The notes beneath the pieces are model-generated. The model was not told where the DNA came from, did no database searches, and worked only from the letters and a program-made list of their open reading frames with translations. Positions 1-46,938 of a stretch of DNA of 46,938 nucleotides are shown here, in pieces (positions within the stretch are counted from its first letter, which is position 1; each line of letters begins with the position of its first letter). Location of the stretch: positions 1 to 46,938 of the IMG/VR virus record IMGVR_UViG_3300019754_000113; one strand, written 5' to 3'. The DNA is from a virus. The translations under genes and the position numbers were made by a program.

Positions 1-294
1 TCATTTATCAATTCCCTCCACTTTTGCTAACATTCGTACGTAATCCCAATAAACAACTTTTAGATCATATAGTTCGCATATTTCTAAAATAATATCTTTT
101 GAATAAAAAGTACCACCATTAAAATTTGTGTAGAAAACTGTATCTTCTTTATTTTCTGCTAATTGTTCTAAACTTATTTCTTTTGGTTCACTTCTTACAT
201 CTTCAAAACGAATACGTGATCCAAGAAAATTTCTATTCATCATTGAATCAAGAAAATTTCTATTCATCATTGAATCAATAGTAACCTTTTTCAT
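1..294 (-). CDS. Hypothetical protein with tandem N-terminal repeat
   Basis: A 97-residue protein of unknown function. I start it at the ATG at 292-294, preceded by AAAGGA, rather than at an upstream in-frame ATG. The ATG overlaps the stop of the upstream gene (ATGA), so the two are probably translationally coupled. A perfect 27-bp tandem duplication (222-275) makes residues DSMMNRNFL appear twice near the N-terminus. The rest is acidic and probably soluble, with no recognised motif. It is the last complete gene of the long minus-strand operon; its stop codon is at the very first bases of the window. Confidence 0.6.
   Translation of the reverse strand: MKKVTIDSMMNRNFLDSMMNRNFLGSRIRFEDVRSEPKEISLEQLAENKEDTVFYTNFNGGTFYSKDIILEICELYDLKVVYWDYVRMLAKVEGIDK
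222..275. repeat. 27-bp perfect tandem duplication
   Basis: Units 222-248 and 249-275 are identical and in frame, so the protein gains nine residues (DSMMNRNFL repeated). This looks like a recent slippage or duplication event. Confidence 0.9.
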
Positions 295-845
295 AATACA
301 TCCTTTAATTCTTCTTCCCAAAACTCACATAACTTTTTAAACTGTCTCCAAAACCCTTCACATTGAGCATTTCTGATATATTTTAACCCAGGAACCCCAT
401 CAATAAAAAAGTTGCTAAAATGTACGATTATATCTCTTGTTTCATAGTACAATTCATCGTTAAAATCTGTTATGTTATCTATTGCTCGGAAAATATCTTC
501 AAGTTCCTCTCTTATTGAAGATTTGTTATCCATATCATCTTCAAGCAGCACTCTGTAATAACTAAGCATTTCTCTTTTTAATGAAACCCTAGATTCTTTT
601 ACATCAAGCTCATAAGCAGAACCATGATATCCCGTAATCTTATTCATCATATAGTCATAATCAAGAGAAGATAAAAACTCTTTATAACCAGAACCCATTG
701 AACCCCAATAATAAGAATAATCTCCATAATCTCCACTTCCTGCAAAATGGCAACTATGGCCATTTGCATTGATTGTAATAAATACTGGATGTCTTCCGTT
801 TTCATCTCTTATCTCATAAGTTATTGCATTTGTAACTTTTATCAC
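291..845 (-). CDS. Hypothetical acidic protein, GTG start
   Basis: A 184-residue protein, no family recognised. The start is a GTG at 843-845, seven bases after a strong AAGGAGG. The N-terminal half is rich in Gly, Tyr and Ser (a stretch near residues 38-60 with several Tyr and Trp), and the C-terminal half looks helical and acidic (EELEDIF, NDELYYETRD) with a Trp-containing end. There is no signal peptide or membrane segment. It is cotranscribed with its minus-strand neighbours and overlaps the next gene by ATGA. An unannotated accessory function (host takeover, exclusion) is possible, but nothing in the sequence shows it. Confidence 0.6.
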   Translation of the reverse strand: MIKVTNAITYEIRDENGRHPVFITINANGHSCHFAGSGDYGDYSYYWGSMGSGYKEFLSSLDYDYMMNKITGYHGSAYELDVKESRVSLKREMLSYYRVLLEDDMDNKSSIREELEDIFRAIDNITDFNDELYYETRDIIVHFSNFFIDGVPGLKYIRNAQCEGFWRQFKKLCEFWEEELKDVL

Positions 846-941
846 TTATCCTCCTTTTCATTTATTAATTGCTTTAGATGCAACCATCGCATCTTAACTA
901 CCTCTATCTTTGTATGTATAAAATTGATTGTTTGTATTGTG

Positions 942-1229
942 TTATATTTCTAAATCTTGAACTGTACTTTCAATTCTCATAAAGTTTTGTTGAACTTCCT
1001 CAATATCATCATCTTTTATGTTTCTTATTGCCACTTCTGCTTCACTTATTATTTCCCTAAGAGTCTCTAAATTTTTTTCTTTATAACTTTCATCCATATC
1101 TTTTCTCCTTAATTTTTCTTCCTTGTAGAAAGATCCACAAGCTCCAATATCTTCAAGGATATTAAACCTTGAACACATAGCGACAGTTTTATTCCAATAA
1201 ATGCAGTTTATACATCTTCTTCTTTGCAT
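942..1229 (-). CDS. Small Cys-rich plus coiled-coil protein
   Basis: A 95-residue ORF whose first third holds a CxxC and two further Cys (CINC, MCS, ACG), a likely small metal-binding knuckle, and whose second half is an acidic helical segment. A good Shine-Dalgarno (AAGGAG) sits just before an internal ATG at 1095-1097, so a separate 51-residue product starting MDESYK may be made, or may be the only product, since the upstream start has only a weak ribosome site. It lies between the zinc-ribbon gene and the 184-residue gene in the operon. Function unknown. Confidence 0.5.
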   Translation of the reverse strand: MQRRRCINCIYWNKTVAMCSRFNILEDIGACGSFYKEEKLRRKDMDESYKEKNLETLREIISEAEVAIRNIKDDDIEEVQQNFMRIESTVQDLEI

Positions 1230-1279
1230 TTCTAATAACTCTTTATCTTTTTCTATATAGTTTTCACCTGCATCATCTT

Positions 1280-1468
1280 TTATTTGTTTTTTCCTCTAAA
1301 AAAGTTTTTTTCAAAACTTCCTTTTTTGTCTTTATATTTTGGTTCAATAAATTCTCTATCATATTCTGAATTATGATATTTCCTTATATGTATTCCACAG
1401 TTATCACAATAAATATCTTCTCTTTCAATTACTCTTTCACAATTAGGACAAATATTTTTATCTTCCAT
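1280..1468 (-). CDS. Zinc-ribbon protein
   Basis: A 62-residue protein starting MEDKNI, chosen because AAGGA lies just upstream and the preceding parB stop is only 10 bases away. CPNC (residues 6-9) and CDNC (residues 20-23) form a four-Cys zinc ribbon of the kind found in short regulatory or adaptor proteins. The C-terminal half is highly charged and basic at its end. No enzymatic domain is visible. It is translated downstream of parB, so it may be a partition or transcription accessory, but this is position-based inference only. Confidence 0.55.
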   Translation of the reverse strand: MEDKNICPNCERVIEREDIYCDNCGIHIRKYHNSEYDREFIEPKYKDKKGSFEKNFFRGKNK

Positions 1469-1478
1469 AATTTTTTCC

Positions 1479-2261
1479 TTATTTACATTTAACATATCGA
1501 CAAATCAATTCCTGTATTTCTTTTTCAAGTTCTGCTTGACTTTCTTTGTCTAAACCTTTCAAATCATAATCGACTTTTAGTTTGTCGTGTACGATTTTTA
1601 CTATTGCTTTTTCAACTTTGTTTTTTTCATCTTTTTGTTTTTTTGCAATGTTTTTAATATCTGATCTATTTATTTCTCCTTTGATATATTTGAAATATGT
1701 TTGGTTTATTTTCTCTTCATCATTTATACTCATTAGACAATTTAAAGTATCTACAGATGGTTTTCTGTTGTTTTCTCTTATATCTTTTTGAATTGTCGTG
1801 GGTAGTTTGAGAAGATTTAACATCTTTGTTACATGTGATGCACTTTTGTTTAATGCTGCAGCTAATTCTTTTCCATTTTTAAATATCTGATTATCAAGTG
1901 CAATTTTATAACTTAGTCCTCGTTCCAGGTCTGTAAGATTTTCTCTTTCTTCATTTTCTACAAGTGCTAAAGTATAAAGTTCTGTATCTGTCGTGTGAAC
2001 TTTTGTACATTTGATTGTTTCTTTGTTTAAGTGAAGATGTGCAAAATATCTTCTGTGCCCTCCAATGATAATATTGTCTTGATTTATTACTATTGGCTGC
2101 AATTGTCCATGATCTAAAATACTTTGTGCTAGTGTTTGGATTTCTGTATCTTTTAGTCTTGGTTGGTATGGATTTGTTTTTAATAAGTTTATATCAATTT
2201 GCGTGGATTCTGTAGATGTTATTTCTATATCTTCTACATCATCTAATGCATCAAAACTCAT
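1479..2261 (-). CDS. parB: ParB-family partition protein
   Basis: A 260-residue centromere-binding protein. The CTP-binding ParB/Srx domain is seen as NPYQPR (residues 30-35), GGHRRY (67-72, a variant of GERRxxA) and ENEERENLTDLERG (102-115). A helix-turn-helix follows at about 130-155 (ELAAALNKSASHVTKML) and a Lys/Glu-rich C-terminal dimerisation region ends the protein. In the family, ParB loads at parS, slides and spreads as a CTP-dependent clamp and activates ParA. Here parA is directly upstream with a 2-base gap, and five identical palindromes in the region are candidate parS. The Shine-Dalgarno is AAAAGGAA. Confidence 0.93.
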   Translation of the reverse strand: MSFDALDDVEDIEITSTESTQIDINLLKTNPYQPRLKDTEIQTLAQSILDHGQLQPIVINQDNIIIGGHRRYFAHLHLNKETIKCTKVHTTDTELYTLALVENEERENLTDLERGLSYKIALDNQIFKNGKELAAALNKSASHVTKMLNLLKLPTTIQKDIRENNRKPSVDTLNCLMSINDEEKINQTYFKYIKGEINRSDIKNIAKKQKDEKNKVEKAIVKIVHDKLKVDYDLKGLDKESQAELEKEIQELICRYVKCK

Positions 2262-2263
2262 AA

Positions 2264-2923
2264 CTATTCCTTTTGGGTTGTTATTATTTCATCAATTAAT
2301 AAAGATAATTCTTTCTTTGCTTTATTTAAGTTTTTGTTATATTCTTTATTTTTGGTACTTTTCATTTCTTGAACACTCACTCCTATTTTTAAACTTATTT
2401 TATATATAGATCGTGTTTTTAATCCATGTTTCATAATTTCCATATTAGGATATTTTTTCAATTGCTCAATCATTTCTGAAAAGTTTTTTGTTCGTGAGTG
2501 AACATTACAAAAAGACACATGTATTTTTGGATTAAATAGTTTTTTTAGAACTGATTTAAATCTTGTAAAACCAACAATTTCAGTAATTGCATCATGAGAA
2601 ATAGGAGTAATGATTTTATCAGCTAAGACAATAGCCTTTTGAGTAACAGTATCTATATTTCCACCTGTATCAATAATGATAAAGTCATACTCTAATTTCG
2701 CATGCGAAATTAATCTTTCCAATTCGCTTGAGTCTGAAACCATTTTTATATTTAATTTTTCTTTTTTTCTAACATAATCATTAATAGTTGAAATAGTTCT
2801 ATTTGCTATATCTACATCAAAAACTATGTATTTGAATCTTTTATAATGCATATATCCTGCAACTTGATAGGTCGTTGTACTTTTGCCTATTCCACCTTTT
2901 GAACCCGAAAAGACTATTATCAT
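2264..2923 (-). CDS. parA: ParA-family partition ATPase
   Basis: A 219-residue deviant Walker ATPase. The P-loop SKGGIGKST (residues 8-16) carries the signature Lys, FDVD follows at about 35-38, and the Walker B strand with IIIDTGG is near 81-87. Short ParA proteins of this type lack an N-terminal DNA-binding domain, so they do not usually repress their own operon. The protein should bind nucleoid DNA non-specifically and be released by ParB, positioning the episome. A candidate parS palindrome (2694-2711) lies inside this coding sequence. The Shine-Dalgarno is AAGGAT. Confidence 0.93.
   Translation of the reverse strand: MIIVFSGSKGGIGKSTTTYQVAGYMHYKRFKYIVFDVDIANRTISTINDYVRKKEKLNIKMVSDSSELERLISHAKLEYDFIIIDTGGNIDTVTQKAIVLADKIITPISHDAITEIVGFTRFKSVLKKLFNPKIHVSFCNVHSRTKNFSEMIEQLKKYPNMEIMKHGLKTRSIYKISLKIGVSVQEMKSTKNKEYNKNLNKAKKELSLLIDEIITTQKE
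2694..2711. promoter_or_regulatory. Candidate parS palindrome, copy 1 (inside parA)
   Basis: Perfect 18-bp palindrome AATTTCGCATGCGAAATT. Its shape (TTTCGC then GCGAAA around the dyad) recalls chromosomal parS (TTTCAC then GTGAAA). This copy lies within parA. Confidence 0.65.
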
Positions 2924-2925
2924 TT

Positions 2926-3576
2926 TTAATCCTTATTTGTTGTATGTTCTAAATTATTCTCTAATATGAAATTATCGTATGCATTTGCAGCATCTTCCTT
3001 CAATTTGAAGAAACCTAAATGTTTAACTTTTTTATTGACTGTAATTTGTGCTTTATACTTACCATTCTTAGAACAAACAGAAACACCTCTATATCCTGTT
3101 TTGTTGGTAATCATCAATCGTCTTGTATTCCTAGATTGAATATTTTTTGTAGTCCACCTACAATTTGAAGGTTCATAGTTTTCATCATTTTTAATTCTGT
3201 CTATGCTTAGGTTTTCTTTATATCCATTATCTAAACTCCATGATTTAAACATTTCAAAATTATCTTTCCACTCTTCACAAACTTTAATCCCTCTAAGTTT
3301 ATAATTTTTATAATTTATACTTTTTTTATTATTTGAATAACATCTTTTTTTCATATCTTTCCAAATATTATAGAGTCTAGTTCCTTTTCCTCCATGTGTA
3401 GTTTTACTAATCTTTGTAGCACATGGTTTACATTTTGTAGAACTTCCATTTTGAACATTATAAAAAGATGTTCTTACTTCTCCTTTGCACAAAGGACATT
3501 CAAATATTCCATATCTTCTTTTATGTTTTGATGTTTCTGTAGGGTATATAACACCTAAATCTTTTATAAGTTTCAT
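2926..3576 (-). CDS. HNH homing endonuclease with AP2 domain
   Basis: A 216-residue free-standing homing endonuclease. Two CxxC pairs (residues 27-30 and 49-52) probably bind zinc. The nuclease core has the family pattern SIDRIKNDENYEPSNCRW (about 124-141). A C-terminal AP2-type DNA-binding domain spans about 160-207, with GYRGVS and a hydrophobic strand before KLKEDAANAYD. I start at the ATG at 3574-3576, which overlaps the previous stop (ATGA) and follows GGAGAGG. It sits between a small gene and parA, as expected of a selfish gene inserted without breaking the operon. Confidence 0.9.
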   Translation of the reverse strand: MKLIKDLGVIYPTETSKHKRRYGIFECPLCKGEVRTSFYNVQNGSSTKCKPCATKISKTTHGGKGTRLYNIWKDMKKRCYSNNKKSINYKNYKLRGIKVCEEWKDNFEMFKSWSLDNGYKENLSIDRIKNDENYEPSNCRWTTKNIQSRNTRRLMITNKTGYRGVSVCSKNGKYKAQITVNKKVKHLGFFKLKEDAANAYDNFILENNLEHTTNKD

Positions 3577-3863
3577 TTGATATTTTCCTCTCCTACTATT
3601 AGATAACCTTTTTGTTTGCATGTTTGAATAACTTCTTCAAGTTGTGGCTTTTTAAGGGTTGCTATTTTTCCATTATGCTTATTTTTTGCAACTTCATATA
3701 AATCATTTTTTATAGGGATAATCGCAACACTACAATGCAATAAAGCTTCTAGCCTAATGTTTTCTCTATATCCTGTAAAAATTATAAATATTTTTCCTTT
3801 ATAATTATTTATTCTTTCTGCCATAGTTCCAGATTGAAACTCTTTTAAAGTCATTTCTGCCAT
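3573..3863 (-). CDS. Hypothetical 96-residue protein
   Basis: No family recognised. The start at 3861-3863 follows AAGGAT; an internal ATG at 3852-3854 overlaps the previous stop and could also be used. The sequence alternates strands and helices (KIFIIFTG, VAIIPIK) like a small alpha/beta protein, with no membrane or signal segment. It overlaps both the upstream winged-helix gene and the downstream homing endonuclease gene, so expression is tightly coupled. Function unknown. Confidence 0.55.
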   Translation of the reverse strand: MAEMTLKEFQSGTMAERINNYKGKIFIIFTGYRENIRLEALLHCSVAIIPIKNDLYEVAKNKHNGKIATLKKPQLEEVIQTCKQKGYLIVGEENIK

Positions 3864-4249
3864 ATTGAATATCCTTGATTTGAAATATTTTTGATGATCT
3901 CATAATATGTTTTTGTTCTGATTTTATTTACAATATTTCTAATCGTAAAAACAGAAACTTCTCTTTTTTCCCATACTATGTTTTTTATAGTTTCTATATC
4001 TACAATTTCACCTGGTCGTGAAACAAGAAGTGCTAAAAACTTTCTTTCAAGTCGTGTTAATTGCAATGCTTTATCATGTCTATATAATATTTCAGTTCCA
4101 GGACAAAAGCTTAGGTCGTGGTTTAGTTTATAAAGTTTAGATACTTTAAATGGAATATTTTTATCCATCATTTCATTTATTTGGGCTACTGATAATTTTC
4201 TATACTCTTCTGGTGTAAAGTTTTTGATTGTTTTGTTTAATGTACTCAT
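3851..4249 (-). CDS. Stand-alone OmpR/PhoB-type winged-helix DNA-binding protein
   Basis: A 132-residue protein whose C-terminal half matches the Trans_reg_C winged helix: LTRLERKFLALLVSRPGEIV (about 65-84), then the recognition helix region VSVFTIRNIVNKIRTK, and the terminal hairpin with GYSIW. There is no receiver domain; the N-terminal 60 residues hold a short helical segment and a Cys/Pro strand region. It is probably a DNA-binding regulator controlled by abundance or partner. Three GTCGTG motifs lie within this gene. Shine-Dalgarno AAGGAT. Confidence 0.8.
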   Translation of the reverse strand: MSTLNKTIKNFTPEEYRKLSVAQINEMMDKNIPFKVSKLYKLNHDLSFCPGTEILYRHDKALQLTRLERKFLALLVSRPGEIVDIETIKNIVWEKREVSVFTIRNIVNKIRTKTYYEIIKNISNQGYSIWQK

Positions 4250-4264
4250 TTTATTTATCCTTTT

Positions 4265-4345
4265 TTATTTATCACCTCTAAACCACCAAATAAATCTTGA
4301 TAATAAAGAAGGTTTTGGTTTTTTTCTTCTATCTCTTTTCTTCAT
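4265..4345 (-). CDS. Possible basic micro-protein (26 residues)
   Basis: A 26-codon ORF starting MKKRDRRKKPKP and ending in an aromatic Trp-Trp segment. It begins inside the end of the 394-residue gene, in another frame, and ends 15 bases before the winged-helix gene, filling the gap exactly. It has no clear Shine-Dalgarno and could depend on reinitiation. Its high positive charge could bind nucleic acid. Real expression is uncertain. Confidence 0.3.
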   Translation of the reverse strand: MKKRDRRKKPKPSLLSRFIWWFRGDK

Positions 4346-5513
4346 TTTGAACTTCTTGTGTCGTGAGTAGTTCTATAAAAGATTTACTATCTACTTTTCC
4401 TAAATTAAACTCATAAGGATTTTCCATTATGAAGCTTTTTAGTTTCTTTCTACAAAATAGTAGCTGTCCATCTTCTCTTTTTGGCTGCATGTATTCCATT
4501 AGTTTTTCGTTTCTATCTAATGCATGTGGATCAAGTCCAAGCAGTTCGCCTAATAATCGTAAGTTTAAATCGCCTTTTCCATTTAGTTTTGCACTTAGTT
4601 TTAGTCTTTGAATTTTTACGTTTATACTCCTTTGACTTCTTGTAAAACCATTTTCTTTAAAAATCTTTTGTAATTGACTAGATGATTTGATTCCTGTATA
4701 TTTATTTAAAATTTCTATCTCTTCATCTTTATAATCTTTTTCCCTTTTTGTTTTAAAGTTTGTAAAACCTAAAGCACTTGCTCTTATAGCTATTTGTTTT
4801 CTATCTGCAGATATTTCAACTGCTAAATCTTTCATAGTATAAGCTGTTTTAAGGGTTTTGATATTTTGTTTTTTATAAAAATCACTATTATAATAATCCA
4901 TGATTTTTTTATCTTCTTCACTTGTCCAGATTCTTGTTTTTTTACTTTTTCTTGTAATTTTTGTTTTATTAAAAGTCTTATTATCTGAATATAAAAATAT
5001 CTTTTGTTTTGGATATCTTTGTTTTATTTCTGTTATATTTCTATGAAAACTTTTTGTTGTATCAAATTTTGTTGCATAAGATAAATGAATTACAGGTTTT
5101 AAAGAATAATATAAAACTTTTGTTTCTTTTATGTATGCTTTTTTTGTAGCTTGATGACTTTTAAACTTTATAAAATTTGGATCTATCACTTCTTCAACAA
5201 CTATTTTCTTTTTTGGTTTTGGTTTTGGTTTAATCTTTTTTACTTCCATATTTGGAATGTCAATTTTTTTATAATCTTTTTCTAAAATTTTAAATTCTTT
5301 TAGTCGTGATTCTTTTGCTTTTTCAAAATCAATATTTTCTTTTTGACCTATTTTTGATTGATAATCAATTAATCCTGTTAATTGTTTAAAGCTTATAGGC
5401 TGTATAGTTGTTATATTAAAAACTCTTTTTAAATGTTCCCATGATCTTTGATCTAATCCTAAAATCTCTTTTACTTTTTCTTGTGGGATTTTATATATAT
5501 AATTGTTTTTCAT
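4329..5513 (-). CDS. Putative DNA-binding protein with Myb/SANT-like repeats
   Basis: A 394-residue protein. The N-terminal 90 residues are helical and charged, followed by a Lys-Pro linker (KPKPKPKKK). Near residue 200 there is RIWTSEEDKKIMDYY, resembling the first helix of a Myb/SANT repeat, and a second similar unit (YKDEEIEILNKYTG) about 70 residues later. The C-terminal 90 residues form a separate compact domain (LLGELLGLDPHALDRNEKL). I infer DNA or origin binding. The Shine-Dalgarno is AAAAGGTGGAA, shared with several early genes. It may be coupled to a 16-codon mini-ORF whose stop overlaps its start. Confidence 0.65.
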   Translation of the reverse strand: MKNNYIYKIPQEKVKEILGLDQRSWEHLKRVFNITTIQPISFKQLTGLIDYQSKIGQKENIDFEKAKESRLKEFKILEKDYKKIDIPNMEVKKIKPKPKPKKKIVVEEVIDPNFIKFKSHQATKKAYIKETKVLYYSLKPVIHLSYATKFDTTKSFHRNITEIKQRYPKQKIFLYSDNKTFNKTKITRKSKKTRIWTSEEDKKIMDYYNSDFYKKQNIKTLKTAYTMKDLAVEISADRKQIAIRASALGFTNFKTKREKDYKDEEIEILNKYTGIKSSSQLQKIFKENGFTRSQRSINVKIQRLKLSAKLNGKGDLNLRLLGELLGLDPHALDRNEKLMEYMQPKREDGQLLFCRKKLKSFIMENPYEFNLGKVDSKSFIELLTTQEVQNEEKR

Positions 5514-5563
5514 TATCTTCCACCTTTTAAAATCTTTTCTATATAGTCTGCTAATTGTTTCAT
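5513..5563 (-). CDS. Possible 16-codon leader ORF
   Basis: A mini-ORF (MKQLADYIEKILKGGR) begins 4 bases after the recombinase stop, behind GTGAGG, and its TAA overlaps the next ATG (TAATG). It contains the Shine-Dalgarno of the next gene. It may couple translation of the 394-residue protein to the recombinase, or be chance. Confidence 0.3.
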   Translation of the reverse strand: MKQLADYIEKILKGGR

Positions 5564-5567
5564 TTTG

Positions 5568-6155
5568 TTACCTCACTAAACTATTTCGTACATCTTGCTG
5601 CGTAGCTTTTATATAGCCTGATGTCGTGGAATAATTCCTATGACCTATAAAAAGTTGTGCAACTTCTGGCACTACATTATTATCTATAATCATTTCAGTT
5701 AAAATCCCACGTCTGAAAGAGTGAGTTCCATAATCTGGATCATTTAAAGCTTTTTTAATATAGCTATTAAGTGCATTTGTAAAAGAGATAATATTTAAAC
5801 TTTTGTTTTTGTTGTTCCAAGCATTTAAACAATATCCATCCGAGTGATGCAAAGAAGATTCAAAAACTTTTTTGATTTGTTTTACTGCTTTATCTGAAAA
5901 TTCTATGGTCCTAAATTCTTGACCTTTAAAACGTGCTGTTTTACTCATAAGTAATTTAACTTTTTGAGTCCTGATAATAGATTCTATGTCCTCACCTTTT
6001 AGTTTTAAAACTTCATTGATTCTGCAGCCTGTATAGTATAAAAAAGTAAAAGCTTTTAAATACTTTTCTTTTGTTGCAGCTCTTAGGTCGTGATCGTTTT
6101 CCATATATTCAAGTAATTTTTTATACTCTTTTGTTTTAATTGCTTTTTTACTCAT
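5568..6155 (-). CDS. Minimal Xer-type tyrosine recombinase
   Basis: A 195-residue tyrosine recombinase consisting of the catalytic domain only. All active-site residues are visible: Arg45 (GCRINEVLKL), Lys72 (MSKTARFKG), His145 and Arg148 (GTHSFRRG), His172 (GHRNYS) and the nucleophile Tyr181 (SGYIKAT). The N-terminal core-binding domain of usual XerC/D or phage integrases (about 100 residues) is absent. I start at the ATG at 6153-6155, behind AGGAGGAAA. With parAB nearby, dimer or multimer resolution of an episome is more likely than classical integration; integration cannot be excluded. It lies behind a terminator, with a candidate parS just upstream. Confidence 0.85.
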   Translation of the reverse strand: MSKKAIKTKEYKKLLEYMENDHDLRAATKEKYLKAFTFLYYTGCRINEVLKLKGEDIESIIRTQKVKLLMSKTARFKGQEFRTIEFSDKAVKQIKKVFESSLHHSDGYCLNAWNNKNKSLNIISFTNALNSYIKKALNDPDYGTHSFRRGILTEMIIDNNVVPEVAQLFIGHRNYSTTSGYIKATQQDVRNSLVR

Positions 6156-6178
6156 AATTTTATTTCCTCCTGGTTTAT

Positions 6179-6196
6179 AATTTCGCATGCGAAATT
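6179..6196. promoter_or_regulatory. Candidate parS/operator palindrome, copy 2
   Basis: Identical 18-bp palindrome. On the minus strand it is followed directly by ATAAAC and then the recombinase ribosome site, the same arrangement as copy 3. It could therefore also act as an operator next to a promoter -10 (TATAAA). Confidence 0.65.
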
Positions 6197-6204
6197 TTAG
6201 GCAT

Positions 6205-6241
6205 AAAAAAAAGGTTAGATATTAATTATCTAACCTTTTTT
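6205..6241. terminator. Bidirectional intrinsic terminator
   Basis: Nine-bp stem GGTTAGATA/TATCTAACC (6213-6221 and 6227-6235) flanked by an A-run on the left and a T-run on the right, so it works on both strands. It should end most transcription of the upstream small-gene operon before the recombinase gene. Confidence 0.85.
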
Positions 6242-6268
6242 ATGTCGTGGTCGTTTTAGATTAAAAAT

Positions 6269-6514
6269 CTATATTTCTTTTTTGTTGTCGTATATAAAAA
6301 AGAAACCTTTATAATAAATCACTAAACCAACTTTAAAATAAATCTGAATAAATTCTTTTTTATCTTCTATTGATAAATGATTTAATTTAAACGTAATTTC
6401 TCTACAGGCTTTTATTCCTTTTACTTTTAGATAATCAATAACTTTAAATTGATTATCTTTTAAAGGTTCGCTATATTTCACTACATTTTTAATAAATTGT
6501 TTTTTAGTTATCAT
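6269..6514 (-). CDS. Hypothetical 81-residue protein
   Basis: A small basic protein, no family recognised. The start overlaps the stop of the DUF3560 gene (ATGA at 6511-6514), with GGAG upstream in that gene's end. It has a helical N-terminus (KKQFIKNVVKYSEPL) and an aromatic C-terminal strand pair (VIYYKGFFFIYD). The shape is compatible with a small winged-helix fold, but no recognition helix can be defended. It is the last gene before the bidirectional terminator. Confidence 0.55.
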   Translation of the reverse strand: MITKKQFIKNVVKYSEPLKDNQFKVIDYLKVKGIKACREITFKLNHLSIEDKKEFIQIYFKVGLVIYYKGFFFIYDNKKEI

Positions 6515-7151
6515 GACAATTCACTCCATAATTTTTTTGCTATTTCAACTTTTTTTGTCAAATCTTTTACTTTTTTATTTGCGTATTGCATAGAATAACT
6601 GTGCTCTTTTGGTATTGTTTTATTTTTAAGTCCTGTATGATATTCTTTTGCTTGTTCTAATTCGTAAGTATAAAATCCTAAACTTTCAGGCATTGACAAA
6701 TTAATCTCTTTTGCTTTTCTTTCCCAGTATTCAGCTTTTCTCTCTTTCTCTGCTGCTATTTCTTGCTCTTTAATACAATTAGCCATTCTTTTATGATTTC
6801 TATCAATTAATGCTCTATGTCTGCCCTCGCTATGATGTCCAACTTTAATTGGTTCAGCTAAAACTAAAAAATCTCTTCCCTCTTTAGAATCTTCATAATA
6901 TCTATCACTTTTTGATTGATGTAAATTTGCACTATTGTTATATTTTTCTGCTTTTCTTTCTGCATAGCTTTTATCTTCTAGTCTTACAATTGAATAATAA
7001 AACTTATCTTCTTTAGTTGCTACCAGGTTAAAAACCTCACATTCTATTTCTTTTCCATATTTAGTGGATAAGATTATTATCTCTTCTTTGTCGTGCTTGT
7101 TTTCACATTCTGCAACATATACATTTTCACAATATTTTTTAAACTTATTCA
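6511..7151 (-). CDS. DUF3560-family protein
   Basis: A 213-residue protein. The central part (AERKAEKYNNSANLHQSKSD, then the segment with LAEPIKVGHHSEGRHRALI) matches the DUF3560 family found on plasmids and phages; its biochemical role is not established. Charged helices follow. I start at the ATG at 7149-7151 because AAAAGGTGGAAATT lies just upstream, rather than at an earlier in-frame ATG. One candidate parS lies 35 bases upstream of the start. Confidence 0.8.
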
Positions 7152-7185
7152 TAATTTCCACCTTTTAATTTTGTTTTATTGTTTA

Positions 7186-7203
7186 TAATTTCGCATGCGA
7201 AAT
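7186..7203. promoter_or_regulatory. Candidate parS/operator palindrome, copy 3
   Basis: Identical 18-bp palindrome in the gap between a 42-residue ORF and the DUF3560 gene. On the minus strand it is followed by ATAAAC, as in copy 2. Confidence 0.65.
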
Positions 7204-7331
7204 TATAAAACCTCTTTTATTTTCCATACATCTTTACTATTTAAATCAGCTTTTTTAAGTGCTTCTTTTGTATTTTTACAGTTCTTAACTGTTAATATTT
7301 GCGATACTGTAAACAATTTAAATGTTTTCAT
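7203..7331 (-). CDS. Small basic protein (42 residues)
   Basis: A 42-residue lysine-rich ORF starting MKTFKLFTVSQIL, chosen because AAGGTGCAACAG precedes this ATG; the longer in-frame ORF runs back into the upstream small membrane gene. It resembles very short helical regulators (KEALKKADLNSKDVWKI) but no family is recognised. Its last base coincides with the end of candidate parS copy 3. It is translated 10 bases after the stop of the 39-residue membrane ORF. Confidence 0.5.
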   Translation of the reverse strand: MKTFKLFTVSQILTVKNCKNTKEALKKADLNSKDVWKIKEVL

Positions 7332-7341
7332 CTGTTGCACC

Positions 7342-7461
7342 TTATAAAAATTTATCAAAGATTTTATATATCTTTGAATCTTCATTCAAAACTTTTTCAA
7401 TTAAAAAACCAAAAGTTAAACCAATTACCAGGACCGCAAAAGTTACTATTATAAAATCCAT
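7342..7461 (-). CDS. Small membrane protein (39 residues)
   Basis: A 39-residue protein with one N-terminal transmembrane helix (IIVTFAVLVIGLTFGFLI) followed by a charged cytoplasmic tail (EKVLNEDSKIYKIFDK). It is supported by a strong ribosome site AGAAGGTGGAGAAA before the ATG and by fitting exactly between two other genes. Small single-pass phage proteins of this type often act in exclusion or host-membrane modulation; no specific role is shown here. Confidence 0.6.
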   Translation of the reverse strand: MDFIIVTFAVLVIGLTFGFLIEKVLNEDSKIYKIFDKFL

Positions 7462-7482
7462 TTTCTCCACCTTCTGCAGCTA

Positions 7483-7950
7483 TTAAGCTGCTATTTTTTT
7501 ATTTTGTTTACTTACTACCTTTTGGCTGCCGTATGTTGATCTAATTTCGTTTATATCTTTTTCTTTTCTGTTACTTGTTTTTTTAAGTTCGCCGTAGTAC
7601 CACATCTTTTTTTTACTCGCCCATCTAAAACCAAGACTTTTTAAATCTTCTTTTATAGCTTTAGTGTCTCCATTAATCCAGATCCATTTACCAATAATTT
7701 CTATTTCTATATTTTCAAAATGTAATATTTTAGAAATGATCTTTTCTAAATCTAAATCAAATTTAACCTCATTACTGAAATATAAACCATTTTGTAAAAT
7801 GTCTGTATATACATTGTTTAATAGTTTGAACTCTTCATCTGTTCCGCCTACATCTGGATGCAATTGTTTAGCTAGTTTCTTATAAAGCTTTTTTGCTTCT
7901 GCCAATTCTGATACATTTTTAAATAGTTCTTTTATATCTTCTGTTTTCAT
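7483..7950 (-). CDS. J-domain (DnaJ-like) protein
   Basis: A 155-residue protein with an N-terminal J-domain: helix II KKLYKKLAKQL, the HPD triad at 31-33 and helix III EEFKLLNNVY. The C-terminal part (IIGKWIWINGDTKAIKEDLK then GFRWASKKKMWYYG, about 85-120) matches a domain common in plasmid and phage J-proteins. J-domains stimulate host DnaK; here this would help plasmid-type replication or partition complexes. I start at the ATG at 7948-7950 behind AAAAGGTGGAACTA. Confidence 0.85.
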   Translation of the reverse strand: MKTEDIKELFKNVSELAEAKKLYKKLAKQLHPDVGGTDEEFKLLNNVYTDILQNGLYFSNEVKFDLDLEKIISKILHFENIEIEIIGKWIWINGDTKAIKEDLKSLGFRWASKKKMWYYGELKKTSNRKEKDINEIRSTYGSQKVVSKQNKKIAA

Positions 7951-7972
7951 TAGTTCCACCTTTTGAAATTGT

Positions 7973-8101
7973 TTATTTTATTAGTCTACTTAATAGATCA
8001 TCTAAATGTTTAACCGCATAAATTTTAACTCTTTCATCTTTTGCAGTTTCAATCATTGATAATAAATTTAAAAGTCTTTTTTCTAATCTTGTTTTTTTCA
8101 T
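7973..8101 (-). CDS. Small helical protein (42 residues)
   Basis: A 42-residue ORF starting MKKTRLEKRLLNLL, first gene of the minus-strand operon. It is strongly supported by AAAAGGTGGAACAA before the ATG, identical in the first twelve bases to the site of the J-domain gene next to it. The sequence is one long amphipathic charged helix, compatible with a small regulator or subunit. No family recognised. Confidence 0.6.
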   Translation of the reverse strand: MKKTRLEKRLLNLLSMIETAKDERVKIYAVKHLDDLLSRLIK

Positions 8102-8339
8102 TTGTTCCACCTTTTGAAATTGTTTTTAAAACTTTCTTTTAAAGTTTTTGTTAATAGCTGCATAAGCTGCAGCCACTCAAAAAACTTTTTATTAGTTCGA
8201 GTTTGTTTATTTATTTGCTTTCAGGTTCACCGCCTTATATGCACCCACAGGAAATAAAAAAAAGTCTGTATCATCTAATGATTGATAGGGATTTTTAACA
8301 TTATGTTTTTAAAGAACTTGTTAAAAATTTGACTTTCAA

Positions 8340-8460
8340 AGCATATAGTTTGAAATAGTTAACTTTTTAACTAAGGAAATTATTACATTAGTTATATTAA
8401 ACTAACCTTAAATTAGTTAGTAATATTTAACTATTTTATACATTCTTGTTAAATAGTTTG
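8340..8460. promoter_or_regulatory. Operator-like repeats between divergent transcripts
   Basis: The intergenic region upstream of the 64-residue regulator holds several TTAACTA/TAGTTAA elements, including TTAACTTTTTAACTAA (8359-8374), which is identical to 42255-42270 upstream of the paralogous regulator. ATTACAT follows in both. It probably controls both the minus-strand operon and the plus-strand regulator. Confidence 0.6.
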
Positions 8461-8474
8461 ATTTTTGATACAAT
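8446..8474 (+). promoter_or_regulatory. Promoter of the 64-residue regulator
   Basis: TTGTTA (8446-8451), 17-base spacer, extended -10 TGATACAAT (8466-8474). The same layout, TTGTTA-17-TAGAAT, precedes the paralogous gene at 42377. Confidence 0.7.
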
Positions 8475-8497
8475 TAAATAAAAAAGGAGTTTGAAAA

Positions 8498-8692
8498 ATG
8501 AAAGATAGAAGAATAAGCGATACAGAAATCGAAAATATAATAAATAAAAAATCAATTCATTATATTAAACATAATAGCCCGAAACATTTCCAAGCTATTA
8601 AACTTGGAGCGTATCTTCTTAAAAACAATATTAACAGCCTAGAAGAATTAGAAACTCTAATTGATATAAATACACGTATATTAAATAAGTAG
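8498..8692 (+). CDS. Small putative DNA-binding regulator (paralogue of 42377)
   Basis: A 64-residue protein with AAGGAG seven to eight bases upstream of ATG. Its C-terminal 40 residues (IKLGAYLLKNNINSLEELETL) align with the 70-residue product at 42377-42589 (LKLGSFCKKNDLDIEKIKKL), so the two are distant paralogues. The N-terminal part (SDTEIENIINKKSIHYIK) could be a helix-turn-helix. It stands alone, divergent from the minus operon, with shared operator-like repeats upstream, so I infer an autoregulating repressor of the accessory operon. Confidence 0.6.
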   Translation: MKDRRISDTEIENIINKKSIHYIKHNSPKHFQAIKLGAYLLKNNINSLEELETLIDINTRILNK

Positions 8693-8715
8693 AGCTTTAA
8701 TCACTACTTATTTAA
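8681..8715 (+). terminator. Hairpin at the end of the regulator gene
   Basis: Twelve-bp perfect stem TTAAATAAGTAG/CTACTTATTTAA that includes the stop codon, with an 11-base loop. The following T-run is weak, so it may stabilise the mRNA rather than terminate. Confidence 0.5.
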
Positions 8716-9123
8716 TTCTAATCACTATGTATAAATATAATTTACTTACTTTAATAAAATTCTAACCGCCGCCCCATTTGAAAATTTTTTTACACTATTT
8801 CAAGCTTTTTGGATTAAATTTTCTTTTCCTTGTGTTCTTTTTGCTTCTGAATCTTTTCTTTTAATAAAATAAGTTTAACTTTTTGCTTTTTTCAAGTCTT
8901 TTTGATGGGTCGTGTTGCTTTTTTAATTCTATTCGGATTTATTCGGAAACTTTGCAGCAGTTCCAGAAGCTTAATTTTCTTTTATTTTTTGATTTAATAT
9001 TTGAAAAATAGAACTTTTTCGATATTGGGGCAAATTTTGAAAAAGTCAAAAGTGCCATTTTATAGTATCTAGAGTATTATTTTATATAAATATGTATATA
9101 TTTATATATTTTCTAGCTTTAGA

Positions 9124-9147
9124 ATAAAAGCCCTAAAATACGGGCTT
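9124..9147 (-). terminator. Possible terminator for the repressor transcript
   Basis: Stem AAGCCC/GGGCTT with 8-base loop followed on the minus strand by a T-rich tract. It is downstream of the repressor gene on the same strand. Confidence 0.4.
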
Positions 9148-9357
9148 CAATAGTTTTTCTGCTTTTTCTAGTGTATTTTTGAAAAATCAGCAAGGGTGCA
9201 TCCCCCAAACCCAAGTTCTCTGAAAATGCTCATGCCATAAACTAACTATAAATTTAAAATAATAGTTAATACGGAAAAGCTAGAATAAGTGTTGTAAAAA
9301 TATTTTTTGAAATTTTAAAATTGATTCGGAAAGTGTAATATTAATTTGAGAAAGTAG

Positions 9358-9375
9358 AATTTCGCATGCGAAATT
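9358..9375. promoter_or_regulatory. Candidate parS palindrome, copy 4
   Basis: Identical 18-bp palindrome in the non-coding stretch, immediately left of CAAATGGGGCG. Confidence 0.65.
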
Positions 9376-9419
9376 TTTCAAATGGGGCGAGATTTTGACT
9401 AGGTCAAATCTTGATTTTA

Positions 9420-9428
9420 TGCTATAAT
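9420..9428 (+). promoter_or_regulatory. Extended -10 promoter for the micro-ORF
   Basis: TGCTATAAT is an extended -10. Transcription should start near 9435, about 25 bases before the micro-ORF start. Confidence 0.5.
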
Positions 9429-9459
9429 TGACCTAATTTTTCGAGCAAAAGGGGCGATT

Positions 9460-9546
9460 TTGGAATATAAACTTTTAATACTTTTAATAACATTTTTAAT
9501 AGGTTTAGTTATAGGAAGCTATACATATAGAAAATTTTACAAATAA
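9460..9546 (+). CDS. Micro-ORF: 28-residue single-pass membrane peptide
   Basis: A TTG-initiated 28-codon ORF behind AAAAGGGG, with its own extended -10 promoter. The product has one hydrophobic helix (LLILLITFLIGLVIGS) followed by YTYRKFYK, so a basic tail. Its stop codon overlaps candidate parS copy 5. Size, hydrophobic core and basic tail are like type I toxins or small phage membrane modulators, but no antitoxin RNA is visible. Expression is not proven. Confidence 0.45.
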   Translation: MEYKLLILLITFLIGLVIGSYTYRKFYK

Positions 9547-9562
9547 TTTCGCATGCGAAATT
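9545..9562. promoter_or_regulatory. Candidate parS palindrome, copy 5
   Basis: Identical 18-bp palindrome filling the gap between the micro-ORF stop and the convergent repressor stop. Confidence 0.65.
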
Positions 9563-10225
9563 TTATGCTAAATCTGCCATATTGTAGATAACTTTTCCTA
9601 GAATTTTAATATCTTCATCATGTACAGATACTTCTTCATCTGGGTATATTGTATTGTCTGATCTTAGAAGTATTTTTTCACCTCTTCTTTTGAAGATTCT
9701 TTTTACTCTTATTTCCTCACCATATTTTAAAACATAGATTCTATTATCTTCAACTTCTGTATCTTTTGTAGATACAAAAATAATATCATTTTCTTTTATT
9801 GTTGGAGTCATACTATCACCATGAACTTTTATAGCATCTATTTTTCCACTTTTTACATTCATAGTAACTAATGCTTTTGGTAATGAAATTACTTCTATTT
9901 CAGATTCATCATCATTAAAATATCCATTCCCTGCAGCTGCTTTAATATTTGGATAATAAGAAACTGCATATCTTGAACCATTGTCATCGCCAAATGCTTT
10001 TGCAATTGGACCAGATGGTTTATCAAACATTTCACCAATTCCAAGAAGTAACCATGATGCACTAATACCTGTTGCTTTTTCTATATCAGATGCTATTTCT
10101 GGTGTTATTTTTTTTCGTGCAGTAGCCATTGCTTTGATAATAGATAAGTTTGTATCTAGCTTTTCTGCTAACTTTTCATACGTTATACCTAATGCTTTTA
10201 ATGCTTCTTTTAATCTTTTTTCCAA
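9563..10225 (-). CDS. LexA/CI-like S24 phage repressor
   Basis: A 220-residue repressor with a TTG start (10223-10225) behind AAAGG. Residues 1-60 form an XRE-type helix-turn-helix (TYEKLAEKLDTNLSIIKAMA). The C-terminal half is an S24 peptidase-like domain: self-cleavage site Ala98-Gly99 (KAAAGNG), catalytic Ser138 (VHGDSMTPT) and Lys175 (EEIRVKRIF). It should maintain lysogeny and be cleaved after RecA activation in DNA damage, de-repressing the divergent replication promoter at 10272-10300. The inverted TTGTCA/TGACAA around that promoter is a candidate operator. Confidence 0.9.
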   Translation of the reverse strand: MEKRLKEALKALGITYEKLAEKLDTNLSIIKAMATARKKITPEIASDIEKATGISASWLLLGIGEMFDKPSGPIAKAFGDDNGSRYAVSYYPNIKAAAGNGYFNDDESEIEVISLPKALVTMNVKSGKIDAIKVHGDSMTPTIKENDIIFVSTKDTEVEDNRIYVLKYGEEIRVKRIFKRRGEKILLRSDNTIYPDEEVSVHDEDIKILGKVIYNMADLA

Positions 10226-10246
10226 AATTTAACCTTTTTTTGTTTT

Positions 10247-10279
10247 TTGTCATGAAAAATCAACTTTTTATTTGACAAG
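10247..10279. promoter_or_regulatory. Candidate repressor operator
   Basis: TTGTCA and TGACAA form an inverted pair about 20 bases apart between the repressor and the initiator leader; the right half covers the -35 of the initiator promoter. Repressor binding here would block that promoter. Confidence 0.45.
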
Positions 10280-10300
10280 TTTTAAAAACCAAACTATAAT
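10272..10300 (+). promoter_or_regulatory. Consensus sigma70 promoter for the initiator operon
   Basis: TTGACA (10272-10277), 17-base spacer, TATAAT (10295-10300): a perfect consensus, the strongest promoter I see in the window. The start near 10307 gives a leader of about 250 nt that contains both tandem hairpins. Confidence 0.85.
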
Positions 10301-10356
10301 ACATCATAACTTTTATATATACCTAGTATATCACTTAATAGTTATATTTTCAATAG

Positions 10357-10421
10357 TTCACATAATCAAGTCCATTAGTTTCCTCCACCTTAACTAGTGG
10401 ATTTGGACTTGATTATGTGAA
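10357..10421 (+). promoter_or_regulatory. Leader hairpin 1 with anti-Shine-Dalgarno loop
   Basis: Perfect 17-bp arms (10357-10373 and 10405-10421) with a 31-base centre. A short inner TAGTT/AACTA stem presents a loop containing CTCCACCTT (10383-10391), exactly complementary to the initiator leader Shine-Dalgarno AAGGTGGAG (10534-10542). The central 56 bp (10362-10417) recur exactly in hairpin 2. Confidence 0.75.
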
Positions 10422-10470
10422 TTGTTTGAAAAACTAAACTTACTACTACAGTTCTTATAATCAAGTCCAT
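10390..10470 (-). CDS. Antisense micro-ORF across the hairpins (doubtful)
   Basis: On the minus strand hairpin 2 reads as a ribosome site (AAGGTGGAGG) and ATG opening a 26-codon ORF starting MDLIIRTVVVSLVF, which ends inside hairpin 1. The hydrophobic N-terminus is toxin-like. The same ribosome site in hairpin 1 gives only five codons. No minus-strand promoter is evident, so this may be a by-product of the anti-Shine-Dalgarno loop. Confidence 0.25.
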   Translation of the reverse strand: MDLIIRTVVVSLVFQTIHIIKSKSTS

Positions 10471-10517
10471 TAGTTTCCTCCACCTTAACTAGTGGATTTG
10501 GACTTGATTATGAGAAC
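10451..10517 (+). promoter_or_regulatory. Leader hairpin 2 with anti-Shine-Dalgarno loop
   Basis: Second copy of the 56-bp block (10457-10512), 95 bases downstream of the first, with 18-base arms differing at one pair. Loop CTCCACCTT is at 10478-10486. The outer arm bases differ between the two copies but remain paired (CAC/GTG versus CTT/GAG with one wobble), suggesting the fold is maintained. Confidence 0.75.
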
Positions 10518-10545
10518 TAACAAAATTAAATATAAGGTGGAGCTT

Positions 10546-10566
10546 ATGAAGAGAGATCACAAATAA
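10546..10566 (+). CDS. Six-codon leader peptide coupled to the initiator
   Basis: MKRDHK starts 3 bases after the strong AAGGTGGAG (10534-10542) and its TAA overlaps the initiator ATG (TAATG). The initiator has no comparable ribosome site of its own, only a purine-rich stretch inside this ORF. Translation of the peptide probably controls initiator synthesis, as repY does for repZ in IncI-type plasmids (analogy). Confidence 0.5.
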   Translation: MKRDHK

Positions 10567-11768
10567 TGGAACATTGGATTAATATAAATCAGAAAAGAAC
10601 ACATGAGTGGAATATATCAACTCATGAAGCTATTTTATGCTCTTTTTATTCAAATGAGCATAAATGGGTTAGAACTAGAATACCTGATGAAAATGGCGAT
10701 TATTTATGTATTGCTATTACTAAATTAATCAAAGAATTACCTCTTATTGGAAAATCAAAGAAAAACTTCTCTAAATCTCTAAATTCTCTTACAAAACTAA
10801 ATATATTTGAAAAAATTATTGATGAAGATAATCAAAGAACTGTATTTTATAGAATGAATTATTTATACAAATCATATTGGAAATACCCAACTTTAGTACT
10901 TGCTAGTGATTTAAAAACTAAAAATATTGGTATTGTTAATATTGAAGAAATGAAACAAGTGTTACCAAATGGAAACAGTATGTCCAAATTGACACAGGTG
11001 TTTCCATATATTCTTGAAGTGTGTCCAAATGGAAACGAAGTGTGTCCAAATGGAAACGAAGTGTGTCCAAATGGAAACCTATCAAATAAACAATCAAATA
11101 AACAATCAAATAAACATAATCATAGGGAAGATGAAAAAGATGATTCTTTAAAAAATACAACAAAAGAAAATCTAGCTAAAAAAGAGTTTGATAGAATTAT
11201 TGAAATATATCCATACACAGTAAATAATTCACCAAAAATTTTAGCACTAGCTTTTGGTTCATATTTAAATCTATCTCAAATCCAAAAAGCTGATTTATTC
11301 AAAGCAGTTAAAAACTACAGCAAAACTAAACAAGTAAAAGATCATATTGCTAAGGGAACTACGAACTTCATACAAAACTTGAACAACTTTATCACTAAAA
11401 GCTTTACAGAGTTTATACATGGATTACCGGAAAAGTTTGCATACGCAGAAGAGTTTGAACCTAAAAAAAATCCAAATGGGGCGGCGAGTACCTTTGCAGA
11501 TGTAACAGTATTTAATGGACCAGATAAAGATTCTGTTTCGTTAAAACCATATATTGCAAAATTTGAACAGGTAAAAAGAATACTTGAAAATGATGAAAAC
11601 TTTGATGTTAAAAATTGTGATGATTATGATGATTCTAAAATGAAAGAAATATTTGATGCAAAAGAATATGAGATTTTTAGCAAACGAATGGGGTGGCTGC
11701 AGTTTGCATATAAATATACAACAGTACAACTTGCAGACACTATGAATGATTATTTAGGAGAAAGGTGA
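10566..11768 (+). CDS. Iteron-containing replication initiator (lambda O-like organisation)
   Basis: A 400-residue protein. The first 110 residues look like a winged-helix initiator domain (THEAILCSFYSNEH, then KSLNSLTKLNIFEK and a basic wing). The middle (about 150-185) is low-complexity because the DNA there encodes repeats VCPNGNE three times and SNKQ-type repeats. The C-terminal half is helical and could contact the helicase. Iterons plus an AT-rich block inside the initiator gene, and a DnaB-type helicase gene downstream, are the layout of lambda O and of many plasmid/phage replication modules. I infer origin binding and helicase loading. Confidence 0.8.
   Translation: MEHWININQKRTHEWNISTHEAILCSFYSNEHKWVRTRIPDENGDYLCIAITKLIKELPLIGKSKKNFSKSLNSLTKLNIFEKIIDEDNQRTVFYRMNYLYKSYWKYPTLVLASDLKTKNIGIVNIEEMKQVLPNGNSMSKLTQVFPYILEVCPNGNEVCPNGNEVCPNGNLSNKQSNKQSNKHNHREDEKDDSLKNTTKENLAKKEFDRIIEIYPYTVNNSPKILALAFGSYLNLSQIQKADLFKAVKNYSKTKQVKDHIAKGTTNFIQNLNNFITKSFTEFIHGLPEKFAYAEEFEPKKNPNGAASTFADVTVFNGPDKDSVSLKPYIAKFEQVKRILENDENFDVKNCDDYDDSKMKEIFDAKEYEIFSKRMGWLQFAYKYTTVQLADTMNDYLGER
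10959..11116 (+). other. Putative replication origin: iterons and AT-rich repeats
   Basis: Three perfect 21-bp direct repeats (11019-11039, 11040-11060, 11061-11081; the last differs only at its 3' end) share core GTGTGTCCAAATGGAAAC. Two diverged copies lie upstream (10959-10979 and 10978-10998). Directly after them are three perfect 12-bp repeats ATCAAATAAACA (11081-11116), a likely DNA-unwinding element. This matches the iteron plus AT-rich design of theta origins. Confidence 0.8.
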
Positions 11769-12550
11769 TGAAAAGAGAAAAACACACAATTTATATAGCA
11801 ACTATTTCTGGCGGCAAAGATTCGGTAACAATGTGCGATTTACTTTTAAAGAACAGATATCCAGTTGATTACATCATTTTCAATGATACTAAAAAAGAAT
11901 ACATTGAAATGCAACAGTACATAAACAAACTTAAAGAATATTTCTTATTGAGATACAAAAAAGAAATAATTATTACTCATCCTAAAAATACTTTTGAAGA
12001 TGGTGTTTTTTCAATAGTTAAAAATAGTGAAAATGAAAGTAGAAACGGAGATTATAGGGGGTTGCCGACTCCCTCTTTTCCTTGTCATGTCCGAAATGAC
12101 TTGAAAATATATCCAACAAATAAATGGATTAAAAAAAATATCAAAGGTAAATATAAAATTTACTATGGGTTTACTAAAAATGAGCATGACAGAATTAAAA
12201 GAGATTGTTTTAGTTTATATCCATTGTACGATGACTTTAAAATGAGTGAAGAAGATTGTAAACAATACACAATTGATAATGAAATGCAGAATATTTTATA
12301 TAACCATTTTAAGCGGACTGGGTGCAGAATATGTCCTTTTAAAAGCGAAACAGATTGGTGGCAAACTTACCATCATCATAAAGATGTTTGGTGCGAAGCA
12401 CTAGCTATAGAGGAAAAACTAAAAAAGAACAAGCAATATAAATATTTTTTAAAAATGAAACCTCTTAAAGAATGGGAAAAAGAATTTAAACAAGGAAGCT
12501 TATTTGATTTTAGTGATGAACCAATAAAAGATTGCTTTTGCAAGGTATAA
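11768..12550 (+). CDS. PP-loop ATPase, PAPS reductase-like (first of two)
   Basis: A 260-residue adenine-nucleotide alpha-hydrolase family protein. The PP-loop SGGKDS is at 14-19. TPSFPCHVRNDLKIYP is the family element with a Cys followed by LK..P, and GCRICPFKSETDWW near residue 178 is a Cys-pair motif seen in phage PAPS-reductase-like and DndC-like proteins. Such enzymes adenylate or sulfurate substrates; the substrate here is unknown. It starts at ATG 11768, overlapping the initiator stop, with GGAG upstream. It is paired with a second PP-loop gene. Confidence 0.8.
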   Translation: MKREKHTIYIATISGGKDSVTMCDLLLKNRYPVDYIIFNDTKKEYIEMQQYINKLKEYFLLRYKKEIIITHPKNTFEDGVFSIVKNSENESRNGDYRGLPTPSFPCHVRNDLKIYPTNKWIKKNIKGKYKIYYGFTKNEHDRIKRDCFSLYPLYDDFKMSEEDCKQYTIDNEMQNILYNHFKRTGCRICPFKSETDWWQTYHHHKDVWCEALAIEEKLKKNKQYKYFLKMKPLKEWEKEFKQGSLFDFSDEPIKDCFCKV

Positions 12551-12563
12551 GGGATAAAAACAA

Positions 12564-13484
12564 ATGAGTATAAACCAAAAACCAACAATGCTTGTTAGTT
12601 TTAGTGGAGGAAGAACATCTGCTTATATGTGCAAGTGGTTAATTGAGAATATGAGTCATCTATATAATTTTGTTTTTGTATATGCAAATACAGGATTAGA
12701 ACATGAAGAAACATTAATATTCATTGATAAGTGTGATAAATATTTCAATTTAAATCTTATCTGGATAGAAACTGTTTTTAATCATGATGGAAGAGGTAAA
12801 AATGGTTATAAGGTGGTTGATTTTAAAACAGCTGCTAGAAAAGGCGAACCTTTTAGGGATATGATTCCTAAGTATGGCTTACCAAATCAAAATGCTCCAA
12901 TATGTACAAGAGAACTAAAAATAGTACCTATTGAAAAACTAATGGCAGATAAAAATATTAAATATCGTGCAATAGGAATAAGAAGTGATGAGTTTTCAAG
13001 AGTTACAAAGGAGATCAAAAAGAAATATCCTATGTGGACCTTAGAAGATATTCTTAAATATAAATTTGGTGAATTTGGCTTTTACTATCCTTTAATTTTA
13101 GATAGACCAACTACTAAAGATGAAGTAAGATTTTGGTGGTCAAAAATGCCTTTTGATTTAGAAATTACAGAAGAATATGGAAACTGCGTAACTTGTTGGA
13201 AGAAAAGTGATAGAAAACTTTTGACAATTGCTAAAAAAACACCAGAGTATTTTAATTTTGCAGTAAAGCTAGAAAAAGATTTTGAATTTGTAATACCTCC
13301 CACTCAAAATAGAGATTATAGAAATGTAATGTTTAGAGGATATAAAAGTGCAGAAGATATTTTAGAATTATCTAAAGTAGAAGATTTTAAAGAATTTGAA
13401 GAAAAACAAAATTTTGAATTTAGTTTGTTTTCTGATCCATTAGATTTAGAACTAGCTTGTAGTGAATGTGGGACGGTGCAATAA
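12564..13484 (+). CDS. PP-loop ATPase, PAPS reductase-like (second of two)
   Basis: A 306-residue paralogue of the previous gene: PP-loop SGGRTS at 14-19, NAPICTRELKIVPIEK (about 111-126), and Cys pairs GNCVTCWKKSDRK (about 209-221) and ACSECG near the C-terminus, possibly for an Fe-S cluster or zinc. It is 13 bases downstream of the first and behind AAGGGAT. Two different PP-loop enzymes in tandem, between initiator and helicase, suggest a common pathway such as DNA or tRNA modification, sulfur-based or otherwise. The partner cysteine desulfurase would have to be from the host. Confidence 0.8.
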   Translation: MSINQKPTMLVSFSGGRTSAYMCKWLIENMSHLYNFVFVYANTGLEHEETLIFIDKCDKYFNLNLIWIETVFNHDGRGKNGYKVVDFKTAARKGEPFRDMIPKYGLPNQNAPICTRELKIVPIEKLMADKNIKYRAIGIRSDEFSRVTKEIKKKYPMWTLEDILKYKFGEFGFYYPLILDRPTTKDEVRFWWSKMPFDLEITEEYGNCVTCWKKSDRKLLTIAKKTPEYFNFAVKLEKDFEFVIPPTQNRDYRNVMFRGYKSAEDILELSKVEDFKEFEEKQNFEFSLFSDPLDLELACSECGTVQ

Positions 13485-13621
13485 TGAGTAAAAACCAAAA
13501 ACCAAAAATAATTATAATTACTATTCCAGGTATGAAAAATATGCAAGAGATTTTAAGAGATACAAAAAGGCTTCTTGAAGATGCTAAGAGAAAAAATGAT
13601 TTTAAAAAGGTGGAAAGATAA
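13484..13621 (+). CDS. Small basic protein (45 residues)
   Basis: A 45-residue ORF starting MSKNQKPKIIIITIPG, with TAATG overlap to the previous stop, and ending with the ribosome site of the helicase gene (AAAAAGGTGGAAAGATAA). Its first seven codons resemble those of the PP-loop gene (MSINQKP), so the start region may be a duplicated fragment. The rest is a charged helix (MQEILRDTKRLLEDAKRK). Function unknown. Confidence 0.55.
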   Translation: MSKNQKPKIIIITIPGMKNMQEILRDTKRLLEDAKRKNDFKKVER

Positions 13622-14971
13622 ATGAGTGCTGCACTTAACAAAGAAGTAAATACTGCTGCTTATCAGATAAATATTGAAAGAGTTGTTTTATCTTCTGTAT
13701 TTTTTGATTATGAAGTTATGGAGGTTTTAAACGAGTCTTTAAAGCCAGAGATGTTTTATATGCCTGCTCATCAAAATATTTTTCAAGTATTTGTGGACCT
13801 ATACAGAGAAAATATGCCTATTGATGAAAGTTTTGTAAGAGCTAGGGTTTCTCAAAAAGATGTTGATGATAGTTTATTGATTGAGATTTTATCTGTAAAT
13901 CCTATTACAAATGTTGCAGCTTATGTTGAAAACTTGATTGAAAACTTTACTAGAAGAGAGATTGAAAAGTTATCTGGATTTGTGAAAAAAGCTTTACATG
14001 AAGATTGTTTGGATTCTGCTTCTATCATGGACCAACTGCAACAGCAAATAGCAAGTATTGAAAGTCATGATGTTAAAGGTAATGATATTAAGACTTTAGG
14101 TGAATGGGATGCGGAGTTTGATAGAGAGCCAGAACTTGAAACTTTACCAACGGGTATACATTGGATTGATTCTACTTTAGATGGTGGTATTAAGTGCGGT
14201 AATTTTGTTTTTGGTAGTGGTAAAAAAGAAACAGGGAAAACATATCTTTTTACAACGATTATGGAAAATATGGCAAGTTGTAAAACTAAAGAATATCCAG
14301 ATGGTATTAAGTGTGGTTTTTTCTCAATGGAGTTTGGTACTAAGCACTATAGGGATGCAGTAAAAGAAAAATATCCCCACAAGGATAATCTTAAAAGAGT
14401 TGCTATTTATAAAAATGTTTTTGTTGAACATAGGGTAAATGATATTTCAGAGATTGAAAAAAAAGTAAAAAGAATGGTTAAAAAAGGTGTTAAGTTTATC
14501 TTTATTGATTCTCAATTAAGAGTTACAAACGCAGGTAAAGACCAGGCTACAAAAGCTGAAAAATTAGCAGATAGTTTTTCAAGAATAGGAATGATGGCAC
14601 AAAAGTATGAGATTGTAATAGCTATGATTGTACAAACTTCTAAAGCTGATCATGATGCTGATGAAGTGAGTGTAAAGGGATGTATTGATGCAGACCATGA
14701 AGCTTCTTTATGGCTTCATATTAAAAAACAGCAAGATAGTGAACTAAGGGATATGGTTTTTGCTAAGAATAAACAAAACTATAAAAGACCAAAAGTTCTA
14801 GTTAAATTTAATCCAATCACTCATGAGTTTAAAAAGATGAATGATGAAACTAAGGAGGGTATACCAATCAATTATGAAGATATGCAGCCGCAGGTGGTGG
14901 AGTATGGGAATGATCCTGTATTACCAAAAGATCAAGAAGGGGATTATGAAATCCCTGGAAATTTATTATAA
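13622..14971 (+). CDS. dnaB: DnaB-type replicative helicase
   Basis: A 449-residue hexameric helicase. The N-terminal domain (IERVVLSSVFFDYEVMEVL to about 110) matches DnaB-N, followed by a linker and the RecA-like motor. The P-loop is unusual: GSGKKETGKTY (about 197-207) instead of GRPSMGKT. FFSMEFG matches the next DnaB motif (SLEM), and FIFIDSQLRV the Walker B strand. QTSKADHDADE replaces the usual QLSR motif. The family unwinds the fork and recruits primase; no phage primase is visible, so the host's is probably used. Shine-Dalgarno AAGGTGGAA. Confidence 0.85.
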   Translation: MSAALNKEVNTAAYQINIERVVLSSVFFDYEVMEVLNESLKPEMFYMPAHQNIFQVFVDLYRENMPIDESFVRARVSQKDVDDSLLIEILSVNPITNVAAYVENLIENFTRREIEKLSGFVKKALHEDCLDSASIMDQLQQQIASIESHDVKGNDIKTLGEWDAEFDREPELETLPTGIHWIDSTLDGGIKCGNFVFGSGKKETGKTYLFTTIMENMASCKTKEYPDGIKCGFFSMEFGTKHYRDAVKEKYPHKDNLKRVAIYKNVFVEHRVNDISEIEKKVKRMVKKGVKFIFIDSQLRVTNAGKDQATKAEKLADSFSRIGMMAQKYEIVIAMIVQTSKADHDADEVSVKGCIDADHEASLWLHIKKQQDSELRDMVFAKNKQNYKRPKVLVKFNPITHEFKKMNDETKEGIPINYEDMQPQVVEYGNDPVLPKDQEGDYEIPGNLL

Positions 14972-14983
14972 AAAGGAAAAAGT

Positions 14984-15157
14984 ATGTCAAATTATATTTT
15001 AATAGGAATTGTATTAGCAGGTATTTATGGGTGGATTATGAACATTATCGAATTAGTAGGTTTTGAAAGTCTTGTTTTTAGTGGAAAAATTATTGTTGCA
15101 GTAATTGGAATCTTTGTACCTCCTATTGGTGCAATCATGGGTCTGTTTGTTTGGTAA
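14984..15157 (+). CDS. Small two-pass membrane protein (57 residues)
   Basis: A 57-residue hydrophobic ORF with helices YILIGIVLAGIYGWIM and VAVIGIFVPPIGAIMGLFVW, behind AAAAGGAAAAA. It lies between helicase and DUF736-like genes in the early operon. Placement with replication genes suggests exclusion or membrane anchoring rather than lysis, but no family is recognised. Confidence 0.6.
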   Translation: MSNYILIGIVLAGIYGWIMNIIELVGFESLVFSGKIIVAVIGIFVPPIGAIMGLFVW

Positions 15158-15193
15158 ATAAGTAAAAATTAAAATAAAAAGGAAAGTAAAAAA

Positions 15194-15736
15194 ATGAATA
15201 TTGGATATGTAAAACACAAAAGTAATGGTGTAGAGGGTGCAGGTAGAAAAGAATGGTTTGAACTAGGTATTAGACCTCCGTTTATGGCGAGTGCAACTTT
15301 TTCTATGCACAAGAATAAAAATAAAACAAAAGATAGTGAACCTGATTATAAAATCTGGACAAACTATAACAGAAAAGGTGAACACTTTAGAGGTGTTGAA
15401 GTTGGGGCTTTATGGAAGAAAGTTTCTAGGAACGGACAAACAAACTATTTTACAGGAAAAATTGAAACACCTGCAGTTGCTAATGGTGTTTTAAATATCA
15501 CTTTATTTGAAACTAAAGTATTTGAAAATGATACTGCTGCTGATATTGATTGGATTTATGATGTAAATTGGAAACCTCAAACAAATAACAATTCAAGTGC
15601 TAGTTATGGAACAGGTGGATATACAGAACCTACTGCTTACACTTCAAATCCTAATGGTGGCGGTGATATTCCTATTCATGTAGAAAATTCTAATGGTGGA
15701 AATATTAATCCAGATGAATTAGCAAAGTATATGTAA
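15194..15736 (+). CDS. DUF736-like protein, possible single-stranded DNA-binding role
   Basis: A 180-residue protein. The first 115 residues resemble DUF736: IGYVKHKSNG, PDYKIWTNYN, the signature GVEVGALWKKVSRNG, and a following strand region (YFTGKIETPAV, LNITLFET). The C-terminal 60 residues are low-complexity, rich in Asn, Gly and Ser with a short acidic end (PDELAKYM), like the flexible tails of single-stranded DNA-binding proteins. Given the position just after the helicase I suspect an SSB-like role, but DUF736 itself has no settled function. Confidence 0.6.
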   Translation: MNIGYVKHKSNGVEGAGRKEWFELGIRPPFMASATFSMHKNKNKTKDSEPDYKIWTNYNRKGEHFRGVEVGALWKKVSRNGQTNYFTGKIETPAVANGVLNITLFETKVFENDTAADIDWIYDVNWKPQTNNNSSASYGTGGYTEPTAYTSNPNGGGDIPIHVENSNGGNINPDELAKYM

Positions 15737-15773
15737 GATTTTAAAAATGTTTAAATTTATTTGGAGGGCAGAT

Positions 15774-16238
15774 GTGGAAATGATTTTAAGAGGTTTGGTA
15801 TCAGTACCAGAGTTGGCTAGACATGCTGAATATCATCCTTCAAGATACGGGAAGAACCAGTTTAATGGCAAAACAGTAAACATTGATGGAGTTAATTATA
15901 TACCAAAACTATATTTAACTTCTCAAAGAGATATGGTAGCAGCTAAGAAGTGTACAAACTTAGATGATTATTTGCCTTTGAAATATTGTGCTAATTATTT
16001 GTTTGGAGTACATGTAAAAACATTATCTGCAAAAGTTAAATTTCAAATAAATACAAAAGAAAAAATTTATGATATTAAAAAAATTTCAAATCAATATTTT
16101 TTCAAAATACCAGAAGAATTACAGCAAAAAATGAAAAAACATGTATCTCTTATGATGGTTGATTATAGAAGATTTAATAATTATGAAGATGTAAAAGATA
16201 GCTATATTTTTGGAGATAGTTTAATAGTGTTTATGTAG
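15774..16238 (+). CDS. Hypothetical protein, probable GTG start
   Basis: A 154-residue protein of unknown function. I prefer the GTG at 15774, six bases after GGAGG, over the upstream in-frame ATG at 15747. The N-terminal part (LVSVPELARHAEYHPSRYG) may be a helix-turn-helix, followed by a basic central region (YFKIPEELQQKMKKH) and an aromatic C-terminus. It sits between the DUF736-like gene and the nrd leader, so a nucleic-acid role is plausible but not shown. Confidence 0.5.
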   Translation: MEMILRGLVSVPELARHAEYHPSRYGKNQFNGKTVNIDGVNYIPKLYLTSQRDMVAAKKCTNLDDYLPLKYCANYLFGVHVKTLSAKVKFQINTKEKIYDIKKISNQYFFKIPEELQQKMKKHVSLMMVDYRRFNNYEDVKDSYIFGDSLIVFM

Positions 16239-16341
16239 AAAAAGCTTCTAGGTTACTTTAGTCTAAGCCTAGAAACAAGATGTGGTAGTTTTGTATGTGA
16301 AAGTATTAAATTAGGCTTTTAAATAAATATAAAGGATTTTT
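16239..16341 (+). promoter_or_regulatory. Leader with mutually exclusive hairpins before nrdA
   Basis: TTCTAGG (16246-16252) can pair with CCTAGAA (16268-16274). The overlapping AAGCCTA (16266-16272) can instead pair with TAGGCTT (16312-16318), which is followed by TTAAAT. Both pairings use the same bases, the layout of an attenuator or switch. No known riboswitch consensus or NrdR box is seen. Confidence 0.4.
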
Positions 16342-18699
16342 ATGAGTATTATGATAACTAAAAGAAGTGGAAATAAAGAAGCTTTAGATATTAGCAAAAT
16401 ACAAAAGCAGACTTCTGAATCTGTAACAGGCTTAGAAAATGTTTCTCAAAGTGAATTAGAACTTGACTCACAAATTCAATTTGTGGAAGGTATGAGTACA
16501 GTTGATATTGCAAGTACGATTATTCAAACAGCAGTTAATAAAATAGATATAGATAGACCTGATTGGACTTTTGTATCAGCAAGACTTTTCTTGTATGATT
16601 TACATCACAAAGTTGGGAGAAACTTAGATTTAGAAAAAGGTGAACATCCATATTTACATTTTAAAAAATATATTAATACAGGTATCAAAGAGGGTAAACT
16701 TTTTCCAACTCTTGCAGATGGTTATAACCTAGATGAATTGCAAGAATATTTAAAGCCGCAAAGAGATTTACAGTTTAATTATCTTGGTATAAAAACTTTA
16801 TATGATAGATATTTAGTTAAAAATAAAAAAGGTGATGTTATTGAATTACCGCAATTTTTATTTATGAGTGTTGCAATGTTTTTAGCACAAGATGAAGATG
16901 ATAAAATGGCAAGAGCTAAACAGTTCTATGATGTACTATCTAAGTTTGAAGTGATGGTGGCTACTCCTACACTTGCAAATGCTAGAACAAATAGGCATCA
17001 ATTAAGTTCTTGTTATGTTGGATCTAGTCCTGATAATATTGAAGGTATTTTTGATGCTTACAAAGAAATGGGTTTATTATCTAAGTTTGGTGGTGGTATT
17101 GGTTGGGACTATAACCTAATTAGAGGACAAGCTTCTGATATTGATAATACACCAGGTGCAGCAGGTGGTACAGTACCATTTTTAAAAGTTACTAATGATG
17201 TAGCTATTGCAGTTGATCAATTAGGTGTAAGAAAAGGTGCTATTGCTGTTTACTTAGAACCATCACATTTAGATATTTTAGATTTTATTGATTTAAAAAA
17301 GAATAGTGGAGAAGAACGTAGACGTGCACATGATTTATTTCCTGCTTTATGGATTGGTGATGATTTTATGGAAGCGGTTGAAGCTGATGATGATTGGGAT
17401 TTATTTGCAAAAACTACTGATACTATTCCTTCAAAAACTGTAAAAGCAAAAGAGTTATGGAAAAAGATTTTGACTTCATACTTTGAAAGTGGAAGTCCTT
17501 TTTTATGTTTTAAAGATACTGCAAATAGAGCAAATCCAAATAATCATGTTGGGAAGATTAGAAGTTCTAATTTATGTACAGAGATTTTCCAAAATACTGA
17601 ACCTGATAAATATATGGTTAAAGTATGGGATGATGAAGATGGATATATTTTATTTGAAGAAAATGAAGATGTATTGTTAGCTGATTATTCAGTAAAAAAA
17701 GCAAATAAAATCACTTCACTTGATAGTATCATGGTAACACCATCATCAAATGATGAAGAAGATGTTGTTATGAAAGTTTACAATGTAGAGAAAGAAAGAA
17801 TTGCAGGTAAAACAGCAGTATGTAACTTGGCTTCTGTAAATCTTTCAAGAATAAATACAAAAGAAGATATGGAAAGAGTTATTCCAATTGCTGTACGAAT
17901 GTTAGATAATGTTATTGATTTAAACTTCTATCCTTTGAAAAAAGTAAAAGATACAAACTTGAAATCAAGAGCTATTGGACTTGGTGTAATGGGTGAAGCT
18001 CAAATGTTAGCAGAAAAACAAATCATGTTTGGAAGTCAAGAGCATTTTGAATTTATTGATGAAACTATGGAAATATTTTCATACAACACTATCAAGGCTT
18101 CTATGAACTTAGCAAAAGAAAGAGGTGCTTACCCTGATTTTGAAGGTTCTAAATGGTCAAGAGGTGATATGCCTGTAGCTAGTTCAAATGTAGCAGTTTG
18201 GGATTTAACACCAAAAAATAGTAAAGAACTTGATGTTGAAATGTGGGATGAGTTACGAAAAGATGTAATTGAAAATGGTGTAAGAAATGGTTATATGATG
18301 GCAATAGCACCTACATCATCTATTTCAATTTTAGTTGGTACTACGCAAGCTATTGAACCTGTATATAAAAGAAAATGGTTTGAAGAAAACTTATCTGGAC
18401 TTATTCCTGTAGTTGTTCCAAACTTATCACCTGATACTTATGAATTTTATAAACCTGCTTTTGAAGTAGATCAATTTGATATTGTAAAAGCTGCAGCTAT
18501 TAGACAAAAATGGATTGATCAAGGTCAAAGTACAAATATCTTTGTAGGTGCAGATAAAGCTAGTGGAAAATACTTAAATGATATTTATATGTTAGCTTGG
18601 AAGTTAGGTTGTAAATCAACTTATTATTTAAGAAGTCAAAGTCCAGAAGCAAATGATAATGTAGAAGATAGAAGTCTTGAATGTAGTGGGTGTCAATAA
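16342..18699 (+). CDS. nrdA: Class I ribonucleotide reductase, large subunit
   Basis: A 785-residue alpha subunit that reduces ribonucleotides to deoxyribonucleotides. An N-terminal ATP-cone (about 1-90, [16 protein letters not shown]) implies allosteric activity control. [15 protein letters not shown] (about 222) carries the first redox Cys, NLCTEI (about 411) the catalytic Asn-Cys-Glu triad, and [11 protein letters not shown] (about 493) the partner Cys. The C-terminal LECSGCQ is the shuttle Cys pair. About the usual NrdA length. The nrdB start overlaps its stop (TAATG). The phage probably raises dNTP supply during lytic replication. Confidence 0.95.
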
Positions 18700-19715
18700 T
18701 GAAAAAAGAAATATATAATCCAAAATCAACAGAAACTCTTAATCAAAGAAGAGTTTTTGGGGGTAATCCAGATGGAATGATAAACTTCACTAGAATGAAA
18801 TATGAGTGGGCTTTAAATCTTTGGGACACTATGGAGGGTAACACTTGGTTTCCTAAAGAAGTAAATATGAGTCAAGAGGCTAAAGATTATAAACTTTTAA
18901 CAGTTCCAGAAAAGAGAATGTATGATTTGGTTTTATCGCAGCTTATTTTTATGGACTCTTTACAGACAAATAATCTAATGGATAATATAAATCCATTTAT
19001 AACTGCACCAGAAATCAATGCTTGTTTGAGTAGACAATCATACGAGGAAGCAAATCATAGTAAATCTTATGCAGTTATGGTTGAGTCTATTTCAGATAAC
19101 ACAGATGCTATTTATGATATGTGGCGAACTGATGAAAAGTTACTTGCAAAAAATACTTATATTGCAAATATTTATAAAAATCTATCAGGTGAAGTTACAG
19201 ATGAAAAAATAGTTTTAGCTTTAGTTGCAAATCAATTACTTGAAGGTATATATTTTTATACAGGTTTTGCATCTATGTATGCACTTGGTAAATCTGGAAA
19301 GATGCTAGGAAGTTCACAGATGATTAGGTTTATTCAAAGGGATGAAGTAACACATCTTTTGCTTTTCCAAAACATGATAAATAGTGTACGAAAAGAAAGA
19401 CCAGAATTATTTACCAAAGAACTTGAAAATAAAATCAGAACTATGTTCAAAGAAGCAGTAGAACTTGAAGCTGATTGGGGAGCTTATATCACGCAAGGAC
19501 AAATTTTAGGTTTTACGGATGCTATTATCACTCAATATGTGCAATATTTAGCAGATAAAAGACTTGAAGCAATTGGCTATAAAGCAGAGTATGGAGAAAA
19601 ACACCCTATCTCATGGGTTGATGGTTTTGCATCATTTAATGACCAAAGAACGAACTTTTTTGAAGGTAATGTAACAAACTATTCAAAAGGATCTATTAGT
19701 TTTGATGATTTCTAG
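18699..19715 (+). CDS. nrdB: Class I ribonucleotide reductase, small subunit
   Basis: A 338-residue beta subunit carrying the metal and radical site. Ligands are visible at Asp86 (FMDSLQ), Glu117 and His120 ([10 protein letters not shown]), Glu182 (LLEGIYFY), and Glu216 and His219 (RDEVTHLL). Tyr124 is at the position of the classic tyrosyl radical, so it is probably class Ia. The C-terminus SISFDDF fits the tail that docks into NrdA. The start is the ATG at 18699, overlapping the nrdA stop. Confidence 0.95.
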
Positions 19716-20007
19716 TGTTAGAAACAAATTTTGTCATGTTCCAACTTGCAAAAAAAAGTTGTCAAAGGCAAATAAGGTAAAAAACAGATTGATATGTAAA
19801 ACTTGTTTTAAAAAACAAAAATCAGATTATGACCATGTTAGAAAAGAAGTAAGAAGAAGGGAAATTAAAACTTACACTCACAAGTGTAAGTTTTGTTTAG
19901 ATGAATTTGAATCAAACGTACATAATAAAAGCTATTGTAATGATGATTGTAAAAGAAGATATGCAAATATAGTAAGAAAGGTCAAAAGAAGAAATGAATC
20001 AAAATAA
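19705..20007 (+). CDS. Zinc-finger protein
   Basis: A 100-residue, strongly basic protein with two Cys clusters: FCHVPTC...CKTC (about 9-33) and CKFC...YCNDDC (about 61-82), the second resembling a treble-clef or FCS-like finger. It begins inside the last codons of nrdB. Small basic zinc proteins in phage nucleotide operons are often nucleic-acid-binding; that is inference. A 12-bp perfect hairpin followed by T-rich DNA (19867-19894) lies inside the gene and could reduce read-through. Confidence 0.65.
19867..19894 (+). terminator. Intragenic terminator-like hairpin
   Basis: Perfect 12-bp stem AAAACTTACACT/AGTGTAAGTTTT with a 4-base loop, followed by GTTT. It lies inside the zinc-finger gene downstream of nrdAB and may attenuate transcription of the following genes. 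Confidence 0.5.
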
Positions 20008-20287
20008 AGAAGAAAAAGTAATAGTTAAAGATTCTAACTATTACTATGGTTTAGAGATTATAAAATATAAAACATTTGAGTATGAAGATGTTTTGTATAT
20101 CAAGATATTAGCTGCTAAAAAGCTTTTAAAAGTATTAGTTCATGATGAAAATATGGAAGATAAGCATAGAATCAATGATGTTATAAAAGCAATAAAATTT
20201 AATGAAAAGTTGCTTTTAGAGTTAGGTTATAGTTTAGCAGATATAACACATAAAATAAATAAATTACAAGGAAAAGAAGATGTTTAA
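19994..20287 (+). CDS. Hypothetical 97-residue protein
   Basis: A charged helical protein with no recognised family. It overlaps the previous gene by 14 bases and the dUTPase start by 8, so it is translationally coupled to both. The middle (YIKILAAKKLLKVLVHDENM) and the C-terminal helix (LLELGYSLADITHKINKL) suggest a small all-alpha protein. It may be a dNTP-metabolism accessory by position only. Confidence 0.6.
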   Translation: MNQNKEEKVIVKDSNYYYGLEIIKYKTFEYEDVLYIKILAAKKLLKVLVHDENMEDKHRINDVIKAIKFNEKLLLELGYSLADITHKINKLQGKEDV

Positions 20288-20786
20288 AGTTTTAGATGAA
20301 GCTTGTGAACCTGTAAGAGCTACAGAGTTTAGTGCTTATGTAGATTTATGTTCAAGAGAAGAAATGATTATTCGCCCAAGTGAAACAAAGATTGTACCTT
20401 TGGGAGTGATTATTGATTTAGATAAATTAAAAGAGGAACTATCTTTTAACTATGGTACAAAAAGTGAAGCAGCAGAAGAATCTATGTTTAAAACTTTTAT
20501 GAGTTCTAACTATCTTGAAGTAGCTATTAGAAGTTCTTTAAGTGCTAAATATGGTTTAGTTATTGCTAACGGAAGCGGTAAAGTTGATCTTGACTATCCA
20601 AAAGAGCTTGGAGTGATTATTCATAATCCTATAAAACATAGTGATAAAAACTCTTTAGAACCTAATTTTTTAATCAAAAAAGGAGATAGAGTTGCTCAAT
20701 GTACACTTGTTCCTCATAATGGTTGGGCTATGGGATATGAATCAAAAGAAAAAAGAACAGGTGGCTTTGGAAGCACAGGTAAATAA
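20280..20786 (+). CDS. dut: dUTPase (deoxyuridine triphosphatase)
   Basis: A 168-residue trimeric-type dUTPase that converts dUTP to dUMP and keeps uracil out of DNA. The five motifs are visible with some drift: FSAYVDL (motif 1), RSSLSAKYGL (motif 2), IANGSGKVDLDYPKELGV (motif 3), KKGDRVAQCTLVPH (motif 4) and RTGGFGSTGK (motif 5, the P-loop-like tail). An insertion of about 20 residues lies between motifs 1 and 2. It is the last gene of the replication and nucleotide operon. Confidence 0.9.
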   Translation: MFKVLDEACEPVRATEFSAYVDLCSREEMIIRPSETKIVPLGVIIDLDKLKEELSFNYGTKSEAAEESMFKTFMSSNYLEVAIRSSLSAKYGLVIANGSGKVDLDYPKELGVIIHNPIKHSDKNSLEPNFLIKKGDRVAQCTLVPHNGWAMGYESKEKRTGGFGSTGK

Positions 20787-20803
20787 TCAAATAAAAAATC
20801 TAT

Positions 20804-20837
20804 AAATTTAAAGTGAGATAACCTTTACGAGATATTT
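20804..20837 (+). promoter_or_regulatory. 34-bp late-gene control element, copy 1
   Basis: A 34-bp sequence identical to 30718-30751. It lies between dut and the first gene of the lysis/tail block. Core GTGAGATAACCTTTACGAG. It is probably a late promoter or a leader element recognised by a phage-controlled factor. Confidence 0.7.
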
Positions 20838-20878
20838 TTATGTTTATATACAAACATAAAATCGAAAAGGTTATTTAC
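20838..20878 (+). promoter_or_regulatory. Structured leader of the 85-residue gene
   Basis: A 10-bp hairpin TTTTATGTTT/AAACATAAAA lies just after the 34-bp element. ATAACCTTT inside that element (20819-20827) is exactly complementary to AAAGGTTAT (20867-20875), which holds the Shine-Dalgarno. Folding could hide the ribosome site. Confidence 0.5.
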
Positions 20879-21136
20879 ATGGAACTTACAACAAATGTAT
20901 ATGTTCAACTAGCAGCAGCAGATGAAGAATATGCAATTTTAAATACAGACACTAGCAAAAAATCAATACTTTTAGTAGTTAAATCAGATACACAACCAAC
21001 TTTTAATAATGCAACAAATGATAATGCTTTTGAAATAAAACATGATCAAAGTCTAACATCTACAAACTTACCAGGGCCTATTTGGGGAGCACCTTTAAAT
21101 AAATCAGTTAGATTTGCAATCCAGAAGTGGAGTTAG
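20879..21136 (+). CDS. Putative small virion protein (85 residues)
   Basis: A beta-rich 85-residue protein starting MELTTNVYVQLAAADEEY; I use the ATG at 20879 because AAAAGG is correctly spaced before it. It contains LLVVKSDTQPT and ends NKSVRFAIQKWS. It follows the first 34-bp late element, as the major capsid gene follows the second, so high expression is expected. A capsid decoration or head-fibre role is a guess; no family recognised. Confidence 0.6.
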   Translation: MELTTNVYVQLAAADEEYAILNTDTSKKSILLVVKSDTQPTFNNATNDNAFEIKHDQSLTSTNLPGPIWGAPLNKSVRFAIQKWS

Positions 21137-21141
21137 TATAA

Positions 21142-21480
21142 ATGGAAACACTTGCAGCTTTTTTCTCTAAGCACTTTTTTATAATTGTATGGGTTACTAC
21201 TCTTTCAGTTTTTGGAGCAGTAACAAACTATATTAGGAAAGCTAGAGCAGGAAAGATTGAGAGATTTTCAATATCTGAACTAATAGGAGATATTACGATC
21301 TCTTTCTTCTTAGGAGTTGTAACGTTTTTGATATGTAAAGGTGCAGGTGTTGATGATTACATTACAGCAGGAATCATTGGACTTGTTTCACACATGGGTA
21401 CCCGAGGTATTGTGATTGTTGAAGATGCTTTATCCCAAATAATGCCTAAGTTAATTACTAAATTTTTTGGTACTAAATAA
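21142..21480 (+). CDS. LydA-type holin
   Basis: A 112-residue membrane protein with three hydrophobic helices (FFIIVWVTTLSVFGAVTNYI, ISFFLGVVTFLICKGAG, ITAGIIGLVSHMGTRGIVIV) and the conserved middle KARAGKIERFSISELIGD and HMGTRG of the phage_holin_3_3/LydA family. It should time membrane permeabilisation and let the amidase reach peptidoglycan. It is directly followed by the spanin pair. Confidence 0.85.
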   Translation: METLAAFFSKHFFIIVWVTTLSVFGAVTNYIRKARAGKIERFSISELIGDITISFFLGVVTFLICKGAGVDDYITAGIIGLVSHMGTRGIVIVEDALSQIMPKLITKFFGTK

Positions 21481-21794
21481 TGAATTTTCTACTAAATAAA
21501 ACAGTAATAACAATAATTGTAACACTTTTGTTATCTATATATTCAGCTTATCAAACTAAAAGAGCTAACAATCAAGAGGCCTTAAAAGAAGAAGCATTTA
21601 AGAACTTAGAACTTGCAGAAAAAACATATCAAGAAAATATTGAAATAGAAAAAAAGTTTTCTTTTGCAGAAGGTCAAGCTCAAGCGAATAAAAAAGTAGT
21701 AATAAAAAATACACAAGTTTTAAAGAAAGCAATCCAAAAAAGAGGAGAAATCAAAAATGAAGATGATAGTAATTTTACAGTTTTTAGTTTTTAG
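21480..21794 (+). CDS. Rz: Inner-membrane spanin (Rz-like)
   Basis: A 104-residue protein with an N-terminal membrane anchor (VITIIVTLLLSIYSAY) and a long periplasmic coiled-coil region (EALKEEAFKNLELAEKTYQE). Position after the holin, and the out-of-frame overlap with a small lipoprotein gene, are typical of Rz/Rz1 pairs. Together they disrupt the outer membrane in the last step of lysis. The start overlaps the holin stop. Confidence 0.85.
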   Translation: MNFLLNKTVITIIVTLLLSIYSAYQTKRANNQEALKEEAFKNLELAEKTYQENIEIEKKFSFAEGQAQANKKVVIKNTQVLKKAIQKRGEIKNEDDSNFTVFSF

Positions 21795-22023
21795 TTTTCT
21801 TTTTAGTGGATGTGCAGAGAAACAAGTGATTATCAAAAAAGAAGTGGTATGTATCGAACAGCTACTTATTCCAAGAGTTACTGCAGACATTAGAATATAT
21901 CCTGCTGACATAGAAGTCGCGATTGCTTACAAAGAAAGTACAGATAGTGCATTTGGTTTTTACGAAAAGCAAGTTAAAACAAACAATAAATTATGTGAAA
22001 AAATAGGAGTAGAAAATGAATAA
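21757..22023 (+). CDS. Rz1: Outer-membrane spanin lipoprotein (Rz1-like)
   Basis: An 88-residue lipoprotein with a lipobox (FSFLFSGC, Cys at residue 19) after a hydrophobic signal. It overlaps the end of the Rz-like gene in a different frame. The mature part (about 70 residues) is longer and less Pro-rich than lambda Rz1, but the arrangement identifies it. It should bridge to the inner spanin across the periplasm. Confidence 0.85.
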   Translation: MKMIVILQFLVFSFLFSGCAEKQVIIKKEVVCIEQLLIPRVTADIRIYPADIEVAIAYKESTDSAFGFYEKQVKTNNKLCEKIGVENE

Positions 22024-23662
22024 TATTTTCGACAATAGATTTGGTTTAAATAATATCTTTCCAAATTCTAGCAAAAAGATTGATTTATCACTATACAAAT
22101 TCACAACTTGGACACCATTAGTTCAAGACAATAAAAACTACTCAAAAAATGAAGGTTCAGAGCAAAATATAGCTTGGTATGGTAGTCGATATTTAGATTT
22201 TCAAGGGAATCAGAGTATAGAAATAGAAATACAAAATTCTGAAATAAGTACTATCTTTTTTGCAGGTATTATAAAAGAAGATGGTCCTATTATTGGGTAC
22301 TCTGAACATTGGAGTGCTTACGTGCAATGTTGGAGCTATAAAACTGGTGTTCGTCTTGGCAGTACACCAATTGATTTTTCGTATGTAATCCCTCAAAATG
22401 AGTATGTTTTAGTTTTAATAGATGTTGATGCTAATAACTTAGAAATTAATTTACACTTAAATGGAGTTCTAGTTGAAACTATGCCTTACAATGGTATACA
22501 ACAAAGTATGATAAATAGAATTGGTAGTAATGTAACTTCACTTTTAGATGGACAGTTAGACTATCTAGGGGTACTTGACAAAAGATTAACAGCTCAACAA
22601 ATAGAATTACAAAACTCAAACCCAAATGCTTTTTACGATAGTTGTGTTAATCCAAGTGGAGATTTATATAACAACACTTTATTTGCTACAGACTTTGGTG
22701 TGAATGATGGATATGTTTCTGATGATAGGAATGTGAGTGTTGGGAGTGAGTTGATTACGAATGGTGATTTCAGCAACGGGACAGCAAATTGGGATAGGTT
22801 AAATAATTCTGTTGTGATAAATGGTGTTCTTGTTACTGATGGTAGCACCTTGGAAACAACAATACCATCGCCATCTGTTGGTGTAATTATTGGAGAGACA
22901 TACATTGTTAGTTATGAAATAAAAGAATATACATCGGGGCAAGGGTATAGAATAGTAGGTGGAGGTATATATCCTTATAGGCAAACTTCTATAGGTGTGC
23001 ATACGGATATAATAACTGCAACTATCACAACGACAAATTTTGAGCTAGACACTAGAGATACAATAGGAAAGATAGACAACATCTCAGTTAAACCAATCTC
23101 AAACATCTACCCAATACTAAACTACTCGCCAACAATGCGAACAAACTTTACAGCTCAACAAAGTGGATTGAATAGAGTATTTAGAGATGTTAATGATTTA
23201 GGTTTTTATGATGGATTGAGAAGTGTTCCTAAAGGGGATGGTGTTAGTTATGGAGATACTGGTTGGATTCCAAGTGCTGATGAAGATTGGACTTTGGAAG
23301 GTGAATTATCTCTTTCAGATATAGTAGTTGATGAATACTCTAAGTATTTTGGAAATGATGTTATATATGCAGAACGAAGACCTGATAATAATCAAAAAAT
23401 GAAAATACAGGTTTACGACAAAGCAACACAGCCTAGTGGTTTAGCATTTGGGAAACATATTATACATATATGTTCTGACGGTAGAATCTTTTTAGACAAA
23501 GTAAAAATAGTAGTAGCAGGAGCGATAAAAGAAGAGTCATTAAAACCATTATGGCTATGTGCATCTTCTAGCTCACCAGCTGTTAATTTCTCAAATGATG
23601 ACATTACATTATTCAAGATACACAAAAAACTATTAACAGATGAAGAAATACAAGCACTATAA
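22016..23662 (+). CDS. Tail fibre / receptor-binding protein with LamG and CBM-like modules
   Basis: A 548-residue protein. Two concanavalin/LamG-like domains are suggested: the first at about 55-200 (LDFQGNQSIEIEI, LDGQLDYLGVLDKRLTAQQI) and a second at about 420-548 ending with LFKIHKKLLTDEEIQAL, the typical closing motif. Between them, NGDFSNGTANW (about 250) opens a carbohydrate-binding-like (CBM4/9) module. Such fibres bind cell-surface glycans. The middle module is visibly richer in G and C than its neighbours, so it may have been acquired by recombination. Confidence 0.7.
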   Translation: MNNIFDNRFGLNNIFPNSSKKIDLSLYKFTTWTPLVQDNKNYSKNEGSEQNIAWYGSRYLDFQGNQSIEIEIQNSEISTIFFAGIIKEDGPIIGYSEHWSAYVQCWSYKTGVRLGSTPIDFSYVIPQNEYVLVLIDVDANNLEINLHLNGVLVETMPYNGIQQSMINRIGSNVTSLLDGQLDYLGVLDKRLTAQQIELQNSNPNAFYDSCVNPSGDLYNNTLFATDFGVNDGYVSDDRNVSVGSELITNGDFSNGTANWDRLNNSVVINGVLVTDGSTLETTIPSPSVGVIIGETYIVSYEIKEYTSGQGYRIVGGGIYPYRQTSIGVHTDIITATITTTNFELDTRDTIGKIDNISVKPISNIYPILNYSPTMRTNFTAQQSGLNRVFRDVNDLGFYDGLRSVPKGDGVSYGDTGWIPSADEDWTLEGELSLSDIVVDEYSKYFGNDVIYAERRPDNNQKMKIQVYDKATQPSGLAFGKHIIHICSDGRIFLDKVKIVVAGAIKEESLKPLWLCASSSSPAVNFSNDDITLFKIHKKLLTDEEIQAL

Positions 23663-23685
23663 AAAATAACAAAAGGATTATTAAT

Positions 23686-24123
23686 ATGATAGAAGAAAAC
23701 TTAGAAGAAGCAAATAAAAGAATAGAAGAACTTGAAAATATTATACAAGATAATCAAAACAAATCTCACATTAGAGAGATAGTTACAAATACTATTGAAG
23801 CAAGTGTAGATTTACTTCAAGTACAAGTACCTTTCGCCGACTTTAAAAATGAAGATGGAAGTTTTAAAACTATTCCAGAATTTTGTCAAGTTACAAATAG
23901 AACTTATACTTTAAATGAAGATAAAACTAGGTTTACTTTTGGCTATGAACTTTCTTGGAGTAAAAATGTGTATGGTTCTCTTGAGGGATATCTAAATAAT
24001 TTATATGGAAAAGTAGATGCTAAAGATGATTTCCTTAAGACAGAGGAGAATTACTTTAACATCTTGACTTATAGTGAAAGAAAAGAATTTCTTAAAGTTA
24101 ATCCGAATTGGGTAAGTGAATAA
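23686..24123 (+). CDS. Putative tail-fibre-associated protein
   Basis: A 145-residue protein with an N-terminal coiled coil (LEEANKRIEELENIIQDNQ) and a C-terminal alpha/beta part (VQVPFADFKNEDGSFKTIPE, FLKVNPNWVSE). It is directly downstream of the fibre gene, as fibre chaperones or tail-associated proteins often are. No family recognised with confidence. Confidence 0.5.
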   Translation: MIEENLEEANKRIEELENIIQDNQNKSHIREIVTNTIEASVDLLQVQVPFADFKNEDGSFKTIPEFCQVTNRTYTLNEDKTRFTFGYELSWSKNVYGSLEGYLNNLYGKVDAKDDFLKTEENYFNILTYSERKEFLKVNPNWVSE

Positions 24124-24287
24124 TGGATTTTGTATTAGCTTCACTAATAACACTAGGGATTGTTTTCTTAGTGTTATTAGGATTGATTGTTAGGATTATC
24201 TACAAGAGAAGTAGGAATAAGTTAAAAGTAAAATACACAAACAAAGAAAGTATTTTTATGAAAATTAATAAAGTCATAGGAAGGTAA
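24123..24287 (+). CDS. Small membrane protein (54 residues)
   Basis: A 54-residue ORF with one hydrophobic helix (LASLITLGIVFLVLLGLIV) and a basic cytoplasmic tail (RIIYKRSRNKLKVK). Its start overlaps the previous stop (TAATG) and it ends two bases before the next ATG, so it is clearly part of the operon. It may be a second holin/antiholin or pinholin-like protein given its place near the amidase; this is not proven. Confidence 0.6.
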   Translation: MDFVLASLITLGIVFLVLLGLIVRIIYKRSRNKLKVKYTNKESIFMKINKVIGR

Positions 24288-24289
24288 AG

Positions 24290-24538
24290 ATGGAAAAATC
24301 TATTTTAGTTAAAAAATTTGAAACTGATATGCAAAAAAGGTCAAGAACTATGAGGTTTCTTTTAGTGTTTGATCAAATGCTAAATGTTCTTTTTTGGAAT
24401 GGTTCACAAGATGAAACTGTATCAAGTCATATAGGTAGAAAAGTAAATGAAAATAGAGCCACTTGGTTTGATAAAAGGCTTTGTTGTTTTCTTTCAAAGT
24501 TTGAAGACAATCATTGTAAAAAGAGTTTAGGAGAATAA
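24290..24538 (+). CDS. Conserved small phage protein near the endolysin
   Basis: An 82-residue protein. The middle (LLNVLFWNG...DETVSSHIGRK) followed by a Trp-Phe-Lys-Arg-Leu-Cys segment and a Cys/His end resembles a small protein I have seen next to endolysin genes in other tailed phages, but I cannot name a family or a function. It is translated one base upstream of the amidase gene. Confidence 0.55.
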   Translation: MEKSILVKKFETDMQKRSRTMRFLLVFDQMLNVLFWNGSQDETVSSHIGRKVNENRATWFDKRLCCFLSKFEDNHCKKSLGE

Positions 24539-24539
24539 A

Positions 24540-25067
24540 ATGAAACTAGGAATTGTAGTAGGTCATTCAAAAGAAAAACAAGGTGCTTACAATAAAGACC
24601 TTGACATTACAGAGTATTACTTAAATGAAGATTTAGGTAAAGCAGTTCTTGATGTATGTATTGAAAGAAATATCCCTTCTGTGCTAGTTTACAGATTAAA
24701 CGGATATTCAAAGCTTCCAAATGAAATCAATGCTTTGGGTGTTGATTACTGTATTTGTTTACATCACAACGCAAGTGGAAAACGAAGTGTAAATGGTACT
24801 GAAACTTTATATTATACAAGAAGCGAAACAAGCAGAAGATTTGCTCAAAAAGTTAATGATAGCATGGTTAAGACTTTAGGCTTTAGAGATAGAGGATTAC
24901 TTCCAAGAGAAAAAGGTAATGGTGTTCATGTACTAAAGAATACTTCAATGCCTTGTATCTTAGTAGAGCCTTACTTTATGAGTAACACAAAAGCAGTTGA
25001 AAACAGAGATACAGTAGCTTTAGCAAATGCCATTATTGATGGTTATTTAGAATTTTTAGGAGAATAA
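24540..25067 (+). CDS. N-acetylmuramoyl-L-alanine amidase (endolysin)
   Basis: A 175-residue Amidase_3 enzyme that cuts the amide bond between MurNAc and L-Ala. Zinc ligands are His9 (VVGHS), Glu25 (DITEYY) and His75 (CLHHNAS), with the catalytic Glu at about 142 (CILVEPYF). It has no signal peptide and no binding domain, so it needs the holin at 21142 for export. Full length for a globular Gram-negative-type endolysin. Confidence 0.92.
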   Translation: MKLGIVVGHSKEKQGAYNKDLDITEYYLNEDLGKAVLDVCIERNIPSVLVYRLNGYSKLPNEINALGVDYCICLHHNASGKRSVNGTETLYYTRSETSRRFAQKVNDSMVKTLGFRDRGLLPREKGNGVHVLKNTSMPCILVEPYFMSNTKAVENRDTVALANAIIDGYLEFLGE

Positions 25068-25068
25068 A

Positions 25069-25458
25069 ATGATTACACTAAGAACAACAGTTGCCATTCC
25101 AGTAGGTGCTAAATTCAACATATACTATGATTTTTCAGATAGTAATGGTGGTGGTCCTATGGATTTTGCAGGTAGAACGGGTACTTTAAAGATAAAAAAT
25201 ATTTTCAAAGATGCTGATAATAGCGATTTTATTGAATGTCCTGATTGTATAGATGTAGAGCCTTTAGATAGTGAGGGGAATAACATCAAATCAAGAATAC
25301 AGTTTAATATAGATAGTCAATACACTTCACAATTAGAAATTCCTGATAACGAGAAAGACCCTTATGGGGAAAGTGGAGTTTATGCAATAGCACAAGTTAC
25401 TTTTGACAATGGAGAAATTCCAATCATTTTAAAAGTTAAGCCTATAAAGACTATCTAA
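25069..25458 (+). CDS. Putative virion protein, upper baseplate-like
   Basis: A 129-residue beta-rich protein (RTTVAIPVGAKFNIYYDFSD, YAIAQVTFDNGEIPIILKV). The layout resembles the small proteins that precede large fibre genes and fit a baseplate/fibre-connector fold. It begins one base after the amidase stop and its stop overlaps the next ATG. Function inferred only from position. Confidence 0.5.
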   Translation: MITLRTTVAIPVGAKFNIYYDFSDSNGGGPMDFAGRTGTLKIKNIFKDADNSDFIECPDCIDVEPLDSEGNNIKSRIQFNIDSQYTSQLEIPDNEKDPYGESGVYAIAQVTFDNGEIPIILKVKPIKTI

Positions 25459-28310
25459 TGAGTGCAAATATCATCAAAGAGGGAATGACTGTAACCACAC
25501 AATCAGGTTTTAATGTAGTATCAAAAAAAGGTACAGTTACAACTAACTATGATGGATTACAAGTTATCCCTGCATCACTACTAAAGAATATATCTTTAAA
25601 TTCTGTTCCAAGTGTAATACAAGAAGCAATTGATAAAGCTAAGCTTGATGCAACAACAGAAACTTTAGCAAATAGTATTATTACTGATCTAAGAAACGAT
25701 ATTGATTCTCTTGAAGATGGTGTATACAAAAAACAATACATTGACAATAGTTTAACTTACTTAGAGCAAATCATAGGTCAAAAAGTAGATGAAACAACAG
25801 TTGCAGCAATAGCAGATGCTAGAACAGTTTTAGCTTTAGATGGATATGCAACTACGAATGATATTACTTTACTAAATTCCAGAGTTGGAAATAGTGAAAC
25901 ATCTATCTTTAATCTTAGTGAAACAATCAATACAAACGATGAAGCACGAGCCTTACAGATCGCAGAAGTTGAAGCTAGTGTAAATGAAAATCTTGCAAAC
26001 TATTCAGATGTGTTGGATTTAACAGTTGATGAAGATGGAAATGTAAAAGCAGAAGCGATTGAAACTTTATCAACAGAAGTAGGAAATCAAAGCATTGAAA
26101 TCCAAGAAACAAAAACAATTGCACAAGATGCAAATGGAAAGTGGGAAGCTAACGCAGGGATTTTAATCACAGATAATGATGGAAAAATCACAGGTATTCA
26201 CGCAAAAGCTAATAATGATATAAGCGAAGTTGTAGTTAGTGCAGATAAATTTAAAATTGAATCAGCAATTGGTACACCTTTTTCAGTAATCAATGGAGAG
26301 ATTTATAATAATGGAAAAGTAAACTTTACTAAAAATCCTACTATTGCTACTAAAGATGATTTATTGTCTGTAAATAAAACTCTTTTTACAAATACAGAAT
26401 CAGATTTGATTATGAGTCAAGCAGGTACAAACCTAAGCTTAGAGATTCAAAACATTGCAAACTATACAAACAATGATTCTTTTACTATTGAAACATCACT
26501 TTCATATAAAGATGGTTGTATCTTTTCTTTTCAAGTCAATAGTTTAGATGCTTTAACAAGTAGTCAAGAAGGTCAATTTTTTACAGTTAGTTTGGTTGAT
26601 ATTAACACAGGTACAGAAGATTTAGCTTTTTCATGTTTTTTTTACATAGATAATACTAACACTACAATTATGACTGCCTACTATGCTAGTTCTGCTTTAT
26701 ATCAAAAGTATATAGATGATAATCCTGGAAGTGATTTCTATGATGCATATTCTTTTTATGATTTTAAAAAAGATGAAAACGGAGATTGGAAAAGTATATA
26801 TGAAAGTTTAAATGACATAATTACTTTTGTTTATGATGATAATAATTTGATTATTCAAGAAAATGGAATCGAGAGAGGACGTGCCGAAGTTGGTGCTAAT
26901 AAAACATATAAAGCAACAGTAACAGCAAGTATTTATAAAGACCTTGGATCAAATGATTTAAAAAGTGGTGTAAACCTTGAAATTAATAAATGGGATAGAT
27001 ATTATAATAATACAAATCTTGTAAGTGAAATCGCAGATGTAACACAAAGTTTAACAGCATTAACTGTATCAACAGCACAAGAACAATTTTCATTAAACAC
27101 AAAAATACTTGAAGAAGCACAAGAAAGAGCAGAACAAGATGCAATTATTGATAATAAAGTAACAGATGAAGAAACTGCAAGAATCAATGCTATAACTACT
27201 GTTCAAGAAGAATACAAAAACTATACAAATATTGTTGCAAAAGCTTTAGCAGATGAAGTGATAACTACAGAAGAACAAGCTGAAATAAGTGTAGCTTGGG
27301 ATTCTGTTCAGTCTGCAAAAAATAGACTTGCAAATATCGAAACGCAATTAAGCGAGATTGATAAAGTAGAAGATATCAATTGGCAAACAGAAGTTCAAAA
27401 TGCAATCAATAGTGACTTAACAACTATTGATGGTGGGAAGATTGTAGCTACACAACTATTGATTGATAGTATAAATGCACTAGGCACTATTCAAGCAGCA
27501 GAATTAATTGCAGATACAATTTATGGTAAAAAACTTGTTGGATCTATAATAGAAGGAGCAGTTATTAGAGCTTCATATTTAGATTTAAATTATGGTTTAC
27601 GATTACTAACAGATTATATTATCTCAATTTCAACTTATAATGCAAATCCTTCTTTATATATTGATACAGTAGTCGCTGACAATCAAAGAAGAATCCCAAC
27701 AACAACAGAAGCCTACGAAGAATCACAAACTAAAACATTAAATAGCGGACAAAGTTTGTATGGAAAAATATGGGCTTGGAAAATTGCAAATGTAGACAGT
27801 AATATTAAAGCAAGAATCGCAAGACCTACTTTTATTTCAAGTTTTGAATTTCAATTAGTTAAAGCATCAGGTGGAGCAGTAAACTTCTCATTAAAAATAG
27901 GTGGAAGTGAAATAGGAAAAATATATTCATCAGGATATACTCTTTATTTTACATCTTCTTATGCAACAAACAAAAGCATAAGACTTCCTTCTACTGCTAC
28001 AAGTGCTACCTCTTTGGCTTGGAATAAAAGAACAGAGTACAGAACTAAAAGTGGCACATTTAGCATACCTATCTTTAATATGTCAATAGTTTGGGAAAAT
28101 ACTTCTTATTTTGAAGATCCAGGTGGAGATGATGGACAATTTGATTTAATCTCATCAGCCTACACAGCAACAGTAACTGTTCAAGCTAATTCTTCTAAAC
28201 TTCCATTTGATTGGAATAGCGGAAGAATAGAAATAAAAAATAATACAGCAAATAGTACGGTTGTAGCAAAATTAGACCCATCATTATATATTAATAATAT
28301 GATAGGGTAA
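25458..28310 (+). CDS. Large tail fibre / tip protein with DUF1983-like region
   Basis: A 950-residue virion protein. The part around 190-300 (GNQSIEIQETKTIAQDANGK, WEANAGILITDNDGKITGI, VVVSADKFKIES) is typical of the DUF1983 module of host-specificity proteins. Upstream and middle sections are helical repeats (NSRVGNSETSIFNLSETI). The C-terminal 200 residues are Ser/Thr-rich beta structure that may be the receptor tip or a tail spike. It is a main candidate for host range. Confidence 0.75.
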   Translation: MSANIIKEGMTVTTQSGFNVVSKKGTVTTNYDGLQVIPASLLKNISLNSVPSVIQEAIDKAKLDATTETLANSIITDLRNDIDSLEDGVYKKQYIDNSLTYLEQIIGQKVDETTVAAIADARTVLALDGYATTNDITLLNSRVGNSETSIFNLSETINTNDEARALQIAEVEASVNENLANYSDVLDLTVDEDGNVKAEAIETLSTEVGNQSIEIQETKTIAQDANGKWEANAGILITDNDGKITGIHAKANNDISEVVVSADKFKIESAIGTPFSVINGEIYNNGKVNFTKNPTIATKDDLLSVNKTLFTNTESDLIMSQAGTNLSLEIQNIANYTNNDSFTIETSLSYKDGCIFSFQVNSLDALTSSQEGQFFTVSLVDINTGTEDLAFSCFFYIDNTNTTIMTAYYASSALYQKYIDDNPGSDFYDAYSFYDFKKDENGDWKSIYESLNDIITFVYDDNNLIIQENGIERGRAEVGANKTYKATVTASIYKDLGSNDLKSGVNLEINKWDRYYNNTNLVSEIADVTQSLTALTVSTAQEQFSLNTKILEEAQERAEQDAIIDNKVTDEETARINAITTVQEEYKNYTNIVAKALADEVITTEEQAEISVAWDSVQSAKNRLANIETQLSEIDKVEDINWQTEVQNAINSDLTTIDGGKIVATQLLIDSINALGTIQAAELIADTIYGKKLVGSIIEGAVIRASYLDLNYGLRLLTDYIISISTYNANPSLYIDTVVADNQRRIPTTTEAYEESQTKTLNSGQSLYGKIWAWKIANVDSNIKARIARPTFISSFEFQLVKASGGAVNFSLKIGGSEIGKIYSSGYTLYFTSSYATNKSIRLPSTATSATSLAWNKRTEYRTKSGTFSIPIFNMSIVWENTSYFEDPGGDDGQFDLISSAYTATVTVQANSSKLPFDWNSGRIEIKNNTANSTVVAKLDPSLYINNMIG

Positions 28311-28329
28311 AAAACATAAGGAAAATAAA

Positions 28330-29136
28330 ATGTCATTTAATAAACTAACAACAGCAGATGTAACAAAAATTAACAAAGTCTTAAAAGATGAGTTTAAAGA
28401 TGAAATAAAGAGTGCTTTATCAGATATGAAAGAATACTTAGCAAATACTAAGTTATCAGAAGAAGATAAGGTAAAAAGATATGCTGAATTTTCGGCAAAC
28501 ATAACAGCAAGTATGATAAGCGAATGTGGTCAATTATCAGTAAATTTTGTAGTGCAAGATGCACAACTTCATTCACAAGGCTTGGTTAATACTGCACAGA
28601 TTGATGTGTTTAAAAAGCAAAGTTTAGAATCTGTACAAAATGAATTAATCAAAAAAGAAGAAGTGAAAATAAAACAAAAAGAACTTGAAGTTGCAACAAA
28701 AGAACTTGATTCAATTAAATTCAAGTTGATGCTAGAAGCAATGAAAGCATCTGTATCAAGTGATTTAACAGTTGCTCAATCACTAAGTGAAGCTAGAAAA
28801 AGTGGTGCAAGTGTAACTAAAGATGTTAAGAGTGCAGTCCTACCAATTACAGGGCAAACAATCTCTTATCCTAAACTTACTTTTACAGCTGCAAGTGCTA
28901 CTGATAAGACAAGTGGAGAGATTGGCATTAGAATGGCTTTATGGGAGAAACAAACTAAAACTTTCAACGATCACTCTAAAGTTCAAATAGCTTCAAACTT
29001 AACAAACTTAGCAGGAATAGGACTTGATGCAGGGGTAACAAATATCGCAGGATTAATGAACACTATTAAAACGATAGGCGAAGATGTAACATCCATACCT
29101 TTCAATTCAACTTTTTCTACAATAGAATCGTCATAG
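28330..29136 (+). CDS. Virion protein, helical
   Basis: A 268-residue protein, helical and Lys/Glu-rich in its first 160 residues (KVLKDEFKDEIKSALSDM, KKEEVKIKQKELEVATKE), then a Gly/Ala/Thr-rich region that could contact membranes (LAGIGLDAGVTNIAGLM). It lies between the fibre gene and the 494-residue membrane-associated virion gene. It may be an internal or tail-tube component; no family recognised. Confidence 0.5.
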   Translation: MSFNKLTTADVTKINKVLKDEFKDEIKSALSDMKEYLANTKLSEEDKVKRYAEFSANITASMISECGQLSVNFVVQDAQLHSQGLVNTAQIDVFKKQSLESVQNELIKKEEVKIKQKELEVATKELDSIKFKLMLEAMKASVSSDLTVAQSLSEARKSGASVTKDVKSAVLPITGQTISYPKLTFTAASATDKTSGEIGIRMALWEKQTKTFNDHSKVQIASNLTNLAGIGLDAGVTNIAGLMNTIKTIGEDVTSIPFNSTFSTIESS

Positions 29137-29145
29137 GCTTAAACT

Positions 29146-30630
29146 ATGGCGAATCTATCAAAATTAGTTACTTATCGTGGAGATTTTTTATCTGCTAAAA
29201 TCGCATATAATCGTGAGGAAAGAAAATCCTTGCGAAAATGGAAACGAGATTTACTTAAAGTATGGGATTTAAGACCCATTACTCTTTGGGATGGCGGCTA
29301 TAAAAATGATGGAGTAAGAAAAGCTTTAGGAATTGAAGAAAACTTTTTAGAAAGCACGAAAAATCTTAAATGGTTTGGTGTTGAATTAAAACCATCAATA
29401 AATGCTGATAAAATTGTTGCTTTAAATGAAGATAATAAGGATTATTTACGGGATAAGTGCCTGGATGTATTTAATACTTATGGAAAGAAAATCAAAGTTG
29501 CTTATAGTGATTCTAGTTCATACGATTATAAAATATTTAAAGATGGTATAGAAACTGATTTCGAGGGCGAAGATGATGAAGAGTTAGCTACTTTACTTTA
29601 TGGTCGATTGATAATGTATATGGTGGATAATGATAGTACAGATACCGAAGATACTTGGAGTGATGTAAATCCAAATGAAATAGACTATTGGAACGGAGAT
29701 GCTAGAAGTAGTCTAAAATACTTTACTTATGAATTTACCAATGTTGATATTCTAAAAGTAGTAAATGATAGATTGTTTGTAAAAAGAACCTATAGAACCA
29801 TTCAAAATAATACAAGATATGGACTTGGTGGAGATGATGGAGATGGATTTTATACAGATGATGATAGAACGATAATAGTATACGTTAAAACTATTGATAC
29901 AGAACTTGCAAATAAACTTTTAGATAACGGAAATGTAGATAATCTCATATTAAATGGAATAGACAATTTATTTTGGAATCCTTCCACTAAAAGCTATGAA
30001 GTTGATTATGAAGCTATAAAAGCTTTACCCCCAAGAGAATTTATGCTGTTTATCCAAACTCACTTAGGTACTTTTCAAAAAATTAAAAAGAAATGGTATC
30101 AGTCGGGATTGTTTGGGATGATATTACTTATTATAGTTGTAGTAATCGTAGTTTTATCGCAGCAATACTATTTGCTTACAGCTGCACAAGTAGGAACAGT
30201 TTTAATGGTTGCAGGAACAGCATTATCCATAACGGGTGCTTTAATAGGAAATAAAATATTAGTAGTGGGTGGGCAAATTATGGCTTTGGCAGGTGCTGGA
30301 ATTGATGTTAGTCAAGCATATCTTTCGCAAGAAGCATTAATTGAAACATACACACAACAAATGATTGCAGCAGGTGTTGAACAAGGAGCTATGACAACAG
30401 CGATTTCTATTCTTGAAAATGAACTATTGACAAATACTTTATTAAGTGTAGGAAAATTAGGACTACAAACATATTCTAGTTTTACAGGAAGTGAAGAAAC
30501 TATTTTAGAAGAAGCAACAACACCACAAGATGAATTAAATGTAATATATACTGCTGAAAATGAACAATGGGATTTTGTAAATAAGCACTTTCCAGAATAT
30601 TATATGGCTGATAAAATGAAGATTATGTGA
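29146..30630 (+). CDS. Membrane-associated virion protein
   Basis: A 494-residue protein. The first 300 residues are Asp/Trp-rich and soluble (DLRPITLWDGGYKNDG, DDGDGFYTDDDRT). Then come a very hydrophobic helix (MILLIIVVVIVVLSQQYYLL, about 323-342) and a Gly/Ala-rich stretch (VGTVLMVAGTALSITGALIG). Such segments are usual in podovirus internal or ejection proteins and in tail proteins that enter the cell envelope. It is the last gene before a strong terminator. Confidence 0.55.
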   Translation: MANLSKLVTYRGDFLSAKIAYNREERKSLRKWKRDLLKVWDLRPITLWDGGYKNDGVRKALGIEENFLESTKNLKWFGVELKPSINADKIVALNEDNKDYLRDKCLDVFNTYGKKIKVAYSDSSSYDYKIFKDGIETDFEGEDDEELATLLYGRLIMYMVDNDSTDTEDTWSDVNPNEIDYWNGDARSSLKYFTYEFTNVDILKVVNDRLFVKRTYRTIQNNTRYGLGGDDGDGFYTDDDRTIIVYVKTIDTELANKLLDNGNVDNLILNGIDNLFWNPSTKSYEVDYEAIKALPPREFMLFIQTHLGTFQKIKKKWYQSGLFGMILLIIVVVIVVLSQQYYLLTAAQVGTVLMVAGTALSITGALIGNKILVVGGQIMALAGAGIDVSQAYLSQEALIETYTQQMIAAGVEQGAMTTAISILENELLTNTLLSVGKLGLQTYSSFTGSEETILEEATTPQDELNVIYTAENEQWDFVNKHFPEYYMADKMKIM

Positions 30631-30666
30631 TACTTTTTAAAACTTAAAATACTACTCAATATATAC

Positions 30667-30702
30667 AAAAAAAGGATATTTGGCTTCAAATGTCCTTTTT
30701 TT
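30667..30702 (+). terminator. Strong intrinsic terminator
   Basis: Stem of 16 pairs (AAAAAAAGGATATTTG with CAAATGTCCTTTTTTT, one wobble), GCTT loop, T-run. It ends the lysis/tail block 15 bases before the second 34-bp late element. Confidence 0.9.
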
Positions 30703-30717
30703 ATGCCTTTTTTTTAC

Positions 30718-30751
30718 AAATTTAAAGTGAGATAACCTTTACGAGATATTT
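30718..30751 (+). promoter_or_regulatory. 34-bp late-gene control element, copy 2
   Basis: Identical to 20804-20837. It starts right after a terminator and precedes the capsid gene, so it must carry or lie by a promoter for the head block. Confidence 0.75.
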
Positions 30752-30804
30752 AAATGCTTTATTACCTTATTGAAACAAAATTTAAAATTAATAAGGAAAT
30801 AAAT

Positions 30805-31929
30805 ATGTCAGGATTATTTAGTTTAACAGAAGTTGGTGTAAAAACCGAAATCGCAAAAGATGTAACTCTTGCAGTTGTAGAAGATTCTATCTTCAATCAA
30901 TTTATGGGTACAGGTGCAAATGCACCAATCAAAACACAAGATGAAACAGGGAATATCAAAGGTTTAGCAGATATTAGACTTAGAGCAAATTTAAGATCTG
31001 GTGGTGTTAAAGGTAACGCAGATTTTGATACAAACAGAGGTACTTTGTTAAATCTTTATCAAAGAGTTGCTTTAGATACTTTTGGTAATTCAGTTGAATC
31101 TGGTGAAGCTATTAAGATTTCTAATCAAGTGAAGTTTATCTCTTTTAGGGAAGATGCTAAAGATGGTTTAACAGAATCTGAAACAGATAAGATGGATAGA
31201 ATTATTCTATCAAGAGCTTGTGCGGATGCAACTTGTATTGTTCCTGCAGGTCATAGAGGTGAAATAAATACTTCATCTATTAAAACTACAGATTATTTAA
31301 CAGTTGCAGATGTAGAAGAAGCAGTATCAGTTGCTAAATCTGCTAAAGATGCACAAGGAAATCCAAAACCAAAAATCACTCCATACAAAACTATCATGTC
31401 TACAGATATGCATGGTGTAAAAGTTAAGAGAAAGATTTACTTAATGTTCGTTGGTGAAGCATCTGCTTATAACTTAAAACAAGATCCAAGATGGGAAGAA
31501 AAACAAAAAGCTGCTGCTGATATTGGTATCAACTCAACTTTATTTACAGGTCAATTAGGTGTTATTGATGATTGTATTTTAATTGAATTAAACACAGTTA
31601 CAGATGAATACGCAGGTATTTATACATCGTCTGATACAGGTTTTGATGGTCAAGACTTTAGTGTTTATGAAGGTGCTTCATCTGCTGAAACTGAAATCAA
31701 TGTTTTAATGGGTGCAACAGCTATGGTTATGCCTATGGATGATGGTTTTAACTACTATGAAGAGAAATACGACATGGATAGAAAAGCAAGAGTTGGTATT
31801 GATAGAAATATGGCTATTGAAAAAGCTAAGTTTGTTGGTAAAACTCCTGCTGAAATTGCATCACCTTATCACAATAAAGATTTTGGTGTATTAATCTTAC
31901 CTGCATCTTCTGCTAAGAACCAAGGATAA
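30805..31929 (+). CDS. Major capsid protein (N4 gp56/DUF4043-like)
   Basis: A 374-residue protein that I take as the major capsid subunit. Features of the N4-gp56/DUF4043 group include GNADFDTNRGTLLNLYQRVAL, FISFREDAKDGLTESE, DRIILSRACAD and YKTIMSTDMHGVKVK. I start at the ATG at 30805, preceded by AAGGA. It follows a terminator and a 34-bp late element and is first in the head block. A leader hairpin CCTTATT/AATAAGG overlaps its ribosome site. It was called by gene order as well as these similarities; no structure-based check was possible. Confidence 0.8.
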   Translation: MSGLFSLTEVGVKTEIAKDVTLAVVEDSIFNQFMGTGANAPIKTQDETGNIKGLADIRLRANLRSGGVKGNADFDTNRGTLLNLYQRVALDTFGNSVESGEAIKISNQVKFISFREDAKDGLTESETDKMDRIILSRACADATCIVPAGHRGEINTSSIKTTDYLTVADVEEAVSVAKSAKDAQGNPKPKITPYKTIMSTDMHGVKVKRKIYLMFVGEASAYNLKQDPRWEEKQKAAADIGINSTLFTGQLGVIDDCILIELNTVTDEYAGIYTSSDTGFDGQDFSVYEGASSAETEINVLMGATAMVMPMDDGFNYYEEKYDMDRKARVGIDRNMAIEKAKFVGKTPAEIASPYHNKDFGVLILPASSAKNQG

Positions 31930-31967
31930 TATAGAGTCTACGGACTCTATATATAAAGGAAAAATCA

Positions 31968-32411
31968 ATGATACATTTTAAAAGAGGATTTACAGCTATT
32001 ACTTTTTGTGGTGAAGAACCTGTAAAAGTACGAGAGCTTTTAACTACTCCTGTTTCTATGGTAAAAAAAGGTGATATTTTAATCACAGATGTTAAGACTG
32101 CAAAGTTTTTAAGCAGACCTGGTAAAGATTTTGAAGAGTTTGATTTAAATGAAAATGATTTAGAAGATACTCAAATGGTAGAACAAATTACTGATGAAGC
32201 GGTTGCTAAAATAAAATCTTTAACAAAAGATAATTTAGAGCTTGAAAATCAACTAAAAGTTTTAGAAGATGAAAAGCAAGACTTAGAAATGAGAATTGCA
32301 GTTGAAATTGAAGAACTTAAAAAAGAGAATGAAGAATTAAATCTTAAACTTGAAGCAAAGCCAAAAACAAGAACTAGAAAAACAACAACTAACAAAGAGA
32401 GAGAATCTTAA
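31968..32411 (+). CDS. Coiled-coil head protein
   Basis: A 147-residue protein. A beta-rich N-terminus (RGFTAITFCGEEPVKV) is followed by a long acidic coiled coil (about 60-125, KDNLELENQLKVLEDEKQDL) and a basic tail KTRTRKTTTNK. It starts right after the capsid gene and overlaps the adaptor gene. It may be a head-stabilising or scaffold-like accessory; no family recognised. Confidence 0.5.
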   Translation: MIHFKRGFTAITFCGEEPVKVRELLTTPVSMVKKGDILITDVKTAKFLSRPGKDFEEFDLNENDLEDTQMVEQITDEAVAKIKSLTKDNLELENQLKVLEDEKQDLEMRIAVEIEELKKENEELNLKLEAKPKTRTRKTTTNKERES

Positions 32412-33031
32412 TGTTAGTTGTACCAAATACTTTTATAGAAGATTGTAAACCAATCATAGAAAAGCAAACAGGTAATGATATATATAAAAATGAAACATTA
32501 CTTACATATTTGAAAAGAGCATATATTCAACTTCAAAAAGATTATCCTTTGTTCCAAACTAACAAAGAATTAACAGCAGTTAATGATGGGTTTGAATATA
32601 ACTTAGAAGATGAAGTTTTAGACATAGTTTCTTTAGTAAATAACAAAGAAATTTACTCAAAAATTAGAGTTGATAAGTTTTTTGAAAAATACTCTTCTCA
32701 AAGTTGTAATAAAAATATTTTTACATTAGATATGGATGTTTTATATATCTATCCCAAAACAAAAGCAGAAGATAAAATTGAAATTTTTTATAAGTATGCA
32801 AAACCTTTAGGTGCAATTGATGAAGAGTTTACTTTACCTCTTCTTTTAACAGAAGCTTTAAGATATTGCTTTTTAAGTAAGTTTTTTGAAGAAATGCCTA
32901 AAAGAGAGGGTGATAGTTATGTTGCACTTGATTTACACTATTACAAACTATATGAAAAAGAAGTTGCTTATGCACAAAGACAATTAAAAACTAGACATAA
33001 AAATATTACATCAAATTTTCAAAGAATATAA
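32411..33031 (+). CDS. Head-tail adaptor (gp4/DUF6682-like)
   Basis: A 206-residue protein with helices ETLLTYLKRAYIQLQKDYP at the N-terminus, a beta-rich middle (LDMDVLYIYPKTKAEDKIEI) and C-terminal helices (LLTEALRYCFLSKFFEEMP). This is the layout of the adaptor that joins the portal ring to the tail in podovirus-like phages. Its place between capsid and portal agrees. It starts one base into the previous stop. Confidence 0.65.
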   Translation: MLVVPNTFIEDCKPIIEKQTGNDIYKNETLLTYLKRAYIQLQKDYPLFQTNKELTAVNDGFEYNLEDEVLDIVSLVNNKEIYSKIRVDKFFEKYSSQSCNKNIFTLDMDVLYIYPKTKAEDKIEIFYKYAKPLGAIDEEFTLPLLLTEALRYCFLSKFFEEMPKREGDSYVALDLHYYKLYEKEVAYAQRQLKTRHKNITSNFQRI

Positions 33032-33040
33032 GGAATAAAC

Positions 33041-33367
33041 ATGGAAACAGGTTTTTTAAACAGCTTAATGAATGGAGCTTCAACAGTAGGAACTAATATA
33101 GCAGATTTTACAACAGATTTATTTAAAAATGGTTCATGGTTAAATACTGCATTTAGTAACGATAACTTTTCTACTACAATGAAAGGTCTATCTAGTGGTT
33201 TTGATGCTTATTCAAAATATGGTGCTGCACAAGCAAAAGAAAAAAATGATGCTAAGATTTTTGCTTTACAAGAGGACCAATACAAGGATTATTTAACAGA
33301 TAAAGATGATGAAAAGAAAAGAATAGCATCTATAGATAACTCTTTTGGTTCTGTTTGGGGAGCATAA
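33041..33367 (+). CDS. Small virion protein before portal
   Basis: A 108-residue protein with a Gly/Ser/Asn-rich N-terminus (GFLNSLMNGASTVGTNIADF) and a charged helix at the C-terminus (LQEDQYKDYLTDKDDEKKRI). It is similar in style to short internal virion proteins. Its stop is one base before the portal ATG at 33369. No family recognised. Confidence 0.5.
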   Translation: METGFLNSLMNGASTVGTNIADFTTDLFKNGSWLNTAFSNDNFSTTMKGLSSGFDAYSKYGAAQAKEKNDAKIFALQEDQYKDYLTDKDDEKKRIASIDNSFGSVWGA

Positions 33368-33368
33368 T

Positions 33369-35216
33369 ATGTTTGATAATACAGTCCAATTAAAGTATTG
33401 GTTTGATGAATCTTTAGAGATATTAGAATCTTCAAGAAAACTAGCTAGACAAACTTTAGAATATAAAGAGGGTGAACAGTTAGCTAATGATATTAAAATG
33501 ACTCTTACATCAAGAGGACAGCCTGAACAATATGAAAATAATATCCAAAAGTTTGATACAAAGATTGTAGGTTTTCAAGATACTAGACAAACTCAAATAG
33601 GTATCTTTGGTAGACAAACAGAAGATAAACTAGCAGCTAGGATTTTAAAAGATATTATTAGAGCTATTCAAGATGAAACACATTTTGAAGTTGAAAAAGA
33701 AGCATCTAATGAGGATATGAGATTTGCAGGTTTTGCAGCACAAGAAATCAAAATCCAAGTTAGTGAAGAAAAAGATTCTTTTGGTAGAGAATTAAAAGAC
33801 TTAAAACCTATAAACCTTCCTTCAAGTGAATGTTTTTTAGATCCATTTTCAAAGCAAGAAGATTATAGTGATGCTAGACACTTTACACAAGCTTTTTTTG
33901 TAAACAAAGATGAACTATATGCACTAGGATTTGATGAAAAAGATATAGATAAATTGCATACAAATAACTATCTTGATACTTCTTTAGATGAACTTGATAT
34001 TTCATATACTAGCTATAGCGATAGATATTTACTTTGTTATACATGGTATAAAAAATGGGACAGTAAAGAAAAGAAGTTTAAGTATTTTTATTGTTATTGG
34101 AGTGATTCAGTTATCTTAAAACAAGAGAAATCACCTTTTGAAGATGTAATAGATGGTTTTCCAATCATTGTAGAGTTTTTAAGAAAAAAGAAAAACAGAA
34201 GTAAAAACATCAAAGGTTATGCAGGTATTTATAAGGATCTTATTTGTATTCAAAATGCAATTAATCATGCAAAACTAAAACTATACAATATGCTAGGAAA
34301 TATCAAAGTATTAGTAGAAACTGATGCAGTTGATGATATAGAACTATTTAAAGATGAATATAGTCTTGACAACTCAATAGTTGAAGTTGATAAAATATCT
34401 GGAATCAAAGACATAAGACAGCATACAGAATATCAACAAATCATGAACATAATTGTAGATGCTAGAAATCAAATGAAAGAAATCTTAGGTTTTAATGATG
34501 AACTTTTAGCAGTTGCTAACAATAGACTTTCTGGTGAAGCTATTGAAAAAAGACTTGGTACGGGTACTTATGGTTTAGCTGATTATTTTAAAGCATGTTC
34601 AAGACTTCAAAAAAGAACTATTGAAACTATGATCCCACTAATCATAAAATATTATGATGCTACAAGAGTTGTAAAGATTATCGAAGCAGATGATAGTATC
34701 AAATACTTTACTATAAATGAAGCTGATAAAGATGAAAACGGATTTATCAACTATGAACCTGTAGGTGATGGAATGGTTGCACCTAAGATGAAAAATACTA
34801 TTACTATTGACAAATATGATTTAGTATTTAAAGAAGAAGCTAAAGAAGTTACAAGTGCAAATGAAAGGTATAGATTAAATATTGAAATGCTTAAACAAGT
34901 TCAATCTATGAATCCACAAGTTGCAGAAGAGTTACTTCCAGATGTAATCAAAGACTCAAATGCACCAATAGCTGAAAAGATTAAAACTATACTTGAAAAT
35001 CTTAAACAAGCACCGCAACAACAAAGTACAGAAGAACAATTGAAGTTAGCAAAAATAGCTAGTGATATTGATCTTAATAAAGCAAAAGCTAGTTATCAAG
35101 GTGATAAAAATGCAGTTGATATGCTAAGAATACAGCAATCATCTGCAAGTAGCCAACAATCAAATACTGTAAAACAAAATAAAGTCCTAATGGATGCTAT
35201 GAAAGGAGTTAGTTAA
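33369..35216 (+). CDS. Portal protein (P22/T7-like)
   Basis: A 615-residue portal, forming the dodecameric ring for DNA entry. Recognisable parts are the N-terminal helices, the FDTKIVGFQDTRQTQIGIFG stretch, INLPSSECFLDPFSKQEDYS, the hairpin region RLSGEAIEKRLGTGTYGLAD typical of P22-like portals, and a Gln/Ser-rich C-terminus. I start at the ATG at 33369 (GGGGAG upstream). Long for a portal, in line with the podovirus group that has an extended barrel. Confidence 0.85.
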   Translation: MFDNTVQLKYWFDESLEILESSRKLARQTLEYKEGEQLANDIKMTLTSRGQPEQYENNIQKFDTKIVGFQDTRQTQIGIFGRQTEDKLAARILKDIIRAIQDETHFEVEKEASNEDMRFAGFAAQEIKIQVSEEKDSFGRELKDLKPINLPSSECFLDPFSKQEDYSDARHFTQAFFVNKDELYALGFDEKDIDKLHTNNYLDTSLDELDISYTSYSDRYLLCYTWYKKWDSKEKKFKYFYCYWSDSVILKQEKSPFEDVIDGFPIIVEFLRKKKNRSKNIKGYAGIYKDLICIQNAINHAKLKLYNMLGNIKVLVETDAVDDIELFKDEYSLDNSIVEVDKISGIKDIRQHTEYQQIMNIIVDARNQMKEILGFNDELLAVANNRLSGEAIEKRLGTGTYGLADYFKACSRLQKRTIETMIPLIIKYYDATRVVKIIEADDSIKYFTINEADKDENGFINYEPVGDGMVAPKMKNTITIDKYDLVFKEEAKEVTSANERYRLNIEMLKQVQSMNPQVAEELLPDVIKDSNAPIAEKIKTILENLKQAPQQQSTEEQLKLAKIASDIDLNKAKASYQGDKNAVDMLRIQQSSASSQQSNTVKQNKVLMDAMKGVS

Positions 35217-36700
35217 TGGCAACAAGTAAATATGATCAACAGTTTGATTTTACACCATTTTTAAGACAAGAAATATCAACAGCAAATAGAGGTGGAGCAA
35301 TTGCTGATATATTTAAAGCAGTTGCAGATACTAATGATGGATATGGTAACAATGCTGATGCAAAACTTTTAGGTAATTTAGCAGATGAAACTAATAAAAA
35401 GAATATTTTAAAAGATGCTTTTTATAATAGTGAAAATGCAATAACAGCAGGCAAAATTGTAGATGGAAATATTGATAGAGCAAATCAATTAGAACAAGTA
35501 GCAAGAGCGGATAAAGAGTATCAATACAATCAAAATACAAGAGAAGCTAAGAATGATGCTTTAAAAATGACAAAAGAAGATTTTTTTGATTTTTATGATG
35601 GTGAAAATTATGATAGTGGGGTAATAAGCCAATTATTCAATAATAAAGAAGATAGAGTTTATACACTTGACCAAAGAGAAAAGAAAGCAATAGCAGATGC
35701 TTTAGCATTAAAACAAGCAAAAGCCGCAGAAGCAAGAAGAATCGCTAAATATAACTATGATATGAGAGTTAGAAAACAAAATGAAATTAAAAATAAACAA
35801 ATTAATAATATCACTTCTAAGTATAAAGATTTTAACAGCTTTAAAAATAGTGAAGATTGGACTAATACACCTTATGCAGTAAAAAATGAAGTTGCTAAAT
35901 CTAAAGTTTGGGGAGATAGTGGGAAAACTGCATCTTTAAATGATCAAGTAAAGTTAGAAAAAATCAATAATAATAAAGCAGCTTTAGTTGATATAAAAGC
36001 TGAATATGAAAAAGCTTATAAAAAGCCTATGCCTTTAAATGTGCAAAGTAAGTTTGTTTATGATGGTGAAGTTCCAGAATTATTAAAAGAAAAAGCACCA
36101 ATTGATAAAGAAACTTTACCCGTTAAAGAATCAAAAGAAATAGATGGACTTTTAAAATATCAAGATACATTAAAAAAACTTGAAGAAAACTATAATACAA
36201 AAGGTACTATTTATGATAAGCAAGGAACTGCTTTTGTTGGAGGAGTAGATAGTTCTTTGGATTCTATCAGTCCTAATTTTATTTTATCAGATGCGCATAG
36301 ACAATTCAATACATATATGAATGATGTAACACTTGGTAAAACTTCTGCACTTGCAGGTACTTTATCTGATAAAGATATGGCTTTACTTCAAGGTTCTGGA
36401 TTATCTGCTACACTTGGTGAAAAGGATTTTGAAAAAGCTTTATCAGAAGCTAAAGAACTAACACAGAAATTAATCAATCAAAGATATGATTTGTTATCTA
36501 ACTCTTATGAAATGCCTAAGCATTATGATTATATAAAAACCAACACACCAGGTAGTGATAAAAAAGACAATACTCCAAAAATAACTTCTCTTAGAAAAAA
36601 GACTAATGAAAATCCACCAGAGATTATCAAGGAATTAAAAAATCCAAAAACAGGTGAAGTAAAAAAATGGAGCAATATAAGAGGATTTATCAATGAATGA
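35216..36700 (+). CDS. Internal virion / ejection protein (494 residues)
   Basis: A mostly helical, Lys/Asn/Asp-rich protein (KKAIADALALKQAKAAEARR, KLEKINNNKAALVDIKAEYE). Position right after the portal and before a 1130-residue internal protein fits a T7/P22-like ejection protein. The ATG overlaps the portal stop. No catalytic motif was seen. Confidence 0.6.
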   Translation: MATSKYDQQFDFTPFLRQEISTANRGGAIADIFKAVADTNDGYGNNADAKLLGNLADETNKKNILKDAFYNSENAITAGKIVDGNIDRANQLEQVARADKEYQYNQNTREAKNDALKMTKEDFFDFYDGENYDSGVISQLFNNKEDRVYTLDQREKKAIADALALKQAKAAEARRIAKYNYDMRVRKQNEIKNKQINNITSKYKDFNSFKNSEDWTNTPYAVKNEVAKSKVWGDSGKTASLNDQVKLEKINNNKAALVDIKAEYEKAYKKPMPLNVQSKFVYDGEVPELLKEKAPIDKETLPVKESKEIDGLLKYQDTLKKLEENYNTKGTIYDKQGTAFVGGVDSSLDSISPNFILSDAHRQFNTYMNDVTLGKTSALAGTLSDKDMALLQGSGLSATLGEKDFEKALSEAKELTQKLINQRYDLLSNSYEMPKHYDYIKTNTPGSDKKDNTPKITSLRKKTNENPPEIIKELKNPKTGEVKKWSNIRGFINE

Positions 36701-39700
36701 GAAGCCAATGACAAAAATAATTTTACCTGATGGATGGGAAGAAGTACCAACTATGGAATCAACTTTAAATATTCCAGAAGGTTGGGAAGATATAGCAGAA
36801 GCAGAGAATCAAAATCCTTTTGTTGCTAAACCACAAGAATTAAAAAGAACAGCAGTTCTTGATGATTACGAAAATGAGAATAAATCATTTCTAGATAAAG
36901 TAATATCAAAAGGTAAAGAAGCTTTAGGAATTGCAGGTTCAGCAGTTCAAGATGTTGCAAATATAGTTGCACCACTTGAAATAAATATTATGGGTGAGAA
37001 TTATGATAACCCTATTACGGGTGTAAAAGGAAATGAAACTGTTGCAGATAGAGTTATAAAAGATGGTGATTTTGCCCTAGAAGATTATAATGAAATCAAT
37101 AAATTATCAAATACGGGTCAAAGTCTAACACTTGATGATAAAAAAGGTCTTGAAACATACAATCAAAACTTAACAACAATAATGATTGATAAATATGGAT
37201 TTGATGATTTTGGTATTGGAGAAGATAATAAGTATTATGCTACAAAAGGTGAAGATGTAATTCAAATAAATAAAGATTCTATATCTGAGCTTGTATCTAG
37301 TATTTATGGTGATAAGATGGAGATTTTAGGTGCAACTCTTGGAGCTAAAAAAGGCTATGACTATGGTAAGGCTCTTGGTACAAGAGGTAAGTTAGCAGGT
37401 GGATTAATTGGTAGTGCGATAGGTGCAGGAACGGGTACTTTTGTAGATATGCTCGATAGTATTATTACGAATGGTGAAAAACTAAATGCTGCACAAATGC
37501 TAGATGAAGCTGGTAAATCTGCGGTTCTTGATTTAGGTGCAGGTGCTGTAACTACTGGAGTTTTAAAGGCAGTACCAATTGCAGGTGAAGCAATAGAAAA
37601 AGTAAACCCTTTTACTACTGCAAAAAGAGCAAAAGATTATGAAACAGATATTTTATTAAGAGAGGGTGAAGAAGTAGCTGCTGCAGATGAAGTTATTGAA
37701 GATGCTGCTAGAGAGTTTGGAGGTAAAAGAAACACAGAGCTTGCAAAACTAGCAACTTATGATGAAACTCAAAAATCACTTGGAGATATGTTTGAAAATA
37801 CAATTGAAGCTAGAAGATCAAATGTAGAAGATAGTGAAGCTTTAACAACAAACTTATTTAACAAGTTAAATATAAACGAAACTGTTAATGATTCTATTGG
37901 TTCTACAGTTGATAAAACAGCAGGAACAGTAAAAGAAAATGTTTCTGGAATAGAAGAGTATTGGGATGATTTATACTCACAAACTAGAAATGACATACAA
38001 ACTATTGTAGGGAATGAAAATATACCTGTAAAACCTTCTGTAGTAAATGATATTAACCAAAAAGTAAAGAGTTTAGAAACTATTGGAAATGTACAAAAAA
38101 GAAACATAAGTGCAGATGGTATAAGTGAGTTTGAAAAAGATTATAAATCAATGTTTGATTTAATCAGTCAAAACCTTAAAATGGAAGTTGAAGATGCAGC
38201 AGGAAACATAGTAAAAGAAGATGTAAATTCTTATACTCTTACAGGAATGATGGACCTACAAAGAAAGTTTAATGACTTTTTCTATAAGCATAATGATAAA
38301 TTAACAGATCAACAAAAGAAAAACTTAGGTAATATTAAAACATCTATTTACAATGATATTGAAAATTATGTAAACTACAAATTTGATGGTGATTCTAAAA
38401 CTGCAAAAGAAATAACAGATAAGTGGAAAAGTGTAAATGATGATTTTGGTTCATGGAAAAAAACCAAAAGTAGACATAAAATATTACAAGATATTGTAGA
38501 TAGTAAAGTAGATATAAATCAACTTACAAAAGATATGATAAATAAAACAGGTGATATTGATAAAGATAATTTAGACTTTCTAGGAAATATTAGCTTACAA
38601 CTTAGTAAATCAAGTCCAGAAAAACTAGATGAATTATATAGTTCTATTGTAAATAATATGATTGAAAATACAAAAGTTTATGATACAGAGTTTGGTAAAA
38701 ACACTAGATATATTGACTTTGAAAAATTCAATACTCTTTATGATTCTATGAAAGGGCAAAGTTTAAATAAAACTTTTGGTCAAACTATTAGAGGTAGAGA
38801 GATTTTAAAAACACTTGATAACTTTAGAACAATTGCTAAAAATGAAGAGAAGATTCAAAACTCTATTTTAAAAGGTCAAACACCTTTAAGTGAGAGTGCT
38901 AGAACTGCAAAAGATAGTTCAAGAGATTTTCTATTTGGTATTGCTTATGCAATAAGACATAGAGTTGTTGGAGTTATGCTTAGTAAAATATCAAGAGCAG
39001 AAGCTTTTAACCAAGTAGTAACAGATATGGCAAAACAAAGAAGATATGGTATCAAAGAATTTGATGATAGTATCAAAAGACTTGAAGTTAAAAATGAAAA
39101 ACTTAGTCCTAATAAACAATATTCAAAAGAAGAAATCGAAAGCTTAAAAAATATTAGAGAAGAAATCACAGCATTTAAAAAAGAGCAAGCAAAACAAAAT
39201 GCAGAAGAATTAAAAAGAATAGAAAAAGAAAAAGATCAAGCTAAACAAGCTCAAATGGCTACAGAGTTAAAAGCTAAAAATGAACAGTTTATTAAAGATA
39301 ATATGCTTTTACCAAGCAAGCCACAAGATATAGTTATTCCAGAAGCTCAAATCCAAGAGGGTGCTAAATCTCCATTAGGTTTAGATATTCAAGATAGAGT
39401 TTCACAAGTAAATACTAAGCAACCATCTACAAAATCAGTAGAAACAAAGCCTACAACTTTTGATGAATATACTACAAAAGCAGGAATAGATAAACAAGAA
39501 GTTATCTCAAAAGTTGAACTTGATAATAAATTTGAAGCACTTAAAAAAAGTCCATACTATGAAGAAGTAGTATTTAATGCTGAAAATACTTTAGCGAAAG
39601 ATGCTAGAAATAAAACTATCAAAGAAGGTGATGTAAGATACGAGCAAGAAGAGTTTTATGGTCAAGGTAATGAAAATGGTTACATCAAAATAGATGCTTC

Positions 39701-40085
39701 ATATACTCCAAATGATAAGTATGGAACTATCTTGACTAAAAGTGATTTTAATAAAATCCAAGCAAATAAAATAGATGAAGAACTTGTACAAAAAATAGAA
39801 AGTGAAATAGCAGAGCGAGAACATGCAGATATGTTAGCTCAACAACAATTTAACAAAGAGTTTGAAGAAGCAGAGGTAAAAGGTCAAATACCTTTTTCAA
39901 ATCCTGTAGTTGGTGGTGCAACAGTTGGTTCTGGTGATGCTTTGGTAAATCAAAGAGATTATAATGAAGATGGAAAAGTTGATGAAAGAGATATTGCGAT
40001 TGGTGCTATAATTGGAGCTATTGGACTTAAAGCTGCTATGAAACAATTTCCAGATTTATTTAAAATAGTAGAAAAGAGTAAATAG
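36693..40085 (+). CDS. Large internal virion protein with glycine zippers and EF-hand-like loop
   Basis: A 1130-residue protein. The N-terminus repeats a Pro-x-Gly-Trp-Glu element (LPDGWEEV then IPEGWEDI), seen in large podovirus internal proteins. A glycine-zipper segment (KLAGGLIGSAIGAGTGTFVD, about 230-249) could enter membranes. The middle is long helical coiled coil. Near the C-terminus DYNEDGKVDERD (about 1088-1099) has the spacing of a calcium-binding EF-hand or dockerin loop, followed by hydrophobic IAIGAIIGAIGL. I infer an ejected channel-forming or tape-measure-like protein. No transglycosylase motif was seen. Confidence 0.65.
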   Translation: MNEKPMTKIILPDGWEEVPTMESTLNIPEGWEDIAEAENQNPFVAKPQELKRTAVLDDYENENKSFLDKVISKGKEALGIAGSAVQDVANIVAPLEINIMGENYDNPITGVKGNETVADRVIKDGDFALEDYNEINKLSNTGQSLTLDDKKGLETYNQNLTTIMIDKYGFDDFGIGEDNKYYATKGEDVIQINKDSISELVSSIYGDKMEILGATLGAKKGYDYGKALGTRGKLAGGLIGSAIGAGTGTFVDMLDSIITNGEKLNAAQMLDEAGKSAVLDLGAGAVTTGVLKAVPIAGEAIEKVNPFTTAKRAKDYETDILLREGEEVAAADEVIEDAAREFGGKRNTELAKLATYDETQKSLGDMFENTIEARRSNVEDSEALTTNLFNKLNINETVNDSIGSTVDKTAGTVKENVSGIEEYWDDLYSQTRNDIQTIVGNENIPVKPSVVNDINQKVKSLETIGNVQKRNISADGISEFEKDYKSMFDLISQNLKMEVEDAAGNIVKEDVNSYTLTGMMDLQRKFNDFFYKHNDKLTDQQKKNLGNIKTSIYNDIENYVNYKFDGDSKTAKEITDKWKSVNDDFGSWKKTKSRHKILQDIVDSKVDINQLTKDMINKTGDIDKDNLDFLGNISLQLSKSSPEKLDELYSSIVNNMIENTKVYDTEFGKNTRYIDFEKFNTLYDSMKGQSLNKTFGQTIRGREILKTLDNFRTIAKNEEKIQNSILKGQTPLSESARTAKDSSRDFLFGIAYAIRHRVVGVMLSKISRAEAFNQVVTDMAKQRRYGIKEFDDSIKRLEVKNEKLSPNKQYSKEEIESLKNIREEITAFKKEQAKQNAEELKRIEKEKDQAKQAQMATELKAKNEQFIKDNMLLPSKPQDIVIPEAQIQEGAKSPLGLDIQDRVSQVNTKQPSTKSVETKPTTFDEYTTKAGIDKQEVISKVELDNKFEALKKSPYYEEVVFNAENTLAKDARNKTIKEGDVRYEQEEFYGQGNENGYIKIDASYTPNDKYGTILTKSDFNKIQANKIDEELVQKIESEIAEREHADMLAQQQFNKEFEEAEVKGQIPFSNPVVGGATVGSGDALVNQRDYNEDGKVDERDIAIGAIIGAIGLKAAMKQFPDLFKIVEKSK

Positions 40086-40086
40086 T

Positions 40087-40731
40087 ATGGCTAAAAAATA
40101 CCCACAAGAATTAAAAGAAAGAGCAAAAGATTATATCCAGGTACATGGATATACTTTTGAAAAAGCAGGTGAAGCTTTAGGTATTCCAAAAAATACCATC
40201 AATGATTGGAGTAGAGCAGATGCCAATGGTAAATGGATTAAGGGTAAATATACTGAAAAGATAGAAGAAGTAACAGATGAACTAAGAAATGCTATGCGCG
40301 ATCATCCTATATGGAAAACTGTTAAAGAAAAGATGTTAGCTGAAATAGTTGCAGAAAGTCCTAACGAAATGGCTTTAAGTGTAGAAGAAAAAGTAATTGC
40401 AAATAATAGATCAGAAGCTTTAATCATGGAAGCTATGAGTATTGAGAACTTTGATTTAATGGCTTTAGAAGGTGTACAACTTGCAAATAAAAAACTGCAA
40501 TATTTAAAACTTCAAGACAATATGAAAAATGTTCCAATGGGTGAAATAAAAATATATAATGATATTGTAGCAAATGTAAAAAATCAAGTACATGGAAAAG
40601 CACCAGATACAATAATCAATATAGCAAACCAAAACAATATGGCAAATCAAGTTGATTATTCATCTTTATCACAAGATGATTTAATGAAAGAATTACAGAA
40701 GATTGAACAAAAAGAAAATATAGTTTTATAG
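40087..40731 (+). CDS. Probable small terminase subunit
   Basis: A 214-residue protein. Its first 55 residues form a helix-turn-helix (ELKERAKDYIQVHGYTFEKA, GEALGIPKNTINDWSRA), as in small terminases that recognise pac or cos DNA; the rest is helical with an Asn/Gln-rich linker and acidic end (DDLMKELQKIEQKEN). It is the last gene of the head block. The large terminase is 3 kb away on the opposite strand, so this assignment is moderately sure; a transcription regulator is the alternative. Confidence 0.55.
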   Translation: MAKKYPQELKERAKDYIQVHGYTFEKAGEALGIPKNTINDWSRADANGKWIKGKYTEKIEEVTDELRNAMRDHPIWKTVKEKMLAEIVAESPNEMALSVEEKVIANNRSEALIMEAMSIENFDLMALEGVQLANKKLQYLKLQDNMKNVPMGEIKIYNDIVANVKNQVHGKAPDTIINIANQNNMANQVDYSSLSQDDLMKELQKIEQKENIVL

Positions 40732-40765
40732 TGTTAGCTATCCGTTAAAATAGCTAACAGTTTTT
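40732..40765 (+). terminator. Intrinsic terminator of the head block
   Basis: Ten-bp stem TGTTAGCTAT/ATAGCTAACA with an 8-base loop and TTTTT, directly after the small-terminase stop codon. It may also bound the minus-strand micro-ORF transcript. Confidence 0.85.
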
Positions 40766-40776
40766 GTGTGGTACGA

Positions 40777-40857
40777 TTATTTATCTTTAAAAAAATGCTT
40801 AATTTCTTCTTTGAAAAAAATACAAATACCAACAAACAATGAAATTATAACTTCCAT
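40777..40857 (-). CDS. Micro-ORF B: 26-residue membrane peptide
   Basis: A 26-codon ORF with one hydrophobic helix (MEVIISLFVGICIFF) and a charged tail (KEEIKHFFKDK). It lies just downstream of the terminator of small RNA B. The AGGA ribosome site lies within a 14-bp palindrome TCCTATATATAGGA, which can hide it, as in type I toxin mRNAs. A second, GTGGAGG, lies 24 bases upstream. The same RNA-terminator-micro-ORF order occurs at 43356-43620. Confidence 0.5.
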   Translation of the reverse strand: MEVIISLFVGICIFFKEEIKHFFKDK

Positions 40858-40906
40858 GATTTGTCCTATATATAGGATACCTCCACCGCAACCCAACTAA
40901 ATGACC

Positions 40907-41016
40907 AAAAAAAAAGCTTCGCAAAAAAATGCGAAGCTTTATATATATAAGCACAAAAACTTTTGATATTTAAAGTCTAGTTAACGCTAGACTGTTTCAG
41001 CCTTATAAATAAGGTT
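40907..41016 (-). ncRNA. Small RNA B (about 110 nt)
   Basis: The extended -10 TGATATAAT (41031-41023, minus) gives a start near 41016. The RNA has hairpin CCTTATTTATAAGG, linker with GAAACA, hairpin AGTCTAG-n-CTAGACT followed by TTAAA, and an intrinsic terminator GCTTCGCA-n-TGCGAAGC with nine U residues (40937-40907). It is homologous in layout and partly in sequence to small RNA A (AAACAGTC, then GAC, then TTAAA), with different stem bases that remain paired. Confidence 0.65.
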
Positions 41017-41032
41017 AGGGTAATTATATCAT

Positions 41033-41236
41033 AAAAAATAATATCCCCATATTTACGGGGATATTTATCAAAGTTCATCATTTGTTTTGTAAATTTTAAG
41101 TCCAATTAGAGTTAGACTATTTTAAAGTCTAGTTAGCGCTAGACTGATTTATATAGCAACACAAGAACGAAGCCAACAGAACTACTTTTTTTAAGTTTAT
41201 TTTGACCAAAAATAAACAGTTTATCTAAAAAAGATA
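41033..41236 (-). ncRNA. Small RNA C (about 200 nt)
   Basis: The same extended -10 TGATATAAT (41251-41243, minus) precedes hairpins TTATCT-n-AGATAA and GTTTATTTT-n-AAAATAAAC followed by TTAAA. It then has two hairpins of the type AGTCTA-n-TAGACT/AGTCTAA-n-TTGGACT, each followed by TT(T)AAAA, and terminator AATATCCCC-n-GGGGATATT with a U-run (41065-41033). It lies head to tail with RNA B. No supportable ORF inside. Confidence 0.6.
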
Positions 41237-41254
41237 AGTTATATTATATCACAT

Positions 41255-41446
41255 TTAAACCACCTCCTCTATATTTTTAATATCATTTATAATATTTCTA
41301 ATATTATCTGACAAAACCATAACACCACTTGTAAAAGTATCTTCATCAAAGTTGTTTAAATACATCATACCATTTACTAAAAAGTCAATACCTTTTAGTT
41401 TATCTGCTATCTCTTCTAAATCTATTTTTGAAACTTGTGTACTCAT
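41255..41446 (-). CDS. Hypothetical 63-residue protein
   Basis: A small acidic, helical protein (SKIDLEEIADKLKGIDFLVN, LSDNIRNIINDIKNIEEVV). Its start is two bases after the antirepressor stop, so it is cotranscribed. This type of small helical protein often accompanies phage antirepressors, but no family is recognised. Confidence 0.55.
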   Translation of the reverse strand: MSTQVSKIDLEEIADKLKGIDFLVNGMMYLNNFDEDTFTSGVMVLSDNIRNIINDIKNIEEVV

Positions 41447-41448
41447 GA

Positions 41449-42225
41449 CTAAGCCTTTATATTTATATTTTCTATCATTTTTAAAGCACCTTCTAAATCT
41501 ACATTTTTTAAATGATAATATGAAGATACACCAAACTCACTATTTATATAAGAGTATATAGCTCTTGTGATGCTTTGAAAGTTTGTATCTGTTCCATCAC
41601 ATAAAACTTTTGCTCTATTGTTTATATATTCTCTTATAAGGTCTATACTTTTTGGATGAAGTCCATCTTGTGTTTCTCTTATCTTTATTGTTTGGTCTGC
41701 ACACATATTTAATCCACCATTTATAATAACAACATCTCTTTTTATAGTTTTCAAATCTTGCTGCATATTTGCAAAACCTGCTAACATCTGATGTAAGCCT
41801 TTATTCATTTCAGTTATATTTGAAATAAGCTCTTGATTTGATTGAACTATTTGTTGATTTACTTTTGCCATTTCTACAATAGCAGGAAGTATATCGTTTT
41901 GTTGTGTTTGAACTTGAGTTAGTTTCTTTTCTGCTTCAATAAAATACTTTCTAACTTCTTTACCTTTTTCAGTTCTTGAAGCCATAGCTATATGTTTTGC
42001 CATGTCTAGTGTCAATACATATTCTTTTAAAGTTTGACGATTAACTTTTTGGGTAAACGTCACATAATCTGTATTTTCCTCTAACCCCAAACTTTCAATT
42101 TGATGTTTAATCCAATTCCCAAATTGTTTTTTGATACCAAGATTAGTCCAAAGTTCTCTACTGTTCACAGAATTTGTAGTTTCTGCACCAATCATTTCTT
42201 TTTTTATTTCAATTACCATTGACAT
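41449..42225 (-). CDS. AntA/ORF6C-type phage antirepressor
   Basis: A 258-residue protein. The N-terminal 100 residues match the AntA/AntB antirepressor domain (NSRELWTNLGIKKQFGNWIK, EYVLTLDMAKHIAMASRTEK, GKEVRKYFIEAEKKL). A coiled coil follows (NQELISNITEMNKGLHQMLA) and the C-terminal 90 residues fit an ORF6C-like domain (SIDLIREYINNRAKVLCD, YHLKNVDLEGALKMI). Antirepressors relieve CI-type repression; the target is presumably the repressor at 9563. It is expressed divergently from the regulator at 42377. Confidence 0.88.
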   Translation of the reverse strand: MSMVIEIKKEMIGAETTNSVNSRELWTNLGIKKQFGNWIKHQIESLGLEENTDYVTFTQKVNRQTLKEYVLTLDMAKHIAMASRTEKGKEVRKYFIEAEKKLTQVQTQQNDILPAIVEMAKVNQQIVQSNQELISNITEMNKGLHQMLAGFANMQQDLKTIKRDVVIINGGLNMCADQTIKIRETQDGLHPKSIDLIREYINNRAKVLCDGTDTNFQSITRAIYSYINSEFGVSSYYHLKNVDLEGALKMIENINIKA

Positions 42226-42253
42226 TTCAATCCTTTCTATTAAGTATTTGTTA

Positions 42254-42361
42254 TTTAACTTTTTAACTAAAGAAGTATTACATGTTAAACCTTAATCCAA
42301 TATAAAGAGAAGTATTACATATTAAACTTTTTTATACAATATTGTTAAATATGTAATATTT
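42254..42361. promoter_or_regulatory. Operator-like repeats between antirepressor and regulator
   Basis: TTAACTTTTTAACTAA (42255-42270, also at 8359-8374) is followed by GTATTACATGTTAAAC (42275-42290) and GTATTACATATTAAAC (42312-42327) in direct orientation, and a diverged inverted copy at 42344-42359 that overlaps the promoter spacer. They are probable binding sites for the adjacent regulator. Confidence 0.65.
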
Positions 42362-42370
42362 TGATAGAAT
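42342..42370 (+). promoter_or_regulatory. Promoter of the 70-residue regulator, likely leaderless
   Basis: TTGTTA (42342-42347), 17-base spacer, extended -10 TGATAGAAT (42362-42370). The expected start is at 42377, the A of the ATG, so the mRNA would be leaderless; no ribosome site is visible. Confidence 0.65.
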
Positions 42371-42376
42371 ATATTT

Positions 42377-42589
42377 ATGATTAAAAATATAATATATAAA
42401 GACATAGCAAAGTATGTAAATAAATCAGAACAATCCATAAAAGGATACAAAGTCAATAATCCTGAATTGCTTGAGATTTTAAAACTTGGTTCATTTTGTA
42501 AGAAAAATGATTTAGATATAGAAAAGATTAAAAAGCTAATAGAAGTAAAACAAATGTTTTCTACTGAAAAACAAAAAGATGAATTTTAA
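42377..42589 (+). CDS. Small putative DNA-binding regulator (paralogue of 8498)
   Basis: A 70-residue protein with a likely helix-turn-helix (YKDIAKYVNKSEQSIKGYK) and a charged C-terminal helix (LDIEKIKKLIEVKQMF). The second half aligns with the 64-residue protein at 8498, and both have similar promoters and operators. It is probably translated from a leaderless mRNA, as lambda cI is from PRM. I infer a regulator of the divergent antirepressor and of itself. Part of its 3' end is duplicated at 42946-42992. Confidence 0.65.
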   Translation: MIKNIIYKDIAKYVNKSEQSIKGYKVNNPELLEILKLGSFCKKNDLDIEKIKKLIEVKQMFSTEKQKDEF

Positions 42590-42683
42590 ATATTTAACAG
42601 AAAGGTTTAAAGCTTCTTTTGTTATAACTTTAATAGTTATTATAATTTATAACTTATATCAATTTACTAAAGGACTTTTATGA
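42579..42683 (+). CDS. Small membrane protein (34 residues)
   Basis: A 34-codon ORF starting MNFKYLTERFKASF with one hydrophobic helix (FVITLIVIIIYNLY). It overlaps the end of the regulator gene by 11 bases and its stop overlaps the next ATG (ATGA), so it is coupled on both sides. It may act with the lipoprotein in superinfection exclusion. No family recognised. Confidence 0.5.
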   Translation: MNFKYLTERFKASFVITLIVIIIYNLYQFTKGLL

Positions 42684-42886
42684 AATACTTGATTTTAGTT
42701 ATATTTGCTCTTTTGTTTTTAGGATGCGATAAAAAAGAAACATGGGGATTATACAAATATCCAGATGAAAGACTTGTACACTTTGAACACTTTATAGATA
42801 ATAGAGGTAAGTGTTGGGAATATGCTAAATTTTTAAATGATAAATATACAAGTGGAAATACTGTAATTAGATGTTATGAAGAATAA
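42680..42886 (+). CDS. Small lipoprotein, possible superinfection exclusion
   Basis: A 68-residue protein with a signal and lipobox (LLFLGC, Cys at residue 16). The mature part contains two more Cys (RGKCWEYAKF, VIRCYEE) that could form a disulphide. Lysogeny-expressed small lipoproteins often block receptors against related phages, and it lies in the same transcript as the regulator, so expression from the prophage is plausible. This is inference from type and position. Confidence 0.65.
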   Translation: MKYLILVIFALLFLGCDKKETWGLYKYPDERLVHFEHFIDNRGKCWEYAKFLNDKYTSGNTVIRCYEE

Positions 42887-42894
42887 AACCGTAA

Positions 42895-42992
42895 CTTTCC
42901 CAATTGCAGCGATAATAATACTTTTGATATTTATCTTATTAAAATAAAAAAGCTAATAGAAGTAAAACAAATGTTTTCTAAAGAAGATAAAA
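42895..42992 (+). pseudogene. Duplicated 3'-end fragments of two neighbouring genes
   Basis: 42895-42947 closely repeats 43243-43296, the end of the 97-residue membrane protein gene (FPIAAIIILLIL). 42946-42992 repeats 42530-42564 and beyond, the end of the 70-residue regulator gene (KKLIEVKQMFS). Only the tails are present, so this is debris from a duplication or recombination of a regulator/membrane-protein pair. Confidence 0.75.
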
Positions 42993-43001
42993 AGGATTGA
43001 T

Positions 43002-43295
43002 ATGACAACAGAAGATATTTCAGCATTGATTGTTTGGGGAATACTTATTTTTAGTGTTGGATATACGATAAATGTTTTTTCTCAACCTAAAGCAGATAAA
43101 GATGGATATGCAAGAGTTGATATTCAAAAATATAAAGATGGTTCTGGAGATTTTTTTAGTGCATTGGGTTCATTTATAATAGGAACATTAAAAGTTATTG
43201 GAGCATTAATCTTAATTGGATTATTAATATGGCTAGTAGTAGCTTTTCCAATTGCAGCTATAATAATACTTTTGATATTAATATTACTAAAATAA
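43002..43295 (+). CDS. Membrane protein (97 residues)
   Basis: A 97-residue protein with helices near the N-terminus (ALIVWGILIFSVGYTINVF) and two at the C-terminus (ALGSFIIGTLKVIGALILIG, WLVVAFPIAAIIILLIL), separated by a charged loop (QPKADKDGYARVDIQKYKDG). It is behind AAAAAGGATTG. It may be part of an exclusion or lysogeny-conversion set with the neighbouring small membrane proteins; no family recognised. Confidence 0.6.
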   Translation: MTTEDISALIVWGILIFSVGYTINVFSQPKADKDGYARVDIQKYKDGSGDFFSALGSFIIGTLKVIGALILIGLLIWLVVAFPIAAIIILLILILLK

Positions 43296-43319
43296 ACAAC
43301 TCTCTTAATAGAGAGTTGT
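43296..43319 (-). terminator. Hairpin after micro-ORF A
   Basis: Nine-bp stem ACAACTCTC/GAGAGTTGT with a 6-base loop, followed on the minus strand by TTTATTTTA. A second hairpin CTTAGAA/TTCTAAG (43325-43345) lies just upstream on that strand. Confidence 0.6.
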
Positions 43320-43355
43320 AAATCTTAGAATTGGTAGTTCTAAGAAAGATAAATT

Positions 43356-43448
43356 TTATTTTATTGCAAATAATTTCTTAAACATACAGATTATTAAATC
43401 TATAAGTTTAGGACTAATTGCAACAATAATTGCTTCAAATAGAGTCAT
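43356..43448 (-). CDS. Micro-ORF A: 30-residue membrane peptide
   Basis: A 30-codon ORF with a clear ribosome site AAAGAGGAG. The peptide has a hydrophobic N-terminus with a central Pro (MTLFEAIIVAISPKLIDLII) and a basic end (CMFKKLFAIK), a pattern like Fst/Ldr-type type I toxins. It lies downstream of small RNA A and its terminator and upstream of two hairpins. It parallels micro-ORF B. Confidence 0.55.
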   Translation of the reverse strand: MTLFEAIIVAISPKLIDLIICMFKKLFAIK

Positions 43449-43502
43449 TAGAACTCCTCTTTGTAATACTACCCCGTACCCAAGACACACTTTATGCAAC
43501 CC

Positions 43503-43620
43503 AAAAAAAAAGCCCAAACTAATTAAAGTTTGAGCTTGTACTACAAAGAGTATTTGAAGCTAATTTATCTTGATTGCTTTAAGTCATCTACCAAATGACT
43601 GTTTCCACCTTGTTTAAGGT
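43503..43620 (-). ncRNA. Small RNA A (about 118 nt)
   Basis: Extended -10 TGATATAAT (43635-43627, minus). The RNA has hairpin CCTTAAACAAGG, GGAAACAGTC, hairpin GTCAT-n-ATGAC followed by TTAAA, and a terminator GCTCAAACT-n-AGTTTGGGC with nine U residues (43535-43503). Promoter, AACCTT stem, AAACAGTC and TTAAA are shared with small RNA B, while the stem bases differ but stay paired. After the terminator both loci share GGGTTGC and then a micro-ORF. Confidence 0.65.
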
Positions 43621-43642
43621 TACGAAATTATATCATAAAAAA

Positions 43643-45154
43643 CTAAATCCTCCAACCCTTACCAACTTTTTGTCTTGGTGTAACTCTTTGTTTCTTAGGT
43701 TTATCTTTTTTACCTGCTCTTATATCTGGGTTTGTTACTGCAATTGCAAGACATTCCATACAATCATCTTTTGGACTATCTTTTGCAGGATCAAAACTTT
43801 TAAGTTCTCTTTTTAGTTGGTCCAATCCGTTTGCAGTTCTTTTGAATTTTATTTGACCTGTTAAGAAATATGGTTCACAACATTCTATAATATGGTTTTT
43901 ACTAGCACCCTCTTTTTTAGCACTTAGTTTATATATTCTATTTTTTAAAGTTTCTTGTCCTTTTGATTTTAATAATGTATTTATCTTGATTATTGCATTA
44001 TGAAGTTGTTGAATAACTAAGTGTCCACCACCTGCAAGTTCTATCCATACAGGAGCATTTTTATATTTAATCATAGCATCAAGTATTCTATTTATAAAAT
44101 CATCAAATCCCCAGATTCCATAAAACACATCATGAACTATAAATAGTTCCATATCATCTTGTTTTGAAATACCAATTGGTACGATTGCTCTATTATCTGC
44201 AGTTTTTTTTGTACTCATAGCAGAATCTACTATGATATGTATTCTTTCATCTTTTGGTATATCAAACTCACCAATATACGAAAACATTTCTTCTTTATAA
44301 AAATCACCATCTATAGTTTCAGGTTCTTGCTGATACTGTGCAGAAAATGAAGATGCTAGTTCTGTTTTCTTTTTTTCAATAGCAGCAATATCTTCATAAA
44401 CTTCATATAGTGGTTCGTTTGCTTCTCTTTGATATTTAAACTTTCCTATTTCATAAACAATAGGTCTTGACTCTAAGGCTTTTAAATTTAGATGGAAAAA
44501 TCCTAACTCTTTTAAATATCCTGCAAGGTCCTTTGGATTTAATCGCTGCATAATACAACCAATAAAATCTTTCCTTCTTGATGCAAGAGAATCAGTATAA
44601 AAACTAATAGATGTGTTAATTGCAGCTAAAGAGTTTCTTTCACTAGCTTTGATTGGATCATCTATAAATATTCCACCACCAGGAGCATGTTTACCTGTAA
44701 CAACACCACCTGTACCTGTTGCAAAAACACCACCACCTTTTGTAGTTTTCCATTCAGTTTCTTTATCTTTTGTATTTGATACGACTGTATCTTGAAAAAT
44801 ATTTTGATATGCAGGATGCTTTATAATAGTTCTAGCTTCACCCGATACTTCACCCGATAAATCTGAACCATAAGAAGTATAGATATATTTTGATTGTGGC
44901 TTAACACCTAATCGCCAAGTAATAGCAGAAGTAGTCATCATAGTTTTTCCATAAGAAGGTGGAATAGTAATAAGAAAATCAGTAATATTTCCTTCAAAAA
45001 CTTGATGATATAATTCTGCTATATATCCATGAAACCAAGCTTCCAAGAAAGGTTTTTCATATACGTTTTCTATTACATACCTTGTATATTCAAGAATTGA
45101 CTTTTTAGCCAATTCTCTTCTTATAAGCTCTTTTTGGATTTCATATTTATTCAT
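43643..45154 (-). CDS. Large terminase subunit
   Basis: A 503-residue packaging motor. The ATPase has a Walker A variant PPSYGKT (about 64-70), Walker B GIFIDDP (about 160) and the coupling region after it. The C-terminal nuclease domain has Asp in HIIVDSAMS (about 307) and acidic residues DDCMECLAI (about 469), followed by a basic tail. It pairs with a small subunit to cut and package concatemers. On the opposite strand from portal and capsid genes. It is probably coupled to the 70-residue gene upstream (3-base gap). Confidence 0.92.
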   Translation of the reverse strand: MNKYEIQKELIRRELAKKSILEYTRYVIENVYEKPFLEAWFHGYIAELYHQVFEGNITDFLITIPPSYGKTMMTTSAITWRLGVKPQSKYIYTSYGSDLSGEVSGEARTIIKHPAYQNIFQDTVVSNTKDKETEWKTTKGGGVFATGTGGVVTGKHAPGGGIFIDDPIKASERNSLAAINTSISFYTDSLASRRKDFIGCIMQRLNPKDLAGYLKELGFFHLNLKALESRPIVYEIGKFKYQREANEPLYEVYEDIAAIEKKKTELASSFSAQYQQEPETIDGDFYKEEMFSYIGEFDIPKDERIHIIVDSAMSTKKTADNRAIVPIGISKQDDMELFIVHDVFYGIWGFDDFINRILDAMIKYKNAPVWIELAGGGHLVIQQLHNAIIKINTLLKSKGQETLKNRIYKLSAKKEGASKNHIIECCEPYFLTGQIKFKRTANGLDQLKRELKSFDPAKDSPKDDCMECLAIAVTNPDIRAGKKDKPKKQRVTPRQKVGKGWRI

Positions 45155-45157
45155 TGG

Positions 45158-45370
45158 TTATTTTTTTGCTAAACCAATACTTTCTTTATGTGCATTTGAT
45201 TCTTTAAGTGCTTCACTTATAGTTCCATTTTTTTCTTCTAAAACTTTGATAGCTTTGTTATATCTATCAGGCATATTTTTTAATGCGTAAAAATCTTCAA
45301 TAGTTCTTGCATCATCTTCTAATTGCCATTTATCTTCTTGGTTTGTTTCTACTGCTTTTGGTACTTCCAT
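45158..45370 (-). CDS. Hypothetical 70-residue protein before the large terminase
   Basis: A short acidic helical protein (DARTIEDFYALKNMPDRYNK, AIKVLEEKNGTISEALKES). It is directly upstream of the large terminase, where the small subunit is often encoded, but it is short and has no evident DNA-binding motif. It may be a packaging accessory. Shine-Dalgarno AAAAGGAAA. Confidence 0.5.
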   Translation of the reverse strand: MEVPKAVETNQEDKWQLEDDARTIEDFYALKNMPDRYNKAIKVLEEKNGTISEALKESNAHKESIGLAKK

Positions 45371-45402
45371 TTTTTAATTTCCTTTTTATTTTTTATAATT
45401 TT

Positions 45403-45771
45403 CTAAATTGATATAATCAAATAAACAAATAGTATATTGATTAAGTGGTGTGCCATTTGGTCTAGCCCTAAAGCCCACCAGAATTTTGGATTATCCATTT
45501 TCCATCTATTCCCTAAGTTTGGACTTGCTTTGATTCTGTCTACTATAAAATGTAATATTAAATCAGCAACTGCAAAGTATAAAGCATGCGTAAAACTAAA
45601 AGATACAAATACTAAAAAAGTACCTAATGCATGAACAGCAGAATGTGCAGCTAAAGGATAAAACCAATTGTTAGAATTTGCTTTTTGTAGCATGTACGCA
45701 TTTTGCAGAGGATAATCACAAATAAAATGTTTTATTTGCAGAAGAATTAATAGTAAAAATAATTCATTCAT
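45403..45771 (-). CDS. DUF3307 membrane protein
   Basis: A 122-residue polytopic membrane protein with the DUF3307 pattern: LQIKHFICDYPLQ at the start, HSAVHALGTFLV, then VADLILHFIVDRIK and DQMAHHLINILFV. The repeated His/Asp in the helices suggests metal binding. The function is unknown. Its start overlaps the scaffold stop (TAATG). Confidence 0.75.
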   Translation of the reverse strand: MNELFLLLILLQIKHFICDYPLQNAYMLQKANSNNWFYPLAAHSAVHALGTFLVFVSFSFTHALYFAVADLILHFIVDRIKASPNLGNRWKMDNPKFWWALGLDQMAHHLINILFVYLIISI

Positions 45772-46598
45772 TATAGTTTCCTAAATCCAACACTATTACG
45801 ATACTTTTCATCTGCTTTTTTGTTTTCAATTTCTTGTTTATCTTCAATTGAAGTTTTAGAAATATTTGAAGTATCTGGAATACCTGGATTATCTGATTTT
45901 TTAATATTTAGTGGATTTTTTGTTTTATATAAGTTGTACATTTTTTTAAGTGCATCTGGAAGATTTTCTTTTGTAGTACCTTCATCAAGTGCTTTTTGTT
46001 CTTTACCAGAAAGATCTTCTGTATAAAATCTTTGAAGTTCTACAAAGTTAAAATCTTTATAATCAGGATCTTTTAAAACAGTATCAATAGCTTTTGAAAT
46101 TGCGAGATTGTCCTGGATCACTTTTAATTCTTGTTTTTGTTTTGTAGTATCAACTTTTGAACTAGATAAAAACTCTTGTTTATGCTTATCAACAGCTTTG
46201 AAGTATTCAGTTTTATCATCATTGAAAACTAATTGCTTTTCATCTTCACTTAAAAGATTGTCAAGATTTTTGTAAAATTCTTCTTCATTTGGAGTATTTG
46301 CTTCTAGTGATTCAATAGTAGCTTCAAGTTTTGCACTTGCAGCAATTAGAGTATCGGTATCAAACTTACCACCTGTAGATTCTGCAGCACTTTCAAAGGT
46401 TTTTAGTTCATCATCTTTTTTAGGTTCTTCTTTTTTAGGATCTTCTTTAGATTCTTCTTTTTTTTCTAAGTTTGCTTCTACTTTAGATTCTTCTTCTGTA
46501 TCACCTTTAATAATTTCTTCATTATTAGAATTGTCTTTAACGTCTAAAGCTTCTTCACCTGTAGCGGAATTGTTTTGTGTTTCTGATGACACTTGCAT
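45771..46598 (-). CDS. Probable capsid scaffolding protein
   Basis: A 275-residue, strongly charged protein with a Glu/Lys-rich disordered first 70 residues, a helical middle (DTLIAASAKLEATIESLEAN, ISKAIDTVLKDPDYKDFNFV) and a C-terminal short region ending in RNSVGFRKL, basic as in podovirus scaffolds that contact the capsid. Composition and place beside the large terminase suggest scaffold; the capsid gene is, however, 14 kb away on the other strand. Ribosome site AGGAG. Confidence 0.55.
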   Translation of the reverse strand: MQVSSETQNNSATGEEALDVKDNSNNEEIIKGDTEEESKVEANLEKKEESKEDPKKEEPKKDDELKTFESAAESTGGKFDTDTLIAASAKLEATIESLEANTPNEEEFYKNLDNLLSEDEKQLVFNDDKTEYFKAVDKHKQEFLSSSKVDTTKQKQELKVIQDNLAISKAIDTVLKDPDYKDFNFVELQRFYTEDLSGKEQKALDEGTTKENLPDALKKMYNLYKTKNPLNIKKSDNPGIPDTSNISKTSIEDKQEIENKKADEKYRNSVGFRKL

Positions 46599-46719
46599 AT
46601 TGTTACTCCTGTATTTAATTAAAGAAGTAATTTACTATAGAAAAATCTTTGAAAGTGGTGTTCTTGGTCCACGATACTAGATGTTTTAAATTTGTTTTGT
46701 TTGATTGGTTTTTAGAGAT

Positions 46720-46741
46720 AGGGTATAAATAGGGTATAAAT
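46720..46741. repeat. Tandem 11-bp repeat AGGGTATAAAT
   Basis: Two perfect copies in the region upstream of the scaffold operon. TATAAAT could be a plus-strand -10, but no plus-strand gene follows. Role unknown. Confidence 0.6.
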
Positions 46742-46764
46742 CAAAAATATTATAATTTATAATA

Positions 46765-46801
46765 AATCCTATATGCACTACTGTATAGTAGATATAGGAT
46801 T
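46765..46801. terminator. Nested hairpin, probable terminator
   Basis: Outer stem AATCCTATAT/ATATAGGATT and inner palindrome CTACTGTATAGTAG. It is located just after the minus-strand ORF that ends at 46813, so it may end that transcript. Confidence 0.55.
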
Positions 46802-46812
46802 ATTTGGTTAAG

Positions 46813-46938
46813 TTAGTCTGTTGTGTTCATCATCCAAATTGAGAATACATCTAAATAATTCCAAAAAGATTTTTTTAAATCTTCTGGCATATCTAGAGGT
46901 TTTAAAATCATAATATAAGATTCTAACCAAACTCTTCG
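46813..46938 (-). CDS. Partial ORF open to the right edge
   Basis: Forty-one residues (RRVWLESYIMILKPLDMPED and further, ending NTTD) followed by TAA. It reads as a plausible protein end. If instead the molecule is circular, a second frame ending at 46808 gives a 43-codon ORF (MTKSLVRILYYDFKTSRY...) whose ATG overlaps the stop of the gene at position 1, with GGAGGG nine bases upstream. Only one of the two can be right. Confidence 0.35.
   Translation of the reverse strand, partial: RRVWLESYIMILKPLDMPEDLKKSFWNYLDVFSIWMMNTTD

What the first reader, a model, noticed from the sequence alone, without database searches (positions are those of the whole stretch)
40777..43620. Family of three phage small RNAs, two coupled to downstream micro-ORFs
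On the minus strand three units share the same extended -10 TGATATAAT, a 5' hairpin, a second hairpin followed by TTAAA, and an intrinsic terminator. Units A and B share AAACAGTC and the fold while stem bases change in a paired way. After both terminators comes GGGTTGC, then a 26-30 codon ORF for a hydrophobic/basic peptide, then another hairpin. Possible meanings: terminator-attenuated toxin-like peptides, regulatory sRNAs against phage or host mRNAs, or RNA decoys of a defence system.
Basis: partly seen in the sequence, partly recalled or inferred. Interest (0 to 1): 0.75.

Follow-up and report, generated by a model that had tools for sequence, protein, structure and literature searches.

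The report
Self-silenced membrane-peptide modules in phage
A phage of Campylobacter-related bacteria carries two copies of a previously unnamed gene module in which one promoter makes a short RNA and, by read-through of a terminator, the message for a tiny membrane peptide that the same RNA sequence is built to silence; the module recurs on Campylobacter plasmids and chromosomes and looks like a new layout of a toxin-antitoxin system.

Summary
In A and B the leader before the terminator is antisense to the ribosome-binding site of the micro-ORF after it, and another leader stretch pairs 10 bp with the sequence after the ORF stop. Searching with A+B found the module in 25 of 395 Campylobacterota genomes, on at least 20 Campylobacter plasmids and in a Helicobacter prophage. 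Across 30 intact units every 14-nt linker differs, yet each pairs with its own message (own -20.2 vs cross -10.2 kcal/mol; 0/100,000 permutations). A model built without the window finds B (E=1e-7) and A (E=4e-4) as its two best matches. ORFs are under purifying selection, no usual antisense promoter is seen, and several loci lost the ORF but kept promoter, leader and terminator. Best reading: a type I-like toxin-antitoxin module with the one-promoter, terminator-split layout of type III systems; the terminated RNA is the antitoxin. The window also encodes ParA/ParB, so plasmid-prophage maintenance is plausible. Toxicity, transcripts and trans action are inferred, not shown. No published description was found in the library searched.

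The parts
43627..43635 (-). unit A promoter, extended -10 TGATATAAT
   Evidence: sequence; conserved TGNTATAAT at the same place in homologues
43582..43620 (-). unit A two 5' hairpins: ACCTT-AAGGT and AGTCATTTGGTAGATGACT (the second is the homologue of the family's 5' hairpin CCATTTGGTAGATGG)
   Evidence: folds, alignment A2 and model match
43562..43571 (-). unit A LDI-5', AAGATAAATT, pairs with 43346-43355
43538..43560 (-). unit A antisense linker GCTTCAAATACTCTTTGTAGTAC, complementary to the SD region and codons 4-8 of the micro-ORF
   Evidence: duplex z -4.4, 0/300 shuffles; coupling z -6 to -7, 0/200
43503..43537 (-). unit A intrinsic terminator, 11-bp stem and T9
43449..43502 (-). unit A GG/G-rich block and Shine-Dalgarno region GTAGTATTACAAAGAGGAG, start-codon hairpin GAGT..ACTC
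43356..43448 (-). unit A micro-ORF, 30 aa, MTLFEAIIVAISPKLIDLIICMFKKLFAIK, predicted membrane peptide with basic C-terminus
   Evidence: no family match
43346..43355 (-). unit A LDI-3', AATTTATCTT
43296..43319 (-). unit A 3' terminator-like hairpin
41023..41031 (-). unit B promoter, extended -10 TGATATAAT
40974..41014 (-). unit B two 5' hairpins (CCTTATTTATAAGG; AGTCTAGCGTTAACTAGACT)
40952..40961 (-). unit B LDI-5', AGTTTTTGTG, pairs with 40759-40768
40940..40949 (-). unit B antisense linker TATATATATA, pairs with CCTATATATAGG around the SD (weak, low complexity)
   Evidence: own duplex ranks 2 of 30
40907..40940 (-). unit B intrinsic terminator, 11-bp stem and T9
40858..40906 (-). unit B GGTCATTTAGTTGGG / G-rich block and SD region
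   Evidence: blastn link to the family, model R2 E=1e-7
40777..40857 (-). unit B micro-ORF, 26 aa, MEVIISLFVGICIFFKEEIKHFFKDK, resembles the family peptide ...LFIAVIAVLVTLFREEIRKxLFKxKK
40759..40768 (-). unit B LDI-3', CACAAAAACT
40732..40759 (-). unit B 3' hairpin (also terminator-like for the + strand gene 40087-40731)
41034..41251 (-). unit C: TGATATAAT promoter, several hairpins incl. two near-copies of B's second hairpin, terminator at 41040-41065; not a member of the A/B family

Best explanation
Units A and B are RNA-regulated membrane-peptide modules, most likely toxin-antitoxin modules that keep this partition-carrying prophage in its host. One promoter drives both products. Most transcripts stop at the strong internal terminator and give a short RNA of roughly 115-125 nt. 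The few that read through give a message for a 26-30 residue membrane peptide. In that message the leader folds back on the Shine-Dalgarno region, a small hairpin covers the start codon (A), and the leader also pairs with the sequence after the stop codon, so the full-length message is silent. The peptide would be made only from messages that have lost the leader by processing; the abundant short RNA carries the same antisense linker and would silence those in trans. If the element is lost, the short RNA decays first and the peptide harms the cell. Shown here: anatomy, complementarity, covariation, distribution, ORF constraint, ORF loss with leader retention. Inferred: transcripts, read-through, processing, trans action, toxicity, maintenance role.
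For: Unit A leader x start region: -46.2 kcal/mol, 0/300 shuffles; coupling of leader and message 0/200. Over 30 intact units the linker pairs with its own start region (mean -20.2) far better than with others' (-10.2); 26/30 rank first, 0/100,000 permutations; 30 distinct linkers; a control leader segment shows nothing. The 5'-3' pairing also tracks its own unit (-14.3 vs -8.9, 0/100,000). In one genome two paralogues are 98% identical in the ORF and 100% in the T9/G block but differ in linker, terminator stem and pre-SD region, as expected if specificity matters in trans. A model built without the window ranks B and A first and second in the window. Start-codon hairpin predicted in 29/30 units. 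Peptide pN/pS 0.33. No TGNTANAAT/TATAAT antisense promoter in 28/29 units. ORF deleted or broken while promoter and leader remain: 12 C. jejuni plasmids, L073, L081, L088, L097, L098, L103, and an in-frame stop in L091. Location on conjugative plasmids and a second prophage; the window encodes ParA, ParB, integrase and a CI-like repressor.
Against: No RNA or toxicity data. The cis fold-back alone could do the silencing, so a trans antitoxin is not strictly required. B's linker is low-complexity (TATATATATA); its coupling is weak (z -1.5 and -2.9) and its local start-codon hairpin is absent. A's peptide is not recognisably homologous to the family peptide. The ORF-deleted plasmids are mostly one clonal event, and pN/pS on such short ORFs is rough. 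Some units lie on chromosomes next to housekeeping genes, where maintenance is not an obvious function.
Confidence: 0.62

Rival explanations
1. Purely cis-acting leader: the same anatomy silences the micro-ORF only within its own message (attenuator plus ribosome-binding-site lock); the short RNA is a by-product and there is no antitoxin.
For: Fold-back is strong in the full transcript; covariation alone does not distinguish cis from trans; the start region is somewhat less accessible in the full transcript than without the leader (0.29 vs 0.36 mean unpaired).
Against: Near-identical paralogues in one genome differ mainly in the pairing segments and terminator stem, which cis pairing does not need; a T9 terminator would waste most transcripts; leaders persist where the ORF is gone.
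Confidence: 0.22
2. The peptide is not a toxin but a small membrane regulator (for example of conjugation, lysis or envelope), expressed when the terminator is relieved.
For: Units lie inside conjugation operons and beside the terminase gene in the window; the peptide is conserved; nothing here measures toxicity.
Against: Repeated loss of the ORF but not of the leader, presence at unrelated chromosomal sites, and multi-layer silencing are the usual marks of toxic peptides (PMC6733600).
Confidence: 0.12
3. The RNAs act mainly in trans on other phage or host mRNAs, or as decoys.
For: Exposed hairpin loops; an ant (antirepressor) gene next door, a known target of phage antisense RNAs (c4, sar; PMC12197685).
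Against: No significant pairing with ant or ORF63; the conserved, covarying target is the own micro-ORF.
Confidence: 0.03
4. Chance arrangement in AT-rich DNA.
For: Individual words are not rarer than chance.
Against: An independent model finds A and B; 0/100,000 permutations.
Confidence: 0.01

Closest known systems
aapA/IsoA type I toxin-antitoxin family of Helicobacter pylori (PMC6733600)
   Same: Campylobacterota; about 30-residue membrane peptide; full-length message silenced by 5'-3' pairing, SD covered by an upstream anti-SD and by small hairpins near the start
   Different: IsoA is a cis-overlapping antisense RNA; here no antisense promoter is seen, but an intrinsic terminator lies inside the leader; peptide sequences differ
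Type III toxin-antitoxin operons (toxIN, abiQ/antiQ, tenpIN, cptIN; PMC8167048)
   Same: one promoter, RNA first, intrinsic terminator that sets the ratio, toxin ORF by read-through
   Different: type III RNAs are tandem repeats that bind a protein endoribonuclease; here no repeats, a tiny membrane peptide, and antisense pairing to the message
c4 antisense RNA of phages P1/P7 (PMC12197685; origin from the same transcript is recalled from general knowledge)
   Same: phage-borne short RNA that pairs around the ribosome-binding site of its own downstream message
   Different: c4 controls ant synthesis and is made by processing (general knowledge); no Rfam c4 match here; the target here is a micro-ORF
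hok/sok, tisB/istR, Fst type I systems (general knowledge; PMC8167048 for Fst)
   Same: hydrophobic peptide, silent primary message, antisense control, plasmid or prophage carriage
   Different: their antitoxin RNAs come from a separate promoter, in opposite, divergent or convergent orientation

Membership tests
Type I toxin-antitoxin system | small hydrophobic peptide encoded by the message | tested here: met
   23-32 aa, one hydrophobic stretch; purifying selection
Type I toxin-antitoxin system | RNA with antisense complementarity to the toxin message that blocks translation | tested here: inconclusive
   complementarity to the SD region and covariation shown; blocking and trans action not testable here
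Type I toxin-antitoxin system | peptide toxic without the RNA | not testable with these tools
   needs an expression experiment
Type I toxin-antitoxin system | translationally inert full-length message | tested here: inconclusive
   predicted only: SD pairing, start-codon hairpin, 5'-3' pairing
aapA/IsoA | cis-overlapping antisense RNA from the opposite strand | tested here: not met
   no TGNTANAAT/TATAAT on the antisense strand in 28 of 29 units; other promoter types not excluded
aapA/IsoA | 5'-3' long-distance interaction in the message | tested here: met
Type III toxin-antitoxin system | single promoter, RNA, terminator, toxin ORF in line | tested here: met
   sequence of the units; promoter and terminator are predictions
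Type III toxin-antitoxin system | tandem-repeat antitoxin RNA binding an endoribonuclease protein | tested here: not met
   no tandem repeats visible in the short RNA; ORF of only 23-32 codons
P1/P7 c4 RNA | match to the c4 RNA family | tested here: not met
   no Rfam match at gathering score in the window
CjrA type I antitoxin of C. jejuni pVir | sequence or location shared with the pVir locus | tested here: inconclusive
   family model finds no unit on pVir (L066); the CjrA sequence itself was not available
Campylobacterota module defined here | match to a leader/terminator model made without the window | tested here: met
   B E=1e-7, A E=4e-4, C not found

The most novel reading that the evidence does not exclude
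A toxin-antitoxin class in which the toxin message and its antisense antitoxin are the read-through and the terminated product of one promoter on one strand, so that terminator efficiency sets their ratio; it is widespread on Campylobacter plasmids, chromosomes and prophages and diversifies by changing the 10-14 nt pairing segment.
Probability: 0.55. Interest if true: 0.85.

Novelty: new variant of a known kind. Interest (0 to 1): 0.74.

Why it matters
It would join the layout of type III toxin-antitoxin operons with the logic of type I systems, give Campylobacter conjugative plasmids and prophages a maintenance module that annotation misses (the ORF is unannotated in most records seen), and offer about 30 naturally distinct RNA pairs to ask how a short RNA and its own extended form tell each other apart.

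Tried and rejected
Antisense promoter on the opposite strand: absent. Antisense protein gene: 48-102 codon open frames occur opposite many units, but in different frames across the T9 region, so not a conserved protein. Unit C as a third member: rejected. Short RNAs of A, B and C against ant, ORF63 or each other: nothing beyond shuffles. G-rich block pairing with the 3' hairpin loop: no covariation. Promoter-plus-hairpin pattern searches: no phage relatives and only chance hits in genomes, the reversed control giving as many. Searches used a pattern with the wrong number of T and prove nothing. Peptide A against phage records: none. Neighbouring phages with related terminases have no unit by the model. 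An exact family pattern in viral contigs: none.
Full report
WHAT WAS CHECKED. The stretch 40777-43620 was read on the minus strand. Three copies of TGATATAAT lie on that strand, the only extended -10 sites TGNTATAAT on the minus strand of the whole window, one before each unit. Units A and B have two 5' hairpins, a linker, a strong intrinsic terminator with T9, a GG- and G-rich block containing GGGTTGC, a ribosome-binding site, an ORF of 30 or 26 codons and a 3' hairpin. Unit C has promoter, hairpins and terminator but no convincing ORF. The single words are not rarer than chance; the arrangement is what matters.

THE KEY OBSERVATION. Folding the read-through RNA rather than the short RNA changed the picture: z -8.8 for A and -5.7 for B, against -2.9 and -5.0 for the short RNAs. 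In A the linker just before the terminator (GCTTCAAATACTCTTTGTAGTAC) is complementary to the Shine-Dalgarno region and codons 4-8 of the micro-ORF after the terminator: -46.2 kcal/mol, 0 of 300 shuffles; leader-message coupling is beyond all 200 shuffles either way. In B the signal is weaker (z -1.5 and -2.9) because the linker is TATATATATA. In both, ten further leader bases pair with ten bases after the ORF stop: AAGATAAATT/AATTTATCTT in A, AGTTTTTGTG/CACAAAAACT in B.

HOMOLOGUES. A blastn of A+B joined, over 397 Campylobacterota genomes, gave many chance hits but also a cluster on the T9-GG..ATTTAGTTGGG stretch that proved real: same promoter type, 5' hairpin CCATTTGGTAGATGG, linker, terminator, G-rich block, AAGGAGTCCATAATG and a peptide of the form MELFNLFIAVIAVLVTLFREEIRKILFKSKK, which B's peptide resembles. 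A covariance model found 38 loci in 25 of 395 genomes. Plasmid searches found the unit in Campylobacter jejuni, C. coli, C. helveticus and C. fetus plasmids, mostly between trbL and trbF/virB8 on the opposite strand. A Helicobacter prophage (BK070152.1) carries an intact unit between phage genes. A second model built without window sequences scanned the window in full: its two best matches are B (49.4 bits, E=1e-7) and A (31.4 bits, E=4e-4); C is not found.

COVARIATION. For 30 intact units the linker was paired in silico with every unit's start region. Own pairs average -20.2, cross pairs -10.2 kcal/mol; 26 of 30 rank first, B ranks second; 0 of 100,000 permutations. All 30 linkers differ. 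A leader segment used as control gives no signal, nor does the G-block with the 3' hairpin. The 5'-3' pairing also tracks the own unit (-14.3 vs -8.9; 0 of 100,000). The first 5' hairpin and the terminator stem covary. A start-codon hairpin is predicted in 29 of 30 units, not in B. In one genome, paralogues L043b and L055 are 98% identical in the ORF, 97% after it and 100% in the T9/G block, but only 69-76% in linker, terminator stem and pre-SD region.

THE ORF. Pooled pN/pS over 45 non-independent pairs is 0.33, which supports translation and constraint. Twelve of 33 matching plasmids match only up to the start of the ORF; the three read closely (L062, L105, L108) have lost the ORF by the same deletion while keeping promoter, leader and terminator. 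Further loci with ORF deletions are L073, L081, L088, L097, L098 and L103; L091 has an in-frame stop; L083/L085 lost the terminator and have a truncated ORF. No antisense promoter of the usual type is seen.

MECHANISM. The simplest account is one promoter with two products. The terminated product is a short RNA carrying the antisense linker. The read-through product is a message that the same linker silences. A processed message without the leader would be active, and the short RNA would silence it in trans. That the full-length message is non-translatable is a hallmark of type I systems (PMC6733600); that a terminator between RNA and toxin sets the ratio is the layout of type III systems (PMC8167048). 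The trans step and toxicity are inferred. The divergence of linkers between near-identical paralogues is the best sequence argument for trans action, but cis-only control is not excluded.

SETTING. The window encodes ParA (2264-2923 -), ParB (1479-2261 -), a tyrosine integrase (5568-6188 -), an S24-type repressor (9563-10225 -), DnaB helicase and ribonucleotide reductase, an AntA antirepressor (41449-42225 -) and a large terminase (43643-45154 -). A prophage with partition genes may be kept as a plasmid, where addiction modules are common (general knowledge). No end repeat was found, so circularity is not shown.

KNOWN OR NEW. No Rfam, Pfam or NCBIfam family above its threshold covers RNA or peptide, no paper in the library contains the peptide motif, and the papers on Campylobacter type I systems that were found mention only CjrA of pVir, a plasmid on which the model finds no unit. 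I therefore rate it a new variant of a known kind. Subscription papers were not searchable, so an existing description cannot be ruled out.

Noticed in passing
window 1479-2923 -, 5568-6188 -, 9563-10225 -: ParB, ParA, tyrosine integrase and CI-like S24 repressor together: the phage may be a phage-plasmid of Campylobacterota.
   Followed up: partly
window 41255-43300: Secondary immunity-like block between terminase and the opposite operon: AntA antirepressor (-), a small HTH-like ORF 42377-42589 (+), and direct repeats AGAAGTATTACATRTTAAAC at 42271-42344 in the divergent promoter region, likely operators.
   Followed up: partly
window 42524-42580 with 42941-42997, and 42891-42951 with 43239-43299: Two long direct repeats (86-89%) among small + strand ORFs, including a 23-codon remnant of the membrane protein 43002-43295: a duplication with decay.
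   Followed up: no
window 41034-41251 -: Unit C contains near-copies of B's second hairpin (41094-41149), each followed by TTAAA; function unexplained, no significant target found.
   Followed up: partly
L083:1501-1580 +, L085:1501-1580 -: Two units with the internal terminator missing and the peptide truncated before REEIR: natural broken variants.
   Followed up: no
L107:1348-1590 +: Helicobacter prophage unit whose terminator hairpin contains GAGTCCATTATGGAC, a near mimic of its own start region GAGTCCAAAAATGGAC.
   Followed up: no
NZ_CP037749.1 10453-10791 (L059 2493-2831 -): An annotated 'hypothetical protein' on the strand opposite the unit is probably a spurious antisense frame.
   Followed up: partly
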